IMG/VR virus record: IMGVR_UViG_3300017743_000048 | Location: 1-35,234 of that record | Reading direction: 5' to 3' (one strand) | Source: a virus | Length of the DNA: 35,234 nucleotides | Shown here: positions 1-35,234 of the stretch, in pieces | Layout: each line of letters begins with the position of its first letter | How positions within the stretch are numbered: position 1 is the first letter of the stretch | Made by a program: the position numbers and the translations under genes | Notes under the pieces: model-generated | What the model was told of the DNA's origin: nothing | Databases searched by the model: none | What the model saw: the letters and a program-made list of their open reading frames with translations, nothing else

Positions 1-114
1 GCCGTAAAGTACATTAGTTCTAGCCTCCTCAATCAATAATCCAAGATTCTCACCAGTTGTTGGGTCGTGGTCAAATCTTGGAACATTGTTAGAAGCATAT
101 CTGATAATACCCAT
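1..114 (-). CDS. Fibre-type module with LIEEARTN motif, partial at the left window edge
   Basis: An open frame runs from base 117 off the left edge. Its first ATG is at 114-112, overlapping the last 26 nt of the large fibre gene upstream. The translation carries NNVPRFDHDPTTGE and LGLLIEEARTN. This sequence type is common in phage tail-fibre and adhesin-like proteins, where it usually lies inside a longer protein ahead of a lectin-like or beta-sandwich region. I see no Shine-Dalgarno sequence ahead of the ATG. The frame is +1 relative to the upstream gene and is closed just before the ATG by TGA (120-118). It may be a separate, translationally coupled gene or the displaced continuation of the upstream fibre. 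The coding frame is well supported; the start is uncertain. Confidence 0.6.
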   Translation of the reverse strand, partial: MGIIRYASNNVPRFDHDPTTGENLGLLIEEARTNVLYG

Positions 115-3100
115 TATTCATATGTTTTTTTGCACTATCCGATAAGAAATTAAGTTCAGTAGCACCATCATGATATGCTCCCTTTCCTCCACACATCAAC
201 ATTCCATTTAGCATGAAAATACTAGTTGCTGTTCGGCAACTAAGCATTTTTGCGCTAGCAAATTGACTACCAGTATCATTGTTATCAGTAAATACCATCC
301 ACATCGGAAGGTCTGGATCATCACCATCATAAATTGTGAGAGTTCCTTCTTGCATTACAATCACAGCAACAGCAGGAAACTCTCTTCTGGTTCCTCTAGT
401 TGCTGTTCCTAAGGTTTCATTATACCAACTAGTATGAGTAGTCCTCTTTCTCCATGCACCACCATCAGAGTCCTTACTAGTATCGTATATGAATACATCT
501 ACCGCAGTATCAGAGATTGAAGAACTGATATCTGCTATTTCATAATTAGATCCAGTAATTGACGATGTTGCTGTGAGAATACCAGTTACAACAGCACCAG
601 AAGTATTTGCTTGAACTCTTACTGTTCCACCAACAGAATCTTTGATTGCTGTAGCATCAATACCACTTAACTGTGAACCATCACCAATGAATGATGTTGC
701 AGTTACAACCCCAGTAATAGTAGCACCACCATTAAGTACATTAATACCACTTCTAGCGGTTACAAGTCCTATTGAATCAACATTTGTTACATCCTCATAG
801 GTTAAAGTTCCTGCAATAGAAACGTTACCCGTGAAGTTTGCTGAGGTAGCAGTTAAAGAACCAAATGTAGCAATACCAGATACATTTAAATCATCAGCTT
901 CCAACTGTCCCGTAACATCTAATCCTTGTGAGGATGATGATATTGATGCAATACCAATACTAGTATAAGCAACAAACTCAAGGATATCATTAACAAATGC
1001 TCCTGTTGTCAGAACAACATTAGAACCATCAGTTGCTGTAAATTCAGTTCCATCTAATTTAACACCATTTTGGAATACATCAACATAACCAATAGCATAA
1101 CTTACAGTGAATGATGTTTGACCAGAAGTTGCGGTGAATCTAGTTGTTGATCTAGTTGTGAGGGTGGTATTTATTAGTCCCACACCAGTATAAGCAACAA
1201 ACTCAAGGATATCATCAACAATTGCTCCTGTTGTTAGAACAACATTAGAACCATCAGTTGCTGTAAATTCAGTTCCATCTAATTTATTACCATTTAAAAA
1301 TACATCAACATAACCAACCTCATAAGATACAGAGAATGATGTTTGACCAGAAGTTGCAGTGAATCTAGTTGTTGTTCTAATAGTATTTGGATTACCTAAA
1401 CTACCACTAGTAGGACTATCCCAACTTAAGTTTCCAGAACCATCCGATTTTAGATAAGTATTTGTACTACCATCATCATTTGGAAGAGTTAAAGTATAGT
1501 TTGCTGCTGCACTGTGAGGTGGACCTTGTATTGTAATACCATGACTGTTATTTTCACAGTTTAATTTAAAACGTCCTGCGCCATTACCACCGTTACTAGT
1601 TACACCTTTGAATACAACAGAACCACTTCCATTAGGTGCAAAATCAATATCACCATTGGAAGTAGAAACAATATCTTTTCCATTTACATCGAGATTTCCA
1701 CCTAATTGAGGCGCAGTGTCAACTACAATTGAATTGCTACCTCCACCGGCGTACCCTACAATTTGTGTGGTTGTAATACCAGTTAGTGCAGATCCATCTA
1801 CTGCGGGTAATGTTGATGGGAATCTAGCATCAGGGATGGTTCCTGAATCAAGTTCTGAAGCATCAAGTGTAGTAAGAGAAGCACCAGAACCACTAAATGT
1901 AGTTGCAGTTACCACTCCAGTAATATTGGCACCAGTTGCAGTTACAACCCCAATAATACTAGCACCACCAGTTTTAATATCAATCCCTTTGCGGAAAGTA
2001 CCAATACCCAGTGAGTCTACGTTAGTTACATCATCATAAGTAACTGTTCCAGCAATAGTAATGTTTGCTGCACTTATATCATTAACAGTAAGATTTCCAG
2101 AAATTGATAAATCATTTGCAAATGTAGATACTCCAGAAACATTTAATCCAGTAGTTATTCCTGCTAACTCTAGTCCTGTAATTCTAGTAGTATTATTAAA
2201 TGTAGCAGCAGTGTTAGTAATAATATTGTCAGTTGATGCTACACCAGTTAATCCAGATCCATCACCACTGAATGATGTTGCAGTTACAACTCCAGTAATA
2301 TTGACGCCATTTAGTCCCGTAATTAAATAAGGAGTATTTACTACATTTGAGTGAGTAATAACAGAATTACCCATATAACCATGAGCACTACATTGATAAT
2401 GAAGAACTGCAGGTGTAGTGTCAGTAATTATAATTTCGGTATATGTTGCAGTTGTCGTTACATTAGTAGTATACGAAGTTGTCTTATCTGCCTCAAGATA
2501 AAATCTAAATGGATGACTAGACATGTCACCCGAACTTAAAGTAAACCTATAAGTTCTACCAGGAGTTAAATGTAATATTGGTGATTCAACACCATCTACA
2601 TAATACGCATTACCAGAACCACCACTGTATCTGTGATCAGATTTAGCAGCAACAGTTACTGAATAATTTTTAGTAGTTGTTGAGTGGGGTGTAGTTAATT
2701 CACTTAATTTTGCACTACTTGCAGTTAGATTTGTGAATGTAGAAACTCCAGATACATTTAAGTTATTTGATATTAATACATCTCTACCAATAGTTACATC
2801 TGTACTTATAGCAACTATACTTGCATTTAGATTTAAGTTGTTTGGACTTGTAATTGTGGGAGTTCCACCAGTTTGAGTTGTAAATTGACTTGCTGTTACA
2901 ACTCCACTAAAGTTACCATTTCTACTTACGATTAAATCTTTTGTTACAGTAAGATTTTCTCCAACTGTTGCATCTTTAGTTAGTGTTAGTGTACTTGCAG
3001 TAGCAACATTAGTTACAAACAAATTATTGTTTACATTTAACTCATCATCAACAACCAAATTACCTACTACTCTACTTAGACCGTGAACATCCAATACATA

Positions 3101-4816
3101 TGAAGAACTTGCTGCATTTGTAGATATTCCAACATTGGCAGTTGTATGAATTCCATTTGAACCTGAAGACCAATAAGTTATTCCACCAGATCCACTTTCA
3201 TCTAGGATATGAATAACACCACCCATATTACCATGGGAAGTACATTGATAATAAAGTTTATTAGGAGCATCAAATTGAACATCCCAAATTAATGTTCCAT
3301 TACTTATATTATTATTAGTGATTCCATCATTATATTGAGTTCCAGCAGATCCATTTGGAGTGCTCTGAATTCTAAATGGGTGAGCACCCATATTGTTAGT
3401 AAACTTATATTTTTGCCCTCTTACCAAATATATTGTAGGATCAGCTTCCGCACCAGTCAATCCTGGTCCAGAGAATGTATAGTCTTGAATAGAGTTAGAT
3501 CCTAAAGTCCACTCAGAAGTGTATGTTGCAATAGTAGCAACTCCAGCATTATTTGCGTAGTTAGATGCTTGAGCAGTGACTGTAGCAATTCCAGATCCAA
3601 GATCTACTGATAAATTATCTCCAAAGTTAATAGTTGCTGCAGTTCCTACAGTGACTCCACTATCTTTAACCTGAACACCACTTCCTGTAGAAGTAATATT
3701 TGTTAGTCCAGATCCATCACCGACAAACTGAGTTGCTGTTAATATTCCTGATATTTCAGTATCTGCATTAATTTCAAGTGTTGGATCAGTTGTTGTTATA
3801 ACATTTGTTTGTAGATTATTTACTGCTAATCTAAATTGAGCAGTATCATAATTAAATGAATTATCTGCACCTAAAGGTCCACCATTATTAAATTGAATAT
3901 TTCCAGTAGTTCCTGCTGCACCAGAAATTCCTCCTCCACCACCAGAAGAAGTAACAGTTACTACTCCAGCAGAAATAGGAGAAACACTGATATTGTCACC
4001 AAAATCAATAGTTGCTGCAGTGCCAACAACAGCACCAGAATCTCTGATTTGTACACCAGTTCCAGTAGCAGTAATATTAGTTAATCCAGAACCATCTCCA
4101 GTAAAGTTTGTTGCAGTAATAACTCCAAGAACTTTAACATCACCAGTTATACTTAAAGCACTCTCTGGATAATCTGAATTTATACCAACGTTGGTGTTAG
4201 TGTAAATGCCAACAACAGCTTCAGTCCAGAGACTATCTCCACCAATAGTAATATTTCCTCCACCACCACCTCCTCCAGTGTAATTTGAGGTAGTATTATA
4301 GGAGAAAATATCAATCATTTCTCCACCATCTAATTCATCATTAAATATAATCGTAAATCCATCAGATGCCTGATACTCGCTAGCATTTAGTAAGACACCA
4401 TTTACAAATATATCAAGAAAATTAGTATTATATGAAGTTATTATTTGGGTTTGACTAGAAACACCAACTGTACTAAATCCAGTCCTTAGAGTTGGAAAGG
4501 ATGCCCAAGTAACTCCTGTTCCAGTTGATCTAATATACGAACCATCATCACCTAAAGTATTTCCAATAGAGATAGAATCTACAAACAGGTTTGAAATACT
4601 TACTGATCCAACTCCAATATAATCTGTAATCAGTGTTCCACCAATACTTACAGATCCATCAATTCTTACTGAACCACCAATTCCAATATTATATTCAGTT
4701 GCAAAAGATGTTCCTACACCGACTCTACCTAAAACTTCTAAAACGTTTTCATTTTCGGTGTAACCCTTAACACCTAACTTTAAACTTTTCTGTCTTCCCG
4801 ATAAAAACTTAGGCAT
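89..4816 (-). CDS. Large mosaic tail-fibre-like structural protein with two cupredoxin-like domains
   Basis: The 1575-aa protein is a string of fibre modules with no signal peptide or membrane segment. The N-terminus (MPKFLSGRQKSLK) leads into glycine- and isoleucine-rich repeats. A beta module around residues 107-176 recurs twice in tandem near residues 1146-1290 (motif GQTSF, then VDVF.NG). GDGSGLT-type linkers occur about five times. Residues about 434-538 and 714-823 look like cupredoxin domains, each with HPFR followed by YQC..HG.MG. Residues from about 1436 contain YDTSKDSDGGAWRKR, a module seen in other marine phage fibres, which ends abruptly at the stop codon. The ATG follows the previous gene by 9 nt with only a weak ribosome site. 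It is probably a distal or accessory fibre; the receptor is unknown. The mosaic nature and internal duplications indicate rapid recombination. Confidence 0.8.
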   Translation of the reverse strand: MPKFLSGRQKSLKLGVKGYTENENVLEVLGRVGVGTSFATEYNIGIGGSVRIDGSVSIGGTLITDYIGVGSVSISNLFVDSISIGNTLGDDGSYIRSTGTGVTWASFPTLRTGFSTVGVSSQTQIITSYNTNFLDIFVNGVLLNASEYQASDGFTIIFNDELDGGEMIDIFSYNTTSNYTGGGGGGGNITIGGDSLWTEAVVGIYTNTNVGINSDYPESALSITGDVKVLGVITATNFTGDGSGLTNITATGTGVQIRDSGAVVGTAATIDFGDNISVSPISAGVVTVTSSGGGGGISGAAGTTGNIQFNNGGPLGADNSFNYDTAQFRLAVNNLQTNVITTTDPTLEINADTEISGILTATQFVGDGSGLTNITSTGSGVQVKDSGVTVGTAATINFGDNLSVDLGSGIATVTAQASNYANNAGVATIATYTSEWTLGSNSIQDYTFSGPGLTGAEADPTIYLVRGQKYKFTNNMGAHPFRIQSTPNGSAGTQYNDGITNNNISNGTLIWDVQFDAPNKLYYQCTSHGNMGGVIHILDESGSGGITYWSSGSNGIHTTANVGISTNAASSSYVLDVHGLSRVVGNLVVDDELNVNNNLFVTNVATASTLTLTKDATVGENLTVTKDLIVSRNGNFSGVVTASQFTTQTGGTPTITSPNNLNLNASIVAISTDVTIGRDVLISNNLNVSGVSTFTNLTASSAKLSELTTPHSTTTKNYSVTVAAKSDHRYSGGSGNAYYVDGVESPILHLTPGRTYRFTLSSGDMSSHPFRFYLEADKTTSYTTNVTTTATYTEIIITDTTPAVLHYQCSAHGYMGNSVITHSNVVNTPYLITGLNGVNITGVVTATSFSGDGSGLTGVASTDNIITNTAATFNNTTRITGLELAGITTGLNVSGVSTFANDLSISGNLTVNDISAANITIAGTVTYDDVTNVDSLGIGTFRKGIDIKTGGASIIGVVTATGANITGVVTATTFSGSGASLTTLDASELDSGTIPDARFPSTLPAVDGSALTGITTTQIVGYAGGGSNSIVVDTAPQLGGNLDVNGKDIVSTSNGDIDFAPNGSGSVVFKGVTSNGGNGAGRFKLNCENNSHGITIQGPPHSAAANYTLTLPNDDGSTNTYLKSDGSGNLSWDSPTSGSLGNPNTIRTTTRFTATSGQTSFSVSYEVGYVDVFLNGNKLDGTEFTATDGSNVVLTTGAIVDDILEFVAYTGVGLINTTLTTRSTTRFTATSGQTSFTVSYAIGYVDVFQNGVKLDGTEFTATDGSNVVLTTGAFVNDILEFVAYTSIGIASISSSSQGLDVTGQLEADDLNVSGIATFGSLTATSANFTGNVSIAGTLTYEDVTNVDSIGLVTARSGINVLNGGATITGVVTATSFIGDGSQLSGIDATAIKDSVGGTVRVQANTSGAVVTGILTATSSITGSNYEIADISSSISDTAVDVFIYDTSKDSDGGAWRKRTTHTSWYNETLGTATRGTRREFPAVAVIVMQEGTLTIYDGDDPDLPMWMVFTDNNDTGSQFASAKMLSCRTATSIFMLNGMLMCGGKGAYHDGATELNFLSDSAKKHMNNGYYQICF
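963..1374 (-). repeat. Two-copy tandem repeat of 75 codons in the fibre gene
   Basis: Bases 963-1149 and 1188-1374 are near-identical, offset by exactly 225 nt, which keeps the reading frame. Each copy encodes a module with RFTATSGQTSF, a VDVF.NG motif and a hydrophobic ending LEFVAYT. A third, diverged copy lies near the protein N-terminus (about 4290-4495). The high DNA identity suggests recent duplication or ongoing gene conversion. Confidence 0.85.
2332..2691 (-). repeat. Cupredoxin-like domain, copy shared with the 8568-8933 segment
   Basis: This segment encodes fibre residues of roughly 709-828. It reads from PHS and YSVTVAAK through HLTPGRTYRF and SSHPFRFYLE to HYQCSAHGYMGN. The His in HPFR and the Cys-x2-His-x2-Met string match the ligand order of blue copper proteins. 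The encoded protein and the DNA closely match the segment at 8568-8933 in a neighbouring gene, with a two-codon length difference. Copper binding is inference from the motif. Confidence 0.75.
3200..3520 (-). other. Second, divergent cupredoxin-like domain within the fibre gene
   Basis: Fibre residues of about 434-538 have the same plan as the other copies but diverged sequence: YTFSGPGL, IYLVRGQKYKF, GAHPFRIQS, then LYYQCTSHGNMGGVI. The candidate ligands His, Cys, His and Met are all kept. This fits an older module acquisition followed by divergence, not a fresh duplication. Confidence 0.65.
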
Positions 4817-4825
4817 TTTTCTATA

Positions 4826-5173
4826 TTAATTTAATGTTTCTAGAATACTGACTACAACGTTCATTTGCTGAATTCCATCACTACTAGAAATAACTAGTCC
4901 ATCACCAGACTCCAAAACTAATTTTCCAGTAAGTAGGTTTGCAGTTTCTCCAGCAGGAATTGGGTAATTTAATAACACCCTAGTATCTACATCAGATCCT
5001 TCAACTTCTCTTCTGTGAGATAATGATACATCATGAGAAGAAGTAATTCCTACATTTGTAACTTGTGCAAGAAGAATTACACCGGTGTATCCAACTGGTG
5101 CTTCATAAATCTCAGTGTCTTGATTAGGACATGATCGTGCTATTGTTTGAAATTGATTAAGTGCTAATGCCAT
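4826..5173 (-). CDS. Small conserved virion protein, 115 aa
   Basis: The protein starts MALALNQFQTIARSCPN and is rich in beta-strand-like stretches, with no signal peptide or membrane segment. I recognise it only as the type of small protein that sits next to fibre genes in cyanomyoviruses; its role is unknown. It has the strongest ribosome site in the window, AGGAGGAG 8 nt before the ATG, placed inside the last codons of the upstream beta-helix gene. That suggests high expression and coupling to that gene. An accessory virion component or a fibre-attachment or assembly protein would fit the context, but this is inference. Confidence 0.75.
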   Translation of the reverse strand: MALALNQFQTIARSCPNQDTEIYEAPVGYTGVILLAQVTNVGITSSHDVSLSHRREVEGSDVDTRVLLNYPIPAGETANLLTGKLVLESGDGLVISSSDGIQQMNVVVSILETLN

Positions 5174-5176
5174 TTT

Positions 5177-7114
5177 TTACTCTCCTCCTAATGCTAGAAT
5201 AAATGGTGTCATAGTTGTAAATAAACTCTTTGTATAATTTTCTCCAGAAATAGTCCCTGCAGCTTGATTAATAATAACACCATCACCAACTTTGAAGTTA
5301 CCAGACTGATCTGTACTTGTATAAACCACTAATCCACCCTGAGTAGATATTGCCTCATTTTCAGGTATTCCAAGACCTCCATTAAATGGTATGGCATAAT
5401 CAATATCAGTTCCACTTCCTATGTATTCAAACGAATGACTCGATGTCAATAATCTACTTTGTCGGAAGAAATGTGCTGTTGATCCTATTCCAACATCATA
5501 CGGAACAGTCTCATTTAAAGTTACAGTACAAATTCCAGATCTAATTGGTGTGCAACTTTCTACATAATAATACTTTGGAGTACTAGTAACCTGTAAAAAT
5601 GCTTGACCTGGAGCAATTTGTGTGGATCCAACGCCTACATTTCCGGTAGATCCAACTCCAATTGGAGCATCAAAAGTTGCTGTTATTTGTTCACTCAAAT
5701 ATCCTCTTCCACTGGATATTATATTTACATCAGTAACTGATCCCGCAGTAACTTCAGCGATTGCAGAAGCTTTAACTCCCCAACTAGAAGGAGGTTCTCC
5801 AAAAATAACTTTTGGGGTTTTTGTATATCCAGTTCCTGCAATAGATACTCTAACACTCTCAACCTCGTAGTAAGTTTCACCAAAAGTAACCACTTGTCCA
5901 TCATAAGGTCTTACTACATATGGGGAAACATAACCTCCAGTATTGTAGGTATGAGCAATTGTAGATACACCTACAAAAGTTTCAAATATAGTGTCAGATG
6001 ACATTCCGACAACTGTAAATACATATCCATTGTTTCCACTTGGAAATATTGAAGAAGATATTCCTCCATTTGAATTACAATCAAATACCATATCAGTAAT
6101 TGTTACTGCCATTCCCACATTTAATCCATGTGGTTGTGTAAAATAACAAGATAACATTCCAGAAACATTATTATACTTAACATCTGAAACTATTCGTGGA
6201 ATATTATTTAAATTAAGAGTAATTGTATCAAATCCTGCCGTGTTAAATCCAATTGGATCTCCAGAAAACTGTTCTCCACTGACTCCATCAGCATATAATC
6301 CATATACTCCGAAAGATGAATTTGAGTTTGTTAAATCACATGATCCACCACCTTCACATTTAACTGCATAATCAGTACAAATGGTAAACATCGAAACCAA
6401 CTGAGCATACGCTCCATTTGTAATTAAAGCTCCGATTCCTGCAGGATTATATTGAGTGAAACTATCCAAAACCATTGACCTTGTAGGTCCGATTGCTTCA
6501 AAACCATCAATCCTTAGACCAATTGAATTGTCAATAAAATTAGTACAATTCTGAATATATGGAGATTGATTTGTAAATTGTGGTGCATCTGGATCCCAAG
6601 AAACACATGCAATTCCCCTATCTCCACTTACTTCATTTAGAGGTAGAGTAGAAAATCCAACAAATGACATATTAGCAATATAGTTTCCATTAGATACTCT
6701 AAAAATATCATCTTCGTTCATTGCTTGAACGGAAACTTCTCTTAAACTTTCTCCTACAATACTGACTTGTCTTGGAATCTTAATCGGATTATCTTCAATA
6801 TATGTTCCAGCACTTACTTTAATAACAGTTCCAGTTGTTGATATTGCTACTGCACCTTTAATTGTTGCTTTAGCATCACCTATCTTTTTTCCCGTATTAT
6901 TATCATTACCATCATTAGTTACATATAATACATTCTGAACTGTTGTACCTGCAGCAACTCGTACAATGTCAGAACCTATTCCAGTTCTTTCTCTACGAAC
7001 AAAAAGTTCACCATCATGGGTATTTAAAGCTATTTCTCCTGAAGGAAGTTGTTCTACTGTAGGTCTTTTGCCGGGTACAGCAGAGCGTTTTATCCTAATA
7101 TTTGGATCCGCCAT
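5177..7114 (-). CDS. Right-handed beta-helix (pectate-lyase-like fold) virion protein
   Basis: The 645-aa protein begins MADPNIRIKRSAVPGKRP, an N-terminus typical of marine myophage fibre-like proteins, followed by GEIALNTHDGELFVRR. From about residue 63, VLYVTNDGNDNNTG, GTVIKVSAGTYIEDNP and RQVSIVGESLR give the usual start of a parallel beta-helix, as in pectate-lyase-like and tailspike proteins. The helix probably runs to about residue 290. Several Cys residues occur in the helix (SWDPDAP, CTNFID, CEGGGSC). Near residue 427 a GTGYTKTP repeat appears that also occurs in the baseplate and neck proteins. No catalytic residues can be assigned, so enzymatic activity is not claimed. GGGAG sits a few nt ahead of the ATG, and a consensus late promoter lies about 65 nt upstream. 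Confidence 0.85.
   Translation of the reverse strand: MADPNIRIKRSAVPGKRPTVEQLPSGEIALNTHDGELFVRRERTGIGSDIVRVAAGTTVQNVLYVTNDGNDNNTGKKIGDAKATIKGAVAISTTGTVIKVSAGTYIEDNPIKIPRQVSIVGESLREVSVQAMNEDDIFRVSNGNYIANMSFVGFSTLPLNEVSGDRGIACVSWDPDAPQFTNQSPYIQNCTNFIDNSIGLRIDGFEAIGPTRSMVLDSFTQYNPAGIGALITNGAYAQLVSMFTICTDYAVKCEGGGSCDLTNSNSSFGVYGLYADGVSGEQFSGDPIGFNTAGFDTITLNLNNIPRIVSDVKYNNVSGMLSCYFTQPHGLNVGMAVTITDMVFDCNSNGGISSSIFPSGNNGYVFTVVGMSSDTIFETFVGVSTIAHTYNTGGYVSPYVVRPYDGQVVTFGETYYEVESVRVSIAGTGYTKTPKVIFGEPPSSWGVKASAIAEVTAGSVTDVNIISSGRGYLSEQITATFDAPIGVGSTGNVGVGSTQIAPGQAFLQVTSTPKYYYVESCTPIRSGICTVTLNETVPYDVGIGSTAHFFRQSRLLTSSHSFEYIGSGTDIDYAIPFNGGLGIPENEAISTQGGLVVYTSTDQSGNFKVGDGVIINQAAGTISGENYTKSLFTTMTPFILALGGE
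5182..5189 (-). promoter_or_regulatory. Strong Shine-Dalgarno site for the 115-aa gene
   Basis: AGGAGGAG on the minus strand lies 8 nt upstream of the ATG at 5173 and overlaps the 3' end of the preceding coding sequence (its TAA is at 5179-5177). Most other genes here have weak sites such as AAGGA or none, so this one stands out and fixes the start. Confidence 0.8.
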
Positions 7115-7147
7115 TCAAATACTCCCATAAGTGGTAAATACCGTAAA

Positions 7148-7167
7148 TTACTAATATATATTAGTAA
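7148..7167. repeat. Perfect 20-bp palindrome in the leader of the beta-helix gene
   Basis: The half-site TTACTAATAT is followed directly by its reverse complement, with no spacer. It begins 11 nt downstream of the late promoter element and ends about 33 nt before the start codon. It could fold as a hairpin at the very 5' end of the late transcript or act as a dyad binding site. It is AT-rich and lacks a following U-run on the minus strand, so it is not a good terminator. Confidence 0.75.
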
Positions 7168-7178
7168 ATAAGTAATAC

Positions 7179-7186
7179 TATTTATA
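7179..7186 (-). promoter_or_regulatory. T4-type late promoter (TATAAATA)
   Basis: The minus strand reads CTATAAATAGT, an exact match to the T4 late-promoter element recognised in T4 by gp55 with gp33 and the gp45 clamp. It lies in the only sizeable non-coding gap of the window, immediately after the stop of the 56-aa gene and upstream of the beta-helix gene. That is where a late promoter would be expected. Transcription would start a few bases downstream and cover the beta-helix, 115-aa and 1575-aa genes. Confidence 0.75.
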
Positions 7187-7187
7187 G

Positions 7188-7358
7188 TTATTTGAAACCT
7201 TCGGATGTTTCTATTTGTTGAGTTATCTTAGAAGTTAATTGTTCAATAGTTCTATTTTGAACATTAACTTGAGATTTTAATACAATATTTTCATTAAGTA
7301 ATTCAAAACATTTTTGTTGATAGTTTGCAATTACTTCTTTATAATCTTCAATATCCAT
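7188..7358 (-). CDS. Small coiled-coil protein, 56 aa
   Basis: A short open frame starts with ATG at 7358-7356 and ends with TAA at 7190-7188. It fills most of the gap between the two larger genes. The product begins MDIEDYKEVIANYQQK and continues with a heptad-like pattern (FELLNENIVLKSQV, then RTIEQLTSKI). It is hydrophilic, predicted helical and probably a coiled coil. It starts 10 nt after the stop of the 846-aa gene, and no clear Shine-Dalgarno sequence is visible. Short coiled-coil genes are common between structural genes of cyanomyoviruses. A scaffold, chaperone or fibre-assembly role is conceivable but unproven. Confidence 0.65.
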   Translation of the reverse strand: MDIEDYKEVIANYQQKCFELLNENIVLKSQVNVQNRTIEQLTSKITQQIETSEGFK

Positions 7359-7368
7359 AAAAAATTAA

Positions 7369-9909
7369 TTAAAATGATCCAGCATCTATAGTTATATTTT
7401 CTAAATGTCTTTCTGTACCAGTGCAAGAAATTACTTGTGATTGTCCTGCACAATCATTAACCCAAAGTGCTGCAATTTCTACAGGAGCATATGCAGTGTA
7501 AGTTAATTGTGGATTTGAGTTACCAGTTCCTCCACCATCTGCTACTTGAGAACCAAATATAAATCTTGATACGCTACTTTCCCAAGCAACTGCTGCTTTT
7601 TTAGCAGATCCATCATTATAGTTGAATAAAACACCAAGATCCCAAGTAGTTGCAGATGCAGGAGCAACACCATTTACGATACCAAGTTCAATAGTTCTGT
7701 CTTCTACTGTAATACTATTTGTATCAACTTGGGTAGTCGATCCTTGTACAAATAAACTTCCAGCAACCGTCAAATCATCATCAACATAAACCATTCCAGT
7801 AGCAGAGTCTAATACTAGATTTCCTGCTGAAGTTTCAATTTCATTATTTGCAGAAGTTCCAAGTCTTAGATCATTAATATGTGCTGCAGCATTAGCATCA
7901 ACTAATGCATTAAATGTCGTTACACCAACAACAGATAGTCCATCATCAACAATAACTGTTCCACCATCAGAATCTAAAGTTAAATCACCAGAACTAGTAT
8001 CTATCTCATTATCACCTGAAACACCAATTTGAACATTATCAATTGCTGCTCCACCATCTAAATCCAAATCTCCAGTTAGATCCACATTAGAACTGAATGT
8101 GGCAATACCAGCAACACTCAAAGTTTGACTGACATTTACTTCGTCTAATTGAGTATACCCATCAACATCTAAGTCTGAATTTAGATCAACCGCAGAAGTA
8201 AATGTCGCAATACCAGTAACACTTAAGGTTTCACTAACATTTACTTCATCAAGTTCGGTATATCCATCAACATCTAAGTTTGAATTTAAATCAACTGCAG
8301 AGGTAAATGTTGCTATTCCAGCAACACTCAAAGTCTGACTGACATTTACTTCATCTAACTCAGTATATCCGTCAACATCTAAGTCGGCATTGAGGTCAAC
8401 ATCAGAAGTAAATGTAGCAATACCAGTAACACTTAAGGTTTCGCTAACATTTACTTCATCTAACTCAGTATATCCATCAACATCTAAGTCGGCATTGAGG
8501 TCAACATTGGAAGTAAATGTTGCTATTCCTGCAACAGAAATAGTCTCTTCAAAGTTTGCAGCATAGGGTGTATCTATTGCATTTGAGTGAGTAATAAAAG
8601 CATTACCCATGTAACCATGAGCACTACACTGATAATGAATAACTTTAGGTGTAGAGTCTGTAATTACAATTTCAGTGTATGTTGCTGTTACAGTTACATC
8701 ATTTGTATATGCATGAGTTTTATCAGCATCCAAGTAAAATCTAAATGGATGAGCAGACATGTCACCCGAACTTAAAGTAAATCTATAAGTTTTACCAGGA
8801 GTTAAATGGAGTATAGGTGATTCTACACCATCAATAGCATAACAACTACCACTACCAGTTCCATTATACCTATGAGCTGCTGTTTTAGAAACAACAGTTA
8901 CTGAATAGTTTTGTGTAGATGCAGAATGTGGTGCTTGTAGATATGAAAACCCTTTTAAAGAAGTTGTAGTAGTTACTCCAGAGTTATTAACACCTCCAAC
9001 ATCAGCACTTCCACTGAGAGATAAACTTCTCCATCTTTTAGATGCAGAACCTAAATTGTAAGTAGCATCTACATCAGGAGAAAGATCAGATGCAAATTCT
9101 CCACCAACAACAATATTATCAGTGTCACTATCACCTAAATTGATAATACCACCTTCAAAAGTTACATTACCTACAAAAGTAGAAACACCAGTTACTCTTA
9201 AATCATCATCAATTACAGTTTGACCAGTAGCAGAATCTAAAATTAAATTTGATGTAAGAGTATCAATTTCATTTGCTGCTGTTACACCAATTTGAATATC
9301 ATTTGATTCTAAACCTGCTAGGAAAGTTGCAATTCCGGTAGCACTGACATTAGTGAATGATACTGCAGCTCCAGGGACTGGTACACCTTTTATTCCAGTA
9401 TAAACTGCTCCACTAATATAAACACTCTTTCCAGATATTCCACTCGGTAAATTTGTTCCAATAAAGTTTAAGACACCCGATTTATAATCAAAAAACCATT
9501 CGTCATTATTTCCAGATCCTGCTCCAAATACCTGAGTACCGCTAGTTGCAGCATTTGCTGCATCACCAGAAGTATGTAAATATGCTTTAATTAAATAGGT
9601 AGAACCAATTTCTGGTGGAATCCAATCTACAGTTCCTGATTTCCAAGTTCTATTTGTTGATGATGTTATATCTGCAGTACACTCTACAGGATTTGAAGTA
9701 AGATATACTGTAACTTCGTTAGTGCTACTACTAGGAATAGTCGAAGGAATTTGGTATGATTCTGCCCATACTTCCTCACCTCGTAGTAGTAGAGGAGAAG
9801 AAATTGATTCATTGGTAGCATTCTTGATGGAATTAACATCAGTTTTTACCCTACCATATCCAATCTTCTTCCAAAGATAATCAACCTTTTGAGTGTCCGT
9901 AATTGCCAT
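7369..9909 (-). CDS. Fibre-like structural protein with 35-aa tandem repeats and a cupredoxin-like domain
   Basis: The 846-aa protein has a globular N-terminus (MAITDTQKVDYLWKKIGYG, then FDYKSGVLNFIGTNLP) of a type found in cyanophage virion proteins. Residues about 335-444 form a cupredoxin-like domain (HLTPGKTYRF, SAHPFRFYLD, HYQCSAHGYMGN). Residues about 455-620 are four 35-aa repeats (VTGIATFTS.VDLN.DLDVDGYT) plus a degenerate fifth, probably a beta-rich shaft. NEID/NEIE modules occur three times (near residues 215, 645 and 690). The C-terminus, with SITVEDRTIELG and WDLGVLFNYND, resembles a conserved end domain of such proteins. TAAGGAATC about 10 nt before the ATG supports the start. 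It is likely an accessory tail or head fibre; its exact virion location cannot be told. Confidence 0.8.
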   Translation of the reverse strand: MAITDTQKVDYLWKKIGYGRVKTDVNSIKNATNESISSPLLLRGEEVWAESYQIPSTIPSSSTNEVTVYLTSNPVECTADITSSTNRTWKSGTVDWIPPEIGSTYLIKAYLHTSGDAANAATSGTQVFGAGSGNNDEWFFDYKSGVLNFIGTNLPSGISGKSVYISGAVYTGIKGVPVPGAAVSFTNVSATGIATFLAGLESNDIQIGVTAANEIDTLTSNLILDSATGQTVIDDDLRVTGVSTFVGNVTFEGGIINLGDSDTDNIVVGGEFASDLSPDVDATYNLGSASKRWRSLSLSGSADVGGVNNSGVTTTTSLKGFSYLQAPHSASTQNYSVTVVSKTAAHRYNGTGSGSCYAIDGVESPILHLTPGKTYRFTLSSGDMSAHPFRFYLDADKTHAYTNDVTVTATYTEIVITDSTPKVIHYQCSAHGYMGNAFITHSNAIDTPYAANFEETISVAGIATFTSNVDLNADLDVDGYTELDEVNVSETLSVTGIATFTSDVDLNADLDVDGYTELDEVNVSQTLSVAGIATFTSAVDLNSNLDVDGYTELDEVNVSETLSVTGIATFTSAVDLNSDLDVDGYTQLDEVNVSQTLSVAGIATFSSNVDLTGDLDLDGGAAIDNVQIGVSGDNEIDTSSGDLTLDSDGGTVIVDDGLSVVGVTTFNALVDANAAAHINDLRLGTSANNEIETSAGNLVLDSATGMVYVDDDLTVAGSLFVQGSTTQVDTNSITVEDRTIELGIVNGVAPASATTWDLGVLFNYNDGSAKKAAVAWESSVSRFIFGSQVADGGGTGNSNPQLTYTAYAPVEIAALWVNDCAGQSQVISCTGTERHLENITIDAGSF
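8048..8545 (-). repeat. Tandem array of 105-bp units (35 aa), four units plus a degenerate one
   Basis: The unit encodes LSV.GIATFTS.VDLN, then .DLDVDGYT.LDEVNVS. Two adjacent units are offset by exactly 105 nt (8161 versus 8266). Units alternate between VNVSETLSVTG and VNVSQTLSVAG, so the pattern has a two-unit higher order. That suggests the array grew by duplication of unit pairs. Confidence 0.85.
8568..8933 (-). repeat. Cupredoxin-like domain, copy shared with the 2332-2691 segment
   Basis: The segment encodes PHSASTQNYSVTV through to YMGNAFITHSN. Candidate copper ligands are the His of SAHPFRF and the Cys, His and Met of CSAHGYM. The corresponding segment in the 1575-aa fibre gene is strongly similar at DNA level, with long exact stretches such as around ACATGTCACCCGAACTTAAAGT in plus-strand reading, so a duplication or exchange links the two genes. 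This copy has an extra Cys in the loop GSCYAIDG. Confidence 0.75.
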
Positions 9910-9922
9910 TTCGTTTGATTCC

Positions 9923-12900
9923 TTATGTTATGTTAAGTGATGTTATAGATTGGCCAGAAGTAAGTGCAATTCTAATCAAACAAACATTACTAGTAGCATT
10001 ACTTAAGTTTTCACTTCCTAAAGTCATACTGTAACTTCCACTCAGAGAAGTTCCAGAAGCAATAACGTCACCAGAAGTAGATGCACAACCATCACTTCCA
10101 TTACCACCATTACCAACATTTCCACCGGGAACACCTGAACCCGCAAATGGGGTATCAGATCTAATCCAACCATTTAAAGTACTAGTATTATCTATACTAG
10201 TTCCAGGTGCAGCAATCCAGAGACCTGCAATACCTGAAGATGATGTAATATTAATATTAAAGTTTGCAACAACTTGTCTTCTAAATGCAAAGGTAAAGTA
10301 CTGAGTTCCAGTGTCTCCACTTCTATCAGGACCTGCTGGCAAATAACCAGAGGAGTAATCGGTTACATCATATTTAATATTACCAATTCTAACTGAAGCC
10401 TCTTTTGTCCCAGAAACGCCTAAATCTGAAGATTCTGTATAAACGCTATTGGTGTAGAAATTAGTAGAATTTGTATATGTAGGATTATTAGTTGTTTCAG
10501 CACTAAAATCAAATATTCTTATACCATCATCAGTATAAGTTCCGTTTCCTAAACTATTAGAGATATCAATTGCAATCTCACTAATTCCACTTTGAGATGA
10601 TTTATGTACTTGTATATTAGTAGCAATATCACTACTATATCCACCAACCCCGTTAACATTTCTAGCGCGAGTTTTTATTCTATCTATGGTTCTTACAGAT
10701 GATGACGTAATTGAAACAGTTAAGGAACTAATTGCATATGGTGAAGAAGTTCCAACATTGACAACAGGAGTTCCCCCACTCAACATTGTAGAAGCACCAT
10801 CAATTTGAGAATAATTATAATCAGAATTTGTAATTGCAGAAGAAGAAGTACCTTCTTGATTAGTACCACTATCAACTTCAACGATATTAGATTGATTTGT
10901 ATAAGTTTGTCCAACAAGGTTGGTAATTGTAACTCCAGTCAATGTCAAAGAAGGAGATCCAGAATTATAGTAAGGAATACCTGAAATGTATCTGTAAGTT
11001 CCAGCAACGTTTTCAGTTAATGTTGCTCCAGATATACTAGTAGAAGGTGATGAAGTTAGATCATCTTTTACAAATTCAACCGTATTTGTATTTCCAGTAG
11101 AACTATGAAGTAGTTGCATACTGTTTAATCCAGTACTTATACTAGAAGCTGCTTTTGAAATTCTTGCTTTGAATCCTTTATATAAACCGGGATAGTAAAT
11201 ACTACTCGCAAAAGATGTAGAAGATCCACCAGTGTTTAGTAACTGATAATCACTTTCAGAATCAATTATGAGACTTGTATAAGTTCCAGAATCATTTCCA
11301 CTTGTGAATGCTTTAGAACCGTCTGCAGACTGATTTAAGTTTGCTGTAAGAGTTCCAGAGTCAGCGTTATATGCAAATGTAGTAATTGGACCTGCAGTTG
11401 CAGTTCCAGAGGTAATTCTGGTTACATTATCTCCAGTAGATAACACTGCACCACCAGTATTATCCGTAAATCCAGAAGCAAGTTTTGGCGAAGTTCCAGT
11501 GGAGGAAACATTTGATAATGTTTTAGAACTTAATCCATTAGGAGCTGTTGGAGCATCGTCATAAACTTTTAGTGAAACTGAATCACTTGTAGGTATAACG
11601 TTAGGATCAGCAGTATTGTGATTATTGAGAGTTAAAATTAATGTATCTCTAGAAGTAGAACTATTTGTTCCTTGATTCCATGTATGTATAAGTCTAGATC
11701 CCGCCACACCACCATTAACATTATCATCTGCAATGGCATCATTTGTAGAACCATCTCCCCAATTCATTGTATAGTCAACAGTAGCACTTGCAGTGTTAGT
11801 TGTCGCATTTTCTAGATAAAGTGGTTGACCTTCAACTACATAGAAATCATTTCCACTAATTGGAGATCCACCAGTTGCTGCTCTGTAAAGTGAGAAATCT
11901 ACAACTGGGTTTGGAGTGTATACTGTAATATAATTTGCTTTTGAAACAGTTTGACTACTTCCAGCACCTACGCCATTAATATTTTTTGCAGTAGCAGTGA
12001 TTGAGAATAATCCACCTAGTGCTTCATTATACGTATGGGAGATTGTTGAAGAAGATGCATTTAATGTAGTTGTACCATCACCCCAAGTAATATCATAACG
12101 ATTTGGATTACCATCAAAAGTTACTGCCAAACTTACATTTAATGGAGATCCACCAACAGTTGGAGTACTCGCAAAATCTACATTAGATACTGCAGTATTT
12201 CCAAGAATATTGTATGCTAATTCATTTAAATCATCAATGCCGTCAACAATTCTTGTAGTATTGGTGAAAGTATTTAAAGCACCTCCAGTAACAATATCAC
12301 TATCAATAGGAGCTCCTAAAGTTAAATCTCCACCTTCTCCATGGAATGAGGTTGCTGTGGTAACTCCAGTAATATTAACATTTGATGATAATTGAACATC
12401 AGATTCAAAAGTTGATATTCCAGAAACTCTTAATATACCACCAACATTAGCATTTTTTTCTATACCTACACCACCTTCAATTACTAATGAACCAGTGTCT
12501 TTATTATCAGATTGCGTAGTATCTGCAATTAAAACCTGAGAACTGAAAGTTGATACACCTGCTACATCAAGATTAGTTAGAGATAATGACGGGATAATTG
12601 AAACCCAACTTAACTCACCATCACCATTAGTTGTCAGTAGTGCTGCATTTACTGGATTCTCTGGGAATGTATATGTAGTTACACCAGATAAAGTATCTGG
12701 AGATTTTAGATTAATCGAATTATCTCCATCTTTATCTACTAAGGAGAATTTTAGAGAAGTTGTTCCATCTTCTCTATCCCAATATCGATGAGAACCAAAA
12801 AATTTATTGTCAGCAAGAGAACTTGTCAATCCAACAAAAAGATCATATCTATCTGTCGTAAATCCAGGTTCACCAGATCTCAGTCCTGGTAATTGAGTGT

Positions 12901-12937
12901 ATTGTCCTCTTTTAAACTGTAATACTGGAGTAGTCAT
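9923..12937 (-). CDS. Fibre-like protein with PKD-like domains
   Basis: The 1004-aa protein opens with VLQFKRGQYTQLPGLRSGEPGF and DRYDLFVG. This resembles the short N-terminal attachment domain of phage tropism or fibre proteins of the Mtd-N type. Residues about 35-235 hold fibre linkers (VAGVSTFSSQV, VTTATSFHGEG). Two PKD-like (Ig-fold) domains follow: about 241-343 (ITWGDGTT, ISHTYNE, FSITATAKN) and about 343-465 (MNWGDGST, LIHTWNQ). The C-terminal 130 residues (YFTFAFRRQVVANF, GLWIAAPG, then a glycine-rich loop) are of a type I associate with cyanophage virion proteins of unknown function. AAGGAATC a few bases ahead of the ATG supports the start. PKD domains often mediate binding to carbohydrate or protein surfaces, so adhesion is a reasonable inference. 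Confidence 0.8.
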   Translation of the reverse strand: MTTPVLQFKRGQYTQLPGLRSGEPGFTTDRYDLFVGLTSSLADNKFFGSHRYWDREDGTTSLKFSLVDKDGDNSINLKSPDTLSGVTTYTFPENPVNAALLTTNGDGELSWVSIIPSLSLTNLDVAGVSTFSSQVLIADTTQSDNKDTGSLVIEGGVGIEKNANVGGILRVSGISTFESDVQLSSNVNITGVTTATSFHGEGGDLTLGAPIDSDIVTGGALNTFTNTTRIVDGIDDLNELAYNILGNTAVSNVDFASTPTVGGSPLNVSLAVTFDGNPNRYDITWGDGTTTLNASSSTISHTYNEALGGLFSITATAKNINGVGAGSSQTVSKANYITVYTPNPVVDFSLYRAATGGSPISGNDFYVVEGQPLYLENATTNTASATVDYTMNWGDGSTNDAIADDNVNGGVAGSRLIHTWNQGTNSSTSRDTLILTLNNHNTADPNVIPTSDSVSLKVYDDAPTAPNGLSSKTLSNVSSTGTSPKLASGFTDNTGGAVLSTGDNVTRITSGTATAGPITTFAYNADSGTLTANLNQSADGSKAFTSGNDSGTYTSLIIDSESDYQLLNTGGSSTSFASSIYYPGLYKGFKARISKAASSISTGLNSMQLLHSSTGNTNTVEFVKDDLTSSPSTSISGATLTENVAGTYRYISGIPYYNSGSPSLTLTGVTITNLVGQTYTNQSNIVEVDSGTNQEGTSSSAITNSDYNYSQIDGASTMLSGGTPVVNVGTSSPYAISSLTVSITSSSVRTIDRIKTRARNVNGVGGYSSDIATNIQVHKSSQSGISEIAIDISNSLGNGTYTDDGIRIFDFSAETTNNPTYTNSTNFYTNSVYTESSDLGVSGTKEASVRIGNIKYDVTDYSSGYLPAGPDRSGDTGTQYFTFAFRRQVVANFNINITSSSGIAGLWIAAPGTSIDNTSTLNGWIRSDTPFAGSGVPGGNVGNGGNGSDGCASTSGDVIASGTSLSGSYSMTLGSENLSNATSNVCLIRIALTSGQSITSLNIT

Positions 12938-12971
12938 TGATTCCTTACGTAAATTTGAAAAATAACTCTAA

Positions 12972-13268
12972 TCACCAAATGCCACCATCTAAATCGATTT
13001 TATTATCCAAGTCACTAGACAATTCAGCCTTAAGTTGATCTGGTAATCCTGGAGAAATAGGTTCCTCAACAGCATTTATCAATACATCATCAGGGTTAAC
13101 TGCAACATATTTTTGAGTTGTCCCATCATACATTAACAAGTATTTATCATTAACATTGTCAATATTAACATCTAACAATTCCCCAAGTGTTCTTGCCATA
13201 ATTGTTCCTGATGCTACGGTTGTTTTTATGGGTGTTTTTTGAGTTGATAATTTTACTTTAATACTCAT
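12972..13268 (-). CDS. Small virion-associated protein, 98 aa
   Basis: The protein begins MSIKVKLSTQKTPIKTTV and continues with LGELLDVNIDNVNDKYLLMYDG and KYVAVNPDDVL. The segment resembles the short attachment sequences that join phage fibres to the particle. It ends in the acidic stretch DLDNKIDLDGGIW. There is no signal peptide or membrane segment. Its ATG overlaps the stop of the 113-aa gene by 4 nt (ATGA), so the two are probably translationally coupled and may act together. Function is unknown; a role at the base of the following fibre is inferred from position only. Confidence 0.75.
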   Translation of the reverse strand: MSIKVKLSTQKTPIKTTVASGTIMARTLGELLDVNIDNVNDKYLLMYDGTTQKYVAVNPDDVLINAVEEPISPGLPDQLKAELSSDLDNKIDLDGGIW

Positions 13269-13606
13269 GATAGTTTACTTGCGGATTCTTGTACAAGAAC
13301 ATTTCCCTGAACTGCTTTAGAAACTAAGTTAGTTGGGGTTTTTACTAATATGTCATAATAACAACGACCACTTGGTAATGTTGATGTAATAGATGCTCCC
13401 ATAGAGACTTTAATGCTACCGTCAGAAACTACTATACTTGTATTAAAATCAAATGATTTTACTGATGTAGGATGTTTTTTTAGTGCTGCAGAAGCAGAAT
13501 ATCCAGTTAAGTTTAACATAGAATCATCATCTGCAGTCAAACTAAAAGTCTCTTCAAATTTAGTTCCTTTATGTATAATTAAATTAACACTACTTACTGC
13601 AGCCAT
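13265..13606 (-). CDS. Small beta-rich virion-associated protein, 113 aa
   Basis: The sequence starts MAAVSSVNLIIHKGTKFEETFSL, then LNLTGYSASAALKK and GRCYYDILVKTP, ending GNVLVQESA. This pattern (a strand leading into a 'loaded' Ig-like sandwich with LTGY..A) is like the N-terminal domain of BppU-type baseplate proteins and small phage structural proteins. That is fold-level similarity at best. It lies directly after gp16 and is coupled by a 4-nt overlap to the 98-aa gene. No convincing ribosome site is visible; ATGAAAAATG gives two nearby ATGs, of which the second keeps the frame used here. Confidence 0.75.
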   Translation of the reverse strand: MAAVSSVNLIIHKGTKFEETFSLTADDDSMLNLTGYSASAALKKHPTSVKSFDFNTSIVVSDGSIKVSMGASITSTLPSGRCYYDILVKTPTNLVSKAVQGNVLVQESASKLS

Positions 13607-13624
13607 TTTTCATAAACATTTTAA

Positions 13625-14065
13625 CTATTTATTATTCTCATCAATTGACTTATTTTTTAGCATTTTTGAAAGTTCTGCTGTAGATCCAACGAACAATGCA
13701 TTATTGACTGTCGTTGGTCCCTTTGGAGTTTTATCCTCTTCTAAGTCTTTAATTTTTTTCTGAAGATCTAATAATTTATCTGTAGCATCAGAAACACTCT
13801 TTATTAATTGTCCAGCAACCTCATATGCTCTTGGTTGATCGCTTTCTTGTGCTAATTCTAAAACACCATTTAACGCTTCCTGACCCTTTTCTATTATTGA
13901 ATATAAATTACCTCTTGTATAATTATAATCCTTTTTTATCTCATTTTCAGAATCATCGTATATTTTAGGTTCATTTACTTTTTTTACCAACTTAGCATCA
14001 ACATATTGTTGATCAGAAAAATCAGTATCAAATGTTTCATTTAAACCATCATATTTATTAGTCAT
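13625..14065 (-). CDS. 16: Terminase small subunit gp16
   Basis: The 146-aa protein compares with 164 aa for T4 gp16, the DNA-recognition subunit that forms rings and stimulates the gp17 packaging motor. The acidic N-terminus is followed by DYNYTRGNLYSIIEKGQEAL. A helical core follows (RAYEVAGQLIKSVSDATDKLL, then LQKKIKDLEE), matching the central coiled-coil ring-forming region of T4 gp16. The C-terminal NNALFVGSTAELSKML closely parallels the T4 NATVFVGSPTEL end. It follows gp15 by 11 nt with TAGGT as a modest ribosome site. No gp17 follows; a fibre block takes its place. The assignment is firm on motif and on the order 13-14-15-16. Confidence 0.9.
   Translation of the reverse strand: MTNKYDGLNETFDTDFSDQQYVDAKLVKKVNEPKIYDDSENEIKKDYNYTRGNLYSIIEKGQEALNGVLELAQESDQPRAYEVAGQLIKSVSDATDKLLDLQKKIKDLEEDKTPKGPTTVNNALFVGSTAELSKMLKNKSIDENNK
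13626..13633 (-). promoter_or_regulatory. Possible weak late-promoter element (AATAAATA) ahead of the accessory fibre block
   Basis: AATAAATAG lies over the last codons of gp16 (Asn-Lys-stop) and about 20 nt upstream of the 113-aa gene. A promoter here would make sense, because it would drive the fibre block separately from the neck genes. It has one mismatch and its bases are explained by coding sequence, so confidence is low. Confidence 0.25.
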
Positions 14066-14076
14066 GATTTTACCTA

Positions 14077-15105
14077 TTAAGAATATTCCATACTAAATCC
14101 AAAATCATCTCCAGGTTCTATTAGTTGATGATCTGCAGAATCGATTAAGAATAGTTCAGCTCCAGCAACATGATTTTGTGGAACTGTTGCATATTGAGAT
14201 CTTTGAACTCTAATATTATAAGAGTGTTCATCTAAATTAAGTTCTGTGCTGTTTATAATTTTTTCTAAGTACATAGTTTCATTATCAATAGTAAAGTAGG
14301 ATCTCTCAGATAATGTTTGACTCGTTGTAATTTTAATTAGTTCCCCAGCACTATCAATATCCTCATTTAATACTGCAAGAGAATTTCCAGTATAATTTTT
14401 AGCTGCAACTGGTGTAATAGAATATCTTAGATCTCTTGTAGACGATCCAGGAGATCCAGCATTGAATCCAATAGTAACTTTTTTGATAATATCTGTAGAA
14501 ATATCTGAACTTGTAGGACCAAATAGATAAGTTTTTGCGATAAATCTCAAAGTATATACTAATGATCTTCTAGTAGAATAATCACCCTCATAGTCATCTT
14601 GCATATTTAAATTACTTAATATAACAGGTACATCTTTCTTTTCACCAATTGTTGAATTTAAATCAATTGTAAGATTGAAACTTGGTTGAAAATATGGCAA
14701 TATTTGTTCAACTATCTGCAACATATCATCATTTAATTTTGTCATTATTGCTAATTCAAATTCAATATTATATGGAACAGGAACATAAGTTTTTACTAAT
14801 TGAGGGGTATCTTTAGACTTTGCTAAAAATGATTGAGTATTTGTTACTTTTCTAGATGAGTCATAACTAATTCCAACCATTTCAAATGACATCCTAGGAA
14901 GAGACATCTGAACTGGACGATTTAAATCTGGAGATTGCTCTATCCTTGCTAGAAATTTTTGTTTAGGACCGTAAGCTAAAGGAACCTCTACGCTAGAATA
15001 TGTATCACCATCAGAATCTTTTTTTTGAATAGTAATTCCATTAAAAAGAGTACCAAAAGAAATTACAGTTCTTCTTAAAATTTCGTGATAAAAATATTCA
15101 AACAT
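14077..15105 (-). CDS. 15: Tail completion / sheath stabiliser gp15
   Basis: The 342-aa protein (T4 gp15 is 272 aa) begins MFEYFYHEILRRTVISFGTLF, matching the T4 pattern MFGYFYN..FRRY...GDLF. Further shared segments are VPLAYGPKQKFLARI, LPRMSFEM, YVPVPYNIEFELAIMTK and DDMLQIVEQILPYFQP. In T4, gp15 forms a hexameric ring that caps the tail tube and sheath and provides the head-joining surface. The extra length is a C-terminal extension (about residues 255-325) with the module FTIDNETMYLEK and RVQRSQYATVPQNHVAG, which recurs in the baseplate proteins of this window. It is 12 nt after gp14 with a weak ribosome site. Confidence 0.92.
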   Translation of the reverse strand: MFEYFYHEILRRTVISFGTLFNGITIQKKDSDGDTYSSVEVPLAYGPKQKFLARIEQSPDLNRPVQMSLPRMSFEMVGISYDSSRKVTNTQSFLAKSKDTPQLVKTYVPVPYNIEFELAIMTKLNDDMLQIVEQILPYFQPSFNLTIDLNSTIGEKKDVPVILSNLNMQDDYEGDYSTRRSLVYTLRFIAKTYLFGPTSSDISTDIIKKVTIGFNAGSPGSSTRDLRYSITPVAAKNYTGNSLAVLNEDIDSAGELIKITTSQTLSERSYFTIDNETMYLEKIINSTELNLDEHSYNIRVQRSQYATVPQNHVAGAELFLIDSADHQLIEPGDDFGFSMEYS

Positions 15106-15117
15106 TTCTAAAATTTG

Positions 15118-16506
15118 TTATGGAGTTCCAAAAGGATTATTTTCGCTAAAATCTAATATTTGATCAGACTGAAGTTCAATCTCATCATTTTGAGCGAATT
15201 GATCTTTAATATCATATGTATTTATTGGTTTCAATTTATACTCTGCTCCAGAAGTATTTCCAACAACATTTTCAAAATCTCTGAAATCTCCTGAAATCTG
15301 ATAAACATCCAATTTATTAGTCACAGAACTCCATCCTTTAACTATAGCAGTAGTTCCAGTAGCAGACCCTGTAACAGTTTCTCCTTTAATAAATGTCCCT
15401 CCAATTCCAGTGAGTGTTGGGGGACTAATGGTAATTGTAGGTGCAACAGTGTATCCTATACCAGCATCAACAATATAAAATTCTGAAATTGTTCCAGCAG
15501 CACTAACAACTGCCTTTACCTTTGCATTTGCAAGACCAGATCCAGGAGCAGAAATGGTTACAGTAGGAGACTCATAATAATGTTTTCCACCATTTTGTAT
15601 ATTAATTTTACTTAATACCCCATCTCCAATAATAGTTGTTGCAGCAACACCAGATCCTCCCCCACCAGTAAAGACAACTCCAGGTGAAGATGTATATCCA
15701 GATCCAACACTAGTTAAATTAACACCCTGTACTCTAAATTTAGTTGGGTCTGGTCCACAAAGATCTACAATGTTTCCAATCATAGTAGCGATTCCCACAG
15801 CAGTGGTGAAACCAGTTGGTCCTGATGAGAATTGAACATTAGGTTCAGACTTGTAGTTAACTCCTCTATTCGTGATAGAAACTAATCTAACTCCACCATC
15901 TACTATTTCAGTGGTTGCAGTTGCGGTAACACCCAAACCAATAACATCTAAAGTTTGAATGTAACCTTCAGATTCTACTGTACCATCTATATTTCCTATA
16001 CCAGTATCCAAAACTTCGCTTCCATAACGGAATAGCTCACATCTTAGTTCATAAACGTAATTTTTTTGTAGTTGATAGAATGGTTTTTCATGTTCAACAT
16101 ATTTTATCTCAAATAATCTTTCACCTAGAGGGAAAAATATTAAATCACCCTCTTTAGGTCTGCCAAGAAAATTAACTCCTTCAAAGTTTCTAGTTAAAGG
16201 AGAAACTTCCATTTCAAATCTTTCTTTGGATACTGTTACAACTAACTCATCAATATCCTGAACACCAAATTTGGATAGTATTGTTCCTTGACCACCATAT
16301 CCATCATAAGTATTCACATATGCCTCTATCGGTTGGGCATTAGAAAATACTGATTGAATTACTTCTGAAATTATATTATTGGTAGTTAAATTTTGCCTTG
16401 GAATATAATAAATTTCTACTCCATATATTTGTAATTGTTCATTTATTAAATCTTGAACAAGACCTTGTTCTGTTTTAGATCCTTGAAGAAAAAATGGATT
16501 TAACAT
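15118..16506 (-). CDS. 14: Neck protein gp14
   Basis: The N-terminal part (MLNPFFLQGSKTEQGLVQDLI, IYGVEIYYIPRQ, YVNTYDGYGGQG, then FGVQDIDELVVTVSKERFE and LIFFPLGERLFEIKYVEHEKPFYQL) is typical of gp14 from T4-like marine phages. gp14 joins gp13 to finish the head-tail connector. The protein is 462 aa, against 256 in T4. The excess is a region of about residues 190-385 with four repeats (GVNYKSEP, GSGYTSSP, KHYYESP, GIGYTVAP), each followed by a short strand. The acidic tail, ending FSENNPFGTP, resumes a family-like end. It starts 1 nt after the gp13 stop, so translation is probably coupled. Confidence 0.9.
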   Translation of the reverse strand: MLNPFFLQGSKTEQGLVQDLINEQLQIYGVEIYYIPRQNLTTNNIISEVIQSVFSNAQPIEAYVNTYDGYGGQGTILSKFGVQDIDELVVTVSKERFEMEVSPLTRNFEGVNFLGRPKEGDLIFFPLGERLFEIKYVEHEKPFYQLQKNYVYELRCELFRYGSEVLDTGIGNIDGTVESEGYIQTLDVIGLGVTATATTEIVDGGVRLVSITNRGVNYKSEPNVQFSSGPTGFTTAVGIATMIGNIVDLCGPDPTKFRVQGVNLTSVGSGYTSSPGVVFTGGGGSGVAATTIIGDGVLSKINIQNGGKHYYESPTVTISAPGSGLANAKVKAVVSAAGTISEFYIVDAGIGYTVAPTITISPPTLTGIGGTFIKGETVTGSATGTTAIVKGWSSVTNKLDVYQISGDFRDFENVVGNTSGAEYKLKPINTYDIKDQFAQNDEIELQSDQILDFSENNPFGTP

Positions 16507-16507
16507 A

Positions 16508-17338
16508 TCAACCTATCATATCTAAAGGTGGTAATTCATAATATAAAGTCATTTTATCCATAAGAGTGTCTATCTCTCTTTGTCCGTCATCATATAATTG
16601 TCTTCCATTTAATTCCGTTCCTCCTGGAAGTTTTACACCCTGGAACTTAATTAAATTTTGACCCCATTGTTTTTTTATTAATGCTGTTATATATTTCTTT
16701 AAGAATGAATCATTCCAAACTTTAGCGTAATCTGAAGGATCCATCATTCGATAGCAGTCAATAACTAAATATTGATCTTCTTTAATAGTATCCCAATTAA
16801 TATCTAGATACAATCTATCCTGTCTTTTGTTAAATCTTATTTGTTTTTGGGTAGAAGTTAAGAAATTTATATCCTCTAAGTATGTTTTTACCATACTGTA
16901 GGTAAGTAATTCTAAAGAACTAAAATTGTATACATCGTTTAAAAATAATTGATACTTTATACTAAACATTCCACTAGAAATGCTACTGTCTCCCTCAAAC
17001 TGAAATATTTTATTTACACCAATAACATGTGGAGGAACTTGTATATAATTTGAATTTTCTTCATAATCAAAGTTTACTGATGATCCCGATATAGATGAAG
17101 TTGTGGTAGTAGTTGTAATTCCTACTTCACCTTTTCCCCTCTTAATATCATCCTCAGTAATTTTATATTTTAAAAATGAAGGGTAAACTCCGTCAAAATG
17201 CCTCTCTTGGAAAAATTGAATAGCATCATCAACTAAATCGTCAATTTGCTCCTCAGCAACATTTATTTCCAAAACAGGAGCACCTAGTTTTCTTAAACAA
17301 TAATCTATAAGTTCTTGTCTAGTTGATGGTTGTGCCAT
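16508..17338 (-). CDS. 13: Neck protein gp13
   Basis: The 276-aa protein (T4 gp13 is 309 aa) has the well-known start MAQPSTRQELIDYCLRKLGAP. It continues with VLEINVAEEQIDDLVDDAI, FFQERHFDGVYPSFLKYK and, near the C-terminus, KKYITALIKKQWGQNLIKFQG and LPGGTELNGRQLYDDGQ. These are hallmarks of gp13 in cyanomyoviruses. gp13 assembles under the portal as a connector ring and with gp14 allows tail joining. AGGAAA about 11 nt upstream of the ATG is the likely ribosome site. It sits 19 nt after the 79-aa gene and 1 nt before gp14. Confidence 0.93.
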   Translation of the reverse strand: MAQPSTRQELIDYCLRKLGAPVLEINVAEEQIDDLVDDAIQFFQERHFDGVYPSFLKYKITEDDIKRGKGEVGITTTTTTSSISGSSVNFDYEENSNYIQVPPHVIGVNKIFQFEGDSSISSGMFSIKYQLFLNDVYNFSSLELLTYSMVKTYLEDINFLTSTQKQIRFNKRQDRLYLDINWDTIKEDQYLVIDCYRMMDPSDYAKVWNDSFLKKYITALIKKQWGQNLIKFQGVKLPGGTELNGRQLYDDGQREIDTLMDKMTLYYELPPLDMIG

Positions 17339-17357
17339 TTCTTAAAAATTTCCTATA

Positions 17358-17597
17358 CTATCTATTTAATTGATTTTTGACAACTATCTCCAAAAGATTT
17401 TTCAACTCAGATAAATCATTTCTTATAGTATTAACTTCACTTTTTAATTCATCAATTTCAGTACTCTTTTTAAGATTTACATTTCTTCTTTTTAAATAAT
17501 TTTCATATTCATTAGAATCTGCATTTACAATTGAGTTAGTACTCGAATCTCTATACAGATTCTTATGATCTTTTACTTTTATGTAGTTTTTTTTCAT
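17358..17597 (-). CDS. Short coiled-coil protein, 79 aa
   Basis: The protein begins with the basic segment MKKNYIKVKDHKNLYRDSST and NSIVNADSNEYENYL, followed by a coiled coil (about residues 47-75: EIDELKSEVNTIRNDL, SELKNLLEIVV). Proteins of this plan lie ahead of gp13 in related cyanomyoviruses; I know no assigned function. The ATG overlaps the stop of the preceding giant gene by 4 nt (ATGA), indicating translational coupling. An assembly or bridging role at the neck or baseplate is only inference. The A8 run after the start codon keeps the frame as read. Confidence 0.8.
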   Translation of the reverse strand: MKKNYIKVKDHKNLYRDSSTNSIVNADSNEYENYLKRRNVNLKKSTEIDELKSEVNTIRNDLSELKNLLEIVVKNQLNR

Positions 17598-20500
17598 AAT
17601 GCGCCAAGAGCGATTGCTCTTAGATTTCTAACTTGTGGTACATAAGAAGAGTTAGAAGTGGATCCGACGATCTTAATTCTAAACTCAGTGAAAGATGAAA
17701 TATCATCTATTGTATATTCAAACTCAATAAATTCAGTGGATCCTGGTTGGAAAGAGTAAGAATCAGTTTTCTTAATTTTTATATCAGATGTACCATCACT
17801 TAATGAAGTATTAATCGCTTCACCAGATTGATAATTTACATATCCTGGGAATGGTGTAAATTGAGCACTTCCTCCAGTAGAATAGAATAATCTTAAATCA
17901 GAATCTTCATTTACATATGCATCAAGAATAACTTTAATTCCTGAAGATGGATTTGTTAATTTAATGGGTTTTGTTACATATGTGAATAGATGTGGATCAT
18001 TTTTTATAGATGCCACAGAAGAATCGTCAGCATAATTAACATTAGGGTCATTAACGACATTAGAAATCAAAGCAACATCAGTTCTAGATAAGTCGATTAT
18101 AGGAGTTAACTTTGTATTTAAAGTTTTAAATGTAGCAGTAAATGAGAGAGATTTATTATATGCATAATCTCCTAAGAATTGAAGTTCGTTATCTTCTGAT
18201 CCAATTATCCTTGTTGATTCAAAATAATTTATTTTGTTATTTTGAACAAATGATAGTGGAGCAGTCTGCCAAGAACTTACATCAGATCCAATTGATGTTC
18301 CCGTTATACTATCCATTGTATAAGATATATTTGTATTAGGAACAAGCATTTCACTAATACTAGGTACAATAGCATTGTATAGTTTGTTAAATGACATACT
18401 AACGTTCTTTTCACCTATTTGAGAACTTGTTTTATTGAGTTTTAAATCAGTTCTTGTTCCCATATCAATTTTAATATAGTAAGAATCTTTTTTAATTGGA
18501 TCTGCTACAGTAACATCTCTTAAGTCATGAACTTTATTAATTCTTCTCAAAGAAACTCCACTAATTTCATATTTTGATACTATACTTCCCGAGTAGTGAG
18601 ACTGTGTTTTAGTATTATCTTGTGCTCTTTGAACACCAGTTAATTCATTGTCTGTAAAACCCGTATAAGTTAATAACTCGTCGCCAATTTTTACATAACC
18701 AGGATTTATAGCACTAATCGGTCTATTTTCAAAAGTTCTATAGTTAACTGTATTAGTTACAGGTAAGTTTCCTACAGCATCAGATAAGAAATCTGAACTT
18801 AATTTAATTGATTCAATATCACCTACAACACCAGTAATTTTGGTAAAGTTGACATTTGAGTACATACCATGATTTTTATGATGAACTTTAATGTGAGTTC
18901 CATCAGTTACAACTATTGGAGCATCATTAATATATACTCCTCCACCATTTAACAAAGTTTTAGTTAATCCACTATTTAAATACTCAAGTTGGAATACTGA
19001 ACTCTGTATAAATTCACCTTGAACATTATCAATTTCAATTTCTTTTCTAGATAAAACTTCAGAAACAGTTATAATACCATTTACTCCAACAGGAACATCT
19101 CCCAAAGAAGGAACTAATAATACATCTCCAACATTGTATCCACTACCACCATTACCATTGCTTGGAATCGAAGCCGCATTAATAACACCATTAGTAACAG
19201 TTATATCTGCAGTAGCATTGTTACCTTTTCCACTTCTAGTGATTAGTGATACATTTTCAAAAGTGAATGATCCACTACCAGGAGTGTATCCAACTCCAAC
19301 ATCAGTTACTGAGAATGAAGTTATACTTCCACCGTAACCAATAACTGTTCCAGTTGCAGTTCCAACTCCTGTTCTATCTTGTAAAATAGTAGATCCAAAA
19401 GTAAAGTCTGCACTTGTTATTGTAGAAGATGTAGAAACTCTAATTCTGTTGGATTCAATCTTTAATGGATCCCGTCTACTAATCTTTAATAATTCGTCAG
19501 GTTTAGAATTAAGTAACTGAACAGATCCAGGATTTGAAGAAAATTCTGCTCTATACATTTCAAATTTTAAATCTTCATACTGACTAGGAGTCCAAGTCGA
19601 AGCATTTTGGGACTTAAATAAAGATCCTAAAATAGGTTGAGAACTAACAAGAACTTGATTTTGTTGATTTTGTGAAGTTGAGATATCAATTTCACCCATT
19701 TGAGAAATCCAAACTTCATAATCTGTAGAATCGGAAAGTAGTACTAAAGCATATTCTTTTTTAGATTCCAAATAAACTGGAGATTCAAATGCAATAGTTG
19801 TAGATACTGTAGAATCTTCCGAAAGATTAATTTGTTCAGGTAATACATCAACTTTTGAGAATGGAAGAATTTTCTTGGAAGGTAATCCAAGTTCAACTTC
19901 TCTAAGTTCGACCATAACTGGAAGTTTCTCTGCTTTACTCTTAAAGAAAACATCAACTTTAGTTACAAATATTCCAGTATCATCCCAGACAGTAAATGTT
20001 TGTGCTAGAGGGTCTGTTCCAGGTGGTCTTGGAGGACTTGGAGTACTTGGGGGTGCTGGTGGTGGTGGTGGGGGTGGAACTGCTTGCTGATCAAGAATAA
20101 CTTCAAAGTTTATATTTTGAGATTCTACAAAATCAGTATTAACTTCAACTTCAGCATTTCTAATAGATAGTGTAGTATTCTGAGATACATCCGTAGAACC
20201 TTGACTATAGAATATAGACTCGGCAAATGATTTTATAGATCCAGGAACTTGTGAATTTGTTCTATTACTGGTTAATCTTAAAGTAGATCTTCCAGTTTCA
20301 AATTTAGGATTTCCACTTACTGTAGGGTCAGGAACTCTAAAAGATCCAGTTAGTGATCCAACTTCATCAGAAATTAAATCAACACTAATGACTGTTGCTT
20401 CTGCTCCACTAGTTTCACCTCTTATAATCATTCCCGGTCTTAAGTTACCATTAAAAATAGTCTCAGTCTCTTCACTTAAACTAAAGGTATCTATATTTAA

Positions 20501-23500
20501 TGTTATACTATTAGTACTATAATCTGAAGCAACATTTGTGCTTCTTTCGTAGATATTACTTCCATAAAATCTGGTTGGTGATAAGTATGACCCTTCTTTA
20601 TGACTAGAACCAGAAATTCTGAAAACTCCACTTGAATCAAAAGTAACAGCATTTTGAGTCGTAATGACATCAGAAGATCGCGCAGTTTCACCTACTTGGA
20701 AAGTTCCAGATATCATTTGAATTTGAACTAATTTATTGAAACAGAAATCTGATACGTCAACACCATCAAAGTATGGATACATCTTTGTAAATGGTTTTAG
20801 ACCTGAACAAACAAACTCAATATTAATAGGTCTCATTACTGTAATGAGTTCCCTACTAACAATGCGATCACCTAAAGATTCTGATTGAATATTTTCACTA
20901 ACTGAGTATTGTAGTCCATCTCTAACTTGTCCTAGTTCTATAGTATTTGCAGTTGTAATAGTCCCCCATTGCCCTGCAGTAGTGTCAGATCTGTCTGTAG
21001 TAGTTTCAATACCTTGAGAAATAAGTCCTGTTGTTTCCCAGGAATCCCAAAGAACAGGACTTACACCAGATCTTAGTCCATCTTCCGAATCTACAACATC
21101 AACTTGCAACGCACTTGCAATAGCATCAAATGAACCATCAAGCGTTACACTATTAGGTTCAATAACTCTTGTGTCAATCCAAACATCAGTATCTGGATTT
21201 AATTTAACGGATCCAGTGTAATCTTTCACAAGGAATGGAGTAACACTTATTATTCTAGTTGCAAAGGGTTGTTTTATCCAACTCTCTTCTGTGTAGTTAA
21301 GTGTTAGTAGATCACCAGTTCTCTTTATATTATTTGCAAGTAATCCGGCAAATCTATAGTCTTGTTTTTGATTTACCGTTGTTTGCGAGGAACTGGACAT
21401 ACTATCATTTGAAACTTCAAGTTTCATATGGGTAGTATTATGAGCAGGTCTCAAAATACCTCTTTTAGTATCAATACTATTTCTTATTCCTGCAGAAGTA
21501 TCTTGAGCTAATGTAGTTGTAAAATTATCTACAAAGAATCCAGATTTAAATCTATTAAGTCCCGTTCCATCATCTACAAATAGATTCTCAGTATTTGATT
21601 CAAGTAATGATAAACTAGTTATCTTTTCTATAGTTTGGAGACGGTTATCTATTCTTGAGATATCTTTCATTTGATATCTCTTATGCTTAGTTAATACAAT
21701 TCTAGCATCACTGACTGAATAGAGATATGCTGGGAGAAATACATCAGCGACTCTCATAGAACCAGGTACAGGTTCTAGTATTTTTGGATCGTCTTTAGAA
21801 GTTCCAGATACTACTGTAAATACTTTATTTTTGTCTATAAAAATACTATCATATCTTGGTAGATAGTAACTAAAATTCATAACTAATGAATCTGATTTAG
21901 AAACGATATGAGGTGTACTATGAACTCCTCCAGCAAAAGATCTTCCAAGAAACTCAAAAGGAGATCTTGATCCTGATGATAATGTGTATGTACTAACTCT
22001 TGGTCTAAGATCAACTAAATCTGTCGTTCTGATACCATTAATCTTTGGTATTTCTTTTCCATAGTCAAATGCTGAGTAAGATTCTACTGTTGTAACATCT
22101 CCTGAATCTGATGCATCATAATAACCTCTAGAGAAAAATACTTTAAGTTTTCTGGTTGGAATATCAACTTCTGGTTTTCTTACTAGTTTTGAATATTCAA
22201 AATGACTTAATTTTTGTCCACTTTCTAAAGTAAATGATGATGTAACATCTTTACTAGTAATGACTATATCATTAAGTTTTGCAGAAGTAGAAGATGTCTT
22301 AAAATCTAAAAGTTCTTCTGGTATAAAGATACTATCATTTAAGTAAGTAAATCTGGATTGGGTATCATTCAAACTTCCCATATACATTGCAATAGCACCG
22401 GAAGTTCTTCCAACAATTTTTTCTCCTATAATTAAATCTGAGGTAGTTCCTGTAGACCCAGACATATTTGCTAATGTTATATAAGGAGAGTCTGGATCAG
22501 CAGAACTAACTGACTCATAAATTGCATGTATTTTTACGATGTCAGGTTGAAATATTGCAATTTCTTCATCTTGAACTCTAGTTCCATATGGATAGTTATC
22601 ATAAATTAGACCATCCCTCAAACTATTTTGAGTAGATCCAGATGATTTATTTGAAGACGCAGATAAAATAGTAGATCCAACAACTTCCTTAAGTTTTGTT
22701 TTTGATGAAATTTTATTTTTTCTTAGAGTTACAATTAATCTACAATCAAGATCATAACCCCCTAAGTTATTAATTTTTAATTTTGTTGATCCATCTGTAA
22801 TTTGAAATTTATCTTCCGTCAAAACTTCATAAGTATTATTACTTGTAATTAAAGTATATCTTTCTGGACTAAAAGGTAAAAATGTTTCATTTGGACTTGC
22901 TGAGATAACACCAGTAGAGTTATTAACAATATTTACATTAATTACTCTCCGAATTACCATACTAGCCTTATTAAATTCTACAGAAGCAACATTCGGTTTA
23001 GGTAATGCGCTAAACAAAGAATTATTATCTGCAGGATTTCCAGTATATTCAGTTTTAGAAAGTTTTGATTCTATTACTTTAAAGTCACTTACAACTAGTT
23101 GACTAGAAGGTAACGTGCTATAGTTTACTCCAGATACTGCTGTAATTTCAGTAACAGATATTGTAGTAAGTGTTTTAGAAGAAACTATAGCATACGTTGG
23201 GTCTGATTGTGTTGGAGTACTAAAAGATACAATATCTCTAACTTTAACTTTTTGAACTTTTAATGGATCAATAGTTACTACCGAAGTAGATCCAGATTTG
23301 GCTCCAATAGTAGCAGAACCAATTTTAAATTTAACACTCTGAACAATATCTGCATTAAATTGTCCACCAGAAGCATTTGAGAAAATTGATTTTATATCAG
23401 AAAATCCATATTTTGTGAGATCAGTAATATATCTTCTCTCAAAATTTTCATCATTATCTGAGATAATTTTTATCGGTTCATTAGGAACAAACTCCCCTTC

Positions 23501-25039
23501 GACACCATAAAGAATTAATGTGGTAGATGAACTAACGGCAGTTCTTAAAAATGCTCTTGCACCGGAATTTTCACCAATAATTCTGGATGGTGTTTGTAAA
23601 GTAATAGAATTATTTACAGTTAAAAAAGTGTACAATTGAACATCAAAAAGTGAAATACCCCATTTATTTTTATCTGGTGTAGAGGAATCATATGATCCAC
23701 TATCTAAGTAGAAATCATATGCTCTAGCAACGCCAACTTCAGTTCCAGATTGTGCGCTACTAGAAGATCCAATTCTGGTATTCATTAAGGACAGGTATTC
23801 TGTAGTATTAAGTCCTATTAATGGTGCTCCATAAGTTCTATTCAGTTTAAATACAGGTCCAAAATCAAAATTTATGGCCTGTCCACTTACATTTTTAGTC
23901 GATCTAGGTTTATTTACATCTACAAAAGAGTGTGAGATTGTTTCACATTCGTATCCCTTTACATATGCTTTTCCTGGACTTATTTTAAAAGTAGCAATGG
24001 ATTCATCAGGAACATTTCCAGATCTTGTTAGATTTCCTTCTTTAAAAACTCCATCTGAATTGAGTCCATCATTGAGACTATTTTTCAAAGAAACATTAAA
24101 AGATTTTACGTAGTAATCTCCCGATTCATCATAAGTTCTTCTAGCTAGTTCATCTCCAATTATATTATATTCAGTTTTAGTTTCTACTTTTAATAATTCA
24201 CCATTTCTAACTTCTGCTAGTTGAATGAAATTTTTATCATCAAAATTATCTAAAGATTTTTTAGCTAATTTTGCAGATATTTTAAGTCTATCTGCACCTG
24301 GGGCTGCATAGTTAGTAAAACCTTTAGCATTATCAGTCAAACTTTGATCATCATAATAATTTACAAGACTTTCTTCGACACTTAGTCCTAATCTATTACT
24401 AGCAAATCCATCATATTGATTAAGTATTAAAATATCTTTTGCTACTTTTACAAAATGACCTCTAATAAAGTAAATACCTTCTTCTATAGTAAACGCTGAT
24501 GATTCAGAAACTGAATTGGTAATTTTGGTATTTGCAAATCCCTCTCCAACAGAAATAAAAACATTACGAGTTATTTCTATGGCAGTAGTTGCTTCAATAA
24601 TTTCATTATCAAAGAAATTAATTTGAGTGGCATCATTAGAAGTTTCAATGTATGAAACATATAATGTTATAGAATTTCTTTCTGACTTTTGCGCTTCAAT
24701 TACAGATAAAACTTTAGCAGTAACTCCAGAACTTCTTCCTTTAATGGTTAAACCAACTAATTTATCTGTATAGGAAGTTACAGGGATTCCAGCAAATATT
24801 GGATTTATCTCTACAGCAGTTATACTAGTGTAATTTGTTTGACCAGGAATTACAACAGAACCTTCTTTAAAAAAGTGACTACCAAAACGCTCAACTTGAT
24901 TCTGAAGTATGGTTTGTAGAGTAGTTAGTTCTCTAGCCTGAATAGGATATGATGGTTTGAATAAAACTTTATGAAAGTTTTTATCCTCATTAAAATCATC
25001 AAAATAAGGACTTACATTAAGATTGGTTTCTTGAGGCAT
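17594..25039 (-). CDS. Giant baseplate-associated protein in the gp9/gp10 position (DUF4815 type)
   Basis: The 2481-aa protein starts MPQETNLNVSPYFDDFNED. The N-terminal pattern HKVLFKPSYPIQARELTTLQ and GSHFFKEGSVVIPG is that of the DUF4815 family found in marine T4-like phages. It extends through GFVVDVNKPRST-like strands to about residue 600. Around residues 1651-1672 a proline-rich linker (VPPPPPPPAPP) separates two halves. It is followed by DPLAQTF, a common mark of this family, and a beta-rich C-terminal half with GVGYTPG/GSGYNVG repeats and YVKIGDELLTYTG. The position right after gp8 and before gp13 is where T4 has genes 9-12, so it probably does the work of the wedge/tail-pin or fibre-connector proteins. 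It lies 6 nt after gp8. Confidence 0.8.
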   Translation of the reverse strand: MPQETNLNVSPYFDDFNEDKNFHKVLFKPSYPIQARELTTLQTILQNQVERFGSHFFKEGSVVIPGQTNYTSITAVEINPIFAGIPVTSYTDKLVGLTIKGRSSGVTAKVLSVIEAQKSERNSITLYVSYIETSNDATQINFFDNEIIEATTAIEITRNVFISVGEGFANTKITNSVSESSAFTIEEGIYFIRGHFVKVAKDILILNQYDGFASNRLGLSVEESLVNYYDDQSLTDNAKGFTNYAAPGADRLKISAKLAKKSLDNFDDKNFIQLAEVRNGELLKVETKTEYNIIGDELARRTYDESGDYYVKSFNVSLKNSLNDGLNSDGVFKEGNLTRSGNVPDESIATFKISPGKAYVKGYECETISHSFVDVNKPRSTKNVSGQAINFDFGPVFKLNRTYGAPLIGLNTTEYLSLMNTRIGSSSSAQSGTEVGVARAYDFYLDSGSYDSSTPDKNKWGISLFDVQLYTFLTVNNSITLQTPSRIIGENSGARAFLRTAVSSSTTLILYGVEGEFVPNEPIKIISDNDENFERRYITDLTKYGFSDIKSIFSNASGGQFNADIVQSVKFKIGSATIGAKSGSTSVVTIDPLKVQKVKVRDIVSFSTPTQSDPTYAIVSSKTLTTISVTEITAVSGVNYSTLPSSQLVVSDFKVIESKLSKTEYTGNPADNNSLFSALPKPNVASVEFNKASMVIRRVINVNIVNNSTGVISASPNETFLPFSPERYTLITSNNTYEVLTEDKFQITDGSTKLKINNLGGYDLDCRLIVTLRKNKISSKTKLKEVVGSTILSASSNKSSGSTQNSLRDGLIYDNYPYGTRVQDEEIAIFQPDIVKIHAIYESVSSADPDSPYITLANMSGSTGTTSDLIIGEKIVGRTSGAIAMYMGSLNDTQSRFTYLNDSIFIPEELLDFKTSSTSAKLNDIVITSKDVTSSFTLESGQKLSHFEYSKLVRKPEVDIPTRKLKVFFSRGYYDASDSGDVTTVESYSAFDYGKEIPKINGIRTTDLVDLRPRVSTYTLSSGSRSPFEFLGRSFAGGVHSTPHIVSKSDSLVMNFSYYLPRYDSIFIDKNKVFTVVSGTSKDDPKILEPVPGSMRVADVFLPAYLYSVSDARIVLTKHKRYQMKDISRIDNRLQTIEKITSLSLLESNTENLFVDDGTGLNRFKSGFFVDNFTTTLAQDTSAGIRNSIDTKRGILRPAHNTTHMKLEVSNDSMSSSSQTTVNQKQDYRFAGLLANNIKRTGDLLTLNYTEESWIKQPFATRIISVTPFLVKDYTGSVKLNPDTDVWIDTRVIEPNSVTLDGSFDAIASALQVDVVDSEDGLRSGVSPVLWDSWETTGLISQGIETTTDRSDTTAGQWGTITTANTIELGQVRDGLQYSVSENIQSESLGDRIVSRELITVMRPINIEFVCSGLKPFTKMYPYFDGVDVSDFCFNKLVQIQMISGTFQVGETARSSDVITTQNAVTFDSSGVFRISGSSHKEGSYLSPTRFYGSNIYERSTNVASDYSTNSITLNIDTFSLSEETETIFNGNLRPGMIIRGETSGAEATVISVDLISDEVGSLTGSFRVPDPTVSGNPKFETGRSTLRLTSNRTNSQVPGSIKSFAESIFYSQGSTDVSQNTTLSIRNAEVEVNTDFVESQNINFEVILDQQAVPPPPPPPAPPSTPSPPRPPGTDPLAQTFTVWDDTGIFVTKVDVFFKSKAEKLPVMVELREVELGLPSKKILPFSKVDVLPEQINLSEDSTVSTTIAFESPVYLESKKEYALVLLSDSTDYEVWISQMGEIDISTSQNQQNQVLVSSQPILGSLFKSQNASTWTPSQYEDLKFEMYRAEFSSNPGSVQLLNSKPDELLKISRRDPLKIESNRIRVSTSSTITSADFTFGSTILQDRTGVGTATGTVIGYGGSITSFSVTDVGVGYTPGSGSFTFENVSLITRSGKGNNATADITVTNGVINAASIPSNGNGGSGYNVGDVLLVPSLGDVPVGVNGIITVSEVLSRKEIEIDNVQGEFIQSSVFQLEYLNSGLTKTLLNGGGVYINDAPIVVTDGTHIKVHHKNHGMYSNVNFTKITGVVGDIESIKLSSDFLSDAVGNLPVTNTVNYRTFENRPISAINPGYVKIGDELLTYTGFTDNELTGVQRAQDNTKTQSHYSGSIVSKYEISGVSLRRINKVHDLRDVTVADPIKKDSYYIKIDMGTRTDLKLNKTSSQIGEKNVSMSFNKLYNAIVPSISEMLVPNTNISYTMDSITGTSIGSDVSSWQTAPLSFVQNNKINYFESTRIIGSEDNELQFLGDYAYNKSLSFTATFKTLNTKLTPIIDLSRTDVALISNVVNDPNVNYADDSSVASIKNDPHLFTYVTKPIKLTNPSSGIKVILDAYVNEDSDLRLFYSTGGSAQFTPFPGYVNYQSGEAINTSLSDGTSDIKIKKTDSYSFQPGSTEFIEFEYTIDDISSFTEFRIKIVGSTSNSSYVPQVRNLRAIALGAL

Positions 25040-25045
25040 GATACT

Positions 25046-26605
25046 TTAGAACTGTAGTATAACTTTAATTAATTCTTTTTGGTTCTGTGACCTTGTAATC
25101 GGAGGTCTATTATCAACGTAAACTATATTTCCAGAATATTTTTGAACTTCTGGATTGGCAAGACCATTTACAAAACTTTGCCCGAGATTATATGTTCTAT
25201 TATTTATCTGTAAAGTTGAACCACTGAATGCAGTATCAAGTTGAAGAAGAATGTCTCCATCATTTCCACGAATATCAATCGAACCAGCTCCTGTTGGAGT
25301 ATTAGTAAATTCATAACGATCTAGACTATATTTTGGAGTATACGAAATTGTTCCTCCATACCCAACTCCATGAGTATATCTATCATTCCAATATTTTAAT
25401 ACACCAGTGCTCTTATTATAAGAAACTACTCTTCCCATAGCAGTTTTACCCAATCCAACAGTCTGTTCAATTACACTATCTTCATCAAATGATACATCAT
25501 TAAATCCAACTCCAGTTAGTTTTATTGCTGATATAGAACTTCCTTTATCTAAAGTTAAAATATCAGTAGAATTATAAACAGTTGGATTTTGTACAATACC
25601 AACTCTTGATATTTGATTCTCTAAGATAAAATCTGGATTCTCCAAATCATTCTCTATGGCAGAGAAAACCATCACATTAAATGCTCCAAGTTCATTATAT
25701 ACATCAGCACCATGACCACCTTTTGGGGGAATTATAACTTCAAAAGACGGATCTATTGTATTTACAGGTAGTCCTCCACTAATATAATCTACAATTCCAT
25801 ATGTATATCCAGATCCACCATTGGTAACTATAATTCTATCAATCTTAGAATCATTTCCAATAACAATTGATGCCTCTGCTCCAGTTCCATCACCCTTAAT
25901 TGGAACATTGGTATAGATTACATTTGCTGTTCCTAATCCAACACCACGGTTTTTTATCGTAATAGTCTTTAATTGACCACTAGACTCAGCATGATCTCTT
26001 ACTTCAGCAGTATTTGTATTTGTTTCCCAATTGTCTGGTACTGGAATATAATTAGTTGAATCAAATTTTATAATTTCACTTGGTTTTATTGTGTATAGAT
26101 ATTTCCAAACATATCCATCTCCACTCAAACCAGCTGCTTTTGGTTCTAAGTCAGTAAATGTTGGTTGATCTAATGATGGTCTACCATTTGGATGTTCTGG
26201 ATCAGTTCCATTACTCAGACAGATATAAACTCTGTAATCTTCATTAACAACATAAAAATTTGAAGCGAATATACTTGAAGAAGATGATGAGTTTGTTACG
26301 TTAGTTCTACTAATGTCGTTTCTGTACATATCATAGACATTTTCTCTTGTCCAGATAGTTTTTCTGACAACATGCCTAACATCATCATTGCTAATTTTTT
26401 TAACTGCAATAATAGTATCCCAATAATCATTTTCTTCATTACCATTATCTTTTGGTGCTGGAGGAGTTACGTTCCAATTTGAGTCATAATCATATGGATT
26501 TGGTAGTCCAATAAAAGAATAAAATGAATTATTAGAATCTCTCACAGAATTTACAAAATTCTTCGCATTTAATATTCTTAATTGATCTGTAATTATTGCA
26601 GCCAT
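25046..26605 (-). CDS. 8: Baseplate wedge subunit gp8
   Basis: The start MAAIITDQLRILNAKNFV, followed by YSFIGLPNPYDYDSNW, PPAPKDN, NDYWDTIIAVKKI and VVRKTIWT, is the signature of gp8 in cyanomyoviruses. So are DYRVYICLSNG and YVWKYLYTIKPSEIIKFD. T4 gp8 is 334 aa and forms dimers in the baseplate wedge; this one is 519 aa. The added length lies mainly after residue 200 and includes a GVGLGTANVIYT and GGSGYTYG repeat region also seen in other proteins of the window. It follows the upstream gene by 21 nt. No good ribosome site is visible, but the start is fixed by the family. Confidence 0.93.
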   Translation of the reverse strand: MAAIITDQLRILNAKNFVNSVRDSNNSFYSFIGLPNPYDYDSNWNVTPPAPKDNGNEENDYWDTIIAVKKISNDDVRHVVRKTIWTRENVYDMYRNDISRTNVTNSSSSSSIFASNFYVVNEDYRVYICLSNGTDPEHPNGRPSLDQPTFTDLEPKAAGLSGDGYVWKYLYTIKPSEIIKFDSTNYIPVPDNWETNTNTAEVRDHAESSGQLKTITIKNRGVGLGTANVIYTNVPIKGDGTGAEASIVIGNDSKIDRIIVTNGGSGYTYGIVDYISGGLPVNTIDPSFEVIIPPKGGHGADVYNELGAFNVMVFSAIENDLENPDFILENQISRVGIVQNPTVYNSTDILTLDKGSSISAIKLTGVGFNDVSFDEDSVIEQTVGLGKTAMGRVVSYNKSTGVLKYWNDRYTHGVGYGGTISYTPKYSLDRYEFTNTPTGAGSIDIRGNDGDILLQLDTAFSGSTLQINNRTYNLGQSFVNGLANPEVQKYSGNIVYVDNRPPITRSQNQKELIKVILQF

Positions 26606-26620
26606 TTGTGAGTTTTTAGT

Positions 26621-26628
26621 TATTTATT
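26621..26628 (-). promoter_or_regulatory. Possible weak late-promoter element (AATAAATA) ahead of gp8
   Basis: The minus strand reads TAATAAATAACT between the stop of the giant upstream gene and gp8. It differs from the T4 late consensus at one base. It overlaps the upstream stop codon and is only about 15 nt from the gp8 ATG, so the predicted leader would be very short. In such AT-rich DNA the match may be chance. Confidence 0.25.
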
Positions 26629-29600
26629 ATAGATTGTATAATTTAAAGTTTAAGAAGGATTTTCTTCTAATATTAGGTAAATCATCCAAACCAGTCATAG
26701 TATTTGGGAATCCGAAGGAATAATTTTTAAGTTTTCTCTCTGTAGCAACTATTCTACCCCAACTGTAAGAACCAAAGTAGTATGGATCTGCAGGAGCATT
26801 AATATCACTAATTAGAGTTCCGTAGTTGTTTACACTAACAGTCACACTAAGATTACTATAATCTCCAACTGTAAATTCAATACCATCATTAACTGTAACA
26901 TCTCCAGATAAATCAATCATAGTAGCAGAAGCAACTTCAGTATTTACTGCTATCACTTGAGTAGATGCAATAACATTATCACCAATTTCAGTGTCAATTA
27001 CCTTGTATATATTATCAATAAAAGAAGAAGATTGGAATAATAAATCCCCATTACTATCTAAACTATTTAACCCACTTCCTACATTGGAATTAGAGACCTT
27101 AAAGTAGTAATCCCTTTCTAATGCTGACGCTGTAGCAGCAAATCCAGCAATAGATTTATCTCTTAGAATAGAATCATTTGGAATTTCCAATTGTAATTTT
27201 AATCCAATAGGTGCTCCAGTAATTGAGGTAGTTGCAACTGAAACAATGTTTCCATAATCACCAAGGTAGTCTACATCAGTTAGAGTTTCTGCTTTTAAAT
27301 CGGGTTCATTTACAGTTACTACTGGAGTAGTTGTAAAATTAGTTCCAGTTTGAGCAATACTCACACTGGTAATAGATCCCGTAGTATTATCAATACTTGC
27401 AATTAGTAGAGGAATTTCACTAGAAGCTGTACCAACATTGGTGGCAACGGTGATTATAGGAGGGAAAGAATATCCAAATCCACTATTAGTTATAACAGTT
27501 TGATTAATGTAACCATCAGAATTTAATCCAACTGTTACTGATGCTCTAGTGCCTTCAAATTTTGAAACAATCTCAACAGTTTTACGTTTTTCACTAACAG
27601 CATTTTCCTTTTCACTACTGAAGAATGGAAGTAGAGTGTCTACGAATATATGTGTAGATCCTATTCCAACGCTGTTTATAACATTACATGTAGGATAAAT
27701 TTGAGGTTCAAGACTTACTCTATCCTTTGTAAATACATCATTACCCGATATAATATCATATCTTTGCTTACACCATTCTAATGGACGCTCTAAATTAAAG
27801 TCACTACTAATTCCTGGTCCAGAATAGGGATTAGTAACAACAGTATCAATAGACTCTATTAAATTAACCAATCTTTCTTCTTCTTGGTAATAAAAATCAT
27901 CACTATTAATTGTTACATGATCTCCTGGTTCTATAGTTTCAATAATATCATTAAAGACAACATCAATTCCAGGAGTTCCTTTATAGAATATAATTTCACA
28001 TTTGTCTCCTTTCTTAGGTGCTTCCGCAAAAGTTATATAACTTCCGCCTTCAAATTTGTAACCAACATCTGGTCTTTGTAAAATGTTATTAACAAAGACT
28101 AATAGAGTCATTTTTAGATCAATTCTAGATCCTTTTCGTGCAATTATTGGATAAATTTCACCATTGATTGCTAATGGGAAAGTAAAACGCTGACTATTAA
28201 ACATATTATCAATATAATCTAATGGAGCAAATTCTCCCATTGACCATCCAGAGAACTTATCAATATAAACTCTATCTAAAATAATTTGCAGTTCATTGAA
28301 AGGTTTACTAGCATCTACAGGAATTCCAAAATCACCATCAGTTGGTATTGTTATAATTTCTAAATTATCATAAGAATAACCATAATTTTTAAGTTCAAAA
28401 CTTTCTATAGTTCCATCCTGACTTACTACAATATCTGCAGTTGCTTGTGTGCCAATACCATTTACGGGGGAAGATGAACTATAAATTAAAGGAATATTAT
28501 CATAAGTTTTTGGTTCGTCAATAACAACAATTGGTGGATATACTTCATTTGATACATTAATTGGATCTGTAATAGTGACACTATAAACATTTCCATCTGC
28601 TACATTAGCAAATCCAACAACTACATCTAATGTTGATTCATAATCATCAGAAGATATACCAACTAACCTAACTGGAATTGATTGATCTTGTTGTGAAGGT
28701 CTATATCCAGATCCAGAAGAACCAATACTAATAGATACGAGGTCATTAGACAAGTTGTAAACTGCTGTTCCACCAGCACCAGATAGTGGTTGATATCCAG
28801 TAGGATTATTACTAGAAATTTGTTGAATAACTCCACCCACTGGAATATTGAAAGTGTTTATATCATAATCCTGACTTGTATCATCAGTAACAAAGAAAAT
28901 AGTACTGATTCCAGTTCCGCCAATATAATAAGCACCATCAATAGGAGGATTTCCATCTCTTTTTGGAATTTGGAATATATCCTTAATAAGAACAACTGCG
29001 TTCATATCTTCAACATCGTGAACATTATACTCATTAGATTTTATGAGTAGATTTTCACTACGATTTTTAAACTGAGAGGAAATATCATCAAATACATAAT
29101 TTTCTCTATATGTGGTGTTTGAAGAACCAACTACACCAGATCTAAAGAAAACTCTTCCATAGAAACTAGAACTAGTTTGAATACCTGTGAAATCTATTTC
29201 ATCAGGATTGGATGTTTCTGGTGGGGTTAAACTTAATGGATCTCCAACAAAAGTCATAAAGTTTTCATTCACATTATAATTTCCACTATATTTTCTAACT
29301 TCCGTTTCAGATAAATGAGTTTGAATTCCAATATTCATCCAATCTCTTCTTACCCTACAAAGATTTGTAATGCTACCAACACCAACATCATCAATCAACA
29401 TATACTCATCATTGATTTTAACCAAATCTCCAGTATAAATTGATCCAATACCACTCAAACTAATGAATGAAGTTGTTTCATTTACATTTGCATCAAGTTT
29501 AGTTTTTACTGGGGTTTTGGATATTGGCGATTGTATGACATTATCAATAGTGACTAAGCATTTTTCAAGTTGTTTATCTGATTGTAAGTAATGACTATTT

Positions 29601-32600
29601 CCAATACCAACAGAAGAGAATGATAATACTTGAGGTAGACTCTTAAGAGCATCTTCGGCAGTCGCACATAAAGATATTTCTCCAACATTTACCCTTACTG
29701 CATACACTTCTTCTGGTAAAATATTAGTTAAACCAATTCCTGGTATATTTGCATCTATTATTTTAATTGGAATATTGCCAGGACCATAAGAATAACGAAG
29801 TTTTTCTCCAGTTACAAAGTTATTTCCAGGTATACCAATTGTACTGCTTGCAATACTTACGATATTATTATCGGAACCATCAAAAGCACGTTTAAATATT
29901 GGATACAAGTTATTAAACATTTCAAAAGATCTGTTTAACGTAATAGAATATCCACCGAAGAATGAATTTGATCCAGTTATAGCAGAATTACCAAGATTTA
30001 CTGTTATTAAATCTGAATTATCTGGATTTGAAACTCCAACTGATTTCATAAATCCACGAACCTCAATAATCTCAGTTCCAAATAATGGAACAAAGTTTAT
30101 AAAAGTATCAGATCCAGACACCGTTGCTGTAAAATAACCATGGCGATAATCATCAACACCAATAGTGCCAAATTCAGTTATTACTGCTTCTGAATTATCG
30201 GTATCAGTTAAAACTAATAACTCTGTACATTGATGTTCATTACTAGACTTATTTTCAATAGTTAAGAATAAATATGCTCCAAATTCATATTGATTATTAT
30301 AACTAGCAACCGCATTTTCTGTCTGAGATCCTATGGGAATACTTTCATATATTGATCTAACTGTACCAGTATTTAAATTAGTACTACCAGTTGATACATT
30401 ATCATAATTATTAACTTTGACTATTGATGAATTAAAATCACAATCATATGGAAGTGAGGAGTCTGCTATAAAGTCAACTTTTACATAGTCTCCATCAACA
30501 TATGCAAAGTAAGTTCCAAAACCAGAAGTATGATCAGATACTATTTTTCCATAATCCAAAATACTGACACTGATTGAATCTGAAATTTGAGATCCAATAT
30601 AATCATCTGCAACGAAAGTTAATTCATTTACTTGAATATAATTATTTGTATCACTACTAATTGCCACAATCGCTTTAGAAGATCTGAATTCAGATTTTGG
30701 AATTGAGATTATAGTTTGACCTGTAGATCCACTCGGTACTAAACTATAGGCACCAAAAATTTCTACAACATCACCCAACTCTAAGGTATTAATTCCAACA
30801 TCATTATTAATATCGAGAGATAATACTGTATTAGTAAATTCTCTAGATCCAAACTGAGAATCCTCAGTAGGTGTAAATTGTAAGGTTACTATTCCATTAT
30901 CAACCTCAAAATTATAATGTCCAGAATACTTGTCATCGGTTGTAATAATTCCATATTCATCAATGTAAGAACTTTCACCAGAGAATGCTGCTGAAAGTAA
31001 GGAAATTTGCTTTTTACCCTCTTCTTCAGAATATTGTGAGTATGTAAGATATTTTTTGTATCTCTTAGCATCTACATTAAATTGATCAAGTAAAACTGTT
31101 CTTACCTCACCACCAAGAACTTGTGATACAATGTCAGGAACTTGTATCTCAACTACTCTATTACCAATAGATTCAAAATAATCTGTTAATATTCTAGAAT
31201 TAAATATAATTTTATTTGAAACATGGTTGTCTGATATTTTTTGAGTTAATTCTCTAACATTATCAAAATCCTGATAGCAATCTAAATTAATTTCACTTAC
31301 TAATTCTGATATTCCAATAAATTCTCCATTATCTTGACTCGTACATATACCAGATACTAGTTCGCAGTTGCCAGAAACTTCAGTAGGACTTGTTTGAATA
31401 GTTAATTCTGAGAATTCTTTAAATCCTGCTGGATGAACTAGTGATGATATAGATTCTCCCCATTCATCATAAGATATTTCACTATTTAAAGAATAAGAAA
31501 ATCTTTGGTAATAATCATTGTCGTGTATCCTCTGAGTAGATTCATTTAAAAATCCTTTTTGATCTATCCAATTGTTTAATCTTATACTAGACGAACCTAA
31601 ATTAAATGTAGATTTTGTAAATGTATTTGATATAATCTTTGAAACATTTCCAGAAGATTTACCTATAAGATCACCTTCAGAATCAAAAATTGTGCTGGAA
31701 GCAACTTTTAATGTTCTATTTTCATAATTCCAACCCAATACGTTACCACGATTTTCTCCCAATACAACTTCTTCCCCAATATTAAAATTAATATAGTCTA
31801 AAGAAACATTAAATATTGGTAAATCATCTTCTTTTATAACTCTACCAAAAGATAACTGCCTGACAAATTCTCCTGCAGTTTGGAAAGTATCTAGATATGA
31901 AGACAAACTGTAACTAATAGTTGGTAAAAATCCACCAATATTAGGATCTGAATCTGTAATTTTAAAGAAAGCATACCCATAATCAGATGAGTTATATCCA
32001 GATCCATCATCATGAACGATATTCTCAACTAAAATATTATCTCCTATAGAGAATGGGAAATTTTCTGGTTCACTATATGCAGTGTCTAACTGTAATGTTA
32101 CCTTTAGTGTCTCAGTATTATAAGTTGCGGAAGTAATTCCAACACCATTACTATTATTGATAGGGAAGACTTTAGGATTTTCATTGATTAAAGATTGCTC
32201 ATTACCTAAAATCTCTACATTTTCATCTACAGGATCATAGACCATGGAGATTTTTTCAACTGATTTGTTATCAAATGTATCAACAACGATTAACTTATGT
32301 TTAGATGTATACCCTACACCCTTATCAAAAATTTCAATAGTACCAATTTTATATCTTGGTTGTACCTTTAGTAATTGTGGGAATATGCAAGTAGGTCTTA
32401 GTGTAATATCAGAAGGATACTCAAAAGTAGTATCACTAATAAGTATACTTCCAGGTTTTCCAATATCTTTTGTAATTGGATTTAAGAAAGCACCATACCC
32501 GTATTCAGAATCTATAGATTTTATTATAGGTTCTTTTTTATAACGTTGATTATAAGAATCTAATAAAATATCTTCTATCGGACCGTAAGCACTAGTTGAA

Positions 32601-35234
32601 GTTGTAGTATACTGAATTGAATTATTTTCTTCTGAATAGTAATCAGATTCTAATTGTGAATTATTGAAGAAATTAAATGAATATGTAGAAACACCCACAA
32701 CATCATAAGTACCATTATATCTACTGGGTTGTAAATTCAATAAATTATTATTTTTTATAGAGTCAGAATCATTAATATACTCTCTTTTCTCTGTAGAAAT
32801 TAAATTCTCATTAAATTTAACTAAACTGTAGTATAATTGAGATGGTACATCATCATCTATACTTAGTGTTAATTTAGCATCAGAACTTATTCCAGATTTT
32901 CCAGAATAAACTACATTGAATTTGTTAGTTTTTTCTGTAGTAAAAAATTCATTATAATAATTACTATCTTCAAATAATTGTAAAGTAAACGCTGAAATTT
33001 TCTGACCAAAATAATCATCAGATAATGATGGATCTGAAAGATCAAAAATTACATTAGAGTTTTTGTATACTATAATTTCTGGATTAACTTTACCAATGTA
33101 TCCATCAAATTGATCAACAACACTTACTATTTTAGGATTTTCTTGAATAGATTCGTAATAAGTTTCTGCAAATTTTATATTATCTTGATCAGAATATACA
33201 GCATATACAATCCTGCTGTCTCCAAGGTCAGTTATCGATCCTCCTTCAGATTTATAGATTAATTTATCTCCGGTTTTAAATATATGATTAGGAACTGTCA
33301 GAGTATTTGCAGCAACACTCAAATCTGATCCAACAAAATTGATTGGAGATACAACCATTCTTCTATTAGCATCATTATATACAATTTTATAATTAGTTGT
33401 AATTCCTAGTTTTACATTTAGTGAAACACTATCATTTACAGATAGTCCATGAGTTTGTGCTGTAGAAACATTAATTAAGTTTCTAGTAGCATCAATTTTT
33501 ACAATATTATCTAAATTAGTTGTAAACTTATGGTTATTTTTAGTTCCGACATAAGAAAAATAGACTAGTGCATCATTAAAAGATACATCAGTTCCATAAT
33601 CAACAGACTTATATTCAGAACCATTATTTAATAATCTTTGAGTTGAAAGTCCAATAATATCTTTAGACAACCAAACAGTATAAAGATTTTGCCCTTCGGA
33701 TATATCAACTGATGTTGAACCATCTAAAGAAATTTTTATTGGAGCACCTGTATTTGAAGAATATTCTAATTTATCTCCTGTTCTTAATCCATGATCCCTA
33801 TAATATATTGATCTAGTGTTAACATATACTTCAGTAGTACCAGAGGATACATTAGGTATGGGTAAAGTATTTCCAATACCAGGACCATGAGTTAACCCTA
33901 TTGAAACTGTTGTTTCAGGATCAATGTAAAATACTTTATTTAATCTAGATCTAATATTGATATTATCAGATTCAAGATCAAATTTAATTTTTTTAGAGTT
34001 CTGATATACTATTGATGAAATAGAATGAGCAAGACCAACTGTTCCCTCTATTTCTCGCTCAACTCGTACATACTTACTAATTCTATCAACTTCTAATACT
34101 TTTAGTTTTTCATCATTAATTTGTAAAATATCATCAGTCATTAATGATGGGAAACTAAGATCTCCATTCAATCCTATATTAGTAATTTCCCCAGTTTCAA
34201 GAGAATTTTTTAATGTTGTTTTTAATGTATAATTTGAAGAATCAACTGTTAATGTAAATAAATCCTTGGTAATATTATTTGAAACTTCTGTAGTAAATCC
34301 AGATAAGTTTACAACATCTAAATTTTTGAACTGATGAGGAGTGGTACATACTCCAATATATTGAGAAGCATTAATTTGTAAAATCTCAATACCAGTTTCA
34401 TTGTAAGTTGAGTATGAAATATTATTTACAGTTTTACCTGCAATACGACTAATTTTTACAGTTTCTGTTATTTCACTGTCTTTTTCTAAAGATAGTGAAA
34501 TTTTATCACCAACTTGATAATTATCTCCAGAATCTACAATCTCAAAAGAATCAACTTTACCTGTAGAAGTATAATCAATAATAGCTCTTTGATTATCCTG
34601 AGTTAATGGATTATTGACATATGAGTATTCACTAAACTCATCAGTAAAATTATAATCTGTAGTATTTCTTAAAAGATTTTCTTCAATTGGATCATACGTC
34701 ACTTGATTAATGTCAGGATTAAAATTAAATTCTACTGGTTTTGATTTATAACTTTCACCAATAACATATGGATATACTGGTTTTTTAAATCTTCTAAAAG
34801 GAGATCCCGAATCGGTTTCTACATTATTAGGATCTATAGTAGTAAAATATGCATAGACTCCATTTGGATATTCTGGGGTTACACAATATCTACCATTATT
34901 TTCATCAAGATCTCCAGAATTTGCAAAGTAAAAATCTCTTATAAAGAATCCATTTGGATATCCAAATGGTCTACTCTCATCAAAACTATCTACTGAAGTA
35001 AACCCACTTTCTAAACACTTAATTCCTCCAGTACCATTAGGATTAGTAAATCCATAAGGTCCATATATTGGATTTCCATCATAAGCCCATCCAATAATGG
35101 GAGAATGCCTTTCAGATTCCGTTTCAATACCAAATTCATCAACAGTTAAATCTTTATCAAATGTTAATTTACCTGAAGTAAACCTTTTACCAAGAACTGT
35201 TTTTCTAAGTTCTCTTGGAGCATATAAGTGTGTA
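26627..35234 (-). CDS. Giant YHYH-domain structural protein in the gp7 position, 5' end outside the window
   Basis: The frame is open from the right edge (no stop between 34703 and 35234) down to the TAA at 26629-26627, giving at least 2868 residues. A GTG at 34702 is internal, not the start. The first visible part (about 35040-35110) reads HSPIIGWAYDGNPIYGPYG, followed by FGYPNGFFIRDFYF and GRYCVTPEYPNGVYAYFTT. That is the YHYH domain known from cyanophage and bacterial surface proteins. The rest is a long beta-rich chain with repeats such as GFGYSFPP and GSGYRPSQ and two INDE-type modules (about 34000-34165 and 29290-29510). T4 gp7 (1032 aa) is the wedge protein preceding gp8, so by position this is the gp7 counterpart. 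Sequence homology to T4 gp7 is not evident to me. The gene ends 21 nt before gp8. Confidence 0.85.
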   Translation of the reverse strand, partial: THLYAPRELRKTVLGKRFTSGKLTFDKDLTVDEFGIETESERHSPIIGWAYDGNPIYGPYGFTNPNGTGGIKCLESGFTSVDSFDESRPFGYPNGFFIRDFYFANSGDLDENNGRYCVTPEYPNGVYAYFTTIDPNNVETDSGSPFRRFKKPVYPYVIGESYKSKPVEFNFNPDINQVTYDPIEENLLRNTTDYNFTDEFSEYSYVNNPLTQDNQRAIIDYTSTGKVDSFEIVDSGDNYQVGDKISLSLEKDSEITETVKISRIAGKTVNNISYSTYNETGIEILQINASQYIGVCTTPHQFKNLDVVNLSGFTTEVSNNITKDLFTLTVDSSNYTLKTTLKNSLETGEITNIGLNGDLSFPSLMTDDILQINDEKLKVLEVDRISKYVRVEREIEGTVGLAHSISSIVYQNSKKIKFDLESDNINIRSRLNKVFYIDPETTVSIGLTHGPGIGNTLPIPNVSSGTTEVYVNTRSIYYRDHGLRTGDKLEYSSNTGAPIKISLDGSTSVDISEGQNLYTVWLSKDIIGLSTQRLLNNGSEYKSVDYGTDVSFNDALVYFSYVGTKNNHKFTTNLDNIVKIDATRNLINVSTAQTHGLSVNDSVSLNVKLGITTNYKIVYNDANRRMVVSPINFVGSDLSVAANTLTVPNHIFKTGDKLIYKSEGGSITDLGDSRIVYAVYSDQDNIKFAETYYESIQENPKIVSVVDQFDGYIGKVNPEIIVYKNSNVIFDLSDPSLSDDYFGQKISAFTLQLFEDSNYYNEFFTTEKTNKFNVVYSGKSGISSDAKLTLSIDDDVPSQLYYSLVKFNENLISTEKREYINDSDSIKNNNLLNLQPSRYNGTYDVVGVSTYSFNFFNNSQLESDYYSEENNSIQYTTTSTSAYGPIEDILLDSYNQRYKKEPIIKSIDSEYGYGAFLNPITKDIGKPGSILISDTTFEYPSDITLRPTCIFPQLLKVQPRYKIGTIEIFDKGVGYTSKHKLIVVDTFDNKSVEKISMVYDPVDENVEILGNEQSLINENPKVFPINNSNGVGITSATYNTETLKVTLQLDTAYSEPENFPFSIGDNILVENIVHDDGSGYNSSDYGYAFFKITDSDPNIGGFLPTISYSLSSYLDTFQTAGEFVRQLSFGRVIKEDDLPIFNVSLDYINFNIGEEVVLGENRGNVLGWNYENRTLKVASSTIFDSEGDLIGKSSGNVSKIISNTFTKSTFNLGSSSIRLNNWIDQKGFLNESTQRIHDNDYYQRFSYSLNSEISYDEWGESISSLVHPAGFKEFSELTIQTSPTEVSGNCELVSGICTSQDNGEFIGISELVSEINLDCYQDFDNVRELTQKISDNHVSNKIIFNSRILTDYFESIGNRVVEIQVPDIVSQVLGGEVRTVLLDQFNVDAKRYKKYLTYSQYSEEEGKKQISLLSAAFSGESSYIDEYGIITTDDKYSGHYNFEVDNGIVTLQFTPTEDSQFGSREFTNTVLSLDINNDVGINTLELGDVVEIFGAYSLVPSGSTGQTIISIPKSEFRSSKAIVAISSDTNNYIQVNELTFVADDYIGSQISDSISVSILDYGKIVSDHTSGFGTYFAYVDGDYVKVDFIADSSLPYDCDFNSSIVKVNNYDNVSTGSTNLNTGTVRSIYESIPIGSQTENAVASYNNQYEFGAYLFLTIENKSSNEHQCTELLVLTDTDNSEAVITEFGTIGVDDYRHGYFTATVSGSDTFINFVPLFGTEIIEVRGFMKSVGVSNPDNSDLITVNLGNSAITGSNSFFGGYSITLNRSFEMFNNLYPIFKRAFDGSDNNIVSIASSTIGIPGNNFVTGEKLRYSYGPGNIPIKIIDANIPGIGLTNILPEEVYAVRVNVGEISLCATAEDALKSLPQVLSFSSVGIGNSHYLQSDKQLEKCLVTIDNVIQSPISKTPVKTKLDANVNETTSFISLSGIGSIYTGDLVKINDEYMLIDDVGVGSITNLCRVRRDWMNIGIQTHLSETEVRKYSGNYNVNENFMTFVGDPLSLTPPETSNPDEIDFTGIQTSSSFYGRVFFRSGVVGSSNTTYRENYVFDDISSQFKNRSENLLIKSNEYNVHDVEDMNAVVLIKDIFQIPKRDGNPPIDGAYYIGGTGISTIFFVTDDTSQDYDINTFNIPVGGVIQQISSNNPTGYQPLSGAGGTAVYNLSNDLVSISIGSSGSGYRPSQQDQSIPVRLVGISSDDYESTLDVVVGFANVADGNVYSVTITDPINVSNEVYPPIVVIDEPKTYDNIPLIYSSSSPVNGIGTQATADIVVSQDGTIESFELKNYGYSYDNLEIITIPTDGDFGIPVDASKPFNELQIILDRVYIDKFSGWSMGEFAPLDYIDNMFNSQRFTFPLAINGEIYPIIARKGSRIDLKMTLLVFVNNILQRPDVGYKFEGGSYITFAEAPKKGDKCEIIFYKGTPGIDVVFNDIIETIEPGDHVTINSDDFYYQEEERLVNLIESIDTVVTNPYSGPGISSDFNLERPLEWCKQRYDIISGNDVFTKDRVSLEPQIYPTCNVINSVGIGSTHIFVDTLLPFFSSEKENAVSEKRKTVEIVSKFEGTRASVTVGLNSDGYINQTVITNSGFGYSFPPIITVATNVGTASSEIPLLIASIDNTTGSITSVSIAQTGTNFTTTPVVTVNEPDLKAETLTDVDYLGDYGNIVSVATTSITGAPIGLKLQLEIPNDSILRDKSIAGFAATASALERDYYFKVSNSNVGSGLNSLDSNGDLLFQSSSFIDNIYKVIDTEIGDNVIASTQVIAVNTEVASATMIDLSGDVTVNDGIEFTVGDYSNLSVTVSVNNYGTLISDINAPADPYYFGSYSWGRIVATERKLKNYSFGFPNTMTGLDDLPNIRRKSFLNFKLYNL

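Follow-up and report, generated by a model that had tools for sequence, protein, structure and literature searches.

Cupredoxin-like domains with a predicted type-1 copper site in tail-fibre proteins of a T4-like marine phage

Amid the shaft repeats of a tail-fibre protein, a marine T4-like phage probably carries a true cupredoxin as a side domain, with its predicted type-1 copper site intact. The DNA analysed was an IMG/VR record of 35,234 bases (the window), in which a T4-like structural cassette with baseplate wedge, neck/head-closure, sheath stabiliser, small terminase and fibre genes was recognized. Its closest named DNA relatives were cyanophages such as S-SCSM1, S-SM2 and Bellamy, and Bellamy shared the gene order of the window over the neck proteins, the sheath stabiliser, the small terminase and a tail-fibre gene with the cupredoxin-like domain. 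The cassette also contained a conserved giant protein of 2481 aa with no assigned function (phrog_358, 17594-25039), and a 1004-aa protein encoded at 9923-12937 gave weak matches to Mtd_N (major tropism determinant) and PKD, both below the cut-off. The fibre proteins and the domain copies are listed below.

7369..9909, minus strand: fibre protein P0001, 846 aa; ORF matching the PHROG tail fibre family phrog_30742 (E=1.8e-53)
8575..8946, minus strand: cupredoxin-like domain copy A, P0001 residues about 322-445 (AlphaFold pLDDT 91.6; alignment)
8749..8751, minus strand: His387, first ligand candidate of copy A; invariant in 64 diverse copies, codon checked
8608..8628, minus strand: Cys428-x2-His431-x2-Met434 candidate ligand loop of copy A; invariant in 64 diverse copies, codons checked
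89..4816, minus strand: fibre protein P0002 (1575 aa), partly matching phrog_677; holds two cupredoxin-like domains
2345..2701, minus strand: copy B, P0002 residues 706-824 (H749, C809, H812, M815), 76% identical to copy A
3197..3523, minus strand: copy C, gp9-type, P0002 residues 432-540 (H479, C525, H528, M531); AlphaFold pLDDT 89.9 (window:3164-3532)

In the initial annotation of this DNA, a cupredoxin-like domain built into an 846-aa phage fibre had been placed at 8568-8933 from the strings SAHPFRF and CSAHGYMGN. Both strings were found in the ORF at 7369-9909 on the minus strand, the position given for the domain was right to a few residues, and the domain is part of a structural protein, as had been proposed. 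The spacing Cys-x2-His-x2-Met after an upstream His, which had been compared with the amicyanin loop, was also correct for H387, C428 (codon 8626-8628), H431 (8617-8619) and M434 (8608-8610). These residues would form a type-1 (blue) copper site with a short amicyanin-type loop. From its N-terminus, P0001 was composed of a part matching phrog_9417 (function unassigned), shaft-like repeats, the cupredoxin-like domain, further repeats and a C-terminal part, and shaft-like repeats surrounded the domain in P0002 as well. Adjoining copy A, a 105-bp tandem repeat of 4.4 copies (8078-8536) encoded shaft repeats of the form VAGIATFTSxVDLNxDLDVDGYTELDEVNVS, and a near-perfect 225-bp duplication was present at 962-1379 within the gene of P0002.

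The two further predicted copies in the neighbouring P0002 were absent from the initial annotation and were found during the follow-up. P0002 matched PHROG 677 (gp9, baseplate wedge tail fibre connector) with E=6e-32, and no match of P0001 to this profile was obtained. In T4-like cyanophages the C-terminal domain of gp9 is the cupredoxin-like domain, a close subtype to which copy C of the window would belong by its match; unlike in gp9, the domain of the window lies inside longer fibre proteins and in three copies.

The conservation of the candidate ligands was evaluated at several depths. All of H, C, H and M were invariant in 62 distinct close relatives, in 64/64 diverse viral copies with identity down to 21% and a mean column identity of 48%, and in 130 distinct copies. 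Among the 152 distinct domain matches in hand when the profile was built, cellular kin as well as phage sequences, 147 kept all four ligands, and the remaining five comprised fragments, one domain interrupted by an insertion and one degenerate copy. Since few search patterns touched ligand residues (1/6, 0/2 and 1/2 across the pattern sets), the search did not impose this invariance. A chance origin of the motif was ruled out by 20,000 composition-preserving shuffles of both fibre proteins, as only 2 of them held at least one H-x20-60-C-x2-H-x2-M, compared with three in the real proteins.

Degenerate domains devoid of ligands were detected in P-HM2 gp7 (residues 897-994) and S-CREM2 gp130 (12625-12840), which indicated that a copy can lack the site and still retain the fold. 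They give some support to the idea that the domain is a vestigial or purely structural sandwich, one that uses no metal and retains the four residues through common descent or for packing. This is nevertheless very improbable, given that four scattered residues of ligand type stay invariant while identity drops as low as it does among the viral copies. The S-CREM2 virion contains gp130 (PMC10665884); as the domain of this protein is degenerate and ligand-free, its presence was rejected as proof of an intact site in a virion.

Searches with single sequences did not suffice to assign the fold, and profiles were therefore needed: phmmer against the PDB and a search of NCBIfam returned no match, and Pfam returned just sub-threshold matches to Cu-oxidase and At5g54830. 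Across family members the Pfam domains Copper-bind, Cu-oxidase and At5g54830-like recurred. Copper-bind (PF00127) matched 15/64 members at E<=0.1 with a best value of 4e-4, which did not reach the curated cut-off, and copy A of the window itself had no PF00127 match. PF25489 (At5g54830-like domain) matched 28/64 members (best E 8e-6), single members reaching just sub-threshold scores; no account of its function was found in the literature searched, and its search against 59 cyanobacterial genomes gave no match, with the controls equally silent. When the family profile was compared with PDB sequences, copper nitrite reductase was found at 6e-4, followed by plastocyanin, pseudoazurin, multicopper oxidase and amicyanin, and the ligands were in register in those printed alignments that span them. 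The exceptions outside the cupredoxins were phosphatidylinositol phosphodiesterase entries (E about 0.04) and a few others. In hhalign, the profile was aligned to cyanobacterial plastocyanins with a probability of 70% (P=4e-5) and all four ligands paired, whereas none of 30 column-shuffled controls exceeded 0.9%. An upstream His, and a single loop ahead of the final strand that bears Cys, His and an axial Met, were seen in every one of the 64 copies and in the plastocyanin pairing.

Structure prediction and fold comparison, which had been suggested earlier as a check, yielded confident models whose best PDB matches were blue-copper proteins. The AlphaFold model of copy A had a pLDDT of 91.6 and a pTM of 0.84, and that of the gp9-type copy 89.9 and 0.81. 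With 8-9 strands, the models agreed with a Greek-key sandwich of about 8 strands, at a TM-score of only about 0.5. In copy A the His stands just before a middle strand, the Cys ends the penultimate strand and the Met precedes the last one, so the ligands are placed as in cupredoxins. By Foldseek, rusticyanin was the top match of copy A (E 8e-4, TM about 0.5), with some non-copper sandwiches also at E about 0.01; for the gp9-type copy, nitrite reductase, CueO and rusticyanin were obtained from 2.6e-5, with 120 PDB matches at E<=1e-3. Multicopper oxidases were also among the best structure matches of the two modelled subtypes. TM-scores against PDB cupredoxins were only about 0.4-0.5, and the fold is therefore a divergent cupredoxin fold. 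Ligand invariance, the PDB profile search, AlphaFold with Foldseek, and hhalign all agreed with the cupredoxin-like fold and type-1 ligand set originally proposed. The copy-A model also matched "beta-sandwich proteins" of Pithovirus/Marseillevirus (LCPAC/LCMAC) in BFVD (A0A481Z6J5, A0A481Z7Q7 and A0A481YY19) with TM 0.73-0.76 by query length, and these predicted models suggest that the same fold occurs in giant viruses.

Blue copper proteins are a classic group. The phage domain resembles amicyanin, plastocyanin, pseudoazurin and rusticyanin in predicted fold class and in ligand set and order, and shares the C-x2-H-x2-M loop length with amicyanin. It differs from them by its location within a virion fibre protein, by an identity of 11-20%, by having no known redox partner and by a copper site that is predicted only. 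Zinc can occupy cupredoxin sites. Another metal, most likely zinc, might be held in the virion, or the site might be mostly empty in copper-poor seawater with the fold acting only as a scaffold. We consider this unlikely, because His-Cys-His-Met, ordered and spaced in this way, is the ligand set of type-1 copper, and the Met is kept as strictly as the other ligands. From the ligand pattern, it appears quite likely that the candidate site binds copper in the virion, and the copper would perhaps be picked up outside the cell, after lysis.

The domain is not peculiar to this fibre and is common in marine T4-like phages. The copy-A type was found in 88 phage records and the gp9-type in 349, mostly Synechococcus and Prochlorococcus phages, in which the proteins were often annotated "baseplate wedge tail fiber connector". 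In S-ShM2, Syn19, S-WAM1 and S-SSM7 the domain was the very C-terminus of gp9, and it was also present in the Pelagibacter phages Mosig and Baldr, the Methylophilales phage Melnitz and the podovirus P-GSP1. A subtilisin-like protease of S-H9-1 (1321-3327) also ended in a cupredoxin-like domain. Outside phages, the genome collection gave only 3 close matches, some at least of which are probably viral sequence within cell assemblies, and a contig binned under a Euryarchaeota MAG that carries the phage-type domain looks viral. The plasmid search returned one weak match, to an annotated copper-binding protein.

In a tree of 46 rows, the copy-A types clustered together (97/97), and a third set was formed by P-SSM2 723, MED4-213 679 and S-H9-1 561, several with an SGTDRNG-like motif. 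This set joined two cupredoxin-like proteins of cellular assemblies with support that was not firm (85/75). The phage profile also found, at 6e-11, a small secreted cupredoxin (148 aa) of a Prochlorococcus assembly that passes the PF00127 cut-off; it differs from the phage domain in being a free protein with a signal-peptide-like N-terminus and a loop of C-x2-H-x4-M or longer. The domain may plausibly have been captured more than once from secreted cupredoxins of cells. Plastocyanins formed a clade of their own (100/99), well removed from the fibre domains. A recent capture of host plastocyanin (petE) and its fusion into the fibre might be expected from the separate petE gene that cyanophages carry (PMC2984593), as the initial annotation had rightly stated, and from one phage record that names a gp9-type protein PetE. 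It is hardly credible, however, since the separate clade, an identity to plastocyanin of about 16% and an amicyanin-like loop in place of the plastocyanin C-x2-H-x4-M all contradict it; tree and loop length largely refuted such a fusion, and the domain did not qualify as a plastocyanin. The gene annotated PetE in S-SCSM2R (2788-3294) encoded a gp9-type domain protein and not plastocyanin, which calls for caution with petE annotations in phages, as some of the genes so named encode fibre or connector proteins.

Given the location of the domain in fibres and connectors, a role at the host surface was considered. Iron-binding HxH motifs in fibres of marine phages have been proposed under the Trojan horse hypothesis (PMC11705849), and the present domain is similar in bringing candidate metal-binding residues to a marine phage fibre, and different in metal set, fold and residues. 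As a copper counterpart of this iron "Trojan horse", the site could act at the host surface by docking on copper-handling or electron-transfer proteins, or by exchanging electrons or copper during adsorption. The placement in fibres and connectors, the strictly kept ligands and the precedent of the HxH fibres are in its favour. However, the site has no known partner, the domain is placed within the shaft repeats or at the connector and not at a known receptor tip, and the hosts are very diverse (Synechococcus, Prochlorococcus, Pelagibacter and Methylophilales), so that such a role is rather unlikely, and copper or redox reactions at the surface of the host are conceivable but unsupported. The bound metal may instead mainly stabilise the compact sandwich for contact between fibre and baseplate or fibre and cell, without electron transfer. 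The most likely function, and also the least certain part of our interpretation, is that of a side domain stabilised by metal, by which the fibre attaches or contacts the host. In the case of the HxH fibres, the metal of T4 gp37 was seen in a crystal structure, whereas the phage cupredoxin-like site is a predicted one.

Homology, fold class, ligand set, spread among phages and fibre or connector gene position were all shown by computation. No paper on a cupredoxin domain in a phage fibre, cyanophage or virion was found by a search covering only a minority of subscription papers and preprints; the phage-fibre cupredoxin domain is conserved and widespread, and apparently undescribed. T4 fibres are trimers, with six per virion. 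If this also holds here, the three copies would amount to up to 54 sites per particle. That working blue-copper centres, possibly dozens per virion, sit in the fibres and gp9 connectors of marine T4-like phages and are used in infection can be put forward only tentatively. The conserved ligands suggest that copper may be present in the fibres of virus particles, in this phage as in hundreds of others from the sea. If copper is bound, phages that infect some of the commonest ocean bacteria would hold a redox-capable metal centre in their fibre machinery, the metal dependence of phage adsorption would become directly testable, and a viral copper pool would join ocean trace-metal chemistry. If the centres work in infection, these abundant particles would constitute a biological copper ligand pool and copper would be a cofactor of host attachment.
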